Assembly (NCBI GenBank): GCA_034521445.1
Contig: JAXHMM010000005.1
Coordinates: 434,001-498,000 of the forward strand
Source of the DNA: Balneolaceae bacterium
GTDB taxonomy: Bacteria > Bacteroidota > Rhodothermia > Balneolales > Balneolaceae
Direction of reading: 5' to 3'
Length of the DNA: 64,000 nt
The position numbers were made by a program, and so were the translations under genes. The notes under the pieces were generated by a model. The model was not told the DNA's origin. It saw only the letters and a program-made list of their open reading frames with translations, and did no database searches. Below, one piece after another: positions 1 to 64,000 of this stretch (position 1 is the first letter of the stretch; every line of letters starts with the position of its first letter).

Positions 1-284
1 GCCACAGAAAAGCGGGGCTCATCTACGAGGAGATCGACCGCGACGGCTTCTACGAAGGAGCGGTGGAGGCTGGCTCGCGCTCGCTGATGAACGTCACCTT
101 CAGGCTGGCCGACCGCGCCCTGGAGGAGCGCTTCCTGGAAGAAGCATCCGAGGAGAAGCTGATGGGGCTCAAGGGACATCGCAGCGTGGGCGGCGTGCGC
201 GCCAGCCTCTACAACGCCGTTCCCCTCGCCTCGGCCGAGGCCCTGGCGCAGTTCATGCGCAGCTTCCGCGAGCAATACGGCTAG
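1..284 (+). CDS. serC: Phosphoserine aminotransferase, C-terminal end (partial)
   Basis: The window opens inside this gene; the reading frame is open from base 3 and ends with TAG at 282–284. The visible 93 residues match the C-terminal domain of SerC, the PLP enzyme that makes 3-phosphoserine from 3-phosphohydroxypyruvate and glutamate in serine biosynthesis. The diagnostic stretch is GLKGHRSVGGVRASLYNAV, typical of SerC, followed by the usual closing helix (ALAQFMRSF). The SLMNVTFRL segment upstream also fits. The PLP lysine lies outside the window. A GTG at 63 would be only an internal codon. The gene converges on the rhomboid gene with a two-base gap between the stop codons. Confidence 0.9.
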   Translation, partial: HRKAGLIYEEIDRDGFYEGAVEAGSRSLMNVTFRLADRALEERFLEEASEEKLMGLKGHRSVGGVRASLYNAVPLASAEALAQFMRSFREQYG

Positions 285-286
285 CC

Positions 287-904
287 TCAGGCCAGTCCCA
301 TAAGCCGCAGGAATCGCTCCATGGCGTTGGGCACGAAGAGCATCAGGTAGAGCATGCCCCAGACCGCCCCGGAAAAGTGCGCTTCGTGGTTCACCTTGCC
401 CCGCGCCTGCTTGCTTTCGTACATGCTGTAGATCAGGTAGAGCACGGCGAAGACGAAGGCGGGTATGGGGATGGGTATGAGCAGGAGGTAGAGATTCTCG
501 GTGGGATAGAGAAAGATGAAGGCGAAGAGCACCGACCCCACCGCCCCGGAAGCCCCCAGGGTGGCGTAGTTGGGGTTATTGCGGTACTTCACCAGGGAGG
601 GAATCCCCGAAATGACCAGCCCGGAGAGGTAGAGCCCCATAAAATAGGCCGGTCCCAGCGTCTGCTCCATTACCGTCCCGAAGAAGTAGAGGGTGAACAT
701 GTTGACGAACAGGTGTCCCAGGTTCACGTGGAGAAAACCGGAAGTGATGAGCTCATACCAGGTGTTCTCCCTCACCGTCCGGTAGGGCTTCAGGTAGCCA
801 GCCTTCAGCAGGGGAGGCCAGACGTAGAGGGCCAGCAGCGAAGCCCCGACGTTGACCGCGATCAGGTAGAAGGTCAGCGAAGAGGTCAGGTCTAAGGAGT
901 TCAT
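287..904 (-). CDS. Rhomboid-family intramembrane serine protease
   Basis: A 205-residue polytopic inner-membrane protein of the rhomboid family, which cleaves substrates within the membrane. About six hydrophobic segments are visible. The first loop has HVNLGHLFVNMFTLYFFG, matching the conserved H/N region, the catalytic serine sits in GASGAVG, and the catalytic histidine is in EAHFSGAVWG near the C-terminus. The length is typical of minimal bacterial rhomboids without cytoplasmic extensions. The ATG at 902–904 starts straight into the first membrane segment. The substrate is unknown. The gene stands alone between serC and a tRNA. Confidence 0.85.
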   Translation of the reverse strand: MNSLDLTSSLTFYLIAVNVGASLLALYVWPPLLKAGYLKPYRTVRENTWYELITSGFLHVNLGHLFVNMFTLYFFGTVMEQTLGPAYFMGLYLSGLVISGIPSLVKYRNNPNYATLGASGAVGSVLFAFIFLYPTENLYLLLIPIPIPAFVFAVLYLIYSMYESKQARGKVNHEAHFSGAVWGMLYLMLFVPNAMERFLRLMGLA

Positions 905-1081
905 GGAACGCAGGTTAATTCAGGCGGAAGATAGAGAAGCCTGTGCATCGAATCCACCGCGCCGACCGGCCGGGACGCCTGCCGCCGCACGCCCCTTTTC
1001 CCTTGATTGCGTTGGCGTACAATGCTTATATTTCCGTTTTGCCCGGCTCCGGAAAGGCGACCGGGTTAAGTCCCGATTTCA

Positions 1082-1156
1082 GCCAATGTAGCTCAGGGGT
1101 AGAGCAATGCTCTCGTAAAGCATAGGTCGTCGGTTCGAATCCGACCATTGGCTCCA
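1082..1156 (+). tRNA. tRNA-Thr (anticodon CGT)
   Basis: The cloverleaf can be folded by eye. Acceptor GCCAATG pairs with CATTGGC, the anticodon stem ATGCT/AGCAT encloses loop CTCGTAA with anticodon CGT, and the T-arm contains GGTTCGAATCC. The discriminator is T and CCA is encoded at 1154–1156. Thr isoacceptors with GGT and TGT anticodons occur at 41289 and 41659. Confidence 0.93.
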
Positions 1157-1180
1157 ACGCATTCCTGCAAGAACCCTCTC

Positions 1181-1909
1181 ATGGCACCATACCGGACATT
1201 CCTGCCTGTTCTTCTGGTGTTGAGCATCCTGCTGAGCGGCTGCGGACTTACCAGCCGCCTGGAGCGGGAGACCGAGCGGCGACCCGATTCCCCCGGCGAC
1301 GGCGCGGCCGACGCACGCGAGGTTTCCGGCCTGCGGCCGGGCGCGATGATCGAGGAGGGCGTCGCCAGCTGGTACGGACCCAACTTCCATGGCAAGCTGA
1401 CGGCCAACGGGGAGGAGTACGACATGCACGGCCTCACCGCCGCCCACCGCACCCTGCCCTTCAACACCCTGGTCCGTGTGCGCAACACCGACAACGGGGA
1501 GACGGTCACCGTGCGCATCAACGACCGCGGCCCCTACGCCAAGAACCGCGTCATTGACCTCTCGCGCGGCGCGGCGGAAGAGATCGGAATGATCGGTCCC
1601 GGCACCGCCCCGGTGGAGCTGTTCCTGGTGGAAGGCGACCTCTCCCGCTCGCGCATCACCGACCTTACCCGTCCCACCTACACTGTACAGCTGGGCTCCT
1701 TCAGCACCGAGCAGCAGGCCTTCGCCCTCTCGCGCAAGGTACAGGGTTCGCGCGTGGAGGAGGCAAGCGTGGGCGGACAGACCCTGTGGCGCGTCTACTA
1801 CGGCACCTACGTGGACCGCGGGAAAGCCGAATCGAAGCGTCGCGAACTGTCCGGCCGCGGCGTACAGGGTTACGTGAAACAGCTGGAAAACAGCGCGCCG
1901 GAGCCCTGA
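1181..1909 (+). CDS. rlpA: RlpA-like lipoprotein (septal lytic transglycosylase family) with SPOR domain
   Basis: A 242-residue predicted lipoprotein. The ATG at 1181 was chosen because it gives a proper lipoprotein signal with lipobox LSGC (Cys21); an in-frame TTG at 1148 overlaps the tRNA and is unlikely. Residues ~58–150 form the RlpA double-psi beta-barrel, with GVASWYG near residue 60 and NDRGPY, holding the expected catalytic Asp, near 120. Residues ~165–238 form a SPOR domain (YTVQLGSFS...), which binds denuded glycan at the division septum. RlpA proteins cleave stem-peptide-free glycan strands in some species. The protein probably sits on the inner leaflet of the outer membrane. It begins 24 bases after tRNA-Thr. 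Confidence 0.9.
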
Positions 1910-1931
1910 TCATCCCGTACCAAAGCTCGCC

Positions 1932-3413
1932 ATGTCCAAAGACATCATTGTAATCGGAAGCGGTTTCGGGGGACTCGCCGCCGCTTCGCGCCTGCTCTCC
2001 CGGGGTCACCGCGTGCGCCTCTTCGAAGCCCGCGACGACCTGGGGGGACGCGCCTATACCTACCACATCGACGGTTTTACCTTTGACGGGGGACCCACCG
2101 TCATTACCGCGCCCTTTCTCTTCGACGAGATCTTCGAGGCGGCCGGCCGGCGCCGCGAGGACTATTTCGAACTGATTCCCTGCGATCCCTTCTACCGCAT
2201 CTTCGGTCCCGGCGGCAGGATCTTCAACTACAACGGGGATCACGACTTCGTACTCTCTGAAATAGAAAAGGTCAATCCCTCCGACGCGGAAGGCTACACC
2301 CGCTTCCTGCGCTCCACCCGCGATATTTTCCAGAAGGGTTTCGTGGAACTGGCCGACCAGCCCTTTCTAAGTCTGTGGGACATGATCAAGGTGGCGCCCG
2401 ACCTGCTGCGCCTGAAATCGCACCAGACCGTCTTCGACTACGTCTCCCGCTACATCGAAGACGACTTCCTGCGGCAATGTTTCTCCTTCCATCCCCTGCT
2501 GGTTGGAGGAAATCCCTTCGACACCACTTCCATCTACGCCATGATCCACTACCTGGAGCGCGAGTGGGGGGTCTGGTACGCGAAAGGAGGAACGGGGGCC
2601 ATCGTGGAGGCCCTGGGACGGCTGATCCGCGAGCAGGGCGGGGAGATCCGCTGCCGGGCCGAGGTGGACGAAATCCTGGTGGAGGACGGCCGGGCCCGGG
2701 GCGTGCGCCTGACCGACGGCAGCGAGCACCGCGCCGACCTGGTGGTCTCCAACGCCGATGTGGCCTACACCTACAAGCACCTGGTGCCGGAGCGCTGGCG
2801 AAGCACGTGGACCGACCGCAGGATCGAACGCATGCGCTACAGCATGTCCCTCTTCGTGATCTACTTCGGGACCGACCGCAGGTACATCGACAGTGGACTG
2901 GCCCACCACAACATCATCCTGGGCGAGCGCTACGAGGAGCTGCTGTCCGACATCTTCCACGACAAGAAGCTGGCCGAGGACTTTTCCCTCTACCTGCACA
3001 TGCCCACCCTGACCGACCCCTCCCTGGCCCCCGAGGGACACGAGGCCTTCTACGTGCTCTCTCCCGTGCCACACCTGGACAGCGGCACCGACTGGACCGA
3101 AAAGGCCAGCCCTTACCGCGACGCCATCATAAACTTCCTGGAAGAGAACTACCTGCCGGGGCTGCAGGAGCACATCGTGGCCGAACACCACATCGATCCC
3201 CTTCACTTCCGCGACACGCTCAACAGCTACAAGGGATCGGCCTTCAGCGTGGAGCCCATCCTGACGCAGTCGGCCTGGTTCCGTCCCCACAACCGCTCGG
3301 AAGACATAGAAGGGCTTTACTTCGTGGGAGCGGGCACCCATCCGGGAGCGGGATTGCCGGGGGTGCTCTCCTCAGCCAAAATCACCGAAAGTCTTATAAG
3401 TCAGAAAGTCTGA
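1932..3413 (+). CDS. crtI: Phytoene desaturase-family FAD oxidoreductase (CrtI-like)
   Basis: A 493-residue flavoprotein with the bacterial carotenoid-desaturase architecture. The N-terminal Rossmann motif is [13 protein letters not shown], followed by the GGRAYTY segment and the FDGGPTVIT stretch usual in CrtI. The C-terminal FAD/carotenoid motif [18 protein letters not shown] is present near residue 465. Such enzymes introduce double bonds into phytoene or later carotenoid intermediates. No phytoene synthase or cyclase gene lies nearby, so the exact step (CrtI, or CrtD-like) cannot be fixed. The last ten or so codons run into the AAGTC repeat array, which suggests the C-terminus was remodelled by that element. 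It starts 22 bases after rlpA. Confidence 0.85.
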
Positions 3414-3480
3414 AAAGTCGAGAAGTCGGCGGACTTCCAGACTTTAAGACTTTCCGACTTTATAGACTTTAAAGACTTTC
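3390..3480. repeat. AAGTC/GACTT inverted-repeat array between converging genes
   Basis: The left arm has five copies of AAGTC about 7–9 bases apart and the right arm has six copies of GACTT, with a short GGCGG turn near 3427–3432. The arms are near-reverse complements, so either transcript would fold into a long imperfect hairpin. It spans the stop codon of the CrtI-like gene and the last codons of transaldolase. A sister element is at 55985–56125, also between converging genes. A bidirectional terminator or mobile REP-like element is plausible; function is inferred. Confidence 0.7.
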
Positions 3481-4122
3481 TTGGAGTTGATTCCAGTCGT
3501 CGAGGAAGCGCTGGAGCCCCCGGTCGGTGAGTGGATGGTGAAGCAGCTGCTCGATCACGTTGAGGGGCATGGTGGCCACGTGGGCACCCAGGCGCGCAGA
3601 CTCCAGCACGTGCATGGGATGGCGGATGCTGGCGGCCAGCACTTCGGTTTCAAAGCCGTAATTGTCGTAGATGGTCACCACGTCTTCGATGAGCTGCATA
3701 CCGTCGTCGGAGATGTCGTCCAGCCGTCCAATAAAGGGAGAAATATAGGCGGCGCCCGCCTTGGCGGCGATCAGCGCCTGCGTAGCCGAAAAACAGAGGG
3801 TGCAGTTGACCCGGATACCCTCGTCGCTGAGGGTGCGGATGGCCTTGATGCCCTCCTTGATCAAGGGCACCTTCACCACCACGTTGTCGGCGATGTCGGC
3901 CAGGTGACGGGCCTCCTTGACGATCTCCTCGTAACCGGTGGAGACCACCTCGGCGGAGACGTCGCCGTCCACCATGTCGCAGATCTTTGCAATGTGTCCC
4001 TCGAAATCTTTGACGCCGATCTTGGCGCAAAGGCTGGGGTTGGTGGTCACCCCGTCCAGGACGCCCAGGTCGTTGGCTTCCCGAATTTCATCCAGATCAG
4101 CGGTGTCGATAAAAAATTTCAT
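3469..4122 (-). CDS. tal: Transaldolase, small TalC/fructose-6-phosphate aldolase type
   Basis: A 217-residue TIM-barrel aldolase of the short transaldolase (TalC/FSA) group, acting in the non-oxidative pentose phosphate pathway in the cytoplasm. The N-terminus [13 protein letters not shown] and the motif GVTTNPSL are hallmarks. The Schiff-base lysine is in NVVVKVPL (about residue 84), and the later segments [11 protein letters not shown] and FIGRLDD fit the family. Most proteins of this size in bacteria are annotated as transaldolase, but FSA activity cannot be ruled out from sequence. Its final codons overlap the AAGTC/GACTT repeat. It is monocistronic by layout. Confidence 0.9.
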
Positions 4123-4195
4123 GAGCGCGGGTCCCTGTTTGTTGGCATGACGGTTTGAGCCATGAAAATATAAAAAAGTCGGGGGCTTAGCGATT

Positions 4196-4250
4196 TAAAA
4201 AGACGCGGGCGGAAGCGCGACGGGGCGCGCGGCCAGGGAGGCGGCCCGCC
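4196..4250 (-). terminator. Probable intrinsic terminator of the LytTR operon
   Basis: Read on the minus strand just after the response-regulator stop, a very GC-rich stretch can fold (including GCGCG/CGCGC around CCCCGT, and an outer GGCGGG/CCCGC pairing). It is followed by TCTTTTT. The fold was made by eye. Confidence 0.4.
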
Positions 4251-4253
4251 ACC

Positions 4254-5015
4254 CTAATTCACGTTGTTGATCTTGTCCAGGAAATCCTCCTTATAGTTGC
4301 GTCCTATAGGCAGATTCCCATCCTCCATGATAATGCGGTTGCCGGAGATGCGGCGGATGCGGGAGATATTTACAATATAGGACTTGTGCACCTGCGCGAA
4401 GTCGGCCTCCGGCAGTATTTCCAGCCAGTACTTGAGCGACTGCCGGAACATGTATTCCCCGTCGACCAGGTGCACCTTCACGTAGTCGCGATCCGACTCG
4501 ATGTAGCGTATGCGGTCGTAGACAATCTTGTAGATGGTGTTGTCGGCCTTCTCGAAGGTGTAGCGGTGCGTGCGATGCCCCCCGGCATCCGGTGCCGCAC
4601 CGCCGGACTCGCTTTCCTCCTCTGTCCCGGCAGGCTCCGTCCCGGCCGGCCTGACGGACCCGCTGCCCTGCAGCGAAGAGACCGCCTTCAGGAAACGCTC
4701 GAAAGAGATCGGCTTGAGCAGGTAGTCGGCCACGTTCAGCTCGAAGCCCTCCAGGGCATAGTCGGGATAGGCGGTGGTCACAATCACCTCGGGGGGATCG
4801 GCGAGCGACTTCAGGAAATTGAGCCCGGAGATCTTGGGCAGGTTGATGTCCAGGAAGATCAGGTCGATACCGTCTTCCTGCAGGGTCTCCATGGCCGCCA
4901 GGGGATTGGAGTGGACGGCGGCCAGTTCCAGGTAGGGCACCTCGTCAATATATTTTTTGAGCACGCCCTGTGCGGGCTTTTCGTCTTCCAGTATCAGGCA
5001 CCTAATGTTTGCCAT
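4254..5015 (-). CDS. LytTR-family response regulator
   Basis: A 253-residue two-component response regulator. Residues 1–120 are a receiver domain: acidic pocket LEDE near 10, phospho-acceptor Asp56 in IFLDINLP, TTAYPDYAL with the conserved Thr, and Lys in LLKPISF. A low-complexity Gly/Glu linker (~125–148) joins it to a C-terminal LytTR DNA-binding domain (~150–250), with YIESDRDYVKVHL and QVHKSYIVN as expected. The gene overlaps the histidine kinase upstream by 14 bases, so the two are translationally coupled. Targets are unknown; regulators of this class in Bacteroidota-like bacteria control envelope and polysaccharide genes. Confidence 0.92.
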   Translation of the reverse strand: MANIRCLILEDEKPAQGVLKKYIDEVPYLELAAVHSNPLAAMETLQEDGIDLIFLDINLPKISGLNFLKSLADPPEVIVTTAYPDYALEGFELNVADYLLKPISFERFLKAVSSLQGSGSVRPAGTEPAGTEEESESGGAAPDAGGHRTHRYTFEKADNTIYKIVYDRIRYIESDRDYVKVHLVDGEYMFRQSLKYWLEILPEADFAQVHKSYIVNISRIRRISGNRIIMEDGNLPIGRNYKEDFLDKINNVN

Positions 5016-6051
5016 GGTGTAGTTTAATTCTCAGATGGACCAGGAACAAGTCGTCCGACCGGCTGATGTGCAGGGAGTGCCGGTTGGGATAGAGCAGCTG
5101 CAGGCGTTTGCGCACGTTCTGCAGGCCGATGCCTTCCTGGTCCGGGCGACCGTCTGGCTCCTCGCGGGGCTGCGACCAGCTGTTTTCAGCGCGGAACTCC
5201 AGCCAGTCGTCCTCGATGTCAATGTTAATCTGGATCCAGATGTCATCGTCCTGGGTCTGCATGCTGTGCTTAAAACTGTTTTCAATGAAGGAAATCAGCA
5301 GCAGGGGTGCAATGCGCAGGTTGTCCGTATCGCCCTCCACCTCGAATTTCACCTCGCCACGGTCTTCCAGGCGGATCTTCTCCAGGTCGATGTAATTGCG
5401 GATGTAGTCCAGCTCCTTCTGCAGTGAGACAAACCTCTCATTTGCCTCGTAAAGCATGTAGCGCATGATCTCCGAGAGCTTCAGCAGCATCTGCGGCGCC
5501 TTGTCCGACTTCTCCAGGGTGTAGTAGTAGATGCTGTTGAGATGGTTGAACATCACGTGCGGATTGATCTGCGACTTCAGAAACTTGAGCTCGCTTTCCA
5601 CACGCTCTTTCTCCAGCGCGCTCATCTGCTGGAGGCGTTCCTGGTGGTCCCAGATCAGCTTGAAGCTGCCGAAAATAATCACGATGGTGCCCATGCGCAC
5701 AAAAGCGTGCGTCACTCCACGCATGCCGAAGTCGATGCGGCGCTCGTCGTCATCGAGCAGCCATTCCAGCACCGTCTCCTCGCCCAGGCTGAAGAGCAGC
5801 AGCACGCCCAGGATGACCAGCAGATATCGCCACTGCCGGCCGTGTGAAAGATAGCGCGGTATAAGGGCGAAATTATTGAGCGTGGCCAGTATAAAATAGA
5901 AGCCCGTCAGGATCACCTCGTCCAGCTCAAGGTCCATGCCGCTGCTTTCCAGGTCGAGCAGCTCGGGCAGGAAGAGATAGATGATCCACAGGTAGATGAA
6001 GACGCTGACCTCGTTGAAGAGAAACGCTTTGACCCTGTTCTGATTCGGCAT
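5002..6051 (-). CDS. LytS-like sensor histidine kinase (His_kinase PF06580 type)
   Basis: A 349-residue membrane kinase. About four transmembrane segments fill residues 15–135 with no recognisable ligand domain. A coiled segment (~137–158) leads to the His_kinase box QINPHVMFNHLNS, where His165 is the expected phosphorylation site. The C-terminal ATPase has FIENSFKHS (N box) and GIGLQNVRKRLQLLYP (G box), typical of the LytS/YehU group. It forms an operon with the LytTR regulator downstream (14-base overlap). The intergenic 6052–6295 region separates it from a divergent barrel gene and should hold promoters for both. Confidence 0.92.
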   Translation of the reverse strand: MPNQNRVKAFLFNEVSVFIYLWIIYLFLPELLDLESSGMDLELDEVILTGFYFILATLNNFALIPRYLSHGRQWRYLLVILGVLLLFSLGEETVLEWLLDDDERRIDFGMRGVTHAFVRMGTIVIIFGSFKLIWDHQERLQQMSALEKERVESELKFLKSQINPHVMFNHLNSIYYYTLEKSDKAPQMLLKLSEIMRYMLYEANERFVSLQKELDYIRNYIDLEKIRLEDRGEVKFEVEGDTDNLRIAPLLLISFIENSFKHSMQTQDDDIWIQINIDIEDDWLEFRAENSWSQPREEPDGRPDQEGIGLQNVRKRLQLLYPNRHSLHISRSDDLFLVHLRIKLHHGKH

Positions 6052-6295
6052 CCGCTGGCCGTGTCTTTTACATTTTTATACATAGTACGCCATTTTTTGC
6101 CACTTCTTCAACGAAATGAGACGTTCAACGCTGTGCCCGCTACGAACGGCATCCTGGGCGGTACAACCGGTTTGTGGGTCGTCATGCGCCGTTTGTACCG
6201 GGAGCCGTACCGTTGATCGAAAATAATGGACTTGCAGCGCGCTCACCTCTTTATTTCGGTGTCAACTAAAAATCGCGAATCCATATTGCACCCTC

Positions 6296-7597
6296 ATGGC
6301 CTCACCCTCACTCCCGATGCTGCTCCGCCGGCTGACACTGGCAGCACTACTGGCGCTCCTGCCGTTTGCCCTCACTTTCGCACAAGGGCAGCAGGAAGAG
6401 GTCCAGGATCAGCAGCTTCCCAACGTTTACCTTGACTGCAGCGGCTACTGTTTCCAGGACTACGTACGCTCCAACATCACCTTCATCAATTTTGTGCGTG
6501 ACCAGGCCGACGCTCAGGTCCACCTGTTCATCACCGACGCCAACACCGGGAGCGGGGGCAGTGAGTACACGCTGAATTTCATCGGCCGGGGCGAGTACGA
6601 ATCGAGAACCGACACCCTGGTCTATACCTCCGCCCAGTCGGACACCCAGGACGAGGAGCGCGCCGGACTGGTGCGCTATATCAAGATGGGACTGGCACCC
6701 TACGTGGTGGACAGTCCCCTGCTGCAGTACGCCGACCTGACCGTTGATCCCCCGGGCGATAGTGAGCAACAGCAGCAGCAACAGGAGGACAAGTGGAACT
6801 ACTGGGTCTTCGAGACCGACGTAAGCGGGCAGTACAGCGGGGAGGACCAGCAGCAATCCTACCAGCTCGGCGGTGGTTTCAGCGCCAACCGCACCACCCA
6901 CGATTGGAAGATCGACCTGGAGGCAGACTATAACTACGAGCGCGACCATTTCGAATTTGACGACCGCGAGGACGTCACCTCCACCTCCATCCGCAAATCC
7001 TTCGAGGGCCTGGTGGTCAGGAGCCTGGGTCCGCACTGGTCCGCCGGCCTCTCCGGTAACATCGGCTCCTCCACCTTCAGCAACATCGAGTGGGAGTACG
7101 GCGGAAGCCCCACACTTGAATACAACGTCTTCCCCTACCGCGAATTCCAGCGGCGCGAGCTCCTGTTCCAATACCAGGTGACCCCCACCTACAACAACTA
7201 CCGCGACACTACGATCTTCAATAAGACCGAAGAGTTCCTGGTGGAGCAGTCCCTGGAGGTCAGCCTCGACGTGAACGAAACCTGGGGGTCGGTCAACGCG
7301 TCCGTGGAGGGCAGCCACTACTTCCACGATACGTCACAGAACCGCCTCACCTTCAGGACCAACCTTAACCTGCGCATTACGCGGGGACTCGATCTGAGCC
7401 TGGAGCTGGATTACTCGCTCATCAACGACCAGATCACACTGCCCAAGGGCGATCTGGACGACGAAGAAATCTTCCTCAGGCGCCGCGACCTGGCCACCTC
7501 CTATAACTTCGGGGCAGAAATCGGCCTGAGCTTCACCTTCGGTTCCATCTACAACAGCATTGTGAATCCCCGTCTCGGCGGAGGCGGACGCTTTTAG
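6296..7597 (+). CDS. Secreted protein with predicted outer-membrane beta-barrel, unknown function
   Basis: A 433-residue exported protein that I cannot assign to a named family. It has a signal peptide (residues ~10–29, AlaAla-rich, ending TFAQ). A soluble first domain (~35–150) holds a two-Cys motif LDCSGYCFQDYVR and a region (FINFVRDQADAQVHLFIT) that looks like a ligand or partner domain. A Gln-rich linker (~158–165) follows. The remainder alternates polar and aromatic residues as in transmembrane beta strands and ends in Phe, the usual outer-membrane assembly signal. It is divergent from the LytS-type kinase and precedes the RND operon, so it may be envelope-related. Confidence 0.6.
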   Translation: MASPSLPMLLRRLTLAALLALLPFALTFAQGQQEEVQDQQLPNVYLDCSGYCFQDYVRSNITFINFVRDQADAQVHLFITDANTGSGGSEYTLNFIGRGEYESRTDTLVYTSAQSDTQDEERAGLVRYIKMGLAPYVVDSPLLQYADLTVDPPGDSEQQQQQQEDKWNYWVFETDVSGQYSGEDQQQSYQLGGGFSANRTTHDWKIDLEADYNYERDHFEFDDREDVTSTSIRKSFEGLVVRSLGPHWSAGLSGNIGSSTFSNIEWEYGGSPTLEYNVFPYREFQRRELLFQYQVTPTYNNYRDTTIFNKTEEFLVEQSLEVSLDVNETWGSVNASVEGSHYFHDTSQNRLTFRTNLNLRITRGLDLSLELDYSLINDQITLPKGDLDDEEIFLRRRDLATSYNFGAEIGLSFTFGSIYNSIVNPRLGGGGRF

Positions 7598-7885
7598 GTG
7601 AAACCCGCCCTTCGCACAAGCGGCGGCGCGAAGCCCCCTGTAAAAACCTATTAAACACGCCTGCTTCCTTTAAGAGCTTGTAAAGGCGTGAACCATCGCG
7701 CCGTGCCCTTCGTAACAGGTTCCTCGGACAAACAGAACGGGACACCGTACCAACCAGCTGCCGGATCTGAACAGGGCATCCGGCGGGCCCGTCCCGGTAC
7801 CGGCGGCGCAAGATAGCGTGCTTCCGCTCGTTTCGGGTGTTCGAGACCGCCCGCACCACTGAAATATTCATTCCAGGATACCGAC
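7598..7885. other. Intergenic region before the RND operon
   Basis: These 288 bases separate the barrel gene from the adaptor gene. Short frames here have no recognisable product. A 6-bp inverted pair (CTTCGC/GCGAAG, near 7610–7636) has no T-tract. A promoter for the RND operon is expected here, but I could not place one convincingly. Confidence 0.4.
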
Positions 7886-9136
7886 GTGAAACGCTTATCA
7901 ACTGTAGTTCTTATCAGCACCGCCCTTTTACTGCAAGCCTGCGGGGGCTCCTCCGGAGACAGCTTCCCCGGCAACTCTATGGCCAACTCCGGCCAGGATG
8001 CCACCAGCGTGGAGGTGACCGAAGTTGCCAGCAGCGACATCTCCCGCCAGTACCGCTCCTACGGCACCATCGAGTCCCAGGAGATGGTGGAGGTCACCCC
8101 CCAGGTGTCCAACCGCATTACGCAGATTCACGCCGACCTGGGCGACACCGTAAGCCAGGGCCAGGTGCTGGCCGAAATCTACGAGGTGCCCTTCCGCGAC
8201 GCCTACCAGCAGGCACAGTCGCAGGTGGAGCAGAACCGTTCGGCCTACCGGCGCGACAGCCTGCAGTTCGTGCGCCAGCGCCAGCTCTTTGAGCAGGACC
8301 TGATCAGCTCAACGGAATTCGAGAACGCGCGCGCCACCTTCCAAAGCAGCAAGGCGGCCCTGCAGTCGGCCGTCGCCAGCATGACCCAGAGCCGGGAGAA
8401 CCTGCAGAACACCGACATCACCTCCCCCGTACGCGGGGTGGTGGTAACCCGCAACGTCTCGGAGGGCGACCTTGCCGGCACCGGTACGGTGGCCTACGAG
8501 GTCGCTACCCTCACCGGCTACGAAGCGAGCATCTACCTGCCGGTGGAGGAGTGGCAGAATGTGCAGATCGGCCACCCCGTCAACGTGCGTGTCTCCAATC
8601 GCCAGGAGATTGCCGGCCAGGGGCGGGTAACCCGCAAGAGTCCCCGCATCGATCCCACTACCGGACTGGGCGAGGTGATAATCAGCCTCAACCAGGCCGG
8701 GCCAGGCATCTATCCCGGTGTGCTGGTACGCTCGGAGATCAACGTGGAGACCCACGAGGGAGCCGTGGTCATACCGCGCTCCGCCCTGGTGGAGAATGTG
8801 CAGACTCTCATCGAGCCCGAATCGAACACCATCCAGCTGGAGCGCACCTATTCGGTATTCGTGACCGAGGGCGACTCGCTGGCCCGGCGCAGCGAACTGG
8901 AGCTGGGCATCGAGCAGGGTGACCACGTGGAGGTGCTCAGCGGACTTCAGCCCGGCGACAGGATCGTGGTGACCGGCCAGCAAAGCCTGGAAGACGGCGC
9001 CCGTATCTCCATAGCCGGACAGCAGCCTTCGCCCGGCTCCCCGGCCTCGGAGGGCGAACGGAGCATTGAAACCGTCACCGCCGACTCCGCCGAGGCAGGC
9101 GCGGCATCCGGCTCGGCCGGCGGCAACCGCCCCTGA
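7886..9136 (+). CDS. RND efflux periplasmic adaptor subunit (membrane fusion protein)
   Basis: A 416-residue HlyD/AcrA-type adaptor that bridges an inner-membrane RND pump to an outer-membrane channel. The signal peptide ends in lipobox LQAC (Cys19), so it is probably a lipoprotein. The lipoyl/barrel-sandwich half (GTIESQEMVEVTPQVS...LGDTVSQGQVL) flanks a helical hairpin (~95–165). The second lipoyl half, TDITSPVRGVVVTRNVSEGD, is followed by beta-barrel and membrane-proximal domains to ~375 and a Ser/Ala/Gly-rich tail. It leads an operon with two RND permeases, 45 bases before the first. No TolC-type gene is adjacent, so the outer-membrane partner must be encoded elsewhere. Confidence 0.92.
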   Translation: MKRLSTVVLISTALLLQACGGSSGDSFPGNSMANSGQDATSVEVTEVASSDISRQYRSYGTIESQEMVEVTPQVSNRITQIHADLGDTVSQGQVLAEIYEVPFRDAYQQAQSQVEQNRSAYRRDSLQFVRQRQLFEQDLISSTEFENARATFQSSKAALQSAVASMTQSRENLQNTDITSPVRGVVVTRNVSEGDLAGTGTVAYEVATLTGYEASIYLPVEEWQNVQIGHPVNVRVSNRQEIAGQGRVTRKSPRIDPTTGLGEVIISLNQAGPGIYPGVLVRSEINVETHEGAVVIPRSALVENVQTLIEPESNTIQLERTYSVFVTEGDSLARRSELELGIEQGDHVEVLSGLQPGDRIVVTGQQSLEDGARISIAGQQPSPGSPASEGERSIETVTADSAEAGAASGSAGGNRP

Positions 9137-9181
9137 CCTCCCGACGCCCCTCCTGCAGAACAACGAAGTACAAATTTCTTT

Positions 9182-12100
9182 ATGAAAGCACTTGCCAAAA
9201 AAGCGGTAGAACGGCCGGTCACCTTCCTGATGACCGCGCTGATTGTGATCGGCTTCGGCCTCTTCGGCCTGTCGAACCTGCGGCTGAACCTCTACCCCAA
9301 CGTAAATTTCCCCACCGTCACGGTCTACACCACCTACGAGGGGGTGGCGCCGGGCGACATTGAAACCCTCATCACGCGTCCCATCGAGGAAAACGTGGGC
9401 AGCATCAGCGGGGTGCGCAAGGTGCGCTCGCAGTCCAGCCAGGGCACCTCTGTGGTGAAGCTGCACTTCGACTGGGGCACCGACCTCTACCGGGCCGAAT
9501 CGGACGTGCGCAAGCAGCTCGACATGGTGCGGCGCACCATCCCCGACCAGGCCGAGCAGCCCATCGTATACTCCTACGATCCCAACCAGGAGCCCATCAT
9601 GGTGCTCACCCTCACCTCCGACATCCGCAGCCCGCGCGAGCTGCGCACCATCTCCCGGCAGGACGTGGAGCAGCACCTGGAGCGCATCCCGGGCATCGCC
9701 TCCACCACCACCGCGGGCGGCTACGAACGGCAGATCAATATCGAAATCAGCAACGAGCAGATGCGGGCGCACGATCTGAGCATCTCCTCCCTCGCCAACA
9801 CCCTCGCCCAGGAAAACGTGCAGGTGCCCGCCGGCGAGCTGGTGGAGGGGCGCACCATCTACTCCCTGCGCACCATCGGGGAGTTCCAGAATGTCGAGCA
9901 GATCCGCAACACCGTCATCGCCGTGCGCGACGGTCAGACGCTGAGGCTGCAGGACGTAGCCACCGTGGAGGACGGGGTGGCGCAGCCCATCGGCGGCGTG
10001 CACGTGGCCGGGCAGGAGGGCGTGATCGTCAACGTCTACCGGCAGAGCGACGCCAACGTGGTGACCGCCGCCGGCAACGTGGAGGAGAGCATCGCCGAGC
10101 TGGAGAGCCAGCTCCCCGACGACGTGAGTCTGGAGGTGCTCACCAACGAGGCCAACTTTATCGAACTCTCCATCAGCAACCTGCTGTGGACCGGCCTGCA
10201 GGCCGTGTTGCTGGTGGTGCTCATCCTGCTGGCCTTCCTGCGCAACGGCCGTTCGGCCCTCATCATCGCCATCTCCATACCGGTATCCATCATCGCCACC
10301 TTCAGCATCATGGACTGGGCCGACCTGAGCCTGAACATCATTTCGCTCAGCGGACTCACCCTGGCGGTGGGACTGGTGGTGGACGACGCCGTGGTGGTTC
10401 TTGAAAATATCTTTCGATTCCGCGAGGAGGGCGAGGACAAGCGCACGGCGTCCGTATGGGGCGCCCAGGAGGTGGCCGTACCGGTCGTGATCTCCACCCT
10501 CACCACCCTGGTGGTCTTCCTGCCCATCCTCTTCGTGCCGGGCATCGCGGGCTTCCTTTTCCGCGACCTGGCCCTCACGGTCTCCTTCGCCCTGGCCGTC
10601 TCCTCCATCGTGGCCCTCTCGCTCATCCCCATGATGAGCTCGCAGATCCTGGAGCGCCGCTCGGAGATCTCCGGAACTGACTACAACTACTTGAAGTCGC
10701 TGCTGCGCTGGAGCCGCGGTTCGACCTGGAAACGCCTGGCCGCCGCTCCCCTGCTGCTGCTCGGAGCCATCGTCTACCCCCTCTGGTGGGTGCTCTACAA
10801 GACCGGCCGGGGCATCGGCAACCTCTTCAACAAGACCATCGCCCCGGCGCTGGGCGGATGGCTCGACCGCATGGAGGCCTGGTACCGCAAGACCATCGAC
10901 GGACTGGTGGACCGCAGCGGCACCGTGATTGCCGCGGCTGTGCTGCTCTTCGCCGTCACCGCGCCCCTCTATCTATTCCTCGGCGGGGAGTTTTTCCCGC
11001 AAGTGGACGAGAACGGATTTACGCTTGAAGTGCAGCGCGAGCCGGGCGTGAGCCTGCTCGAGCTGGAGCGCACCATCTCGCAGGTGGAGGACATTGTCGA
11101 CCGCAATGTGCCCGAGGCCCGCCTGGTGGTCTCCGACTACGGCGACCGGGAGGGTATCGAGGGGGCCGAAAACCCCGGCGGGTACCAGGGCTCCGTGCGT
11201 ATCGAGCTGGTGCCGCAGGCAGAACGCCAGCGATCTCAGCAGCAGATCACCTCCGCCCTGCTGACGGAGCTGGAGTCGGTGCCGGGAGCCGATATTCAGC
11301 AGGTGCGCAACGACCCGCTGACGCCCGACTCCCAGAACGGGCTCATCGTGCAGGTCTACGGCTTTGAACAGCAGCAGCGGACCGAACTCGCCAACGCCGT
11401 GCAGGGCGAACTGCGCGGAATCGACGGCATCGTCAACGTTTTCAGCTCCTCCGATGAGGGGCGCCCCGAGCTGCGGGTTACCATGGACCGCGAGCGTATT
11501 TCCCGCCTGGGCATGAACACCTCGCAGGTAGCCAGCGCCCTGGGCAACGCCGTGCAGGGCAACCTGGCCACCACCTACGTGGACCGCGGCATCGAGTTTG
11601 AAGTGCTGGTGCAGCTGGACCGCATGGACAAGACCTCCACGACCGACCTGCGCAACCTTCAAATCCAGACGCCCGACGGTAACTGGGTGCCCCTGAGCAG
11701 CCTGGCCCGCATCGAGCGCTACAGCGGTCCCACCAACATCATCCGCATCAACCAGGAGCGGGTCACCGAGGTGCGCGCCGAGCTGGCCGGCATGGATCTC
11801 AAAAACGCCTCCGATCAGGTACGCGCGCAGCTCGGCCAGATCAACTGGCCCGAGGGCTACCGCTACGAGGTGGCCGGCACGGCGGAAGACCAGGCCGCCT
11901 CCTTCGGGTACCTGGCCCTGGCCTTCATGATTGCCAGCATCCTCACCTACATGGTCATGGCCTCGCAGTTCGAAAGCCTGGTGGAACCCTTTATTATCAT
12001 TCTCACCATTCCGCTGGCCCTCACCGGCGTGCTGCTGATGCTCTGGATCACCGGCACTGCCGTGAGCGTGACCGCGATGGTGGGACTCATCCTGCTGGCG

Positions 12101-12475
12101 GGCATCGTGGTGAACAACGGCATCGTGATGATTGACTACATCAAGATCCTGCAGGCCCGTGACTTCGGCCGCCACGAGGCCATCGTCCGCGGGGCCACGC
12201 GCAGGCTTCGTCCCATTCTCATGACCGCCTTCACCACCGTGCTCTGCATGGTGCCCCTGGCCCTGGAGCTGGGCTCCGGCTCGGAGACGTGGAGTCCCAT
12301 GGCCCGAACAGTCATCGGGGGACTTACCGCCTCCACCCTGCTCATGCTCTTTGTGGTGCCCTGCCTCTACAACGTGGTCAACCGCATGGTGGAAAACTTC
12401 GGCTTCGACGCCGTGCACAAGATCGACCCCCTGCAGCTGGGCGGCGAACCCGAAACACAGCCCGCAGGTGAATAG
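9182..12475 (+). CDS. RND-family efflux permease, first of two
   Basis: A 1097-residue proton-driven RND transporter of the AcrB/MdtB superfamily. The two halves are visible, each with one N-terminal transmembrane helix, a large periplasmic porter loop and a bundle of helices. Transmembrane helix 4 carries GLVVDDAVVVLEN with both acidic relay residues (about Asp401 and Asp402). It is somewhat longer than the usual ~1030 residues, the extra length lying around residues 495–570, between the two halves. It is the middle gene of adaptor–permease–permease and probably exports hydrophobic compounds. The substrate cannot be told from sequence. Confidence 0.93.
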   Translation: MKALAKKAVERPVTFLMTALIVIGFGLFGLSNLRLNLYPNVNFPTVTVYTTYEGVAPGDIETLITRPIEENVGSISGVRKVRSQSSQGTSVVKLHFDWGTDLYRAESDVRKQLDMVRRTIPDQAEQPIVYSYDPNQEPIMVLTLTSDIRSPRELRTISRQDVEQHLERIPGIASTTTAGGYERQINIEISNEQMRAHDLSISSLANTLAQENVQVPAGELVEGRTIYSLRTIGEFQNVEQIRNTVIAVRDGQTLRLQDVATVEDGVAQPIGGVHVAGQEGVIVNVYRQSDANVVTAAGNVEESIAELESQLPDDVSLEVLTNEANFIELSISNLLWTGLQAVLLVVLILLAFLRNGRSALIIAISIPVSIIATFSIMDWADLSLNIISLSGLTLAVGLVVDDAVVVLENIFRFREEGEDKRTASVWGAQEVAVPVVISTLTTLVVFLPILFVPGIAGFLFRDLALTVSFALAVSSIVALSLIPMMSSQILERRSEISGTDYNYLKSLLRWSRGSTWKRLAAAPLLLLGAIVYPLWWVLYKTGRGIGNLFNKTIAPALGGWLDRMEAWYRKTIDGLVDRSGTVIAAAVLLFAVTAPLYLFLGGEFFPQVDENGFTLEVQREPGVSLLELERTISQVEDIVDRNVPEARLVVSDYGDREGIEGAENPGGYQGSVRIELVPQAERQRSQQQITSALLTELESVPGADIQQVRNDPLTPDSQNGLIVQVYGFEQQQRTELANAVQGELRGIDGIVNVFSSSDEGRPELRVTMDRERISRLGMNTSQVASALGNAVQGNLATTYVDRGIEFEVLVQLDRMDKTSTTDLRNLQIQTPDGNWVPLSSLARIERYSGPTNIIRINQERVTEVRAELAGMDLKNASDQVRAQLGQINWPEGYRYEVAGTAEDQAASFGYLALAFMIASILTYMVMASQFESLVEPFIIILTIPLALTGVLLMLWITGTAVSVTAMVGLILLAGIVVNNGIVMIDYIKILQARDFGRHEAIVRGATRRLRPILMTAFTTVLCMVPLALELGSGSETWSPMARTVIGGLTASTLLMLFVVPCLYNVVNRMVENFGFDAVHKIDPLQLGGEPETQPAGE

Positions 12476-12508
12476 CCGAACCGCAACACGACCCGCACGA
12501 ACCCAGCC

Positions 12509-15500
12509 ATGAAAAAATTCAGCCTCGCCGGACAGATCCTCAGGCGCCCGATCTCGGTGATCATGATCACCCTTATCTTTACCGGGTTCGGCATCTTTTC
12601 GCTCACCAACCTGAAGGTGACGCTGCAGCCCTCCCTGAACATTCCCATCCTGGCCGTCAGCACCGGCTACGGCAACGTGGCGCCCGAGGACATGACCCGC
12701 CTGGTGGTGGAACCCATCGAGGGGGCCCTGGCCGGCGTGCAGGGCATCGAGGAGCTGCGGGCCAACGTCAGCAAAGGCAACGCCTTCATCATCATGGAGC
12801 TCAAAAGCGGGGTCGACATGCGCCGCACCGAACTGAAGGTGCGAGAGGAGATGAACCGGGTGCGCAGCGAACTGCCCACCGAAGCCTCCGAGCCGGTGAT
12901 TTTCCAGTTCGATCCCGAGATGTTCCCCATCATGAGGCTCAGCATGGACGCCCCCAACCGGGGACTGGACGAACTGCGCAACCTGGGGGTGGAGTTCATC
13001 GAGCCCCGCCTGGAGCGCATCCCCGGGGTGGCCTCCGCCGACACACGCGGCGGACTGCAGCGGCAGATCTACGTGAACGTAGACCCCATGTCCCTCGCCC
13101 AGTACAATATGATGCCCTCCGAACTGGAATCGGCCCTGCGCTCCAACAACGTGCAGCAGCCCATCGGCAACATCGTCTCCGGCCGGCAGAGCTACAGCGT
13201 GCGCGCCCAGTCGATGTACCGCAACATAGAGGAGATCCGCCAGACCATCGTCACCACCACCGCGGGCGGCGTGCCCGTGCGGGTGCGCGATGTCGCCGAG
13301 GTGGAGGACGGTTACGCCGATATCAACACCCTGGTGGAGATCAACGGCAACAACAGCGTCTCCGTCGAGGTGCAGAAGAAATCAGACGCCAACACCCTCG
13401 ACGTGACCAAGGCGGTGGAGGCCGAACTGGCCACCATCAACGCCAACCTCCCGCCGGGAGTCAACCTCGAAATTCTCAGCAACAGCGGCGACAACATCGA
13501 GGCCTCCATCTCCAACCTCACCCAGACCGCCATGGCCGCCCTGGTGGTGGTCATCCTGGTGCTGCTTGTTTTTATGGGAGGCTGGCGAATCTCCCTGGTG
13601 GTGGGCGCCACCATCCCGGTCTCCCTGGCCGCCAGCTTTGCCGCCATGTACTGGGCCGACCTCACCCTCAATATCCTGACCATCACCGCCCTGGCCCTGG
13701 CCGTGGGACTGCTGGTGGACAACGCCATCGTGGTTTCCGAAAGCATCGCGCGCAAGCTGGAGGAGAACCTTCCCCGCTTCCAGGCCGCCCTGGAGGGCAC
13801 CAACGAAGTTATCGGAGCCCTGCTGGGCGCCACCCTCACCACCCTGGGCGTCTTCGTGCCCATCATCGGCATCTCCGGGGTGGCGGGACAGTTTTTCAGC
13901 CAGTTTGCCCTCACCATCAGCATCGCCATCAGCATCTCCTTCCTCGCCTCCATCCTGCTGGTGCCGGTGCTCTCCCTCCTCGTGCTCAACAACGCACAGT
14001 TTCAGAAGGAAGGGCTGACCAAGCGGCTCACGCGCAAGGCCGAAGGCTGGTATTACCGCAGCCTGGAGTGGCTGATGTACCGCAAGTGGGTGGCCCTGGT
14101 CTTCGTCATCGGCATCATCGGCGGGTCGTACCTGATCTACAACAACCTGCAGACCGCCTTCTTCCCGCAGAGCGACAGCGGACAGGTGAACGTGGGCGTG
14201 GAACTTCCCGCCGGTACCAAGCTGGTGCGCACGGCTGACGTCATGCGCCGCTTCAGTGGACAAATTCGTGACATGGAAGAGGTGGAGACGGTCATCACCA
14301 CCATCGGCCGGCAGGGCTTCAACACCCGCACCAACGGGGGCAACATCTCCGTGGAGCTGGTGCCCATCTCCGAGCGCGACGTCAGCACGCCCGAATTCTC
14401 CCTGCGCCTGCGCCGCCAGCTCACCGCGCCCGGCGTGGAAGTGAATATCGGCGGAGGGGGAGGTGGCGGCGGGGGCTTCGCCGGCGGGGGCAATACGGTG
14501 ACCCTCAGCCTTATCGGCCCCGAGGTGGAGACCCTGCAGGCTATCTCCAACCGCATTGAGAAGGTGATGATGGCCGACACCAGCGTGATATCGGTGGACA
14601 ACGGCAGCACCGAGCCCACCCCGGAACTGCAGTACCATGTGGACCGCCAGCGCATCAACCGCATCGGCTCCTCCCTGCAGCAGGTGGCCACCGCCCTGAA
14701 GACCCAGGTGCAGGGCACCCGAGTCGGCTATTTCCGCGAGGAGGGACGCGAGATTCCCATCATGGTGCGCGCCCGTGAGAACGCACTGCAGAGCCGCGAG
14801 GAGCTCTTCGACCTGGAGGTGGCGCAGTCCGGCAGCCTCCGCGTGCCCGTGGGCGCCCTGGGCTCCTTCCAGAGCGTGCAGGGCGTGGAGGAGATCAGCC
14901 GCCGCGACCGGCAGACCGTGCTGGACGTGAATATTGAGGTGGCGGGCAACGTGTCCCAATACCGCCAGAAGATCGTAGACGTCATACAGCGCGAAATTGC
15001 AATGCCGGAGGGCTACCGCTACGAATTCACCGGCGCTACCAGCGAGGAGCAGGAGGGAATCAACGAGATCCTGTTCTCCCTCCTCTTCGCCCTGCTGCTG
15101 ACCTACATGATCATGGCCTCGCTCTTTGAGAACTTCCGCGACCCCCTGATCATCTGGTTCAGCATTCCCCTGGCCTTCTTTGGCGCTCTCGCGGGACTGT
15201 GGATCCTGAACACGCCCATCGGGGCCACCGCCTTCATCGGCATGTTCATGCTGGTGGGAATCATCGTCAACAACGGCATCGTGCTCGTGGACTACATCCA
15301 TATCTATACCAAGAACAACGAGTACACAGACTCCGTCTTCAACAACGTTATGGAAGCCTGCAAGCGGCGGATGCGTCCCATCCTCCTCACCGCCCTCACC
15401 ACCATCTGCTCTATGATACCCCTGGCGCTGGGACTCGGCCAGGGTGGGGAGATCTGGGCGCCCCTGGCACGCGCAGTGATCGGGGGACTCTTCTTCGGCT

Positions 15501-15598
15501 CCGTGCTCACCCTCTACGTGGTGCCCGCCTTCGTCATGGGCATCAGCAGAAAGCGGAGGGAGGCTGTACGAGATCACCTGGAGCAGAAAAAGAGCTAG
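12509..15598 (+). CDS. RND-family efflux permease, second of two
   Basis: A 1029-residue RND transporter, 33 bases downstream of the first permease and clearly different from it in sequence. Helix 4 reads GLLVDNAIVVSES, so only the first relay acid (about Asp404) is kept and the second is Asn, a pattern common in non-AcrB RND branches. The second porter loop contains a striking Gly run (nine Gly, then FAGGG) near residues 648–662. Tandem permeases with one adaptor suggest a heteromeric pump like MdtBC, though two independent homotrimers sharing an adaptor are possible. No outer-membrane factor follows. Confidence 0.93.
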   Translation: MKKFSLAGQILRRPISVIMITLIFTGFGIFSLTNLKVTLQPSLNIPILAVSTGYGNVAPEDMTRLVVEPIEGALAGVQGIEELRANVSKGNAFIIMELKSGVDMRRTELKVREEMNRVRSELPTEASEPVIFQFDPEMFPIMRLSMDAPNRGLDELRNLGVEFIEPRLERIPGVASADTRGGLQRQIYVNVDPMSLAQYNMMPSELESALRSNNVQQPIGNIVSGRQSYSVRAQSMYRNIEEIRQTIVTTTAGGVPVRVRDVAEVEDGYADINTLVEINGNNSVSVEVQKKSDANTLDVTKAVEAELATINANLPPGVNLEILSNSGDNIEASISNLTQTAMAALVVVILVLLVFMGGWRISLVVGATIPVSLAASFAAMYWADLTLNILTITALALAVGLLVDNAIVVSESIARKLEENLPRFQAALEGTNEVIGALLGATLTTLGVFVPIIGISGVAGQFFSQFALTISIAISISFLASILLVPVLSLLVLNNAQFQKEGLTKRLTRKAEGWYYRSLEWLMYRKWVALVFVIGIIGGSYLIYNNLQTAFFPQSDSGQVNVGVELPAGTKLVRTADVMRRFSGQIRDMEEVETVITTIGRQGFNTRTNGGNISVELVPISERDVSTPEFSLRLRRQLTAPGVEVNIGGGGGGGGGFAGGGNTVTLSLIGPEVETLQAISNRIEKVMMADTSVISVDNGSTEPTPELQYHVDRQRINRIGSSLQQVATALKTQVQGTRVGYFREEGREIPIMVRARENALQSREELFDLEVAQSGSLRVPVGALGSFQSVQGVEEISRRDRQTVLDVNIEVAGNVSQYRQKIVDVIQREIAMPEGYRYEFTGATSEEQEGINEILFSLLFALLLTYMIMASLFENFRDPLIIWFSIPLAFFGALAGLWILNTPIGATAFIGMFMLVGIIVNNGIVLVDYIHIYTKNNEYTDSVFNNVMEACKRRMRPILLTALTTICSMIPLALGLGQGGEIWAPLARAVIGGLFFGSVLTLYVVPAFVMGISRKRREAVRDHLEQKKS

Positions 15599-15732
15599 GG
15601 AATGTTAATTTATTCGCTGGAATTGCATATAATAGAGCGTGATTCGTACGTTTTACCCATAGTTAAACCAAGGGTTTAATCAAGACAGGCATCGATTCAT
15701 CACCTACCGTCGAACTCCAAAGTGACCTGACC

Positions 15733-16062
15733 ATGAGCAGATCAAAAGATTTTACGCTCGGACTGCTTTCCGGCGCCCTCATCGGCTCCGTCGTCGCCCT
15801 TCTCTACGCGCCCGACAAGGGCAGCAACACCCGCGACGTTATCTCCTACCGGCTCAGCAACTACATGGACGAGCTCTCCCACCTTATCGACAAGCTCTCC
15901 CATGAGAAGGAGGCCATCTCCGATGCCAAGCGTAAAGGCGACGAGGTGGTGGAGGACGCGCGCCAGCGCGCCGAAGACCTCATCCAGGAGGCGGAGGACC
16001 TGCTGGGCAACATCGAAGAGGCCAAGGAGTCGAACAAGAGCGGGGAAAAGGCTAAAAACTAA
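15733..16062 (+). CDS. YtxH domain-containing protein
   Basis: A 109-residue small membrane-associated protein of the YtxH family. Residues ~7–26 form the Gly/Ala-rich helix (LGLLSGALIGSVVALLYAPDKG) with the APDKG exit motif typical of the family, followed by a long charged coiled-coil (~40–109). YtxH proteins are linked to general stress in Firmicutes, but a molecular role is not established. Its TAA stop (16060–16062) overlaps the TAG stop of the converging GWxTD gene by three bases. The 134 bases upstream contain no gene. Confidence 0.85.
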   Translation: MSRSKDFTLGLLSGALIGSVVALLYAPDKGSNTRDVISYRLSNYMDELSHLIDKLSHEKEAISDAKRKGDEVVEDARQRAEDLIQEAEDLLGNIEEAKESNKSGEKAKN

Positions 16063-18098
16063 CGCCCGGAAGACTCCTGTTCCACGGCTTCGGTAACTTC
16101 GAACTCCACCTCACGTCGGACCTGCTGCCCGCTTACCCGGTCGGTCGTCTGCAACCGCAGCACGTAGCGGCCCGGCTCCAGACCCGCGGCCTTGATGGAC
16201 AGATTTTCGGTAAACCGTGATTCCAACTGCTCGAAATTCAGCGTAAGACTCAGCTGGTCTCGCCGCTCCTGGGTCCACCCCATGAAATTTACGGGCCGTA
16301 TTTCGTAGTCCAGGCTGAAGTCCCGTATCCCCTCTTCTCCGGCCTGCAGATGATACACTTCCACATGCAGGGCCAGCTCCTCGCCTTCCGGCACCTGTCG
16401 GTCATTGGCGACCACAAAGGGAAGAAAACTGTCCGATGAAGCCGAGTCGGAAAGAGCATAACCGAATATCAGGTCGCCCATCTGCAGCTGTGAAGGGTCG
16501 GGGTCCAGCGGCTCCGGCTGGGGCACGGTCAACCGGCCCAGTCCCCGCATGTGATTAGGAAAAGCGGTTTCGTACTGGGGCGCACTGGCCGGATGACGGT
16601 TGTGAAGCTCGGCGTAGAATTGCTGGCTCACCTGCTGGCCGGCATAGGGAATCGCAAAGGCCGAACTGCTGGTGGTCTGCATATCGGACCCGTCGATGGA
16701 CATGGTCGGCTGGTAACGGGTGCCCGACAGCGTGCGGCCGTCCGATCCCAGAAGCCGGACCCCGTGATAGAGCTCGTAGCTGGAGACCATCACGCGGATC
16801 TGCTCCTGCTCGTTCAGTCCGGCAAACATAGAGTCCTGGTTGACCGAGAGGTCTTCCAGGAATCGCTGCTGCGGCCGGCTCTCCATAAATGTGGCAAACA
16901 CCGGCCGGTTCTGCTCGTCCAGCAGACGATACTGGTGTACCTCCAAGGGAATTACGCCCAGATCCTTGATGTTGGTCGACGCCTCGCCGGGCGCCTCGTT
17001 CGAGCGGGACCGGGCCTCATGAACATGCTCCTGCCGCGCAATCTGAGCGTACTGCTTCCCGGGTGGATTGCCCCCATTGGCTTTCATCAGCCGGGACTGC
17101 AGCTGGTTGTAATGCTGGGAGAGAATGGCATCTATTCCCGCCGCCTCCTGGTACACCAGGTACTGCAGGAGCATGGCTGGATTAATGGGATAATCCACGT
17201 CACCGCTCATTCCCTGGTAGGCGTAGCGAGACGTGAGGGAATAGGCGGAATTGGGAATAAGCTCGTCCAGTGCGGTTATATGCCGGAAGGAACCGCCTTG
17301 CACCTCACCGAACAGCTTTACCATGTTCTGGCGCATATCAAGGTAGCGGCCCTCGTAGATCCATACCTCGTAGCGGGGCGGGGGATTAAAAAGCTGGTCC
17401 ACCGCATTCTGCATGGCGCGGGCAAAGGTATGGTCCGTGTCCATCCTCCAGGCCGTCAGAAGCTGGTTGGTCAAGTTGTAGGCATCCTGGCCTGAAATAC
17501 CGAAGGTATCAGAAAATTTCCGCTCCGGCTCCCCGTATTGCACATAGGTTATGCCCCGGTCGTCGGTGCCATAGGCGCTCCCGTCCCCCCGGGTGAAGTT
17601 CACCCGGGCATAGGCAATCCGACGCCAGTGTTCCACCAGCCGCTCGTTGTAGGGGGTAGCCGGCGTTGGATCCCTGGCATCCCACCACCTGTTCATCTGC
17701 TCAAGCAGCGCCGGGTCGCCCGCCTCCAGCAGGCGGTTCCACTCGGCCCGCCGCTCCTCGTCCAATAACGGTTCCAGGTAGGCCAGCTCCGCCTCGAGGG
17801 GCTCTTTCTGCAGGGTCACGTCCTCTCCCGACAACCCCCACCGGTACATGGCCGAAGCCGCCGCGTAGTAGTCCTCCAGCTCCTGTTCGGTCGCCAAGCG
17901 GATGTAGTTGCGGCCCACCCGCAGGCTCGGGTGGTCCAGCCGGGTTTTAGCCGACAACCAGATGGTGAGCGCTTCTTCGTAGTCACCCCGCTCTTCTGCC
18001 TGCAGTCCCTGCTCGAAGGGGTCATCGTCCAGAGATTGTTGAGCATGCGCTGTGAGGTTACACGCAAGCAGCAGGGCAACGAGCAGAAAGCTTTTCAT
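16059..18098 (-). CDS. GWxTD-family exported protein, paralogue 1
   Basis: A 679-residue exported protein. The ATG at 18098 was chosen because it begins a clean signal peptide (MKSFLLVALLLACNLTAHAQ); the open frame upstream to 18203 does not look coding. Residues ~25–115 are helical with a TPR-like opening (GLQAEERGDYEEALTIW). Residues ~137–193 match the GWxTD region: RDPTPATPYNER, then YGTDDRG in place of the eponymous motif, then YVQYGEPERKF. The C-terminal ~150 residues look like a beta-sandwich. Function is unknown for the family. It is the most diverged of four paralogues on this strand and lies outside the near-identical tandem trio. Confidence 0.75.
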   Translation of the reverse strand: MKSFLLVALLLACNLTAHAQQSLDDDPFEQGLQAEERGDYEEALTIWLSAKTRLDHPSLRVGRNYIRLATEQELEDYYAAASAMYRWGLSGEDVTLQKEPLEAELAYLEPLLDEERRAEWNRLLEAGDPALLEQMNRWWDARDPTPATPYNERLVEHWRRIAYARVNFTRGDGSAYGTDDRGITYVQYGEPERKFSDTFGISGQDAYNLTNQLLTAWRMDTDHTFARAMQNAVDQLFNPPPRYEVWIYEGRYLDMRQNMVKLFGEVQGGSFRHITALDELIPNSAYSLTSRYAYQGMSGDVDYPINPAMLLQYLVYQEAAGIDAILSQHYNQLQSRLMKANGGNPPGKQYAQIARQEHVHEARSRSNEAPGEASTNIKDLGVIPLEVHQYRLLDEQNRPVFATFMESRPQQRFLEDLSVNQDSMFAGLNEQEQIRVMVSSYELYHGVRLLGSDGRTLSGTRYQPTMSIDGSDMQTTSSSAFAIPYAGQQVSQQFYAELHNRHPASAPQYETAFPNHMRGLGRLTVPQPEPLDPDPSQLQMGDLIFGYALSDSASSDSFLPFVVANDRQVPEGEELALHVEVYHLQAGEEGIRDFSLDYEIRPVNFMGWTQERRDQLSLTLNFEQLESRFTENLSIKAAGLEPGRYVLRLQTTDRVSGQQVRREVEFEVTEAVEQESSGR

Positions 18099-18347
18099 AC
18101 AAGTATAACGACTATACGTAATTTGTAGTATATCATACATTATTATAGGATAAGATACGATATCCTTTCCATGGTCTCGATTTATTTCTCCCGACCTTTC
18201 CACATTACCTGGGAAGAGCTCTCGAAAATAGATGTGCTGCGGATGCAGGCCCTTATACAGCTTCGGAGGGCCGCCTACGTTTGGAGCCTATCCGGTGTGG
18301 TGATTCAATTACTGCCGAGTAATACCATTCTAATCTGGTCCAGGATT
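18099..18347. other. Intergenic region between GWxTD paralogue 1 and a toxin–antitoxin remnant
   Basis: AT-richer than its surroundings. It should contain the promoter of paralogue 1, close to a very AT-rich stretch around 18105–18160. A short plus-strand open frame (18171–18404) crosses the region, but it overlaps the antitoxin remnant and shows no family resemblance I trust. Confidence 0.35.
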
Positions 18348-18437
18348 TTACTGATTCATGGATACCCCTTCTTTCTCGGCAAGCTCTTTCAGTTTTTTAT
18401 GTAGGGAGTCGGGGAGTCTTAGGCTTAGCGTACTCAT
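18348..18437 (-). pseudogene. Truncated ribbon-helix-helix antitoxin remnant
   Basis: The minus strand encodes MSTLSLRLPDSLHKKLKELA and nine more residues, then stops (29 codons). This is the start of a HicB/CopG-like ribbon-helix-helix antitoxin, which would normally continue for at least 20–40 more residues. Its ATG overlaps the TGA of the PIN remnant (ATGA), a typical toxin–antitoxin operon junction. The sequence after the stop shows no clear continuation in any frame. It is most likely an inactive fossil. Confidence 0.6.
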
Positions 18438-18658
18438 GGGAGTTTGCCTTTGATTTGATAGAGCTTAGACAGGCAGATTACCCTCCTTGCACAAATAATC
18501 CAGCAATTGATTAATCTGGAAAGTGGAAGAGGAACCGACAAATTTATTTCGAACTTCCCGGAGTTGATCAAGGAAAGCAATTTGTAAAATGTGCCTCGAT
18601 TAGCACGAAGTGCTGCATACAGAATATTTGTATCCAGGACAATCTGAGGCCGCTCCAT
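18434..18658 (-). pseudogene. PIN-domain toxin remnant with internal deletion and frameshift
   Basis: The first 44 codons read as a clean PIN-domain toxin start: RPQIVLDTNILYAALRANRG with the first catalytic Asp, then KLLSLINSGKFEINLSVPL. After that the frame is lost. In the next frame NQLLDYLCKEGNLPV appears, which fits a later part of the same family, so ~20 residues are missing and the frame is shifted. The C-terminal half with the other acidic residues is absent. The RNase would be inactive. The adjoining antitoxin is also broken. Confidence 0.65.
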
Positions 18659-18725
18659 ACTGGTATTACATATAATACCATAACTATATCCAATAACTGG
18701 ATGAAGAAAGGCGTGCTAACATCTG

Positions 18726-20843
18726 TTACCCCTCTTCGGCCTCCACCACCTCAAACTCTATTTCCCGGTAGGCCTCCTGCCCGCCGGTATGGTCGGTGGC
18801 CCGCATGCGAAGCACGTACCGTCCCGGCTCAAGTCCCGCCGCCTTGATCGACAGATCCTCGGTGAAGCGGGCCTCGGCCTGCTCGAAGTTCAGGGTCAGG
18901 CTGAGCTGATCCTGCCGCTCCCGGGTCCACCCCAGGAAGTTGACCGGGCGGATTTCGTAGTCCAGGCTGAAGTCGCGGATGCCTTCCGCATTTTCTTGCA
19001 GGTGATACACCTCCACGTGCAGGGCCAGCTCCTGGCCTTCGGGGATCTGCTTGTCATTCGCTACCACGAAGGGCAGGAAACTCCCGGCAGAGGCGCTGTC
19101 CTTCAGGGCGTAGCCCAGGATCAGGTCGCCCATCTGCAGCTTCGAGGGGTCCGGGTCCAGCGGCTCCGGCTGGGGGACGGTCAGCCGCCCCAGCCCGCGC
19201 AGATGCTCCGGGAAGGGCGTCTCCACTTGGGGCGCGCTTTTAGGGTTGCGATTGTGCAGCTCGGCGTAGAACACCTGTTCGGCGCTGTCGCCGGCAAAGG
19301 GAATGGTAAAGGCCGAGCCGCTGGCCACCTGCATGTCCGACCCGTCGATCCGCAGGGGCGGCCGGTAGCGGGTGCCCGAGAGCGTGCGCCCGTCGGGTCC
19401 CTGCAGGCGCACGCCGTGGAACAGCTGGTAGCTGCCTAGCATGGCACGCACCTGGGCCGAGTCGCTCAGTCCGGCAAACATCGAATCCTGGTTGGCCGCA
19501 AGATCCTCCAGGAACCGCTGCTGCGGGCGGCTCTCAAGGAAGGTGGCAAAGACCGGCCCGCCGGCCTCGCCCAGCAGCCGGTACTGGTGGACCTCCAGGG
19601 GGATATCGCCCAGGTCCTTGGTAATCGTGGAGGCCTCCTCGGGGGCCTCTTTTGCGCGCTCGCGTGCATCATGCACATGGCGCTGCTGGGCGATTTGGGG
19701 GTAGTGCTTGCCAGGCGGATTTCCTCGAGGCCCTCCACTATAACGAAATAACTCTCGTTGCAACCGACTGAAGTTTCGGGACAGGATGGGATCCATCCCG
19801 ACTGCGTCCCGGTACACCAGATACTGCAATAGCATGGCCGGGTTGATGGGGTAGTCGACGGCCCCGCCCATTCCCTGGTAGGCAAATCGGGAAGAGAGGG
19901 TAAACGCAGAGTTCGGGATGAGCTCATCCAGCGTCGACACCTGCCGAAAGGGACCGCCCTGCACCTCCCCAAAGAGTTGAAGCACGTTATCCCGAGTGCC
20001 CAGGTATTGCCCCTCGTACACCCATACCTCGTAGCGGGGTGGGGGGATGAAAAGCTGCCGTACCGCATTCTTCATGGCTCGGGCAAATGGCTCACCTGGC
20101 GATGTCCCCAAGCCAGTCAACAGTTCATTGGTCAATCTTGAGGCGTCCTGACCTGAAATACTAAACGTGTCGGCAAATTTGCGCTCGGGCTCCCCGTAGC
20201 GCACGTAGGCCACCCCCCGGTCGTCGGTGCCGTAGACGCTGCCGTCCCCTCTCGTGTAGTGCTCGCGGGCGTAGGCAATGCGCTGCCAGTGCTCCACCAG
20301 CCGCTCATTGTAGGGCGTGGCCGGCGTCGGGTCCACCGAGCTCCACCACCGGGTCATCCGCTCCAGCAGCGCCGGGTCATTGTCTTCCAGCAGCCGGTTC
20401 CACTCGGCCTGCCGATCATCGCCCAGCAGCGGCTCCAGGTAGGCCAGCTCGGCCATGACATGCTCTTTCTGGAAGGTTACGTCCTCCCCGGATAGCCCCC
20501 ACTGGTACATCGCCGAGGCGGCCTGGTAGTAGTCCTCCATCCCCTGCTCGGTGGCCAGGCGGATGTAATTGCGGCCCACCCGCAGGCTCGGGTGGTCCAG
20601 CTCCACCTTGGCCGAAAGCCAAATGTCCAGGGCCTCCTTGTAGTCGCCGCGCTCTTCGGCCTCCAGGCCTTCTTCGAAGAGTTGCTGCGCGGTGGGGGGA
20701 TCTGGCCCAGTGGCCGTGGAAACAGGAGTAAAGGAAAGGAGGAGGGCAATGAGTAGGGCTACCATGACGTATGGTTTCTTTATGAGTAGGATAGTATCAT
20801 ACAAAAGCTGCCGGCTAATTTCCAGTATCCTTAGATAAATCAT
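18726..20843 (-). CDS. GWxTD-family exported protein, paralogue 2 (tandem unit)
   Basis: A 705-residue paralogue of the protein at 16059–18098. The ATG at 20843 gives a long N-terminus before the hydrophobic signal (IKKPYVMVALLIALLLSFTP); an internal ATG at residue 27 would shorten it but would lose the positively charged n-region, so 20843 is preferred. Domain order is a TPR-like helical part, the GWxTD-like core (DPTPATPYNER, YGTDDRG, YVRYGEPERKF) and a C-terminal beta-rich part. The cassettes specific to this copy are LTNELLTGLGTSPGEPFARA and YRDAVGMDPILSRNFSRLQR with the GGPRGNPPGK insertion. It is 23 bases downstream of paralogue 3, probably co-transcribed. Confidence 0.75.
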   Translation of the reverse strand: MIYLRILEISRQLLYDTILLIKKPYVMVALLIALLLSFTPVSTATGPDPPTAQQLFEEGLEAEERGDYKEALDIWLSAKVELDHPSLRVGRNYIRLATEQGMEDYYQAASAMYQWGLSGEDVTFQKEHVMAELAYLEPLLGDDRQAEWNRLLEDNDPALLERMTRWWSSVDPTPATPYNERLVEHWQRIAYAREHYTRGDGSVYGTDDRGVAYVRYGEPERKFADTFSISGQDASRLTNELLTGLGTSPGEPFARAMKNAVRQLFIPPPRYEVWVYEGQYLGTRDNVLQLFGEVQGGPFRQVSTLDELIPNSAFTLSSRFAYQGMGGAVDYPINPAMLLQYLVYRDAVGMDPILSRNFSRLQRELFRYSGGPRGNPPGKHYPQIAQQRHVHDARERAKEAPEEASTITKDLGDIPLEVHQYRLLGEAGGPVFATFLESRPQQRFLEDLAANQDSMFAGLSDSAQVRAMLGSYQLFHGVRLQGPDGRTLSGTRYRPPLRIDGSDMQVASGSAFTIPFAGDSAEQVFYAELHNRNPKSAPQVETPFPEHLRGLGRLTVPQPEPLDPDPSKLQMGDLILGYALKDSASAGSFLPFVVANDKQIPEGQELALHVEVYHLQENAEGIRDFSLDYEIRPVNFLGWTRERQDQLSLTLNFEQAEARFTEDLSIKAAGLEPGRYVLRMRATDHTGGQEAYREIEFEVVEAEEG

Positions 20844-20866
20844 AAGGATAACCGGGGAAAGGACTA

Positions 20867-22987
20867 CTAATTGGCCTGCCCGGATTCCTCGGCCTCCACC
20901 ACCTCAAACTCTATTTCCCGGTAGGCCTCCTGCCCGCCGGTATGGTCGGTGGCCCGCATGCGCAGCACGTACCGTCCCGGCTCAAGTCCCGCCGCCTTGA
21001 TCGACAGATCCTCGGTGAAGCGGGCCTCGGCCTGCTCGAAGTTCAGGGTCAGGCTGAGCTGATCCTGCCGCTCCCGGGTCCACCCCAGGAAGTTGACCGG
21101 GCGGATTTCGTAGTCCAGGCTGAAGTCGCGGATGCCTTCCGCATTTTCTTGCAGGTGATACACCTCCACGTGCAGGGCCAGCTCCTGGCCTTCGGGGATC
21201 TGCTTGTCATTCGCTACCACGAAGGGCAGGAAACTCCCGGCAGAGGCGCTGTCCTTCAGGGCGTAGCCCAGGATCAGGTCGCCCATCTGCAGCTTCGAGG
21301 GGTCCGGGTCCAGCGGCTCCGGCTGGGGGACGGTCAGCCGCCCCAGGCCCCGCAGATGATCCGGGAAGGGCGTCTCCACCTGGGGCGCGCTTTTGGGGTT
21401 GCGATTGTGCAGCTCGGCGTAGAACACCTGTTCGGCGCTGTCGCCGGCAAAGGGAATGGTAAAGGCCGAGCCGCTGGCCACCTGCATGTCCGACCCGTCG
21501 ATCCGCAGGGGCGGCCGGTAGCGGGTGCCCGAGAGCGTGCGCCCGTCGGGTCCCTGCAGGCGCACGCCGTGGAACAGCTGGTAGCTGCCTAGCATGGCAC
21601 GCACCTGGGCCGAGTCGCTCAGTCCGGCAAACATCGAATCCTGGTTGGCCGCAAGATCCTCCAGGAACCGCTGCTGCGGGCGGCTCTCAAGGAAGGTGGC
21701 AAAGACCGGCCCGCCGGCCTCGCCCAGCAGCCGGTACTGGTGGACCTCCAGGGGGATATCGCCCAGGTCCTTGGTAATCGTGGAGGCCTCCTCGGGGGCC
21801 TCTTTTGCGCGCTCGCGTGCATCATGCACATGGCGCTGCTGGGCGATTTGGGGGTAGTGCTTGCCCGGAGGGTTACCCCCATTGTATCGGAATAGCTCTC
21901 TATCCAACCGGCTGAAGTTTCGGGACAAGATGGGATCCATTCCGATCATCTCCCTGTACACTAGATACTGCAACAACATGGCCGGGTTGATGGGGTAGTC
22001 GACGGCCCCGCCCATTCCCTGGTAGGCAAATCGGGAAGAGAGGGTAAACGCAGAGTTCGGGATGAGCTCATCCAGCGTCGACACCTGCCGAAAGGGACCG
22101 CCCTGTACCTCTCCAAAGAGTTGAAGCACGTTATCCCGCGTGCCCAGGTATTGACCCTCGTACACCCATACCTCGTAGCGGGGTGGGGGGATGAAAAGCT
22201 GCCGTACCGCATTCTTCATGGCACGGGCAAAAGAATAGCCTCCCCCCATGCCCCAAGCAGCCAACAATTGATTGGTCAAACTTGAGGCGTCCTGACCTGA
22301 AATACTAAACGTGTCGGCAAATTTGCGCTCGGGCTCCCCGTAGCGCACGTAGGCCACCCCCCGGTCGTCGGTGCCGTAGACGCTGCCGTCCCCTCTCGTG
22401 TAGTGCTCGCGGGCGTAGGCAATGCGCTGCCAGTGCTCCACCAGCCGCTCATTGTAGGGCGTGGCCGGCGTCGGGTCTACCGAGCTCCACCACCGGGTCA
22501 TCCGCTCCAGCAGCGCCGGGTCATTGTCTTCCAGCAGCCGGTTCCACTCGGCTTGCTGATCTTCGCCCAGCAGCGGCTCCAGGTAGGCCAGCTCGGCCAT
22601 GACATGCTCTTTTTGGAAGGTTACGTCCTCCCCGGATAGTCCCCACTGGTACATCGCCGAGGCGGCCTGGTAGTAGTCCTCCATCCCCTGCTCGGTGGCC
22701 AGGCGGATGTAGTTGCGGCCCACCCGCAGGCTCGGGTGGTCCAGCTCCACCTTGGCCGAAAGCCAAATGTCCAGGGCCTCCTTGTAGTCGCCGCGCTCTT
22801 CGGCCTCCAGGCCTTCTTCGAAGAGTTGCTGCGCGGTGGGGGGATCTGGCCCAGTGGCCGTGGAAACAGGAGTAAAGGGAAGAAGGAGGGCAATGAGTAG
22901 GACTACCATGAGAAATGGTTTCTTTATGAGTAGGATAGTATCATACAAAAGCTGCCGGCTAATTTCCAGTATCCTTAGATAAATCAT
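20867..22987 (-). CDS. GWxTD-family exported protein, paralogue 3 (tandem unit)
   Basis: A 706-residue near-copy of paralogue 2, with the same N-terminal leader and identical flanks around the start codon. It differs chiefly in two cassettes: LTNQLLAAWGMGGGYSFARA (near residue 235) and YREMIGMDPILSRNFSRLDR followed by a shorter FRYNGGNPPGK. Elsewhere only scattered single-base differences are seen, which points to a recent duplication or continuing gene conversion. The mature protein is expected in the periplasm or attached to the envelope. Function is unknown. The ATG at 22987 is 23 bases after the stop of paralogue 4. Confidence 0.75.
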   Translation of the reverse strand: MIYLRILEISRQLLYDTILLIKKPFLMVVLLIALLLPFTPVSTATGPDPPTAQQLFEEGLEAEERGDYKEALDIWLSAKVELDHPSLRVGRNYIRLATEQGMEDYYQAASAMYQWGLSGEDVTFQKEHVMAELAYLEPLLGEDQQAEWNRLLEDNDPALLERMTRWWSSVDPTPATPYNERLVEHWQRIAYAREHYTRGDGSVYGTDDRGVAYVRYGEPERKFADTFSISGQDASSLTNQLLAAWGMGGGYSFARAMKNAVRQLFIPPPRYEVWVYEGQYLGTRDNVLQLFGEVQGGPFRQVSTLDELIPNSAFTLSSRFAYQGMGGAVDYPINPAMLLQYLVYREMIGMDPILSRNFSRLDRELFRYNGGNPPGKHYPQIAQQRHVHDARERAKEAPEEASTITKDLGDIPLEVHQYRLLGEAGGPVFATFLESRPQQRFLEDLAANQDSMFAGLSDSAQVRAMLGSYQLFHGVRLQGPDGRTLSGTRYRPPLRIDGSDMQVASGSAFTIPFAGDSAEQVFYAELHNRNPKSAPQVETPFPDHLRGLGRLTVPQPEPLDPDPSKLQMGDLILGYALKDSASAGSFLPFVVANDKQIPEGQELALHVEVYHLQENAEGIRDFSLDYEIRPVNFLGWTRERQDQLSLTLNFEQAEARFTEDLSIKAAGLEPGRYVLRMRATDHTGGQEAYREIEFEVVEAEESGQAN

Positions 22988-23010
22988 AAGGATAACCGGG
23001 GAAAGGACTA

Positions 23011-25062
23011 CTAATTAGCCTGCCCGGATTCCTCGGCCTCCACCACCTCAAACTCTATTTCCCGGTTGGCCTCCTGCCCACCGGTATGGTCGGTGGCCCG
23101 CATGCGCAGCACATAGCGGCCCGGCTCAAGTCCCGCCGCCTTGATCGACAGATCCTCGGTGAAGCGGGCCTCGGCCTGCTCGAAGTTCAGGGTCAGGCTG
23201 AGCTGATCCTGCCGCTCCCGGGTCCACCCCAGGAAGTTGACCGGGCGGATTTCGTAGTCCAGGCTGAAGTCGCGGATGCCTTCCGCATTTTCTTGCAGGT
23301 GATACACCTCCACGTGCAGGGCCAGCTCCTGGCCTTCGGGGATCTGCTTGTCATTCGCTACCACGAAGGGCAGGAAACTCCCGGCAGAGGCGCTGTCCTT
23401 CAGGGCGTAGCCCAGGATCAGGTCGCCCATCTGCAGCTTCGAGGGGTCCGGGTCCAGCGGCTCCGGCTGGGGGACGGTCAGCCGCCCCAGGCCCCGCAGA
23501 TGATCCGGGAAGGGCGTCTCCACCTGGGGCGCGCTTTTGGGGTTGCGATTGTGCAGCTCGGCGTAGAACACCTGTTCGGCGCTGTCGCCGGCAAAGGGAA
23601 TGGTAAAGGCCGAGCCGCTGGCCACCTGCATGTCCGACCCGTCGATCCGCAGCGTCGGCCGGTAGCGGGTGCCCGAGAGGGTGCGCCCGTCGGGTCCCTG
23701 CAGGCGCACGCCGTGGAACAGCTGGTAGCTGCCTAGCATGGCACGCACCTGGGCCGAGTCGCTCAGTCCGGCAAACATCGAATCCTGGTTGGCCGCAAGA
23801 TCCTCCAGGAACCGCTGCTGCGGGCGGCTCTCAAGGAAGGTGGCAAAGACCGGCCCGCCGGCCTCGCCCAGCAGCCGGTACTGGTGGACCTCCAGGGGGA
23901 TATCGCCCAGGTCCTTGGTAATCGTGGAGGCCTCCTCGGGGGCCTCTTTTGCGCGCTCGCGTGCATCATGCACATGGCGCTGCTGGGCGATTTGGGGGTA
24001 GTGCTTGCCAGGCCCCGGTGGCAGACCAACCCCATTGTATTTGTGCAATTTTTGGTCAAGCTGCATAAAATCTCGAGCAAATATGGGATCCATAGATGCT
24101 ACTTCTTTATATATCATTTGCTGCAGGAGCATAGCTGGATTGATTCTTAAATCGGTTGACCCAAACAGTCCTTGGTAAGCATGTCTTGAAGTAAGAGTAA
24201 ACGCGGAATTTGGTATAAGCTCATCCAGCGCCGATATCTGCTGAAAGGAACCGCCCTGTACCTCTCCAAAGAGTTGAAGCATGTTATCCTGCGTGCCCAG
24301 GTATTGACCCTCATAAATCCATACCTCATAGCGGGGCGGGGGGATGAAAAGCTGCCGTACCGCGTTCTCCATAGCACGCGCAAAGGTTTCATTTGGGGGA
24401 CGATTCCAAGCCACTAAGAGTTGATTGGTCAAACGTGAGGCGTCCTGACCTGAAATACTAAACGTGTCGGCAAATTTGCGCTCGGGCTCCCCGTAGCGCA
24501 CGTAGGCCACCCCCCGGTCGTCGGTGCCGTAGACGCTGCCGTCCCCTCTCGTGTAGTGCTCGCGGGCGTAGGCAATGCGCTGCCAGTGCTCCACCAGCCG
24601 CTCATTGTAGGGCGTGGCCGGCGTCGGGTCTACCGAGCTCCACCACCGGGTCATCCGCTCCAGCAGCGCCGGGTCATTGTCTTCCAGCAGCCGGTTCCAC
24701 TCGGCTTGCTGATCTTCGCCCAGCAGCGGCTCCAGGTAGGCCAGCTCGGCCATGACATGCTCTTTTTGGAAGGTTACGTCCTCCCCGGATAGTCCCCACT
24801 GGTACATCGCCGAGGCGGCCTGGTAGTAGTCCTCCATCCCCTGCTCGGTGGCCAGGCGTATGTAGTTGCGGCCCACCCGCAGGCTCGGGTGGTCCAGCTC
24901 CACCTTGGCCGAAAGCCAAATGTCCAGGGCCTCCTTGTAGTCGCCGCGCTCTTCGGCCTCCAGGCCTTCTTCGAAGAGTTGCTGCGCGGTAGGGGGATCC
25001 GGCAACGTGGTTCCGGGAGCATGCGTGAAGGTAAGAAGGAGGACAATGAGAAAAACAGTCAT
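23011..25062 (-). CDS. GWxTD-family exported protein, paralogue 4 (tandem unit, first in transcription order)
   Basis: A 683-residue paralogue. Its signal region is different and shorter (MTVFLIVLLLTFTHAPGTTL), but from PPTAQQLFEEG onward it matches paralogues 2 and 3. A central stretch (codons for ~205–355) is clearly divergent: LTNQLLVAWNRPPNETFARA, then TSRHAYQGLFGSTDLRINPA and YKEVASMDPIFARDFMQLDQ. That stretch is AT-richer than the near-identical flanks, as if exchanged with a distant relative. It is the first gene of the tandem array, so its 5' region (25063–25160) probably holds the array promoter. Function is unknown. Confidence 0.75.
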   Translation of the reverse strand: MTVFLIVLLLTFTHAPGTTLPDPPTAQQLFEEGLEAEERGDYKEALDIWLSAKVELDHPSLRVGRNYIRLATEQGMEDYYQAASAMYQWGLSGEDVTFQKEHVMAELAYLEPLLGEDQQAEWNRLLEDNDPALLERMTRWWSSVDPTPATPYNERLVEHWQRIAYAREHYTRGDGSVYGTDDRGVAYVRYGEPERKFADTFSISGQDASRLTNQLLVAWNRPPNETFARAMENAVRQLFIPPPRYEVWIYEGQYLGTQDNMLQLFGEVQGGSFQQISALDELIPNSAFTLTSRHAYQGLFGSTDLRINPAMLLQQMIYKEVASMDPIFARDFMQLDQKLHKYNGVGLPPGPGKHYPQIAQQRHVHDARERAKEAPEEASTITKDLGDIPLEVHQYRLLGEAGGPVFATFLESRPQQRFLEDLAANQDSMFAGLSDSAQVRAMLGSYQLFHGVRLQGPDGRTLSGTRYRPTLRIDGSDMQVASGSAFTIPFAGDSAEQVFYAELHNRNPKSAPQVETPFPDHLRGLGRLTVPQPEPLDPDPSKLQMGDLILGYALKDSASAGSFLPFVVANDKQIPEGQELALHVEVYHLQENAEGIRDFSLDYEIRPVNFLGWTRERQDQLSLTLNFEQAEARFTEDLSIKAAGLEPGRYVLRMRATDHTGGQEANREIEFEVVEAEESGQAN

Positions 25063-25160
25063 AATACTGTTATTTCGTTATGACAGGGGATATATGTTAC
25101 CAGTAATATTTCGAACCGGTGTCCATATTATTCAACAAGTGTCCATGACCATTAACAAAT

Positions 25161-26306
25161 TTAATCAAGTGTCAAAGACGCTCGGTATACCTTCTGCATG
25201 GTACTATCTTCTCCCACAAAATAAAAATGACCTGTTTTATCAAGAGCCAATACTCTATTTAAGGTAATTGAATCGCTATCATTCTCAACCAATGAGGGGA
25301 TGGTTGCAAATGATACCAATTTATCGTTAGTATCAAATATTTCTAATCCAATATTTGTATCTCCATTATTGGTATAACTGACAAAATGATACGTCCTATT
25401 TTCTTTCCTGAATAATCCAAGACTCCTATTTATAATTCTCCCAAATAATGTTTGACCACGATAGGACAACTGATAATTAAACGGTTCTTCTTTTTCCCTT
25501 AAAGGGTCAATTTGCAGCGCCTGATATCCCTCGATCTCAGTGTCAAATATCCAGGTCCCATCTTCCGGCAGATACTTGTACCTGTAAAGGGTTCCGGCAT
25601 AGAGAAAGGGAGTAAGATACAAGTTCTGCTCATCATCAAATACAAAGTGCCCCGGCTTGCCTTGCGACAGATAGTTAAAATCAACAGATGAACTATACTT
25701 CAAATTCTCATAGCTGCCGAAGCAACTAATCTTTTGATATTCAGAGTTATAAAGATGGAACAGACAGTCACTATCCTCAGCTTCATCGTACAGTTTATAT
25801 AAGAAAAGATACCTGGTTTCATTGTTACCAAGTACCGGCAAGAAATTTCCCCGTGGAAATACAGGACTTATCGGATAGTATGAATTACCGACCTCCCCCT
25901 CCGGAGTAAAGGTAGATATAATGCGATTGATCCCATCTACTACCATTAGTTGGTACTCGCCGTCCGCTGCCTGAATGATTTGGAAGTCATTGACATCCAT
26001 AAATTCCCCTGCCCCTCTGCCACGACTTCCAATGCCCCTAATAAATGTACCCGTGCTGTCAAACTTGTGTATCGTTAATCTGGACTTATCAGAAATATAC
26101 ATATTTTTGTTTTCATCAATCCGTAACTCATGAATGACCCCCAATGGTCTTCTTATACCATCAATAGTCCCTTCACTATCAATCGCCACTTCAACTTCGG
26201 GATATACTATCGTTTCATTCACTTTTCGATTATCGTGTTCCACGCCACTACTGCAGCCTGCAACAACTGCAAATATCACAATAAAATATATACAGCTTGG
26301 TCTCAT
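25161..26306 (-). CDS. 6-bladed beta-propeller lipoprotein (DUF5128-like)
   Basis: A 381-residue predicted lipoprotein with lipobox VAGC (Cys18). Repeated strand patterns (ELRIDENKNMYISDKSRLTIHKFDSTG, then GRGAGEFMDVNDFQI) match the NHL-like 6-bladed propellers common in Bacteroidota. In those bacteria such proteins often sit beside small secreted peptides and thioredoxin-like proteins, as here. The propeller probably binds a peptide or protein at the cell surface or periplasm; this is inference. The gene is AT-rich compared with the housekeeping genes, suggesting acquisition. It is 72 bases downstream of the Cys-rich peptide gene and may share its transcript. Confidence 0.75.
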   Translation of the reverse strand: MRPSCIYFIVIFAVVAGCSSGVEHDNRKVNETIVYPEVEVAIDSEGTIDGIRRPLGVIHELRIDENKNMYISDKSRLTIHKFDSTGTFIRGIGSRGRGAGEFMDVNDFQIIQAADGEYQLMVVDGINRIISTFTPEGEVGNSYYPISPVFPRGNFLPVLGNNETRYLFLYKLYDEAEDSDCLFHLYNSEYQKISCFGSYENLKYSSSVDFNYLSQGKPGHFVFDDEQNLYLTPFLYAGTLYRYKYLPEDGTWIFDTEIEGYQALQIDPLREKEEPFNYQLSYRGQTLFGRIINRSLGLFRKENRTYHFVSYTNNGDTNIGLEIFDTNDKLVSFATIPSLVENDSDSITLNRVLALDKTGHFYFVGEDSTMQKVYRASLTLD

Positions 26307-26378
26307 TCTGAAAAGAAATTAATGAAAACGCATGAATTATGGGCTTCCCGTGACTGTACACGGGATGCCCATAGTATA

Positions 26379-26669
26379 CTACACCTCACACGGTATTTGG
26401 GGCCCGCTTGGAGGCTGGATGCAATCACACTCAGGACCGAATGGCATACATTCATACCACACGTTGCCATCAACTTCATGTCTAATAACCATACACCCAG
26501 CTGTACCCGCCTCAGTTAGAGTTGAACATGAAAAGCCAGGCTCGTTTGGGTATAAGCAGACGTAGCAATCCTCCTCACCATATGCATTGACGGTGTTGTA
26601 ACTGATAAATGACGCAGCACATATACAGAGTGCAACGGCCAGTCTGATTAGTCGTTTTCTAGTTTTCAT
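26379..26669 (-). CDS. Small secreted cysteine-rich peptide, unknown
   Basis: A 96-residue protein with a basic n-region (MKTRKRLIR), a hydrophobic core and a likely signal-peptidase I site after VNA (residue 29). The mature part of about 67 residues has eight Cys (35, 38, 48, 59, 74, 81, 83, 94), enough for four disulfides. It is also rich in Pro, Gly and acidic residues. I recognise no family; the size, the export signal and the propeller/thioredoxin neighbours recall the NVEALA-type secreted peptides of Bacteroidota, but the motif itself is absent. It lies 19 bases after the thioredoxin-like gene. A bacteriocin, signal peptide or structural peptide is possible. Confidence 0.6.
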   Translation of the reverse strand: MKTRKRLIRLAVALCICAASFISYNTVNAYGEEDCYVCLYPNEPGFSCSTLTEAGTAGCMVIRHEVDGNVWYECMPFGPECDCIQPPSGPQIPCEV

Positions 26670-26688
26670 AGCGGTACCTCGATTTTGG

Positions 26689-27306
26689 TTAGTTGGTATT
26701 TGGAGTGGCTCCTATTGCTTCATTGATGGTGCTCATCTTTGATCCTACGCTGGTTATTCGGGTAGCCAGGTAACTTCGATGGACTACCTCCCGGGCATGC
26801 AGGTCAGCGAACACCAGCATTTGGTAGGTCGGTAGTTCCTGCCCCTGAAAGGTGGCTATCCTGTCAATCTGGCTATTTCTGCCTATGCGGGAGGGCACAT
26901 CGTATGCAGCAATCTCCAGAAACCGAGCGGCGGCTGCCGCATCCGACTCTCCTACAATGACTACGGGCTGAATGGCGACGTCTTCCCGCTCTTGGAGCAG
27001 ACTGATGTACTCATGTACTTCATTGATGCAGGGGGTGCAAACCTTGGAGTTGACCAGTAAAAGGGCCAGGTAGTCCGAATCATCTAAATTGTAGCGTGAA
27101 CGGTCAGCTTCCGGCCGGTAGGGCTCCAACTCTTCGAACAGGCCGGCAGGTTCTATAGGGATCTTCCGGGTCGTGATCTCCTCCAGTTGCGTTTCCCGTT
27201 GCCGATGCTCGCGCTGGTTTTGGATTTCGATCACCGTCAATCCCAGGAAGTAGGCGGCGAATCCCAACAGGAGTGTGATTCCGGTATAATAAAAGAGCTT
27301 TTGCAT
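26689..27306 (-). CDS. Membrane-anchored thioredoxin-like protein with CTPC motif
   Basis: A 205-residue protein with one N-terminal membrane helix (~5–27) and no cleavage site, so the rest should face the periplasm. After a charged stalk, the thioredoxin-like fold begins around residue 75 (YLALLLVNSKVCTPCINEV) with redox pair Cys90–Cys93 (CTPC). The spacing to the later strands (PVVIVGESD, PTYQMLVFAD) fits a TlpA/redoxin-like domain, although overall similarity looks weak. It is directly upstream of an eight-cysteine secreted peptide, so catalysis of disulfide formation or reduction in that peptide is an attractive inference. A promoter is visible at 27339–27367. Confidence 0.7.
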   Translation of the reverse strand: MQKLFYYTGITLLLGFAAYFLGLTVIEIQNQREHRQRETQLEEITTRKIPIEPAGLFEELEPYRPEADRSRYNLDDSDYLALLLVNSKVCTPCINEVHEYISLLQEREDVAIQPVVIVGESDAAAAARFLEIAAYDVPSRIGRNSQIDRIATFQGQELPTYQMLVFADLHAREVVHRSYLATRITSVGSKMSTINEAIGATPNTN

Positions 27307-27338
27307 GAGCGAGGGAGCCTTGATAAGCTTCTACAATC

Positions 27339-27367
27339 AAGCTATTCCCCGCAACCCGTGCTGTCAA
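27339..27367 (-). promoter_or_regulatory. Probable promoter of the thioredoxin-like/Cys-peptide operon
   Basis: On the minus strand TTGACA (27362–27367) is followed after 17 bases by TAGCTT (27339–27344), about 30 bases before the ATG at 27306. The same pair of hexamers with the same spacing precedes the tRNA–tuf operon at 41859–41889. Confidence 0.5.
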
Positions 27368-27420
27368 TTTATTTTAGTACCTATTTTTACTCCGATGAAT
27401 TACTACATCAAACAGATTAG

Positions 27421-27837
27421 TTATTCTTTCGCTCTCGATTTCAGAATATCCACTTTCTGTTTCCACTCCTCATATACTTGTTGCCGGGTATGAGTGTTCA
27501 GGCTGCGATAGGCGCGGGGACTCATCCTAATTTGATTGTTCAAAAACGCGTTCAGACTGTTTTGTCCGCTATGGCCGATTTCGATGGCAACAAAATGACA
27601 CTTTTTGTCGGGATACTCCTTTAAAAGATGCAGGGCCCGTTTCATCTTTATTTGCAGGTGCGCTTTTTTGGGAGGGAGTTGATACCGCTTTATAAAGTGC
27701 CGGTAAAAGTTCTTGGGATTTTCATATCCGCATTCTTCGGCCCACGTACTTACCCCGCGGATAGTCGACAAATCATTTTCCAGGATCTCGATGGATTGCT
27801 TAATGTTCTTCTCGCCCATGGTCAGCCTCTTGCACAT
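27421..27837 (-). CDS. Stand-alone AraC-type DNA-binding domain regulator
   Basis: A 138-residue protein that is essentially just an AraC/XylS DNA-binding region without a ligand domain. The first helix-turn-helix is STWAEECGYENPKNFYRHF, joined through QIKMKRALHLLKEYP to a second unit (CHFVAIEIGHSGQNSLNAFL) and the closing MSPRAYRSL. The ATG at 27837 is used; a second ATG six codons in is also possible. It lies 114 bases upstream of the thioredoxin-like gene on the same strand, so it probably regulates that locus. The gene is AT-richer than the housekeeping genes. Confidence 0.8.
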   Translation of the reverse strand: MCKRLTMGEKNIKQSIEILENDLSTIRGVSTWAEECGYENPKNFYRHFIKRYQLPPKKAHLQIKMKRALHLLKEYPDKKCHFVAIEIGHSGQNSLNAFLNNQIRMSPRAYRSLNTHTRQQVYEEWKQKVDILKSRAKE

Positions 27838-27973
27838 TGGTTATATCCCTTGCAAAGAGCGGCGTTCTGGTGCTTACATGTACGTTCTCTTGGAAAACGC
27901 CTACTATATATGTACAATTTACACGAGGGGGGGGCTAATGCAAATATTTGAAATACGATACAAACCGACACAC

Positions 27974-28213
27974 ATGCCCAGCATAACTGTCAAAAATATA
28001 CCTGAAGATATCTACGGGAAGGTGAAGGAACAAGCTGCCGCTCATCACCGGAGCATCAACAGCGAAATCATCGCCTGCCTGGTAAAGAGCGTCACTTCTA
28101 CCAGACCTACTCCAGAAACCATTCGCCAACAGGCACGGAGGGCTCGTGCGATTGCCAGGGGAAGTCTATCTGCGGAAGAGATCAGAAAAGCCATTGAGGA
28201 GGGACGCGCATGA
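27974..28213 (+). CDS. vapB: FitA/VapB-like ribbon-helix-helix antitoxin
   Basis: A 79-residue antitoxin of the FitA/VapB Arc-type family. The start MPSITVKNIPEDIYGKVKEQ and the pattern AAHHRSINSEIIACL form the ribbon-helix-helix DNA-binding fold. The C-terminal part (ETIRQQARRARAIARGSLS) is the toxin-neutralising segment. The ATG at 27974 is chosen because the family start is recognisable there; the longer frame upstream is not conserved-looking. It overlaps the following toxin by ATGA (28210–28213), the usual antitoxin–toxin coupling. The toxin itself is deleted internally, so this antitoxin is an orphan that may still repress its own promoter. Confidence 0.8.
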   Translation: MPSITVKNIPEDIYGKVKEQAAAHHRSINSEIIACLVKSVTSTRPTPETIRQQARRARAIARGSLSAEEIRKAIEEGRA

Positions 28214-28346
28214 TCGTGGCGGATGCCAGTATCTTGGCGCCATTCTGGAAGAAGAGCTGGGGATCCCCCTGGTTACCAACGATACCCAATTGGTAAAACT
28301 ATTTCCCGACATCGCCCGGTCCCCCGGGCAGTTTCTAGAAAATTAA
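28210..28346 (+). pseudogene. vapC: vapC PIN toxin remnant with large internal deletion
   Basis: The gene starts correctly (MIVADASILA, with the first PIN Asp) but jumps within ten codons to the last ~35 codons of a VapC protein in another frame: AILEEELGIPLVTNDTQLVK, then LFPDIARSPGQFLEN and TAA at 28344–28346. About 90 residues holding most of the active site are missing. The junction lies near 28235–28240. The RNase activity must be lost. It is coupled to the intact antitoxin upstream. Confidence 0.75.
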
Positions 28347-28374
28347 GCCTCCCGGCGATAACCGGGAGGCTTTT
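28347..28374. terminator. Strong hairpin terminator between vapBC remnant and rpoC
   Basis: GCCTCCCGG (28347–28355) pairs perfectly with CCGGGAGGC (28362–28370) around CGATAA, followed by TTTT on the plus strand. On the minus strand the stem is followed by TTAATTTT, so it can also end the rpoBC transcript, whose stop is at 28401. Confidence 0.85.
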
Positions 28375-28400
28375 CGTAAAGTTGCGTTGTAATCTGAAGC

Positions 28401-32849
<4,449 letters not shown>

Positions 32850-32855
32850 GGAAGT

Positions 32856-32861
32856 ACCTCC
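32856..32861 (-). promoter_or_regulatory. Shine–Dalgarno site deciding the TTG start of rpoC
   Basis: GGAGGT on the minus strand, seven bases before TTG at 32849. No in-frame ATG occurs near it, so the TTG start is well supported. Confidence 0.7.
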
Positions 32862-32919
32862 GAATTGACTTTATTTAACAGTATAAAAAGTGATTCAGGT
32901 TGGTTGGCGCCGGGGCGGC

Positions 32920-35900
32920 CTAGTCTATATGGATTTCGAGGCCCAGACCCATGAGTTCGCGCAGGAGCACCTTGAAAGACTCCGGCACGTCGCCTTCGGG
33001 CAGGTTATCGCCCTTGACGATGGCCTCGTAGACGCGCGAGCGTCCTTTTACGTCGTCGCTCTTCACAGTGAGCATCTCTTTGAGGATGCTGGAGGCGCCG
33101 TAGGCGTAGAGCGCCCAGACCTCCATCTCGCCGAGACGCTGTCCGCCGAACTGCGCCTTGCCTCCCAGCGGCTGCTGGGTGATAAGGGAGTACGGCCCGA
33201 TGGAGCGCGCATGCATCTTGTCTTCGACCAGGTGGTTGAGCTTCAGCATGTAGATGTAGCCCACCGTGGTCTGCTGGTCGAAGGCCTCGCCCGTGCGTCC
33301 GTCGTAGAGGGTCACCCGCCCGTCTTTGGGCAGGTCGGCATCCTCTAGAAGACCCTGCACCTGGTCGTAGGAGGCGCCGTCGAATATGGGCGAAGCGAAC
33401 TTCACGCCCAGCTTCTTGCCCGCCCAGCCCAGGATGGTCTCGTAAATCTGACCGAGGTTCATCCGGGAGGGCACGCCCAGGGGATTGAGCAGGATGTCCA
33501 TGGGGGTACCGTCCTCCATGTAGGGCATGTCCTCTATGGGGACCACCTTGGCGACCACGCCCTTGTTGCCGTGGCGTCCGGCCATCTTGTCGCCCACCTG
33601 CATTTTACGCTTCTTGGCCACGTAGACCTTCGCTTTCTGGATGATGCCGGGGGGCAGGTCGTCGCCCACCTGAATCTGGTATTTCCTCCTCTTGGCTTCG
33701 GTGTCGAGTTCGCGCCGGAGATCCCGGTAGTTGGAGAAGAGCAGCCTTACGTGCTCCACCAGGTTCTCGTCGGTGGCCCAGTCGATGTTTTCATTGATGT
33801 TGACCGGATCGAGCTCCTCGAAATCGGACTTGCGGTACTTCTCCCCTTTGGGAATCAGCTCCACGCCGTTGAAGTTGTAAACTCCCGGGGAGGTCTTGTC
33901 ACGCAGCAGGGAGTAGAGCTTGTCGACCATTTTGGAGTTGAGCTCGTCCACCTTTTCGGCGTGCCGCTCATTCTCCAGTTCAACCTGCTTTTTCTCTTCC
34001 TTGCGTGAGATCTGTTCGTCGCGCTTGCGGCTGAAGAGCTTGGTGTCGATCACCGTGCCGGAGACGCCCGGGGGCGTCTTCAGGGAGGCGTCCTTCACGT
34101 CGCCCGCCTTGTCGCCGAAGATGGCGCGCAGCAGTTTCTCTTCGGGGGTGGGGTCGGTTTCGCCCTTGGGGGTGATCTTACCCACCAGGATGTCGCCGTG
34201 GTTGACCTTGGCGCCGATGCGGATGATGCCCTGCTCGTCGAGATCGGCCGTAGCCTCCTCGCTCACGTTGGGAATCTCGCGGGTCAGCTCCTCCTCTCCG
34301 CGCTTGGTGTCTCGCACCTGCTGCTCAAATTCAGTGATATGGATGGAGGTGTAGATATCGTCCTGGACGATGCGCTCGCTGATCACGATGGCATCCTCAA
34401 AGTTGTAGCCCCTCCAGGGCATGAAGCCCACCAGCAGGTTGCGTCCCAGCGCCAGTTCGCCTCCCTGGGTGGCGCAGCCGTCGGCCAGGGTTTGACCACG
34501 GGATACCTTGTCGCCCACATTGACGATGGGCTTCTGATTGATGGTGGTGTCCTGGTTGGTGCGTTCGAACTTGGTCAGGTCGTAGGTCTTTACGCCCTCG
34601 TCGAAGTAGCAGTCCTGCTCCATTTCGGTCCGGTCGTACTTGACGCGTATCTCGGTGGAGGAGACGTAGACCACTTCGCCCTCGCCCTCGGCGGTGATGA
34701 TGGCGCGGGAGTCCTTGGCGGCGCGGTGCTCGAGCCCCGTGCCGACCAGCGGCGATTCGGGACGGAGCAGCGGCACAGCCTGGCGCTGCATGTTGGAACC
34801 CATGAGCGCGCGGTTGGCGTCGTTGTGCTCGATAAAGGGAATGAGCGCGGCCGCCACTGAGGTAATCTGGTTGGTTGCCACGTCCATGTAGCCGATGTCG
34901 TCGGGCTTGGCCAGCTGGTAGTTTCCATCGCGGAAACGCGAGAAAATATTGTCGTTCTTGAAAACGCCCTTCTTGTCCAGCGGCGCATTGGCCTGGGCGA
35001 TCACGGTCTCGTCCTCCTGCTCGGCCGAAAGGTATTCGATATCGTCGCTCACCTTGCCCTCCTTCACCTTGCGGTAGGGGGTCTCGATGAAGCCGAAGTC
35101 GTTGATCTTGGCGTGGACGCAGAGGGAGGAGATGAGTCCGATGTTGGGACCCTCGGGGGTCTCAATGGGACAGAGCCGCCCGTAGTGGGTGTAGTGTACG
35201 TCCCGCACCTCGAAACCGGCGCGCTCGCGGGTCAGTCCCCCGGGGCCGAGCGCCGACATGCGGCGCTTGTGGGTCAGTTCGGCCAGCGGATTGGTCTGGT
35301 CCATGAACTGCGAGAGCTGGTTGGTTCCGAAAAAGGTGTTGATCACGCTGGAAATGGTCCGCGCGTTCACCAGGTCCTGCGGCGTCAGCTGCTCGGCGTC
35401 GCGGGAGTTCATCCGTTCCTTGATGGTGCGCGACATGCGGGCCAGGCCGATGGAAAACTGTTGACCCAGCTGCTCGCCGATCGTGCGCACGCGGCGGTTG
35501 GAGAGGTGGTCGATATCGTCCACCTGCGATTTCATGTTCTTGAGGCGGATCACCTCCCTGACGATGGCCACGATATCCTCCTTGACGAGGTAGCGCGTGT
35601 CCATGTCCACGTCCAGCTTGAGACGTTTATTGAGACGGTAGCGTCCCACCTCGCCCAGGTCGTACTTCTTGTCGCTGAAGAAGAGACGTTCGAGCACCTG
35701 GCGGGCGGTTTCGGGATCGGGCATCTCGCCGGTACGGATCTGCTTGTAGATCTCGCCCAGGGCCGTCTCCTCGCTGTGGGCGGGGTCCTTGCGCAGGGTG
35801 TTCATCATCACGTCGCGCTCGGAGTCCTCCGGCGCCAGGGTCTGCACGCGGAAGGCCATTTTGTCGTGTTCCTTGAGCGCCGAGTAGTCGTCATCGGTCA

Positions 35901-36756
35901 GCTCATGGTCGCGTTCGAAAAGGGTTTCGCGGCTTAGGGCCTCGGTGACCTCGCCGGTCTCCTCGTCCACAACCTCCTCGACCTTCTCGATCACGATGTC
36001 GTTGGCCAGGCGCTTGCCCGTCACCTCTTTCTTGTACTCCTTCTTGGTGCTGAATTCCACCTTCTCGGAGAGACCGTCGAAGAGACCGAAAATCTCCTCC
36101 TCGGTGGAGTAGCCCAGCGCGCGAAGCAGCGTGGTGGCCGGGACCTTTTTCTTGCGGTCGATGTAGGCCCAGAGCACATCGCGGATGTCGGTGGAGAACT
36201 CGATCCACGATCCCTTGAAGGGAATGACCCTCGCGTTGTAGAGCTGCGTGCCGTTGGGGTGCACGTTCTGCCCGAAAAAGACGCCGGGCGAACGGTGCAG
36301 CTGGCTCACGATCACGCGTTCGGCCCCGTTGATGATGAAGGTGCCGCGTTCGGTCATCCAGGGCAGGTCGCCCAGGAATACCTCCTGCTCGATAGTTTCG
36401 GTGGTCTCATCGTCGTCGTCCACGGCCGAAAGGCGCATCTTGGCCTTCAGCGGGACGGCGAAGGAGAGTCCCCGCTCCTGGCACTCCTTCATGGAATACT
36501 TGGGAGTGTCCACCGAATAGTGGATGAATTCCAGGATATGCGTCTCACGGGAGTCCTGGATGGGGAAGTTCTCATTGAAAATTTTCTGGAGACCCTGGTT
36601 CTTCCGGTCTTCCGGCGCGATATCGAGCTGTGTGAACTGCCCGAATGACTCCAGCTGGATATCCAGGAAGTCGGGGTAGTCCAGCACGTGCTCGGTACTG
36701 GCAAAAGACAGGCGGTCGGTGAACGGAATTTTCTCCATGTCGCTGTGTTTACTCAA
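32920..36756 (-). CDS. rpoB: DNA-directed RNA polymerase subunit beta
   Basis: A 1278-residue RNA polymerase subunit beta. Recognisable elements include the rifampicin-pocket region (FFGTNQLSQFMDQTNPLAEL, then HKRRMSALGPGGLTRERAGF), the GPNIGLISSL stretch, and the C-terminal KMQVGDKMAGRHGNKGVV and PGGKAQFGGQRLGEMEVWAL-type segments. The rifampicin-pocket residues look wild type by eye. The frame opens with TTG at 36756, preceded at seven bases by AGGAG; an ATG six codons later (36738) has no well-placed ribosome site. It lies after a 162-base gap from rplL, which holds a hairpin. Confidence 0.97.
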   Translation of the reverse strand: MSKHSDMEKIPFTDRLSFASTEHVLDYPDFLDIQLESFGQFTQLDIAPEDRKNQGLQKIFNENFPIQDSRETHILEFIHYSVDTPKYSMKECQERGLSFAVPLKAKMRLSAVDDDDETTETIEQEVFLGDLPWMTERGTFIINGAERVIVSQLHRSPGVFFGQNVHPNGTQLYNARVIPFKGSWIEFSTDIRDVLWAYIDRKKKVPATTLLRALGYSTEEEIFGLFDGLSEKVEFSTKKEYKKEVTGKRLANDIVIEKVEEVVDEETGEVTEALSRETLFERDHELTDDDYSALKEHDKMAFRVQTLAPEDSERDVMMNTLRKDPAHSEETALGEIYKQIRTGEMPDPETARQVLERLFFSDKKYDLGEVGRYRLNKRLKLDVDMDTRYLVKEDIVAIVREVIRLKNMKSQVDDIDHLSNRRVRTIGEQLGQQFSIGLARMSRTIKERMNSRDAEQLTPQDLVNARTISSVINTFFGTNQLSQFMDQTNPLAELTHKRRMSALGPGGLTRERAGFEVRDVHYTHYGRLCPIETPEGPNIGLISSLCVHAKINDFGFIETPYRKVKEGKVSDDIEYLSAEQEDETVIAQANAPLDKKGVFKNDNIFSRFRDGNYQLAKPDDIGYMDVATNQITSVAAALIPFIEHNDANRALMGSNMQRQAVPLLRPESPLVGTGLEHRAAKDSRAIITAEGEGEVVYVSSTEIRVKYDRTEMEQDCYFDEGVKTYDLTKFERTNQDTTINQKPIVNVGDKVSRGQTLADGCATQGGELALGRNLLVGFMPWRGYNFEDAIVISERIVQDDIYTSIHITEFEQQVRDTKRGEEELTREIPNVSEEATADLDEQGIIRIGAKVNHGDILVGKITPKGETDPTPEEKLLRAIFGDKAGDVKDASLKTPPGVSGTVIDTKLFSRKRDEQISRKEEKKQVELENERHAEKVDELNSKMVDKLYSLLRDKTSPGVYNFNGVELIPKGEKYRKSDFEELDPVNINENIDWATDENLVEHVRLLFSNYRDLRRELDTEAKRRKYQIQVGDDLPPGIIQKAKVYVAKKRKMQVGDKMAGRHGNKGVVAKVVPIEDMPYMEDGTPMDILLNPLGVPSRMNLGQIYETILGWAGKKLGVKFASPIFDGASYDQVQGLLEDADLPKDGRVTLYDGRTGEAFDQQTTVGYIYMLKLNHLVEDKMHARSIGPYSLITQQPLGGKAQFGGQRLGEMEVWALYAYGASSILKEMLTVKSDDVKGRSRVYEAIVKGDNLPEGDVPESFKVLLRELMGLGLEIHID

Positions 36757-36764
36757 AGGAACCT

Positions 36765-36769
36765 CTCCT
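36765..36769 (-). promoter_or_regulatory. Shine–Dalgarno site supporting the TTG start of rpoB
   Basis: AGGAG on the minus strand with seven bases to TTG at 36756. The next in-frame ATG is 18 bases further and badly spaced. Confidence 0.6.
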
Positions 36770-36839
36770 TTTCGTTAATTTGATGGTGATGGGCCGGTCA
36801 TCGTAAGGGTGCAGCGCACACTCGGGGCGGTTCACGTCC

Positions 36840-36857
36840 GGCGTCCAAAAAGACGCC
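36840..36857 (-). promoter_or_regulatory. Hairpin in the rplL–rpoB gap, possible attenuator or processing site
   Basis: GGCGTC and GACGCC form a perfect 6-bp stem around six bases (TTTTTG on the transcribed strand) in the 162-base gap. In many bacteria this gap contains a partial terminator or RNase site that sets rpoB below ribosomal-protein levels. No T-tract follows, so a strong terminator is unlikely. Confidence 0.35.
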
Positions 36858-36918
36858 AATAGCCAATACCGTAATGCAACGATACTGGCTAGTGGCAGAT
36901 TGTACAAGCTGGCGCTAT

Positions 36919-37293
36919 TTACTTGAGCTCGATCTCAGCGCCGGCTTCTTCCAGTTTGGACTTGAGCTCTTCGGCTTCATCCTTGCTCACGCCTTCCTTG
37001 ACGGGGTTGGGAGCGTTGTCCACCAGTTCCTTGGCCTCTTTCAGGCCCAGGCCGGTGATGGAGCGCACCTCCTTGATCACGGCGATTTTCTTCTCGCCGG
37101 CCGACTTGAGAACCACGTCGAACTCGGTCTGTTCTTCGCCGCCCTCGTCGCCTCCGGCGCCTCCGCCGGCAACCACGGCCGTAGCGGCGGCGGGTTTGAT
37201 GTCATACTCCTCCTCCAGAACTTGTGCAAGTTCGTTCGCTTCCTTAACGGTGAGGTTTACAAGTTGTTCAGCTATTTCTTTAACGTCAGCCAT
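36919..37293 (-). CDS. rplL: 50S ribosomal protein L7/L12
   Basis: A 124-residue L7/L12 stalk protein, present in several copies on the ribosome, where it recruits elongation factors. The N-terminal dimerisation helices ([20 protein letters not shown]), an Ala/Gly hinge ([18 protein letters not shown]) and the C-terminal domain ([20 protein letters not shown], with [15 protein letters not shown]) are all in place. It is 50 bases downstream of rplJ, its stalk anchor. Confidence 0.97.
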
Positions 37294-37343
37294 TGGTTTT
37301 GTCTCCGGTTGGTCTTTGTAGATTAAAAATCCAGGTTAGTTGG

Positions 37344-37865
37344 TTATTCGCCTTGTTCGGCGATGCTTTTCAGGGCGCCCGCGAGCTTCTCGCCGGGTGC
37401 GTTGAGGGCACGGACAATGTTGGAAACCGGGGCAAGGAGCAGGGCGGCGATATCGCCGAGTACTTCTTCCTTCGATTTCATGGCCGCCAGCTCGCCGAGC
37501 CGGCTCTCATCGTAGTACTCTCCGTCGATGAGGGCCGCCTTGAACTGCGGTTTGCCGTTGTCTTCCATAAACTTCTTCAGCACTTTGGCCGGTGCCGCAA
37601 ACGCCTCATCCACAAAAGCAAAGCCGTTCTGCTCCACGAGGTGGGGATAGAGGTCATCGTAGCCCTCCTTCTCCTCCATCGCACGCTTCATCAGGGTGTT
37701 CTTGTACACCTTGTAGGTGACGTTGCTTTTGAAGAATTCGCCTCTAAGCTCGTTGATGGTCGAGACGGACATGCCGGAGTAGTTGGTGACGTAGATCGCC
37801 CCCGCCTGCTCCAGGTTCTCCCGTATCTCTTCAACGGTCGCTTTCTTTTCTGCTAGTGTAGGCAT
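37344..37865 (-). CDS. rplJ: 50S ribosomal protein L10
   Basis: A 173-residue L10 protein, the anchor for L7/L12 dimers on the 23S rRNA stalk base. The N-terminal RNA-binding domain (KATVEEIRENLEQAGAIYVT, then NYSGMSVSTINELRGEF) and the KVYKNTLMKRAMEE segment are typical, as is the helical L12-binding tail. It is 24 bases downstream of rplA, so there is little room for a separate L10 leader; autoregulation, if any, would involve that short gap or upstream RNA. Confidence 0.96.
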   Translation of the reverse strand: MPTLAEKKATVEEIRENLEQAGAIYVTNYSGMSVSTINELRGEFFKSNVTYKVYKNTLMKRAMEEKEGYDDLYPHLVEQNGFAFVDEAFAAPAKVLKKFMEDNGKPQFKAALIDGEYYDESRLGELAAMKSKEEVLGDIAALLLAPVSNIVRALNAPGEKLAGALKSIAEQGE

Positions 37866-37889
37866 GGTTCGTGTTCGGTTATAATTCGC

Positions 37890-38588
37890 TTAGGCAGACA
37901 TCACGGAGGAACGCTCCAGCGGGATGCCGGGTCCCATGGTGGAACTCATGGTGGCGCTTCGGATGTAGAGCCCCTTGGCGGAAGCCGGCCGCAGGCGCAT
38001 GACGGTCCGCAGGAACTCCAGCGCATTGTCGCGAAGTTCGGCGGCGTCGAAGCTTACCTTGCCGATGGAGGCGTGCAGAATGCCGTACTTGTCGACGCGA
38101 AAGTCGATCTTGCCGGCCTTCACCTCTTTGATGGTTTCGGCCACGTCGTTGGTCACCGTACCGCTCTTCGGGTTGGGCATCAGTCCCCTGGGTCCCAGTA
38201 CGCGGCCCAGCTTTCCGATCTTGCCCATGACATCCGGTGTTGCGACGATGACGTCGACGTCGGTCCAGCCATCCTCGATCTTTTCGATGTACTCATCGAG
38301 TCCCACGTGATCGGCGCCCGCCTGTTCGGCTTCCTCCTGCTTGGCCTCGTTGACCAGGGCCAGCACACGCACCTCTTTACCGGTGCCGTGGGGGAGGGAG
38401 ACCGATCCGCGCACCATCTGGTCCGCGTGCCGGGGGTCGACCCCCAGGCGCAGGTCCAGGTCGACGGAGGCGTCGAAGTTGACCTTGGAGGTCTTCTTCA
38501 CCAGGTCGACCGCTTCTTCCAGGGTATACTCGAGATCCTGGTCGATGAGTTCGGCTGCCGCTCGGTATTTCTTTCCTCGTTTTGCCAT
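37890..38588 (-). CDS. rplA: 50S ribosomal protein L1
   Basis: A 232-residue L1 protein, which binds the mobile L1 stalk of 23S rRNA and in many bacteria represses its own operon. The start [16 protein letters not shown] at 38588 is the family start; an ATG five codons upstream lies in the rplK spacer and is less likely. Typical segments are [20 protein letters not shown], then [17 protein letters not shown], and the C-terminal [14 protein letters not shown]. It is 17 bases downstream of rplK. Confidence 0.96.
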
Positions 38589-38605
38589 GATAGGGTTGCT
38601 CAAAC

Positions 38606-39037
38606 TTACTTGTCTCGTTGCACTCTCAGCCCCATGCTGCGGGCGGTACCGGCGATCATCTCGGCGGCGCGCTCCACTTCAAAGGCGTTGAGATCTTGCA
38701 TTTTCTGTTCGGCGATCTCCTTGCACTGGGTCCAGGTGACCGATCCCACCTTGGTGCGGTTGGGTTCGCCCGAGCCGGACTTGATGCCGGCGGCCTGTTT
38801 CAGCAGCACGGCGGCGGGAGGAGTCTTCGTAATGAAGTCGAAAGACTTGTCCATGTACACAGTGATCTCGACCGGAATGATGGTCCCGGCCTTCTCCTGC
38901 GTAGCGGCGTTGAAAGCCTTGCAGAACTCCATGATATTGATCCCGGCCTGTCCCAGGGCGGGTCCCACCGGTGGGGCGGGGTTCGCCTGGCCGCCTCGGA
39001 TCTGAAGCTTGAGAACTTTGTCTACTTTTTTAGCCAT
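38606..39037 (-). CDS. rplK: 50S ribosomal protein L11
   Basis: A 143-residue L11 protein, part of the GTPase-associated centre and the site sensed by RelA and thiostrepton. The N-terminal domain contains [20 protein letters not shown] and [11 protein letters not shown], and the C-terminal RNA-binding domain has [20 protein letters not shown]. It lies between nusG (70 bases upstream) and rplA in the conserved order nusG–rplK–rplA–rplJ–rplL. Confidence 0.97.
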
Positions 39038-39107
39038 TAGGATTCAGTGCTTCTGCGTTGCGTGTGGTTTACCGCGTAATAGCTCACGTTGCATCTGTGT
39101 GTTTCGG

Positions 39108-39668
39108 TCACGTTGCAGGTTCTACCTGGTTCACATCAACTTCAACCGGGGTCTTTCGACCGAATATGCTTACCAATACCCGTAATTTCAGTTTGTCGGC
39201 GTTTACTTCCTGGATGGTGCCGTCAAAGTCCTTGAAGGGACCGTCGACCACCTTCACCAGGTCTCCCTCGCTGTAGGGGATCTCCACGACGCCCTCCTCC
39301 ATCTCATCGGAGTCCTGCACGCGTCCCAGGATGCGGTTGACTTCCTGCTCACGCAGTGGACTCGGGCGGACGTCGTTTTTGCCGCTTTTCAAAAAGCCGA
39401 TGGTGGAGGGCGCGCCCTGCACCAGGTTGTTCAATTCCTCGTCGTACACGGCCTTGACCAGCAGATAGCCGGGGAAGAAGTTCTTCTCGCGGGTCCTCTT
39501 TTTGCCCCGGCGGATTTCAACCACCGTCTCGGTGGGTATCATGATCTCCTCCACCTTGTCCTGCAGATCCTGCAGATCAAGCTCCCGCTCCAGATACTCC
39601 TTCACCTTTTTCTCATGGCTGGAGAAGCAGCGAACCACGTACCACTTGTAGCGGTTGTCTTGCGTCAT
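39108..39668 (-). CDS. nusG: Transcription termination/antitermination protein NusG
   Basis: A 186-residue NusG. The N-terminal NGN domain (YKWYVVRCFSSHEKKVKEYL, then RKKRTREKNFFPGYLLVKA-like stretch) binds the polymerase clamp. The C-terminal KOW domain (EGDLVKVVDGPFKDFDGTIQ, then EVNADKLKLRVLVSIFGR) contacts S10 or Rho. Its ATG overlaps the secE stop (ATGA, 39665–39668), so the two are translationally coupled. Confidence 0.97.
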   Translation of the reverse strand: MTQDNRYKWYVVRCFSSHEKKVKEYLERELDLQDLQDKVEEIMIPTETVVEIRRGKKRTREKNFFPGYLLVKAVYDEELNNLVQGAPSTIGFLKSGKNDVRPSPLREQEVNRILGRVQDSDEMEEGVVEIPYSEGDLVKVVDGPFKDFDGTIQEVNADKLKLRVLVSIFGRKTPVEVDVNQVEPAT

Positions 39669-39847
39669 GAATAAATGGCCTCTAAAATGGTACTGTACAC
39701 CTGGTCAACGCCGAAGATGAAGAGGGAGAGAATGATGGTGAAAACCACCGTTATGATGGTGTAGTCCAACAGCTCCTGCTGGTCCGGCCAGGAGACTTTC
39801 TTCATCTCCTTCTGGACGTCTACCAGATATTGCTTGATGCTGTTCAT
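39665..39847 (-). CDS. secE: Preprotein translocase subunit SecE
   Basis: A 60-residue SecE of the short, single-helix type. The amphipathic surface helix (IKQYLVDVQKEMKKVSWPDQ) contains the conserved KVSWP, and residues ~30–55 are the transmembrane helix (TIITVVFTIILSLFIFGVDQ). The ATG at 39847 is chosen because the frame upstream runs into the tRNA-Trp-like sequence. SecE clamps SecY in the protein-export channel. Its stop overlaps the nusG start. Confidence 0.95.
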   Translation of the reverse strand: MNSIKQYLVDVQKEMKKVSWPDQQELLDYTIITVVFTIILSLFIFGVDQVYSTILEAIYS

Positions 39848-39875
39848 GTAATTCCTTGCTGACTGTCCGTGGTTG

Positions 39876-39950
39876 CACGGGTGGCAGGACTTGAACCCGC
39901 ATCCCGACACGTCGGGATTTGGATTCCGCTATTCTGCCATCTGTGCTCGT
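39876..39950 (-). pseudogene. Decayed tRNA-Trp-like copy
   Basis: The 29 bases at 39873–39901 are identical to the 3' end of the adjacent tRNA-Trp (39951–39979): T-arm, 3' acceptor strand and trailer. The rest is only distantly similar. A CCA triplet still occurs in the right place, but the anticodon stem has mismatches, the acceptor does not pair (5' ACGAGCA against CACCCGT), and an extra hairpin CCCGAC/GTCGGG replaces the short variable loop. It is most likely a decayed duplicate. Confidence 0.5.
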
Positions 39951-39953
39951 TTG

Positions 39954-40026
<73 letters not shown>

Positions 40027-40040
40027 AATGGCCTGTGCCT

Positions 40041-41227
<1,187 letters not shown>

Positions 41228-41288
41228 GGTACCGTTGGTTAGGTTTAGTCGTTAGAAATCGCGCGGCGGCGCGCCGCCTGGTCGAATG

Positions 41289-41360
<72 letters not shown>

Positions 41361-41395
41361 ATGTCCGCATCGTGCGGAGATCAATAAAAGGGACG

Positions 41396-41468
41396 AGCGG
41401 GCGACCGGGCTCGAACCGGCAACATTCAGCTTGGAAGGCTGACACTCTACCAATTGAGTTACGCCCGC
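41396..41468 (-). tRNA. tRNA-Gly (anticodon TCC)
   Basis: Acceptor GCGGGCG/CGCCCGC, anticodon stem TCAGC/GCTGA around CTTCCAA with anticodon TCC, T-arm GCCGGTTCGAGCCCGGT, discriminator T. Confidence 0.94.
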
Positions 41469-41516
41469 TGGTAGTTCCCCGGCGGTCGGCGCTGCCGCCC
41501 GGACCGGGGCCTCTGC

Positions 41517-41602
41517 TGGTGGGGGGAGGAGGATTCGAACCTCCGAAGGCTTGCGCCAACAGATTTACAGTCTGCCCCAGTTGGCCACTTTGGTATCCCC
41601 CC
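41517..41602 (-). tRNA. tRNA-Tyr (anticodon GTA)
   Basis: Acceptor GGGGGGA/TCCCCCC, anticodon stem GCAGA/TCTGT around CTGTAAA with anticodon GTA, a long variable arm as expected for bacterial tRNA-Tyr, T-arm GGAGGTTCGAATCCTCC, discriminator A followed by encoded CCA. Confidence 0.94.
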
Positions 41603-41658
41603 GGTAGTCGTTCGGATATCACAATGTTAAGGTTCAAAGAACAAAATAAAACCGGATG

Positions 41659-41730
41659 AGCCAGCGGCCGGATTCGAACCGACGACCGGCTGTTTACAAG
41701 ACAGCTGCTCTACCCCTGAGCTACGCTGGC
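41659..41730 (-). tRNA. tRNA-Thr (anticodon TGT)
   Basis: Acceptor GCCAGCG/CGCTGGC, anticodon stem GCTGT/ACAGC around CTTGTAA with anticodon TGT, T-arm GTCGGTTCGAATCCGGC, discriminator T. It is the first tRNA of the tRNA–tuf–secE–nusG transcript. Confidence 0.94.
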
Positions 41731-41858
41731 ATGGCGGCCTGGCCCATCAGAATACCCGGGCCAAAAAGGTGACGCCGGCTTGAGTCTGTGTCCATGCTGT
41801 TCTTCCTCCCGCCTCGGTACCCCGCACAGGGCGTACCTATCCATTGGGCGAAAGACCC

Positions 41859-41889
41859 GAAAGCTAAAGACAGTTTTGTTCTTTGTCAA
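41859..41889 (-). promoter_or_regulatory. Probable promoter of the tRNA–tuf–secE–nusG–rpl–rpo series
   Basis: On the minus strand TTGACA (41884–41889) is followed after 17 bases by TAGCTTTC (41859–41866). Read in the Bacteroidota way this is TTG–N20–TAGCTTTC, close to TAnnTTTG. It lies ~130 bases before the first tRNA and downstream of the dedA stop. The same hexamers and spacing occur at 27339–27367. Confidence 0.55.
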
Positions 41890-41919
41890 CAGTGAAACTC
41901 TCATTTCTTGTACTTTCCC

Positions 41920-42576
41920 TCAGGGGGCTTCGTCGCCCTCCCCGTCATCCCCTCCGCTCCCGCTCCGCAGGCGCACCCAGGCGAGGCGCGCAAGGAGTCC
42001 AAGGGCCAGCAGCACGAGCACGGCCTGTCCCCAGGCCGAGAGATAGTCCCCGATGACCCGCCAGTTCTCGTGCACCACCCACCCGAAGGCCAGCAAGAGG
42101 GCGTTCCAGAGCAGGGAACTCACCGCCGAACTGAGCACCGTTCGGGCGGGGGGCGTGTGCGAGATGCCCGCCGTGAGAGCAATGACCGACCGGGTGCCGG
42201 CCAGGAAGCGGTTGGCCACCACCACGCCCTGTCCCCATCGCTTCATCCACGCCTGCGTGCGCGTAATATATTGCAGCGGGACGAAGCGCACGAGCCAGTG
42301 CCGTTTTTTCTCCTCCAGCTGGGTGCCCCAGCGGCTGCCCAGGGCATACATGGTCATGAAGCCGGCCACCGAAGCAACGGTGGTCAGCAGGTAGACCGGC
42401 GTGAGGCCGATGACCGACTCTGCCGCCAGGTAGCCTCCGAAGGCCACCAGCACGTCGCCCGGGATGGGCGGGACGACATTTTCCAGGTAGGCCACCGCAA
42501 GGAAGACCCCGTAGATGCTTATCGGGGGCAGAGCGTAGATCCACTCAACCAGTTCCGTTGTCAATTGCTCCAGCAT
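41920..42576 (-). CDS. DedA-family membrane protein
   Basis: A 218-residue multi-pass inner-membrane protein of the DedA/SNARE-associated family. The signature elements are ENVVPPIPGDVLVAFGGYLA near residue 32 and the NRFLAGTRSVIALTAGIS segment near 142, with the conserved Phe/Leu-Ala-Gly-x-Arg. DedA proteins act as lipid or undecaprenyl-phosphate flippases or support membrane potential; which applies here cannot be told. A charged Asp/Glu/Gly tail ends the protein. The gene stands 19 bases downstream of ispF on the same strand. Confidence 0.88.
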   Translation of the reverse strand: MLEQLTTELVEWIYALPPISIYGVFLAVAYLENVVPPIPGDVLVAFGGYLAAESVIGLTPVYLLTTVASVAGFMTMYALGSRWGTQLEEKKRHWLVRFVPLQYITRTQAWMKRWGQGVVVANRFLAGTRSVIALTAGISHTPPARTVLSSAVSSLLWNALLLAFGWVVHENWRVIGDYLSAWGQAVLVLLALGLLARLAWVRLRSGSGGDDGEGDEAP

Positions 42577-42595
42577 GCGCGGTGGTAAGGTGTAT

Positions 42596-43087
42596 TCAGC
42601 CGTGAAAGGGCACCAGCAGGGCTACGGCGCGGGCCGATATGCCCTCCCCGCGGCCTTCCGGGCCCATCCCCTCTCCAGTGGTGGCTTTTACGGAGAGGCG
42701 GTTCGGGTCGGCGTCCAGCTCCCCGGCCATCACCTCCCGCATACGGGAGATGTGGGGGGCAAGTTTGGGTTGCTCGGCCACCACGGTGCAGTCAATATTG
42801 CCCACGCGCCAGCCGCGCTCCTTAATCATGCGCGCGGCCGCTCGCAGAAAGGCGCGGCTGTCGGCCCCGCGGTACTGCGGGTCGGTATCGGGAAAGTGGG
42901 TGCCGATGTCGCCCAGCGCCAGCGCCCCCAGCAGGGCGTCGCATACCGCGTGAATGAGCACGTCGGCGTCGGAGTGGCCGGCCAGCCCCTGTTCAAAGTC
43001 GATCTCTACGCCTCCCAGCACCAGCGGGCGCCCCTCCTGCAGCCGGTGGATATCGTAGCCGTAGCCTATGCGTACCTTGTCTTCCAT
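42596..43087 (-). CDS. ispF: 2-C-methyl-D-erythritol 2,4-cyclodiphosphate synthase
   Basis: A 163-residue IspF, the fifth enzyme of the MEP isoprenoid pathway. The family start [11 protein letters not shown] with the metal-binding Asp/His pair, then [20 protein letters not shown] and the C-terminal [21 protein letters not shown] motif are complete. The ATG at 43087 is chosen because it begins the conserved region and lies one base after the ispD stop (TGA at 43089–43091), so translation is coupled. The longer open frame upstream merely overlaps ispD. Confidence 0.96.
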
Positions 43088-43088
43088 G

Positions 43089-43787
43089 TCAATGCTCCTC
43101 CAGCAGCAGCCGGGCCAGTTTAAGGTCCAGGGGATAGGTGATCTTGAAATTCTCGCGGCTCCCCTCCACCATGCGCACCTCCCCGCCGGCGCGCTCCACC
43201 AGGGAGGCGTCGTCGGTGCCCGTGAAATGCTCTTCCCGCGCCTGCTCATAGGCGCGCACCAGCAGTTCGCGGCGGAAAACCTGGGGGGTCTGCGCCTGCC
43301 ACAGCTCCCGGCGCGAGGGAGTCTCCACGATGCGCCGGCCCTTGCCGGTCCGCTTGATAGTGTCCCTGGCCGGCACCCCCAGCACCGCGCCCCCGCAATC
43401 GGCGGCCGTCCGGCAGCAGGCGTCGATCTGCGCGGGAGTAACGAAGGGTCGCACCGCATCGTGCACCAGCACCAGCTCCGCATCGCCCGCCTCGACCAGA
43501 GCGTTCCGGATGGAGTGCTGCCGCTCGTCGCCCCCCTCCACCACGGTGGCGGCCAGTGAACCGGGCAGTGCGTGGTCAAGGATGGCGCGCGCCTGTTTCA
43601 TGCGTTCCGGGGAGGCGGCCACGACCACGCGGACCAGTCCCTCGAGCTGCAGGAATCGCCGCAGGGTGTGTTCCAGGATGGTGCGGCCGGCGATCTCCAG
43701 GTAGGGTTTCGGAACCTCGAGGCTCATGCGGCTGCCCGAGCCTGCGGCCGGCAGAATAAGGACTTTGGAATCCACGTCTTCAGACAA
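43089..43787 (-). CDS. ispD: 2-C-methyl-D-erythritol 4-phosphate cytidylyltransferase
   Basis: A 232-residue IspD, the third MEP-pathway enzyme, which makes CDP-methylerythritol. The nucleotide-binding start [20 protein letters not shown], then [13 protein letters not shown] and HDAVRPFV, and the [20 protein letters not shown] stretch are as expected, with Arg and Lys in the CTP site. It lies between queA, which it overlaps by eight bases, and ispF. The pathway supplies carotenoid precursors, relevant to the desaturase at 1932. Confidence 0.96.
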
Positions 43788-44826
43788 TGAACATGGCGTC
43801 GCCGAAGGAGAAAAAGCGGTAGTCGTTCTCCTGTGCCTCCTCGTAGGCCTCCATCATGAAATCGTAGCCGGCGAAGGCGGCCAGCAGCATCAGCATGGTG
43901 GACTCCGGGCGGTGGAAGTTCGCAATCATCGCTTCGGTGATCTTGAAATTGTAGGGCGGGTAGATGAATTTGTCGGTCCAGCCGGTGCCGGGCTTCGAAA
44001 TACCGCTGGCCGTGATACTGGTCTCGATGGTGCGCACGGCCGTGGTACCGCACGCCACCACCCTGTTTTCCTTGCTCCTGAGGGCCTCGTTGATGCGGGC
44101 GGAGGTCTCATCGGAGATGAAGTAGTTCTCAGAATCCATGCGGTGCTTGGTCAGGTCCTCCACCTCCACCGGCCGAAAGGTGCCCCAGCCGATGTGCAGG
44201 GTGATGGGCAGCAGGTCCACGCCTTTCTTCTCCAGCTTCTCCACCAGCTTGGGGGTGAAGTGCATGGCGGCCGTCGGGGCGGCCACCGCTCCGCGTTCCT
44301 TGGCAAAGATGGACTGGTAGCGCTCCTTGTCCTCCTCGGTGGGGTCGCGATCGATGTAGGGCGGAAGCGGCATCTCGCCGATCTCGTCCAGGCGCGCGTA
44401 GAGCTCCTCGTTGGTGCCCTCGAAGAGAAAGCGTATGGTGCGTCCCCGGCTGGTGGTGTTGTCGATCACCTCCGCCATCAGGTCCTCCCCGAAATAGAGC
44501 TTGTTGCCGATGCGGATCTTGCGGGCCGGCTCCACGAGCACGTCCCAGAGCTTGTTCTCCGGCATGAGTTCCCGCAGCAGGAAGACCTCGATGTCGGCGT
44601 CGGTCTTCTCCTTTTTGCCCTTCAGCCGGGCGGGGAAGACCTTGGTGTTGTTGTAGATCAACACGTCGCCCTCGCTGAGGTACTTGTGGATATCGGAAAA
44701 TTTCTCGTGCTTGATGCTCCTTTCCTCACGGTCAAGCACCATCAGCCTGGCGGCGTCGCGCGGCTCGACCGGCTCTTCGGGCACATGGTAATCTTCGGTC
44801 TCAAACTTGAAATCAGTAAGCTTCAT
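43780..44826 (-). CDS. queA: S-adenosylmethionine:tRNA ribosyltransferase-isomerase
   Basis: A 348-residue QueA, which transfers the ribosyl moiety of SAM to preQ1 in tRNA, giving epoxyqueuosine. Typical segments are DVLIYNNTKVFPARLKGKK, then VEPARKIRIG, AAPTAAMHFTP, THIGWGTFRP-like LHIGWGTFRPVEVED and NFHRPESTMLML. The ATG at 44826 was chosen over an upstream start at 44919 because the family begins there (MKLTDFKFE). It heads the queA–ispD–ispF–dedA run with overlaps, a probable operon. Confidence 0.95.
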   Translation of the reverse strand: MKLTDFKFETEDYHVPEEPVEPRDAARLMVLDREERSIKHEKFSDIHKYLSEGDVLIYNNTKVFPARLKGKKEKTDADIEVFLLRELMPENKLWDVLVEPARKIRIGNKLYFGEDLMAEVIDNTTSRGRTIRFLFEGTNEELYARLDEIGEMPLPPYIDRDPTEEDKERYQSIFAKERGAVAAPTAAMHFTPKLVEKLEKKGVDLLPITLHIGWGTFRPVEVEDLTKHRMDSENYFISDETSARINEALRSKENRVVACGTTAVRTIETSITASGISKPGTGWTDKFIYPPYNFKITEAMIANFHRPESTMLMLLAAFAGYDFMMEAYEEAQENDYRFFSFGDAMFIV

Positions 44827-44936
44827 TATCGGGCTGAGGGCTTTTATTTGATTGGAATTACCTATATCTTTCAAAAATTCAAAGCTTGTAAATATACTCC
44901 ATTTAGCAGCGGAGGACAAGTTTCATATTCCCATTC

Positions 44937-45024
44937 GGAGGTGTGCCAGAGCGGTCGAATGGGGCGGTCTCGAAAACCGTTGAACCGCTTTGCGGTTCCG
45001 GGGGTTCGAATCCCTCCACCTCCG
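44937..45024 (+). tRNA. tRNA-Ser (anticodon CGA)
   Basis: Acceptor GGAGGTG/CACCTCC, anticodon loop CTCGAAA with anticodon CGA, a long variable arm (GAACCGCTTTGCGGTTC) as in bacterial tRNA-Ser, T-arm GGGGGTTCGAATCCCTC, discriminator G. CCA is not encoded. Confidence 0.94.
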
Positions 45025-45230
45025 CAACCGGGCCTGCCGTGCGGGAACGCCCGGCAAGAGCCCTCTGTTGGCTTTTACAGCGCCAGATGCTATACTTGAA
45101 TGGAAGGTGCCGGTTCCGGCGCAGCGCGCATACTTAAGACGGATGCTGCACGTTGTTCACAGGCCGCCTGCACCCTGCGCCACCGAGGGTCCCGGCAAAC
45201 GAAGCATACCAAGGATTCACCCGCTGACTT

Positions 45231-45746
45231 ATGAAAAACATCATCCGCATCCCTCTTCTTCTGCTCCTGTTCACCGCGGTCTTCGCCTCCGCCGCCACGG
45301 CACAGCTGCGCGAAGACGCACGCTCGTCCGCCGACCTGACCGGTCCGGTGGTGGGGCAGCACAGCATGGAGGCCGGCAGCTGGGAAAACCTGTTCAACAT
45401 GCACATGAGCCACTCCTATGAGATGATGTTTTCAAGCTTCGGGGGCTCGGTCCAGAACGTGAACGCCTACACCAACACCATGCGCTTCGCCTTCACCGAC
45501 CGCCTTTCCGGCCGTGTGGATCTCTCCCTGATGCACTCCCCATTCGGAAACAGCATGATCGGGGGCAACACCGGGGGGCTCGGCGCCGAATTCCTCATCC
45601 GCAACGCCGAACTGAACTACGAGCTCAGCGACCGCAGCAGCATCCACCTGCGCTTTCAGCAGATTCCCGCCATGGGCATGAATCCAGGCTCCTACTACGC
45701 CAACCCCTTCTACCGGCCCTACGGCAGCCCCTTCGGGAACTATTGA
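45231..45746 (+). CDS. Small exported barrel-like protein, unknown
   Basis: A 171-residue protein with a clear signal peptide (IIRIPLLLLLFTAVFASAAT, cleavage near TAQ). The mature part shows alternating polar/hydrophobic strands (NTMRFAFTDRLSGRVDLSLM, then NAELNYELSDRSSIHLRFQQ), resembling short outer-membrane beta-hairpins. It ends in an aromatic-rich tail (SYYANPFYRPYGSPFGNY). I do not recognise a family. It is 19 bases upstream of the LytR_C gene and probably shares its transcript. Confidence 0.6.
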   Translation: MKNIIRIPLLLLLFTAVFASAATAQLREDARSSADLTGPVVGQHSMEAGSWENLFNMHMSHSYEMMFSSFGGSVQNVNAYTNTMRFAFTDRLSGRVDLSLMHSPFGNSMIGGNTGGLGAEFLIRNAELNYELSDRSSIHLRFQQIPAMGMNPGSYYANPFYRPYGSPFGNY

Positions 45747-45765
45747 CCTCCCTTCAGCCCGGCAG

Positions 45766-46218
45766 ATGAGCAACACGAACGGCGATGCACATAACCTGGT
45801 CCTGAATGCGGCCATCGGCTTTCTCAGCCTGCTCCTTTTCCTGCTGCTCTTCGGACTGGCATCCCGCGTGATCTTTCCGCGCATACAGAGCGAGCGTTCG
45901 GGGCAGCAGGCCCAGCTCATCGGCGAGGTGATCCAGCTGGAGGTGCTCAACGGAGCGGGCATCGCCGGCCTGGCCAACGACTTTACCTCGGCCCTGCGGC
46001 GTAACGGCTTCGACGTGGTGGAGACCGGAAACTTCGACAACTTCGACATGCAGCAGACCGTAGTGATCGCGCGAACCCTGAACACCGAGAACGCACGGCG
46101 GGTGGCACGCGCCCTTGGAATATCCCAGGAGAATGTGCTGGTGGAGGCCTCCGACGACTTCTACCTGGACGCCACCGTCGTCATCGGATCCGACTATCAA
46201 TCCCTCAAGCTGAACTGA
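45766..46218 (+). CDS. LytR C-terminal domain protein, membrane-anchored
   Basis: A 150-residue protein with one N-terminal transmembrane helix (~14–33, GFLSLLLFLLLFGLASRVIF) and a LytR_C domain at ~55–145: VIQLEVLNGAGIAGLANDFT, the family's VLNGxG motif, and the later ETGNFDNFDMQQTVVI. LytR_C domains are found beside cell-wall ligases but also alone; their function is not settled. It precedes rsfS by six bases, an arrangement seen repeatedly in this branch of bacteria. Confidence 0.8.
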   Translation: MSNTNGDAHNLVLNAAIGFLSLLLFLLLFGLASRVIFPRIQSERSGQQAQLIGEVIQLEVLNGAGIAGLANDFTSALRRNGFDVVETGNFDNFDMQQTVVIARTLNTENARRVARALGISQENVLVEASDDFYLDATVVIGSDYQSLKLN

Positions 46219-46224
46219 ACTTTC

Positions 46225-46623
46225 ATGCCCGAAAGCGCCCAACAGTTTTCCACCCGAGACGATTCGAAGACTACCGACAGCCAGCGGCTGGTGGAGGTGA
46301 TTACCAACGCCCTGCTGGAGAAGAAGGCTGAGGAGGTGGCCGTGCTCGATGTGCACGAGCTGACCACCCTGGCCGACCAGTTCGTGGTGTGTCACGCCAG
46401 TTCCGACGTGCAGATCAAGGCGCTGGCCGACAACGTCAACCGGTGCACCTCCGAGGAGCTCGGCGAGAAGGCGTGGAAGGAAGAGGGGCGCGACACGCGC
46501 CGCTGGGTGATACTGGACTACGTAAACGTGGTGGTGCATATCTTCCGGAAAGAACTGCGCGAATACTACGCCCTGGAGCGCATGTGGAACGACGCCGAGA
46601 TCACCCGGGTTTCCGAGAGCTGA
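46225..46623 (+). CDS. rsfS: Ribosomal silencing factor RsfS
   Basis: A 132-residue RsfS (Iojap family), which binds L14 and blocks 30S–50S joining in starved cells. The core reads EEVAVLDVHELTTLADQFVV, then SSDVQIKALADNV, and RRWVILDYVNVVVHIFRKEL, with the terminal YYALERMWNDAE typical of the family. It sits between the LytR_C gene and a dehydrogenase gene. In many Bacteroidota relatives ftsH follows rsfS; that is not the case here. Confidence 0.93.
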   Translation: MPESAQQFSTRDDSKTTDSQRLVEVITNALLEKKAEEVAVLDVHELTTLADQFVVCHASSDVQIKALADNVNRCTSEELGEKAWKEEGRDTRRWVILDYVNVVVHIFRKELREYYALERMWNDAEITRVSES

Positions 46624-46677
46624 CCGCGGCACCCCGCGCCCTTCCGCGGCACTCCCTCATCCCAAGCCTGAGTCCCC

Positions 46678-47649
46678 ATGGCCAAGCGCGTTCTTGTCAC
46701 CGAACCCATCGTGGATTCCGTACTCGACTTTCTGCGGGATCGCTACTCCGTGGAGGTGGGGCGGCGCGGCAGTCTTGACACCGAGGAGGCCCTGGCCGAG
46801 GCCGTGCCCGGTTTCGACGCCCTCCTGCCCATGCTCTCCAATCCCGTTACCGGACGCGTGCTGGAGGCGGGAGACCGCCTGCAGGTGGTGGCCAACCACG
46901 CCGTGGGATATAACAACATCGACCTGGAGGCGGCGCGGCGCCTTGGCATTCGCGTGGCCAACACCCCCGATGTGCTCACCGAGGCGAGCGCCGACTGCGC
47001 CATGGCCCTGCTGCTTGCCGTCACCCGCCGCATCTGCGAGGCCGAGGACTACCTCCGCGCCGGCCGCTTCGAGGGCTGGGAACCCCTGGGCTTTCTGGGG
47101 ATGGAGCTCGGGGGACGCACCCTGGGCATCTTCGGCATGGGACGAATCGGTACCGCCCTGGCCCGCCGCGCCCGCGCCTTCGGCATGGAGATCCGCTACC
47201 ACAACCGTTCGGAGGCGGATCCCGAAACGGTGCGCGAGCTGGAGGCCGAGTACGCCGATTCGCTCCAGGAACTGGCCCGCTCGGCGGACGTGCTGAGCCT
47301 CCACTGTCCCCTGACCCCGGAGACCCGCCACGCGGTGGACCGCCGCATCCTGGAACATATGCCCTCCCACGCGGTACTCATCAATACGTCCCGCGGACCG
47401 GTGGTGGACGAGGCCGCCCTGGCGGAGGCCCTGCACGAGGGCGTGATTGCCGGTGCGGGCCTGGACGTCTTCGAGCGGGAACCGGAAGTCCACCCGCGCC
47501 TGCTGGAGGCCCCCGGCTGCGTGCTCACGCCCCACATCGCCAGCGCCACGCGCCGCGCGCGCCGCGACATCGGCATGTTGGCCGCGCGCGCCATACAGGG
47601 GGTGCTGGAAGGACGGCCCGGGGAGGAGATTCCCAACCTGGTGGCCTGA
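46678..47649 (+). CDS. D-2-hydroxyacid dehydrogenase (glyoxylate/hydroxypyruvate reductase type)
   Basis: A 323-residue NAD(P)-dependent dehydrogenase of the D-isomer-specific 2-hydroxyacid family. The Rossmann motif is LGIFGMGRIG, and the catalytic triad can be placed: Arg in INTSRGPVVDE, Glu in LDVFEREP and His in LTPHIAS. The substrate-side motif VANHAVGYNNIDLEAA fits the GyaR/GRHPR group, which reduces glyoxylate or hydroxypyruvate. Phosphoglycerate dehydrogenase is less likely as no ACT domain is present. The gene ends 16 bases before the large histidine kinase, suggesting co-transcription. Confidence 0.9.
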   Translation: MAKRVLVTEPIVDSVLDFLRDRYSVEVGRRGSLDTEEALAEAVPGFDALLPMLSNPVTGRVLEAGDRLQVVANHAVGYNNIDLEAARRLGIRVANTPDVLTEASADCAMALLLAVTRRICEAEDYLRAGRFEGWEPLGFLGMELGGRTLGIFGMGRIGTALARRARAFGMEIRYHNRSEADPETVRELEAEYADSLQELARSADVLSLHCPLTPETRHAVDRRILEHMPSHAVLINTSRGPVVDEAALAEALHEGVIAGAGLDVFEREPEVHPRLLEAPGCVLTPHIASATRRARRDIGMLAARAIQGVLEGRPGEEIPNLVA

Positions 47650-47665
47650 ATATGCCCGACGACCC

Positions 47666-50600
47666 ATGAATATCCCTTCCCTTGCAAAACGCCGGTGGCT
47701 CGTGCCCCTGGCCCTGCTGCTCTGCGTGGCGGCCATAGAGGGCTGGCGCTGGCTTGAGCGTCCCGCACCAGGGGGAGCGGACGACGCAGGACACGTGCGA
47801 CTCGCCGAAGCCTCCTCCCTCTTCCTGCAGGAACAGCGGGAGCTGATGCAGCGCAGCCAGGAACTGGCCGGCAGCCTGCAGGGACGGCTCGGTACCGGCG
47901 GACGGACGGAGGGCGGCGTGGAGGCGCTGCTGGCGCGCTACGACGACCTGTGGGGGCTTTCGCTGGTGGCGGGCGACTCCTCCCTGATCTGGCACGGCTA
48001 TCCGCCCTCCCCCGACGGGCTTCCCAACCCTTCGCAGCAGGAACCCAGCATACGCATCGAGCAGCGGAACAACGTGCTCTACTGGAAGTGCCGGATCCCC
48101 ATCACCGTACGCGACAGCAGCGGGGTGACCGCCCTCGACCTCTACACCAGCCGGCGTATCATGCAGAGCACCGCCCTTCCCATCGGCTCGGGCAGCGAGT
48201 ACCGCTTCACCCGTCCGCTGGAGGAGGCCGGCGCACCGCAGATCGGCATCCGCCTCTTCAACCCCATGCCCGACAGCGTGCTTGCCCACAGGCGGCTTGA
48301 CCTGATGGAGGGAGACTCCGCCGGAGCCGTCTTCCTCCCGGTACAGGACGACGCCCCCGCCCGTATCCGCGCCTGGATGATGGGGACCGTATTCTGGCGC
48401 AGCCTCTACCTGCTGGCTGCTTTTTTGGCGGCGGGCGTGATGCTCATCCGGACCTTCCCCCTCTCCGATCCCTGGGGAAGGCTGGGGACCCAGGCGGGCG
48501 TGATCGCCCTGGGCTGGGGAGGGGTGAGGGTGTTTGACCTTCCCGGCCGCGCCCTGACCTACCTGGCCGGCAGCGACGCCGGCCCCTTCCTTCGCGAGCT
48601 CTGCACCTTCTCGGCCGACGCCCTGGCGGTACTTCTGCTGGGGCTCAGCGTCTACCTCACCCTCAAGGTGCGCAGCCTGCGCTTCCGGTCCAACTCCTTC
48701 CTGAGCAACCTCTCGCTGGCCGGCCTCACCGGGGCCGCCTCCTGCGGGCTCTTCCTTTCGGTGGTGGACCGTACCTATACCATGCTGACCACCGCCGGCG
48801 CGACGCTGGACGACCTGCAGATTATCCCGCCCGTGCCCACGCTGCTGCTCTACGTCTCCGTGGGCGTCATGATGGCGGGCCTCTTCCTGCTGCTGCTCAC
48901 CCTCATCCGCCTGATGCTGCTCTCCGCGCACGACCAGCGCAACCTGCCGGCGGTCATGCTTGTCATTGGATTCACCCTCGGCATGGGCGGTTTCTACCTG
49001 CTGGCGCCCGGGGCCGTGCGCATGCCGGGTACGGGTCTTTACGGATGCCTCTTCTTCGTGCTGCTGACCGCGGGACTGCGATACGGCATGCGCGGTGGCC
49101 ACCTCTTTCCCCTCAGTTCGGTGCGGGGTCTGGTTTTCGGCAGCATCGCCATCACCCTGGCCGCCGCCCCTGTCTTCCAGAGCGCCCTGAGGCATAACAC
49201 CGAGGTGCGCCTGCAGGAGGCGGCCGCAGAATTCGCGGACCTCGACGACAGCCGTGGCGCCCGAACCACCATGGACCTGCTCAACACACTGGGCAGCGCC
49301 TTCTCGGGGGTGGACGCCGACTCGCTCGTAAACCAGCAGATCTTTGTGGGCCTGCTTTTCAACGACACCATCGAGGACTTCATCGCTGAGCGTCCCGGCT
49401 ACTACTCCTACGACGTGCACTTTGTCACGGCCGGCCGCACCAGCCTGGCCAGTTACTCCACCGACCTCAACTCTCCCTCCTGGCTGGAAATCTACCCGGT
49501 AGACCGCCTGCAGGCCGTCACGGAGATGCAGCAGATCGGCCCGGCCAATCCGCGGCCCGTGGTGCAGCGTCCCCAGCTCATCACCTCCGCGCAGTACCAG
49601 AGCTTCCACCGGGGCTGGCTGCCCCTCTACGGCCCCGGCGGGGATCCGGTGGCCTGGATCCTCGCCTCGGTCTACCGCGAACGCCCCAACTTCGACAAGC
49701 CCATGCGCGCCGTACTGGCCTCCCTCTACCAGAGCGACTGGAAGGAGTCCTACCTGCTGCAGGAATTCCAGGGCGACACCCTGCTGCGCAGTTCCCGGCG
49801 CGGCCTCACCGGTTACTACCCCAGTCGCAACCGCCTGCCCGCGGAGGTGCGGAGGGCACTGGAAGACGACTCCCTCTTCACCCACACCGAGGAGCGGGAC
49901 CGGCAGACCTACCGCAACCTCTACCGCACCGCCGACTCCGGCCGCGTAATCCGTGCCACCACCCTCCTGCCCGATTTCCGCAACCGCCTCTACCACTACT
50001 TCCAGTTCAATTTCGTACTGCTGCTTATGGGACTGGGCGCCATCGCCTTGCGGGAGGCCACCCGCAGCGGCAACACCCGCCTGCTGGAGAAGAGCAGGCG
50101 CTTCCGCCACCGCCTGCTCGACCGCTTCCTGGTGGCCGTGCTGCTCTTCCTGGGCATCCTGGTACTGGCCACCCACTATGCCCTGCAGGAGCAGAACAAG
50201 GAGTCCGTGCGCCAGTCGCTCTACGACAAGATGGACGAGATGGGCAGCCAGGTGGAACGGACCCTGCATTCGCGCCCGCAGCAGAGCGCCGCCGGCCGGC
50301 CCCTGCTCGATTCCCTCGCCTTGCCCTTCGATGTGGACGCCTCCCTCTACCGCGGACAGGAACTGGCCGAGAGCACCACGCCGCAGATCTACCGCCAGCA
50401 CCTTCTGCCCTCCACCATGCCCTACGGCATTTACCGGCAGCTCTACGTAGAGGGTCAGGCGGACGCCTTCCAGAACGTCTCCCTCGCCTCCCAGGATCTG
50501 CTGGTGGGCTACCGCGCCGTGCGCGTTGCCGGTCAGCCGCCCTCCGCCGCGCTGGCCATACCCACCTTCCTCGCCTCGCCCAAATTCGAACAGCAGCTGC

Positions 50601-51523
50601 TGGAGACCACCAGCTACCTCATTTTCATCTACCTGGTGGTCTTCGGGGCCTTCATCGGCGGGTCCCTGCTCATCACCCGCGAGCTCACCGCCCCGCTGCG
50701 CGAAATCCAGGACGGACTGAACGAAATCTCCCGGGGCAATTTCGACACCACCATTCCCGTAACGGGCGACGACGAGATCGGCAAGCTGGCCGCCGCCTAC
50801 AACGAGATGATCCGCCGCCTGCGGCAGGTGCGCCAGGAGCTGGTCGAGGCCGAGCGCGAGGCGGCCTGGAAGGAGATGGCCCAGCAGGTGGCCCACGAGA
50901 TCAAGAATCCCCTGACCCCCATGAAGCTGAGCGTGCAGCACCTGGAACGCCAGCTCTCAGGCGAGGACATTAACGAGGAGGAGCTGCGCGCCTCGGTGCG
51001 CCGCACCACCGAAAACCTGATCGAGCAGATTGAGACCCTTAACACCATCGCCTCCGACTTCTCCAAATTCTCCCAGCCGCTGGACGGCGAATTCAGGGAG
51101 GTGGATCTCAACGCGGTGGTGCGCTCGGTGGCCGAACTCTACGACAGCGACCGGAGGGTGCAGATCCGGAGCGAGGTGACCGGCCTGCCGCTGATCATCC
51201 TCGGGGTGGAGGACGAGCTGCGTCGCGTGGTGGTGAACCTGGTCAAAAACGCCTACGAGGCCATGCCCGAAGGCGGCGCCATCGTCCTGCGCACCTACCA
51301 GAAAAAGGAGAGTGCCTTCCTGGAGGTGGAAGACAACGGGAGCGGTATTCCGGAATCCCATAAAAACCGTATATTCGTCCCCAACTTCTCCACCAAGTCC
51401 AGCGGTACGGGCCTGGGCCTGGCCATCGCCAAGAAGGTGGTCGAGGCGCACGAAGGCAGCATCTCCTTTGCCTCCATCGAAGGGCAGGGGACCACCTTCG
51501 TCATCAAGATCCCGCTGAAGTAA
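47666..51523 (+). CDS. Very large NtrY-like membrane sensor histidine kinase
   Basis: A 1285-residue kinase, much longer than the ~700 residues usual for NtrY. The ATG at 47666 begins a membrane helix (RRWLVPLALLLCVAAIEGWR), followed by a periplasmic domain (~30–235), a block of about seven transmembrane helices (~240–500), a second extracytoplasmic domain (~510–770) and further helices near 785, 830 and 980. HAMP is at ~1010–1060, the phosphorylated His1077 is in HEIKNPLTPMKLSVQHL, and the ATPase has NLVKNAYEAMP and VEDNGSGIP with GTGLGLAIAKKV. No response regulator is adjacent, so it is orphan. The ligand is unknown. Confidence 0.88.
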   Translation: MNIPSLAKRRWLVPLALLLCVAAIEGWRWLERPAPGGADDAGHVRLAEASSLFLQEQRELMQRSQELAGSLQGRLGTGGRTEGGVEALLARYDDLWGLSLVAGDSSLIWHGYPPSPDGLPNPSQQEPSIRIEQRNNVLYWKCRIPITVRDSSGVTALDLYTSRRIMQSTALPIGSGSEYRFTRPLEEAGAPQIGIRLFNPMPDSVLAHRRLDLMEGDSAGAVFLPVQDDAPARIRAWMMGTVFWRSLYLLAAFLAAGVMLIRTFPLSDPWGRLGTQAGVIALGWGGVRVFDLPGRALTYLAGSDAGPFLRELCTFSADALAVLLLGLSVYLTLKVRSLRFRSNSFLSNLSLAGLTGAASCGLFLSVVDRTYTMLTTAGATLDDLQIIPPVPTLLLYVSVGVMMAGLFLLLLTLIRLMLLSAHDQRNLPAVMLVIGFTLGMGGFYLLAPGAVRMPGTGLYGCLFFVLLTAGLRYGMRGGHLFPLSSVRGLVFGSIAITLAAAPVFQSALRHNTEVRLQEAAAEFADLDDSRGARTTMDLLNTLGSAFSGVDADSLVNQQIFVGLLFNDTIEDFIAERPGYYSYDVHFVTAGRTSLASYSTDLNSPSWLEIYPVDRLQAVTEMQQIGPANPRPVVQRPQLITSAQYQSFHRGWLPLYGPGGDPVAWILASVYRERPNFDKPMRAVLASLYQSDWKESYLLQEFQGDTLLRSSRRGLTGYYPSRNRLPAEVRRALEDDSLFTHTEERDRQTYRNLYRTADSGRVIRATTLLPDFRNRLYHYFQFNFVLLLMGLGAIALREATRSGNTRLLEKSRRFRHRLLDRFLVAVLLFLGILVLATHYALQEQNKESVRQSLYDKMDEMGSQVERTLHSRPQQSAAGRPLLDSLALPFDVDASLYRGQELAESTTPQIYRQHLLPSTMPYGIYRQLYVEGQADAFQNVSLASQDLLVGYRAVRVAGQPPSAALAIPTFLASPKFEQQLLETTSYLIFIYLVVFGAFIGGSLLITRELTAPLREIQDGLNEISRGNFDTTIPVTGDDEIGKLAAAYNEMIRRLRQVRQELVEAEREAAWKEMAQQVAHEIKNPLTPMKLSVQHLERQLSGEDINEEELRASVRRTTENLIEQIETLNTIASDFSKFSQPLDGEFREVDLNAVVRSVAELYDSDRRVQIRSEVTGLPLIILGVEDELRRVVVNLVKNAYEAMPEGGAIVLRTYQKKESAFLEVEDNGSGIPESHKNRIFVPNFSTKSSGTGLGLAIAKKVVEAHEGSISFASIEGQGTTFVIKIPLK

Positions 51524-51561
51524 CGCCTGCGGCGCCGCACATTTCCGAAGCAACCCCCGAC

Positions 51562-52914
51562 GTGGTTTCCTACCTGCGATCCGAAAAGAAAAACCTGCGC
51601 CGCGAAGCCGGCGTGACCCTGCGCATAGGCCTGCCCGTAATCGCAGCCCAGCTGCTGCAGATGTCCATGAATTTCGTGGACACCGTCATGGCCGGAAACC
51701 TGTCGGCGGAAGACCTCGCCGCGGTGGCCGTGGGCGGGGCGGTCTATTTTCCTTTTATCATGCTGGCGGCAGGCATACTCATGGCGGTCACCCCCATCGT
51801 GGCCCAGCTGGTGGGCGCGCGCCGCCTGGAGGAGATCGGCGCCAATGCGCGCCAGGGACTCTGGCTCTCCCTGCTGCTGGCCGTGCCTCTCTTTTTTCTA
51901 ATACGGAATCTGGGATTCGTCATGGAGCTGCTCGATGTGACCCCCTCCCTCATCCCCGTGGCCCAGGGCTATGTGAAGGCCTTCTCCTGGGGGGTCTTCC
52001 CGCTGTGCGGCTACATGGCCCTGCGCTACTTCAACGAGGGCATGTCGGTGACGCGCCCCAGCATGTACATCGCCGGACTGGGCGTGCTGATCAACATCCC
52101 CGGCAACTGGGTGCTCATGTACGGCGAGCTGGGCTTCCCCGCCCTGGGCGCCACGGGCTGCGGCTACGCCTCGGCCATCGTGAGTCTGGCCATGTTCGCC
52201 GCCATGCTGGCCTTTACCGCCACCCACCCGCCCTACCGGCGCTTTCGCATCTTCACCGGGCTGCGGCGCCCGCAGTGGGACTACATCCGCGAGATCGTGC
52301 GCGTGGGGCTGCCTATTGGACTCAGTTCCACCATGGAGGTGACCATGTTCGCCGTGGTGAGCCTGCTCATGGGCTCCCTCAGCGCCGTGGCCGTGGCGGG
52401 CCACCAGGTGGCCATCAACTTCTCGGCCATGACCTTCATGGTGCCCTTCGGACTGGCTACGGCCATCACCACCCGCGTGGGCAACGCGGCCGGCAAGCGC
52501 TCCCTGGAGGAGGCGCGGCGCCGCGGCTTCACCGGCATCGCCCTGGCCACCCTCTTCATGAGCGCCGCCGCGGTGCTCATGTTCACCCTCCCCGGGCTCA
52601 TCGTCTCCATCTATACCAGCGACCCCGCCGTGCGCGAGGTGGCCGTGGGCCTGCTCTACATGGCCGCCATTTTCCAGATTTCCGACGGACTGCAGGTGAG
52701 CGGCTACGGGGCGCTTCGGGGTCTGAAAGACACCCGCGTGCCCATGTACGTGAACCTGGTGGCCTACTGGATCGTCGGACTGCCCCTGGGCTGGTGGCTG
52801 GGTATTACGCGCGGGATGGGTCCGGAGGGACTCTGGATGGGGCTTATCGCCGGGCTCACCGTAGCCGCCGTGCTGCACAACGTGCGCTTCTGGCTGCTGA
52901 CGCGAGAGGCCTAG
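51562..52914 (+). CDS. MATE-family multidrug/metabolite exporter
   Basis: A 450-residue MATE transporter with about twelve transmembrane helices in two similar halves. The start of each half is recognisable (GLPVIAAQLLQMSMNFVDTV; GLPIGLSSTMEVTMFAVVSL), as is the GHQVAINFSAMTFMVPFGLA stretch of the NorM/DinF group. It exchanges Na+ or H+ for drugs or metabolites. The start is GTG at 51562, 38 bases after the kinase. It is 94 bases upstream of the type III PKS gene and may export its product. Confidence 0.9.
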   Translation: MVSYLRSEKKNLRREAGVTLRIGLPVIAAQLLQMSMNFVDTVMAGNLSAEDLAAVAVGGAVYFPFIMLAAGILMAVTPIVAQLVGARRLEEIGANARQGLWLSLLLAVPLFFLIRNLGFVMELLDVTPSLIPVAQGYVKAFSWGVFPLCGYMALRYFNEGMSVTRPSMYIAGLGVLINIPGNWVLMYGELGFPALGATGCGYASAIVSLAMFAAMLAFTATHPPYRRFRIFTGLRRPQWDYIREIVRVGLPIGLSSTMEVTMFAVVSLLMGSLSAVAVAGHQVAINFSAMTFMVPFGLATAITTRVGNAAGKRSLEEARRRGFTGIALATLFMSAAAVLMFTLPGLIVSIYTSDPAVREVAVGLLYMAAIFQISDGLQVSGYGALRGLKDTRVPMYVNLVAYWIVGLPLGWWLGITRGMGPEGLWMGLIAGLTVAAVLHNVRFWLLTREA

Positions 52915-53008
52915 TCCCCCCGCGGCCCTCCCCGATCCCCCGCCGGCGTGGAATGTTTCGGCGGCCGTGTGCGTATTGCAGGTAGTCACCCGCCCCCAAC
53001 CCGGTCTC

Positions 53009-54118
53009 ATGGCAGCCTACATCAACCACATATCCACCGGCGTGCCGGAGCACTGCTACACCCAGGATTTCCTGCGGCGGCGCATGCGCGAGTACGTGGG
53101 CACGCAGGAGGTCACCCGGCGCATCATCGACCGCATCTACGCGCGGTCGGGCATCGAAAAGCGCCACACCGTGGTGCGCGACTTCCACGCCAACGGCAAC
53201 CCGCGATTTTTCTTCCGCGACGACGGCACCATGGAACGCCCCTCCACCGGCGCCCGCAACCGCCGCTACGTGGAGCACGCGCGTCCCCTCTACAGCCGGC
53301 TGGCCCGCGCGGCCCTGGAGGAGGGGGAGGCCGATCCCTCCGGGATCACCCACGTGATCACCGTCTCCTGCACCGGCTTCTACGCTCCCGAACCCGCCTT
53401 TCATATCATACGCGACCTGGGGCTCCCTCCCTCCACCCAGCGCTTTCACGTGGGATTCATGGGATGCTTCGCAGCCTTCCCCGCCCTCCGCATGGCACGC
53501 GCCTTCTGCGAGGCCGACCCGGGGGCGCGCGTGCTGGTGGTCTGCCTGGAGCTTTGCAGCCTCCATTTCCAGGGACGCGACCGCACCGACAACCTCATCT
53601 CCGAGTCGGTCTTCGCAGACGGGGGCGCCGCCGTGCTGGTGGAGCCTGAACCCCGCAGGCCCGGCCCCTCCTTTCGGCTGGACCGCTTCCGCACCGATAT
53701 TGCCGACGACAGCGAAGGCGACATGGCCTGGATCATCGGCGACACTGGTTTTGACATGGTGCTCTCCTCCGCCGTGCCCGACATCCTGCGGGAACACATC
53801 CGTGCGGCGGTGGCGCCCCTGCTCGACGGGGAGGATCTTTCCCCGGCGCAGGCCAGCCGCTGGGCGGTGCACCCGGGTGGACGCGCCATCCTGGACAAGG
53901 TGGAGCAGGAGATGGGACTGGCACCCGAGCAGATCGCCGCTTCACGGTCCGTACTTCGCGACTACGGCAATATGAGCAGCGCCACCATCCTCTTCGTGCT
54001 GAAGCGCCTGATGGAGGAGCCGTCCGGCGGAGAGGCCAACAGGGGACGCACCCTGGCCCTGGCCTTCGGTCCCGGGCTGACCATCGAGAGCGCCCTGCTG
54101 ACCCGGGTGGGGGACTGA
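53009..54118 (+). CDS. Type III polyketide synthase (chalcone/stilbene synthase family)
   Basis: A 369-residue type III PKS. The ATG at 53009 starts the conserved domain (AAYINHISTGVPEHCYTQDF); an upstream ATG at 52967 is unlikely. The catalytic triad is complete: Cys121 in HVITVSCTGFYAPEP, His288 in WAVHPGGR and Asn321 in YGNMSSATI. Bacterial relatives use fatty-acyl starters and malonyl-CoA to make alkylresorcinols or alkylpyrones. It is followed after three bases by a methyltransferase and then a FAD monooxygenase, the typical tailoring pair. The product is therefore likely a methylated, hydroxylated phenolic lipid or pyrone; this is inference. Confidence 0.9.
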   Translation: MAAYINHISTGVPEHCYTQDFLRRRMREYVGTQEVTRRIIDRIYARSGIEKRHTVVRDFHANGNPRFFFRDDGTMERPSTGARNRRYVEHARPLYSRLARAALEEGEADPSGITHVITVSCTGFYAPEPAFHIIRDLGLPPSTQRFHVGFMGCFAAFPALRMARAFCEADPGARVLVVCLELCSLHFQGRDRTDNLISESVFADGGAAVLVEPEPRRPGPSFRLDRFRTDIADDSEGDMAWIIGDTGFDMVLSSAVPDILREHIRAAVAPLLDGEDLSPAQASRWAVHPGGRAILDKVEQEMGLAPEQIAASRSVLRDYGNMSSATILFVLKRLMEEPSGGEANRGRTLALAFGPGLTIESALLTRVGD

Positions 54119-54121
54119 CCC

Positions 54122-54841
54122 GTGGCGCCGCTGCTGCTGCATAGCCGACGGCCGGAGCTCACCGAGGAGATGGACCGCCCCGACTGCGACCCCGAGCGCC
54201 TGCGGCGCACCTACCGGCAGTTCGCCATACTCAACCGGCTCATCTCGCGCTGGGACCACCTCTACCGCAGCGAGGTGCGTCCCCTGCTGGCCTCCCGCCC
54301 GGAAAACATGGGACCCGCGCGCCTGCTCGACATAGGCTTCGGGGGCGGCGACATTCCCGCGCGGCTGGCCCGTCTTGCGAGGGGCGACGGGTTCCGCCTG
54401 AAGGTCACCGCCGTGGACAGCGACCCGAGGGCGGTGGACTACGCCGCGGAGCGCCACGCCGGCAGCGGCGTGCGCTACCGTCTCGCCTCGCCGGCCCAGC
54501 TGCTGGAAAAGGGGGAGGCGGGAGACTACGACCTGGTCACCTCCAACCACCTGATGCACCACCTGGCGCCGGGTGAGCTGGGAGAGCTGCTTGGGCAGGC
54601 CCGCCGACTCAGCTGCGGACCCGTCCTGTTCTGCGACATCGAGCGAAGCGACTGGGCATGGTTGCTTTTCGGGCTGCTCTCGCGCCCCTTCTTCCACCGC
54701 TCGTTCATCACCCGCGACGGACTGCGCTCCATCAGGCGCAGCTACACGCGCCGGGAGTTGCGTGCGGCGGCGCCCCCGGGGTGGGAGGTACGCGCCCTGC
54801 CCCTCTTCCGCCTGCTGCTGGTCCACCGGGGGGAGCCGTGA
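54122..54841 (+). CDS. Class I SAM-dependent methyltransferase of the PKS cassette
   Basis: A 239-residue soluble methyltransferase. The SAM motif is RLLDIGFGGGDIPARL (residues ~66–82), followed by TAVDSDPRAVDYA (the acidic end of strand 2) and DLVTSNHLMHHLAPGELGEL (motif IV region). The start is GTG at 54122, three bases after the PKS; an internal ATG at 54170 is possible. Its stop overlaps the next gene's GTG (GTGA, 54838–54841). By context it methylates the polyketide, perhaps on oxygen. It is unrelated to the isoprenylcysteine-type methyltransferase of the Streptomyces phenolic-lipid cluster. Confidence 0.88.
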   Translation: MAPLLLHSRRPELTEEMDRPDCDPERLRRTYRQFAILNRLISRWDHLYRSEVRPLLASRPENMGPARLLDIGFGGGDIPARLARLARGDGFRLKVTAVDSDPRAVDYAAERHAGSGVRYRLASPAQLLEKGEAGDYDLVTSNHLMHHLAPGELGELLGQARRLSCGPVLFCDIERSDWAWLLFGLLSRPFFHRSFITRDGLRSIRRSYTRRELRAAAPPGWEVRALPLFRLLLVHRGEP

Positions 54842-55986
54842 GCGCCGACCGCCACCATAGCGTGATCGTGGCGGGCGGAGGCGCCGTTGGACTCCTGCTG
54901 GGACTGGCCCTGCAGCGCGAGGGGGTGGACTGCCTGGTGGCCGAACGGCGCTCCGAACCCGTGGCGCACTCCCGTTCCCTGGGCATCCACCCCGTCTCCC
55001 TGGAACTCTTCGATGAGCTGGGCCTGGCCGAACCCTTCCTGGAGGAAGGCGTGCACATCCGCCGCGGCGTGGCCCTGGACGGCCGGCGCCGGCTGGGGAC
55101 GGTCACCTTCGAGCGCTGTCCCCCTCCCTACCGCTTTATCCTGTCCCTGCCGCAGTACCGCACCGAGGCCCTGCTGGAGAAAGCCCTCGCCGGGCGCGCC
55201 CCGGGCGCATTGGTCCGCGGCATGGAGCTGGCCGGTTACCGGGAGGAGTCCGGGGGGGTAACGGTGGAGGTCGTACACGAGGGGCGCAGGCGGACCCTTA
55301 CCTGTGAGCTGCTGGTGGGCTGCGACGGCAAGGAGAGCGCGGTGCGCCGGGGCGCAGGCATCGCCTGGGAAGGGGGGCCCTACCCGCATACCTACGCCAT
55401 GGGCGACTTCCGCGAGAACACCGGTTTTGGCAGCGACGCGGCTGTCTTTCTCTGCCGGCAGGGACTGGTGGAGTCTTTCCCCCTGCCCGGCGGGCACCGC
55501 CGGTGGGTGGTCAAGACCCGCAACTACATGGGAGAGCTGGAGCGTCCCTGGCTGGTCCGGGAGATCAATCTGAGGACGGGACACAACCTGGAGGGCGAGG
55601 AGCACGTCATGCTGGGAAGTTTCGGCGTGCAGCGCTACCTGGCCGGCCGCGCCGGACGGGGACACGTGTTCCTGGCCGGAGACGCCGCACAGGTTGTGAG
55701 TCCCATAGGCGGACAGGGTATGAACCTGGGATGGCTGCAGGCGCGCGACCTGGCCCGCACCCTGGGCGAGGCGCTGGAGCGGCCGGGATCACGGGAAAAG
55801 CTGGCCGAAGCCTACAGCCGACGCAGCCGGCGGCGGGCGCGCAAAGCCATACGGCGGGCGGAGTTCAACATGTGGCTGGGACGGCGCAGCGCGCTGGCTC
55901 CGCTGCGCAACGCGCTGGTGGCGGCCGCCCTGCACACGCCCCTCTCGCACTTTCTGGCCCGCATGTTTACCATGCGACGTCTGTAA
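54838..55986 (+). CDS. FAD-dependent aromatic-ring monooxygenase of the PKS cassette
   Basis: A 382-residue flavoprotein monooxygenase of the PHBH/UbiH fold. The FAD dinucleotide motif VIVAGGGAVGLLLGLAL is at the start, the DG motif is LVGCDGKESAVRRG near residue 160, and the GD motif FLAGDAAQVVSPIGGQGMNL near 280. The GTG at 54838 overlaps the methyltransferase stop, and the conserved region begins at residue 9. Longer frames upstream only shadow the methyltransferase. Such enzymes hydroxylate phenols, so it is expected to oxidise the PKS product toward a catechol, hydroquinone or quinone. The stop runs directly into an AAGTC repeat array. Confidence 0.88.
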   Translation: MSADRHHSVIVAGGGAVGLLLGLALQREGVDCLVAERRSEPVAHSRSLGIHPVSLELFDELGLAEPFLEEGVHIRRGVALDGRRRLGTVTFERCPPPYRFILSLPQYRTEALLEKALAGRAPGALVRGMELAGYREESGGVTVEVVHEGRRRTLTCELLVGCDGKESAVRRGAGIAWEGGPYPHTYAMGDFRENTGFGSDAAVFLCRQGLVESFPLPGGHRRWVVKTRNYMGELERPWLVREINLRTGHNLEGEEHVMLGSFGVQRYLAGRAGRGHVFLAGDAAQVVSPIGGQGMNLGWLQARDLARTLGEALERPGSREKLAEAYSRRSRRRARKAIRRAEFNMWLGRRSALAPLRNALVAAALHTPLSHFLARMFTMRRL

Positions 55987-56125
55987 AGTCAGAAAGTCTA
56001 ACAAGTCATAAAGTCCTACAAGTCAGAAAGTGGACCTGTCGGACCTTCTAACTGTAGTCAGACGTTCCGGACTTTTCGACTTGTTGGACTTCAGGACTTT
56101 TGGACTTTTCGACTTTATGACTTGG
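55985..56125. repeat. AAGTC/GACTT inverted-repeat array, second copy
   Basis: The left arm (55985–56031) contains five AAGTC copies plus an AAGTG variant spaced 8–10 bases; the right arm (about 56065–56124) contains GACTT at least six times. Reverse-complementary arms would form a long imperfect hairpin in either transcript. It shares the AAGTCAGAAAGTCT block with the array at 3390–3480. The right arm codes for the C-terminal residues of the histidine kinase that converges on the monooxygenase. Confidence 0.7.
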
Positions 56126-57346
56126 AAGAGAGATTGCGACGCGGGTTCCGTTGGAGCCGTCGTAGTCGAGGGTGGCTCCCAGCTTTTTGCGAAGCACCCC
56201 GATCACCCAGATGCCCACCGAGCGGGGACTGTCGGGCGCGGCGGCGTCGAAGTGCTCCGGGAGCCCCGCCCCGTTGTCGGTCACCGTCAGCGTGATGCGC
56301 TCCTCCTCGTCCGCCTCCATCTGTATCCGCACAACGGCCCCGCTTTTTCCAGTCCCGTCCTCCCGCGGGAAGGCGTGCTTGTAGACATTGGCCAGCAGTT
56401 CGTTGAGGATCATCCCGCAGTACATGGCCTTCTCCGAGGAGAGGATTACGGGGGCGCCGGGGGCGATCTCCAGGTCCAGCGAAATTTTCGGGTCGCCGGC
56501 GGCCAGCAGGGTTGCGATCTTGCCGGTGAGCGCCTGCAGGTATTGGCCGAGGTCCACCTGTTCGAACTCACCCGACCGGCTCACCATGTCGTGCATCTCG
56601 GTGATGGAGATCAGCCGCGAACGGGTGTTGTGGAGGGCCCGGCGGGCGGCGGGATCCTCCACGTGCGGCATCTCCATGTCGATGAGGGCGGCGATGGTGG
56701 CCAGATTGTTCTTGATGCGGTGATGGGATTCGCGAAGCAGCAGCCCCAGGTCGCGCACCTCGTTGGTGAGGCTCTCGATCTGGCGGGTGCGCAGGATGGC
56801 CCGGGAGATGTGGGAGGCCAGGGCCCGGAACACGGGAACGTCCCCTTCCGAAAAATCGCCCCCGCGGCGGTTCAGGGCCTGCAGCGCGCCGATCGCCGTC
56901 CCGTCCGGCCCGAGGAGGGGCACGCAGAGGATGCTGCGGGTCTCGAAATCGGGACTCAGCTCGCCCCAGAAAAGCTCCGACGCGGCGGGATCGTTGGAGA
57001 GATAGGGCTTGCGGTGGCGAACCACCCAGCCCCCGATGCCCTCCTCGGGCGGAATGGCGCGCCCGCGAATCTGCTCGCTTACGGGACCCTTGGGCAGGGC
57101 CACGTAGAGCTCGTCCGTCTCCTCGTCGCGCAGCATGAGGGAGCCGGCCTCGCAGCGCATCACCTCGCATACGGCGTCCATGCTTTCCGAGAGAAGGGTC
57201 TGGAGCTCCGAGGCGCGGTTGATGGCCTCCATGGTTTCCAGCAGCAGGGTGAGGTCCCCGGAGCCCTGCCCCTCCGATGCCCTGCCGGACGGCGGATTCC
57301 GGCCTTCCCCCTTTTCCCCCATGTTGGTCATCGGATCCCTCCGCAT
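56048..57346 (-). CDS. GAF-domain sensor histidine kinase (HisKA_2 type)
   Basis: A 432-residue soluble kinase. Residues ~34–186 form a GAF domain (EGIGGWVVRHRKPYLSNDPA and RSILCVPLLGPDGTAIGALQ), typical of cytoplasmic small-ligand or redox sensing. The phosphotransfer box is LRESHHRIKNNLATIAALID near residue 205, of the HisKA_2 group, and the ATPase has LNELLANVYKHAFP and TVTDNGAGLP. No transmembrane segment is seen, and no response regulator is adjacent. The last ~20 residues (from HKVEKSKSPEVQQ on) are encoded by the AAGTC repeat and are probably not part of the functional fold. Confidence 0.88.
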   Translation of the reverse strand: MRRDPMTNMGEKGEGRNPPSGRASEGQGSGDLTLLLETMEAINRASELQTLLSESMDAVCEVMRCEAGSLMLRDEETDELYVALPKGPVSEQIRGRAIPPEEGIGGWVVRHRKPYLSNDPAASELFWGELSPDFETRSILCVPLLGPDGTAIGALQALNRRGGDFSEGDVPVFRALASHISRAILRTRQIESLTNEVRDLGLLLRESHHRIKNNLATIAALIDMEMPHVEDPAARRALHNTRSRLISITEMHDMVSRSGEFEQVDLGQYLQALTGKIATLLAAGDPKISLDLEIAPGAPVILSSEKAMYCGMILNELLANVYKHAFPREDGTGKSGAVVRIQMEADEEERITLTVTDNGAGLPEHFDAAAPDSPRSVGIWVIGVLRKKLGATLDYDGSNGTRVAISLPSHKVEKSKSPEVQQVEKSGTSDYS

Positions 57347-57500
57347 CCCGCCGGGCCAAGGCCGGCCGGGTGGCTGGTATGGTTGGTTAGCTGGTTAGGA
57401 ACCCGGTAACATGGCGAAAAATCGCCATTACGGCAAGGGCACGCCGCGCCATACGCCGGTTGCAGGCGCCCGGTCGCCATGTGGGACGCAGGGGACTGAT

Positions 57501-60215
<2,715 letters not shown>

Positions 60216-60387
60216 GGTCTCTGGAAAACTCGGTTCATGGGAATACAGGCGGTTATTTTACCGCCGTAAAGGTACGAAACCTTTTCCAGAATATCCCGAT
60301 TCCCCGGCACCTAAACTGTGCTCCCGAACCTCTCTTCCGCGTAGGGATTTCCCCCGTCCCGAGGGAAGAAGCATTTTGCGGTACACG

Positions 60388-60417
60388 TTGCAAATGGTTC
60401 CAAAGAAGCATATTTTG
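60388..60417 (+). promoter_or_regulatory. Possible promoter of rplM–rpsI
   Basis: TTG (60388–60390) and TATTTTG (60411–60417) are 20 bases apart, roughly the Bacteroidota-type layout TTG–N20–TAnnTTTG. It is about 40 bases before the GTG start of rplM, within the 244-base divergent acnA/rplM region. The match is partial. Confidence 0.35.
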
Positions 60418-60459
60418 CGAGACTTCATCCAAAAATAATTGCAAAGTCTCTTTTTTACC

Positions 60460-60903
60460 GTGGATACTATCAGCAACAAGACCTTTTCGGCCACGCCTGC
60501 AGACATCGACAAGAAGTGGCTGCTGGTGGACGCAGAGGACCAGCCTCTGGGGCGCCTGGCCAGCAACGTGGCCCGGCTGCTGCGCGGCAAGCACAAGCCG
60601 GAGTATACCCCCCATATGGATACCGGGGACAATGTGATCGTGATTAACGCCGACAAGGTGTCGCTCAGCGGCAAGAAGATGCAGCAGAAAGCCTACTTCC
60701 GCTACACGGAGTACCCCGGCGGCGAGCGCTCCGCCACGGCCGAGGAGATGATGGAAAAAGACCCCACCTTCCTCGTGACCAACGCCGTGAAGGGCATGCT
60801 GCCCAAGAACCGGCTGGGCAGCAAGATCATGACCAACCTCCGCGTCTACGCCGGGCCGGTGCATTCGCACGAGGCACAGCAACCCGAAATCGTCGAATTT
60901 TAG
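60460..60903 (+). CDS. rplM: 50S ribosomal protein L13
   Basis: A 147-residue L13, one of the early assembly proteins of the large subunit. Typical segments are [20 protein letters not shown], then [20 protein letters not shown] and [20 protein letters not shown]. The start is GTG at 60460, giving the family-like [13 protein letters not shown]; a TTG seven codons upstream is unlikely. There is no obvious Shine–Dalgarno site. It is followed by rpsI after 16 bases, the conserved rplM–rpsI operon. Confidence 0.95.
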
Positions 60904-60919
60904 ACTGCACGCTACTGTA

Positions 60920-61306
60920 ATGGAACAGAAAAATTTCATCGGAAGACGGAAGACCTCCACGGCCCGACTCTACATCCAGCCGGGCAACGGAGACTTCGTC
61001 GTGAACAAAAAGAACCTGGACGACTACTTTTGCACCCAGGCCCACCGCAACATCGCCTCCTTCCCCCTGGAACTAACCGAGATGGCTGGCAAATTTGACA
61101 TCAAGGTCAACGTAAGCGGGGGCGGCATCACCGGGCAGGCCGGCGCCATACAGCACGCCCTGTCGCGTGCCCTGGACGACCACGACGAGGAGCTGCACGG
61201 CATACTCAAGGAACACGATCTTCTGACTCGCGACGACCGGATGGTGGAACGCAAGAAGTACGGTCAGCCCAAGGCCCGCAAGCAGTTCCAGTTCTCCAAG
61301 CGCTAG
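60920..61306 (+). CDS. rpsI: 30S ribosomal protein S9
   Basis: A 128-residue S9, whose C-terminal tail contacts the P-site tRNA. The start FIGRRKTSTARLYIQPGNGD, the central NVSGGGITGQAGAIQHALSR and the closing RKKYGQPKARKQFQFSKR are complete, ending in the conserved Lys-Arg. It follows rplM by 16 bases in the same operon. Confidence 0.96.
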   Translation: MEQKNFIGRRKTSTARLYIQPGNGDFVVNKKNLDDYFCTQAHRNIASFPLELTEMAGKFDIKVNVSGGGITGQAGAIQHALSRALDDHDEELHGILKEHDLLTRDDRMVERKKYGQPKARKQFQFSKR

Positions 61307-61354
61307 GCCGTCACGACCCACATCCGTACCGCATCCTTTTACAACTATCACACA

Positions 61355-61420
61355 TACGCAGCGACCAGCGCGCCGGGTGCTCCGACCCGTCGGGAGTTAG
61401 CGCCTGGGTGGACCTGCGTA
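61355..61420 (+). ncRNA. Structured leader of rpsB, candidate S2 autoregulatory element
   Basis: Three nested helices can be drawn by eye. An outer perfect 7-bp pairing joins TACGCAG (61355–61361) to CTGCGTA (61414–61420). A middle CAGCGC (61366–61371) pairs with GCGCCTG (61400–61406) with one bulge. An inner 5-bp hairpin joins CGGGT (61374–61378) to ACCCG (61385–61389). It ends 28 bases before the rpsB ATG. Several bacterial groups regulate rpsB–tsf through leader RNA that binds S2; whether this is one is inference. Confidence 0.5.
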
Positions 61421-61448
61421 GAAGCATAACTCAACTACAAATAGACTC

Positions 61449-62405
61449 ATGTCCAACGTACCTGATCTGCAAGAAATGTTGAAATCAGGAGCCCATTTCG
61501 GGCACCTGACCCGCCGCTGGAATCCGAAGATGAAGGAATTCATCTTCATGGAGCGGAACGGGATCCACATCATCGACCTCAAGAAAACCGCCCATTTCTT
61601 CCAGGAAGCCCTCGACGAGGTGGGCAAGCTGGCGCGCGCCGGCAAGACGATCCTTTTCGTCGGCACCAAGAAACAGGCGCAGGACATCGTCCGCACCGAA
61701 GCCATCCGCTGCGGCATGCCCTTTGTTACCCACCGCTGGCTGGGTGGCATGCTCACCAACTTCTCCACCGTCCGCAAGAGCATCTCGCGCATGGAGGAGA
61801 TCGACCGGATGAGCGAGGACGGCACCTTTGAGGAGCTGACCAAGAAGGAGGCTCTCATGCTCGATCGCGAACGCGAAAAGCTGGAGCAGACCCTGGGCGG
61901 CATCGCCAACATGAACCACATTCCCGGGGCCATCTTCGTGGTGGACACCATCAAGGAGGACATCGCGGTCAACGAGGCCGTGAAACTGAACATCCCCATC
62001 GTGGCCATGGTCGACACCAACAGCGACCCTGACATTCCCGACTACATCGTTCCCTGCAACGACGATTCGGCGCGCACCATACAGCTGATCGCCTCCCACG
62101 TGGCCGACGCCATCATTGCCGGCAACGCCGAGCGCGAGGCCCACAAGGAGGAGGAACTGATGGAGCAGGCCGCCGAGGAGGCGCGCAGGGCCGAAGAGAG
62201 CCGGCAGCCGGACTCATCCTCAGGAGGACGCCGCCGCACCCGGCGCAAGCGCGTCGAAAAGGCCGCCTCCTCTCCCGAGACCGACATCACGCCCCAGGAT
62301 GAGGAGGACGAGGGCGACAAGAAGGCGGCCGGGCTGAAAGCCAAAGACGAGTCCGGCGACACTGACGCCGGGGAATCCGGCGACGGTGCGGGCGAAGAGG
62401 AGTAG
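61449..62405 (+). CDS. rpsB: 30S ribosomal protein S2 with acidic C-terminal extension
   Basis: A 318-residue S2. The start PDLQEMLKSGAHFGHLTRRW and later LGGMLTNFSTVRKSI and PGAIFVVDTIKEDIAVNEAV are typical. The core ends near residue 235. The extra ~80 residues comprise a short basic patch (GGRRRTRRKRVEK) and then an acidic, Ser/Asp/Glu/Gly-rich tail, making it longer than the usual 230–260 residues. It is 53 bases upstream of tsf, the conserved rpsB–tsf pair, and preceded by a structured leader. Confidence 0.95.
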   Translation: MSNVPDLQEMLKSGAHFGHLTRRWNPKMKEFIFMERNGIHIIDLKKTAHFFQEALDEVGKLARAGKTILFVGTKKQAQDIVRTEAIRCGMPFVTHRWLGGMLTNFSTVRKSISRMEEIDRMSEDGTFEELTKKEALMLDREREKLEQTLGGIANMNHIPGAIFVVDTIKEDIAVNEAVKLNIPIVAMVDTNSDPDIPDYIVPCNDDSARTIQLIASHVADAIIAGNAEREAHKEEELMEQAAEEARRAEESRQPDSSSGGRRRTRRKRVEKAASSPETDITPQDEEDEGDKKAAGLKAKDESGDTDAGESGDGAGEEE

Positions 62406-62458
62406 AGCTCCCTCCCGCCCCACATCCATTCACCTGAAACGCTGAAGCCAACAGCACT

Positions 62459-63292
62459 ATGAGCATCTCTGCAAAAGACGTAAAAGAACTGCGCGAACAG
62501 ACCGGGGCCGGCATGATGGACTGCAAGAAGGCCCTGCAGGAAGCCGACGGCGACTTCGAGAAGGCCATCGAAATCCTGCGTAAGAAAGGACAGAAACTCT
62601 CCGAGAAGCGGGCCGACCGCGAGGCCAACCAGGGCCTCATCGTCAGCCGCGTGAGCGGGGACGGTTCCAAGGCGGCCGCCCTGGAGATCAACTGCGAGAC
62701 CGACTTCGTGGCCCGCAATGAGGATTTTCAGGAACGTGCCGAACAGTTTCTCGAGCTGGTCTACGACCGTGAAATTGAAAGTGTGGAGGAGCTGCTGAAG
62801 ACCGAGGTGGATGGTCTGAGCGTAGCCGACCACCTGAAGGACATGGTGGGCAAGATCGGCGAGAAGATTAAGATCAACCGCGTGGTGCTGGCCAAATCGG
62901 ACGGCGAGCTCATCTCCTACATTCACCCGGGCAACCAGCTCGGCGTGCTGGTGGAGTTCGAGGGCGCTGTGGAGAACTCCGACATCGGCAAGGATGTGGC
63001 CATGCAGGTTGCGGCCATGAAACCCCTTGCGGTGACCCGCGAGGGGGTGGACAGCTCCATCGTCGAGAAGGAGCTGGAGATCGCCCGCGACCAGCTGCTC
63101 AACGAAGGCAAGCCCGAGGAGATCGCCGACAAGGCGGCCCAGGGCAAACTGCGCCGCTTCTACGAGGAGCGCGTACTGCTGGAGCAGAAATTCGTAAAGG
63201 ACAACAGCCTGTCGGTCCGGGACTACCTGGAGAAGAACGACACGCCGCTGGTGCGCTCCTTTCACCGGCTGCAGCTGGGCGAGGACGGGTAA
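62459..63292 (+). CDS. tsf: Elongation factor Ts
   Basis: A 277-residue EF-Ts, the nucleotide-exchange factor for EF-Tu. The N-terminal UBA-like motif VKELREQTGAGMMDCKKALQ, the catalytic TDFVARNEDF and the later YIHPGNQLGVLVEFEG are complete. Its partner tuf lies at 40041. It is followed by a strong terminator before pyrH. Confidence 0.96.
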   Translation: MSISAKDVKELREQTGAGMMDCKKALQEADGDFEKAIEILRKKGQKLSEKRADREANQGLIVSRVSGDGSKAAALEINCETDFVARNEDFQERAEQFLELVYDREIESVEELLKTEVDGLSVADHLKDMVGKIGEKIKINRVVLAKSDGELISYIHPGNQLGVLVEFEGAVENSDIGKDVAMQVAAMKPLAVTREGVDSSIVEKELEIARDQLLNEGKPEEIADKAAQGKLRRFYEERVLLEQKFVKDNSLSVRDYLEKNDTPLVRSFHRLQLGEDG

Positions 63293-63313
63293 GCCGACCG
63301 CGGCACAAATTAG

Positions 63314-63340
63314 GGCTACCAATTCGGTAGCCTTTTTTTT
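63314..63340 (+). terminator. Intrinsic terminator after tsf
   Basis: GGCTACC (63314–63320) pairs perfectly with GGTAGCC (63326–63332) around AATTC, followed by eight T. It ends the rpsB–tsf transcript and separates it from pyrH. Confidence 0.88.
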
Positions 63341-63375
63341 ATATATAACCGATCCATAACAGAGGCAAAAGCACT

Positions 63376-64000
63376 GTGGGAAGCAAATACCAACGCGTTC
63401 TACTGAAACTGAGCGGCGAAGCACTTCTGGGCGAGCAGGGACACGGCATCGACGGCAACATTCTCAGCCAGTATGCCGATGAGATCAAGACGGTACACGA
63501 CGAGAATATCGAAATCTGCGTGGTAATCGGCGGCGGCAACATCTTCCGCGGCGTCAAGGGCGCTACCGAGGGGATGGACCGCGTGCAGGGCGACTACATG
63601 GGCATGCTGGCCACCATGATCAATTCCATGGCCCTGCAGGACGCGCTGGAACAACTCGGCGTGCACACCCGGCTCATGTCGGCCATCCGCATGGAGGAGG
63701 TTGCCGAGCCCTACATCCGCCGCCGGGCCATCCGCCACCTTGAGAAAGGGCGTGTGGTCATATTCGGGGCCGGCACCGGCAACCCCTACTTTACCACCGA
63801 CACCGCCGCCTCCCTGCGCGCCATCGAGGTGGAAGCCCAGGTAATCCTGAAGGGCACCCGCGTGGACGGCATCTTCGATTCCGACCCCGAAAAGAATCCT
63901 GATGCCGAAAAGTTCTCCACCATCAGCGGCGACGAGGTGCTGGACCGCCGCCTGTCGATCATGGACCTGACCGCCTTTACCCTCTGCCGGGAAAACGAGA
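63376..64000 (+). CDS. pyrH: UMP kinase (partial, cut by window end)
   Basis: The first 208 codons of UMP kinase, which phosphorylates UMP in pyrimidine biosynthesis. The start is GTG at 63376, with AGAGG about 10 bases upstream. Recognisable segments are [16 protein letters not shown], then [32 protein letters not shown] and the [20 protein letters not shown] nucleotide-binding region. The C-terminus lies beyond base 64000. The order rpsB–tsf–pyrH is conserved in bacteria. Confidence 0.95.

What the first reader, a model, noticed from the sequence alone, without database searches (positions are those of the whole stretch)
25161..27837. AraC-type regulator, membrane thioredoxin, Cys-rich peptide and propeller lipoprotein form a candidate secreted-peptide system
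Four neighbours on one strand, AT-richer than the surrounding genes, read as one functional unit: a stand-alone AraC DNA-binding domain, a membrane-anchored CTPC thioredoxin-like protein behind a recognisable promoter, a secreted peptide with eight Cys, and a surface-type 6-bladed propeller. A plausible reading is a secreted disulfide-stabilised peptide, its periplasmic disulfide catalyst, a receptor or scaffold, and a regulator. Propeller genes near secreted peptides are known in Bacteroidota, but I do not know this combination as a described system.
Basis: partly seen in the sequence, partly recalled or inferred. Interest (0 to 1): 0.72.

Follow-up and report, generated by a model that had tools for sequence, protein, structure and literature searches.

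The report
Disulfide-peptide cassette with dedicated folding enzyme
A three-gene cassette in a Balneolaceae bacterium makes a small exported cysteine-rich peptide together with its own thioredoxin-like folding enzyme and a propeller-shaped lipoprotein; the same trio recurs in about twenty related bacteria, so it is a real and apparently undescribed peptide system whose purpose is still unknown.

Summary
The window (a Balneolaceae genome) encodes, on the minus strand, a stand-alone AraC-type HTH_18 protein, a membrane-anchored thioredoxin-fold protein (CTPC), a Sec-type exported peptide with eight mature Cys, and a DUF5128 6-bladed propeller lipoprotein, at 39-53% GC against 61% for the window.

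The last three genes are a real unit. A profile of the thioredoxin gives 31 good hits (60 bits or more) in 245 genomes of the class. In 29 of 30 assessable cases a small exported Cys-rich peptide lies directly downstream, usually followed by a propeller. Canonical WCPPC thioredoxins hit weakly by the same profile have neither. Twenty of 21 mature peptides have an even Cys number. The three genes' distances correlate across 17 cassettes.

Relatives replace the thioredoxin with MauE or, once, a VKOR-thioredoxin fusion beside Cys-rich peptides and propellers, which supports a role in disulfide formation. A Bacteroidales NVEALA locus has the same gene order.

The regulator is optional: upstream in 4 of about 30 cassettes.

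Best reading: a secreted disulfide-stabilised peptide, folded by a dedicated oxidoreductase and partnered by the propeller. Its purpose (antagonism or signalling) is inferred, not shown. New variant of a known kind.

The parts
27421..27837 (-). Stand-alone HTH_18 (AraC-type) DNA-binding protein, 138 aa; likely but optional regulator of the cassette
   Evidence: Pfam PF12833 E 7e-12. Only copy in this genome. Relatives lie upstream of the same cassette in G013, G028 and G431.
27339..27367 (-). Possible promoter of the three-gene unit (TTGACA-N17-TAGCTT)
   Evidence: Read by eye; not listed by the consensus scan. Weak.
26689..27306 (-). Membrane-anchored thioredoxin-fold oxidoreductase, CTPC at residues 90-93, 205 aa
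   Evidence: AlphaFold2 mean pLDDT 87 with a long N-terminal helix and Trx fold. Foldseek: DsbE/ResA/TlpA/Sco-type. Below Pfam cut-offs. Own family profile.
26379..26669 (-). Exported Cys-rich peptide, 96 aa: signal peptide ending near VNA, then CxxC and 8 Cys in all
   Evidence: No Pfam or NCBIfam family. Homologous position and pattern in 20 other cassettes.
25161..26306 (-). 6-bladed beta-propeller lipoprotein, 381 aa
   Evidence: Pfam PF17170 DUF5128 E 2e-9; lipobox VVAGC. The propeller family has many copies (22 matches in this genome).
23011..25062 (-). GWxTD-domain protein directly downstream; linked neighbour, doubtful member
   Evidence: TIGR04514 E 3e-11. Also directly downstream of the propeller in G021, and next to a propeller in G028. 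Has the host's GC content (61%).

Best explanation
The three genes 27306-25161 form one cassette that makes, folds and holds a small exported peptide. The peptide crosses the inner membrane by Sec (signal peptide; inferred). The membrane-tethered Trx-fold protein, facing the periplasm, acts as a dedicated thiol oxidoreductase and helps the eight Cys form four disulfides (inferred from the CxxC, the even Cys rule and partner swapping). The propeller lipoprotein then binds the folded peptide at the envelope, as a carrier, display scaffold or self-protection partner (inferred from linkage only). The optional AraC-type protein sets when the cassette is on. The most likely purpose is action on other cells (antagonism or signalling), with the Cys framework constant and the rest of the peptide variable.
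For: Fixed order Trx-peptide-propeller in many genera. Peptide directly downstream in 29 of 30 assessable Trx hits of 60 bits or more, against none for canonical WCPPC TlpA hits. Even Cys number in 20 of 21 mature peptides. Invariant N-terminal CxxC and no other strong conservation. Correlated distances of the three genes over 17 cassettes (r 0.72-0.91). Other disulfide enzymes at equivalent loci: MauE in L221, L224, L232; a VKOR-Trx fusion in L222. The genome lacks DsbB and VKOR hits, so a dedicated enzyme makes sense. Experimental precedent: deletion of the thiol oxidoreductase next to bacteroidetocin reduces toxin activity (PMC6671954).
Against: Without DsbB or VKOR, what re-oxidises the Trx is unknown; one DsbD is present, so it could work as a reductase or isomerase. 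The canonical cis-Pro is missing in 14 of 16 Trx sequences and one has lost its second Cys, so catalysis is not certain. One Trx hit (G431) has no peptide. No evidence that the peptide leaves the periplasm or binds the propeller. The peptide model is modest (pLDDT 78, pTM 0.45) and matches no PDB fold.
Confidence: 0.62

Rival explanations
1. A narrow-spectrum bacteriocin cassette: the peptide kills competitors and the cognate propeller lipoprotein is the immunity protein.
For: Patchy distribution and low-GC island. Tandem array L049 in the same genome: Trx and signal peptide nearly identical between copies (Trx dS 0.014), mature peptide and propeller strongly diverged (dS 1.5 and 1.1), with decayed copies. 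Bacteroidetocin parallel (PMC6671954). Relatives of the HTH regulator head contractile-injection operons.
Against: dN/dS below 0.2 in peptide and propeller of the array, so no sign of positive selection. No known propeller immunity protein (own knowledge). Sec signal rather than a dedicated exporter. No antimicrobial family hit.
Confidence: 0.3
2. A heteromeric envelope enzyme or electron-transfer unit built like methylamine dehydrogenase: small Cys-rich subunit on a beta-propeller subunit, matured by MauD-like and MauE-like proteins.
For: The part list matches: Cys-rich small protein, propeller, MauD-like Trx or MauE. MauE/MauD are linked to disulfides of that small subunit (PMC7794033). The propeller in that enzyme is from own knowledge.
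Against: That propeller has seven blades, not six (own knowledge). The two Trp needed for TTQ are not conserved, and no column other than Cys and one Gly is invariant. Peptide sequences are far too variable for an enzyme subunit (mean identity 18%).
Confidence: 0.08
3. A redox or metal-handling peptide kept reduced by the Trx (fed by DsbD), with no disulfide product.
For: Invariant CxxC at the start of the mature peptide. DsbD present and DsbB/VKOR absent. Trx fold closest to reductive ResA/TlpA-type proteins.
Against: Even Cys numbers (6 or 8) with variable spacing after the CxxC fit disulfides better than a metal site. Replacement by MauE or VKOR points to oxidation.
Confidence: 0.12
4. Fortuitous neighbours with no shared function.
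For: The propeller family is very common in these genomes; the HTH gene is not always present.
Against: 29 of 30 linkage, same order across families, correlated divergence.
Confidence: 0.02

Closest known systems
NVEALA peptide loci of Bacteroidales (Pfam PF14055, function unknown)
   Same: In L113 (G380): Trx-fold protein, small Cys-containing exported NVEALA peptide, DUF5128 propeller, in the same order and strand.
   Different: NVEALA profile finds nothing in the window genome or 59 relatives. The Trx there carries a DUF1573 domain. The leader differs (ANVEALA motif).
Bacteroidetocin (class IIf bacteriocin) operons, PMC6671954
   Same: A small disulfide peptide next to a dedicated thiol oxidoreductase that is needed for full activity, in Bacteroidota.
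   Different: Bacteroidetocins have a double-glycine leader, four Cys, an ABC exporter with peptidase and a TM protein, and no propeller is reported there; here a Sec-type signal, 6-8 Cys, a propeller and no exporter.
MauD/MauE maturation system of methylamine dehydrogenase
   Same: Membrane Trx-like (MauD) or MauE proteins serve a Cys-rich small exported protein whose partner is a beta-propeller.
   Different: No other mau genes beside the cassette, no conserved Trp pair, six-bladed DUF5128-type propeller, hypervariable small protein.
MauE/MauD-containing candidate RiPP clusters of Streptomyces (PMC7794033)
   Same: Cys-rich precursors (at least 8 Cys reported) beside mauE/mauD.
   Different: Actinobacterial, no propeller noted, no shared sequence family tested.
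TlpA/ResA/DsbE membrane-anchored thioredoxins
   Same: Fold, N-terminal anchor, CxxC.
   Different: Below Pfam cut-offs, C-x-x-C-(I/L)-N-E motif, no WCPPC, cis-Pro mostly lost, tied to a peptide gene.

Membership tests
NVEALA peptides (PF14055) | Score above the PF14055 cut-off | tested here: not met
   P0002 no hit; none of 17 cassette peptides; no hit in 59 relatives; positive control L113 scored 48-51 bits.
NVEALA peptides (PF14055) | Gene order Trx - peptide - DUF5128 propeller (as seen in L113) | tested here: met
   Same order and strand in window and L113.
Bacteroidetocins | Double-glycine leader and adjacent peptidase-containing ABC transporter | tested here: not met
   Sec-type N-terminus; no transporter in the cassette or its flanks.
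Bacteroidetocins | Adjacent thiol oxidoreductase | tested here: met
   Trx-fold CTPC protein 19 bp upstream.
Bacteroidetocins | Killing activity against Bacteroidota | not testable with these tools
   Needs a bench assay.
6-bladed propeller DUF5128 (PF17170) | Score above the curated cut-off (22.9 bits) | tested here: met
   37.4 bits.
TlpA/ResA-type thioredoxins | Trx fold with membrane anchor and CxxC | tested here: met
TlpA/ResA-type thioredoxins | Pfam Redoxin or AhpC-TSA above cut-off; cis-Pro loop | tested here: not met
   Redoxin 11.6 bits against cut-off 26.6; Pro kept in P0003 and L051 but absent in 14 of 16 relatives.
AraC/XylS regulators | HTH_18 domain above cut-off | tested here: met
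   45.9 bits.
AraC/XylS regulators | Separate ligand-sensing domain | tested here: not met
   138 aa in all; no other domain found.
Methylamine dehydrogenase small subunit | Conserved Trp pair for TTQ | tested here: not met
   No invariant Trp in A4.

The most novel reading that the evidence does not exclude
A widespread, undescribed Bacteroidota system in which hypervariable disulfide peptides are each paired with a cognate 6-bladed propeller lipoprotein, with exchangeable non-homologous disulfide catalysts (Trx, MauE, VKOR-Trx) and exchangeable export routes (Sec, double-glycine leader), used for contact with other cells and switched by small stand-alone HTH regulators shared with contractile-injection operons.
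Probability: 0.35. Interest if true: 0.78.

Novelty: new variant of a known kind. Interest (0 to 1): 0.58.

Why it matters
Bacteroidota are reported to lack general periplasmic disulfide machinery (PMC6671954 says so for Bacteroides), so peptide cassettes that carry their own oxidoreductase show how these bacteria make disulfide peptides. The cassette gives a concrete, testable role to two large 'unknown function' families, DUF5128 propellers and NVEALA-type peptides. The Trx gene is a good search handle for finding unannotated secreted peptides that gene callers and family libraries miss.

Tried and rejected
Single-sequence search with the peptide finds only the G021 orthologue (E 0.002); the Trx gene is the usable handle. 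The alignment A1 was too divergent for the pattern-based contig scan, and P0003 alone found no named genome, so taxonomy rests on RpoC (84% over 591-1425 to a Balneolaceae MAG). NVEALA membership: tested and rejected. Positive selection in the tandem array: rejected, dN/dS below 0.2; the low Trx dS instead suggests gene conversion. Specific peptide-propeller co-variation beyond that with Trx: weak (partial r 0.17, p 0.03), so pairing is not shown. Peptide fold search in the PDB: nothing. A plasmid carrier or viral-contig carrier: no hits. One DUF6520 hit for the G017 peptide is below cut-off. Strong promoter claim: not supported by the scan. Literature: no paper in the library names NVEALA, DUF5128 or DUF6520.

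Full report
What is there. On the minus strand the window carries, 5' to 3', an HTH_18 protein (27837-27421), a membrane-anchored thioredoxin-like protein (27306-26689), a 96-aa exported Cys-rich peptide (26669-26379) and a DUF5128 propeller lipoprotein (26306-25161). The Trx-peptide gap is 19 bp, the peptide-propeller gap 72 bp and the HTH-Trx gap 114 bp. All four genes are much AT-richer than their surroundings (39-53% GC against 61%). RpoC in the window is 84% identical to that of a Balneolaceae MAG over the part compared, so the genome is Balneolaceae or close to it.

Is it a unit? Searches with each protein in 59 relatives brought up the complete trio in another genus (G021: 28%, 34% and 36% identity for Trx, peptide and propeller, same order, also followed by a GWxTD protein). 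They also showed three tandem copies plus a fourth copy elsewhere in the window's own genome (L049, L050), and further copies in G017, G013 and G028. A Trx profile (A1) over 396 phylum genomes and a second profile (A3) over 245 genomes of the class extended this. Where a first look seemed to show no peptide, three-frame translation of the gap revealed one. Counting all A3 hits of 60 bits or more (31), one lies at a contig end, 29 of the other 30 have a Cys-rich peptide directly downstream on the same strand (two of these in decayed reading frames), and one, G431, has none. In loci with enough downstream sequence the propeller follows the peptide; in L050 and in array copy 3 the propeller frame is broken. 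Weak hits that are canonical WCPPC thioredoxins have neither neighbour. Distances among the three proteins over 17 cassettes correlate strongly (Trx-propeller r 0.91, peptide-Trx 0.74, peptide-propeller 0.72). This settles that Trx, peptide and propeller are inherited together.

The regulator. The HTH gene is the only one of its kind in its genome and sits upstream of the cassette in G000, G013, G028 and G431, but not in most others; G017 has a small LuxR-type protein near its cassette. It is an optional part. Its relatives elsewhere lie beside other peptide-propeller loci and at the head of contractile-injection operons.

The peptide. All cassette peptides share an N-terminal hydrophobic segment, an invariant CxxC at the start of the mature part, two to four further semi-conserved Cys and little else. 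Of 21 mature peptides 20 have an even Cys number (6 or 8), which chance would give with p about 1e-5 if the sequences were independent; they are related, so this is supportive rather than exact. None matches Pfam or NCBIfam above cut-off. The model is of modest confidence and matches no solved fold.

The thioredoxin. AlphaFold2 gives a long N-terminal helix and a Trx fold; Foldseek places it with DsbE/ResA/TlpA and Sco-type proteins. Sequence profiles do not reach the curated families. The CxxC is followed by (I/L)NE in most members. The cis-Pro seen in ordinary thioredoxins is absent in 14 of 16, and one member has lost its second Cys. The sense of electron flow is not shown: the genome has no DsbB or VKOR hit but one DsbD.

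Partner swapping. At three loci (L221, L224, L232) a MauE-family membrane protein stands where the Trx would be, next to a Cys-rich peptide, a propeller or a similar-sized exported protein, a signal peptidase and an HTH_18 protein. At one locus (L222) a VKOR-thioredoxin fusion lies among double-glycine-type Cys-rich peptides and DUF5128 propellers. MauE and VKOR are linked to disulfide formation (PMC7794033 for MauE; VKOR from general knowledge). Non-homologous disulfide enzymes in the same place are the best evidence that the Trx serves disulfide formation. The MauE cases look like one lineage and the VKOR case is single, so this is suggestive, not proof.

Evolution in the tandem array. In L049 the three copies share nearly identical upstream DNA, Trx and signal peptide, then diverge sharply at the mature peptide and propeller. 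Trx dS is 0.014 against 1.48 (peptide) and 1.12 (propeller), with dN/dS below 0.2. So the front half is homogenised while peptide-propeller pairs stay distinct. Copy 2's peptide is frameshifted and copy 3's propeller is broken.

Mechanism, with status. Shown: linkage, order, exported-type N-terminus, Trx fold, Cys pattern. Inferred: Sec export, Trx-aided formation of four disulfides, peptide-propeller binding, envelope location, regulation by the HTH protein. Purpose is a guess between antagonism and signalling.

Comparison. In a Bacteroidales genome (L113) a Trx-DUF1573 protein, an NVEALA peptide and a DUF5128 propeller stand in the same order, but the window peptide is not a member of NVEALA by profile. 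Bacteroidetocin operons pair a disulfide peptide with a thiol oxidoreductase needed for activity (PMC6671954) but differ in leader, exporter and lack of a reported propeller. I file the finding as a new variant of a known kind: it works like a dedicated-oxidoreductase disulfide-peptide locus, without membership in a named peptide family.

Noticed in passing
L227, L228, L230, L231, L235, L237, L238: Small stand-alone HTH_18 proteins related to the window's regulator lie at the head of contractile-injection-system-like operons (sheath- and tube-type proteins; TIGR02241/CIS hits) in seven Balneolaceae genomes; a possible shared regulator type for secreted systems.
   Followed up: partly
L221:4935-7815, L224:14530-17462, L232:2341-5186: Recurrent set: MauE-family protein, Cys-containing peptide with '(E/V)E(E/Q)AYAGPC' motif, propeller or similar-sized exported protein, S26 signal peptidase, HTH_18 protein.
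   Followed up: partly
L222:1136-8660: Double-glycine-type Cys-rich peptides (11-13 Cys) alternating with propellers around a VKOR-thioredoxin fusion protein.
   Followed up: partly
L049:3871-11106: Three tandem cassettes with almost identical Trx and leader but diverged peptide and propeller; two copies partly decayed.
   Followed up: yes
window 27974-28346: FitA-like ribbon-helix-helix antitoxin gene (plus strand, divergent from the HTH gene) followed by what looks like a broken PIN-type toxin remnant.
   Followed up: no
window 23011-25062; L051:1963-3984; L054:9200-11125: GWxTD-domain proteins repeatedly next to DUF5128 propellers in different genera; possible functional link.
   Followed up: partly
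G000: The genome holds at least 22 matches to the propeller, most without a Cys-rich peptide nearby, so the propeller family must have other roles too.
   Followed up: no
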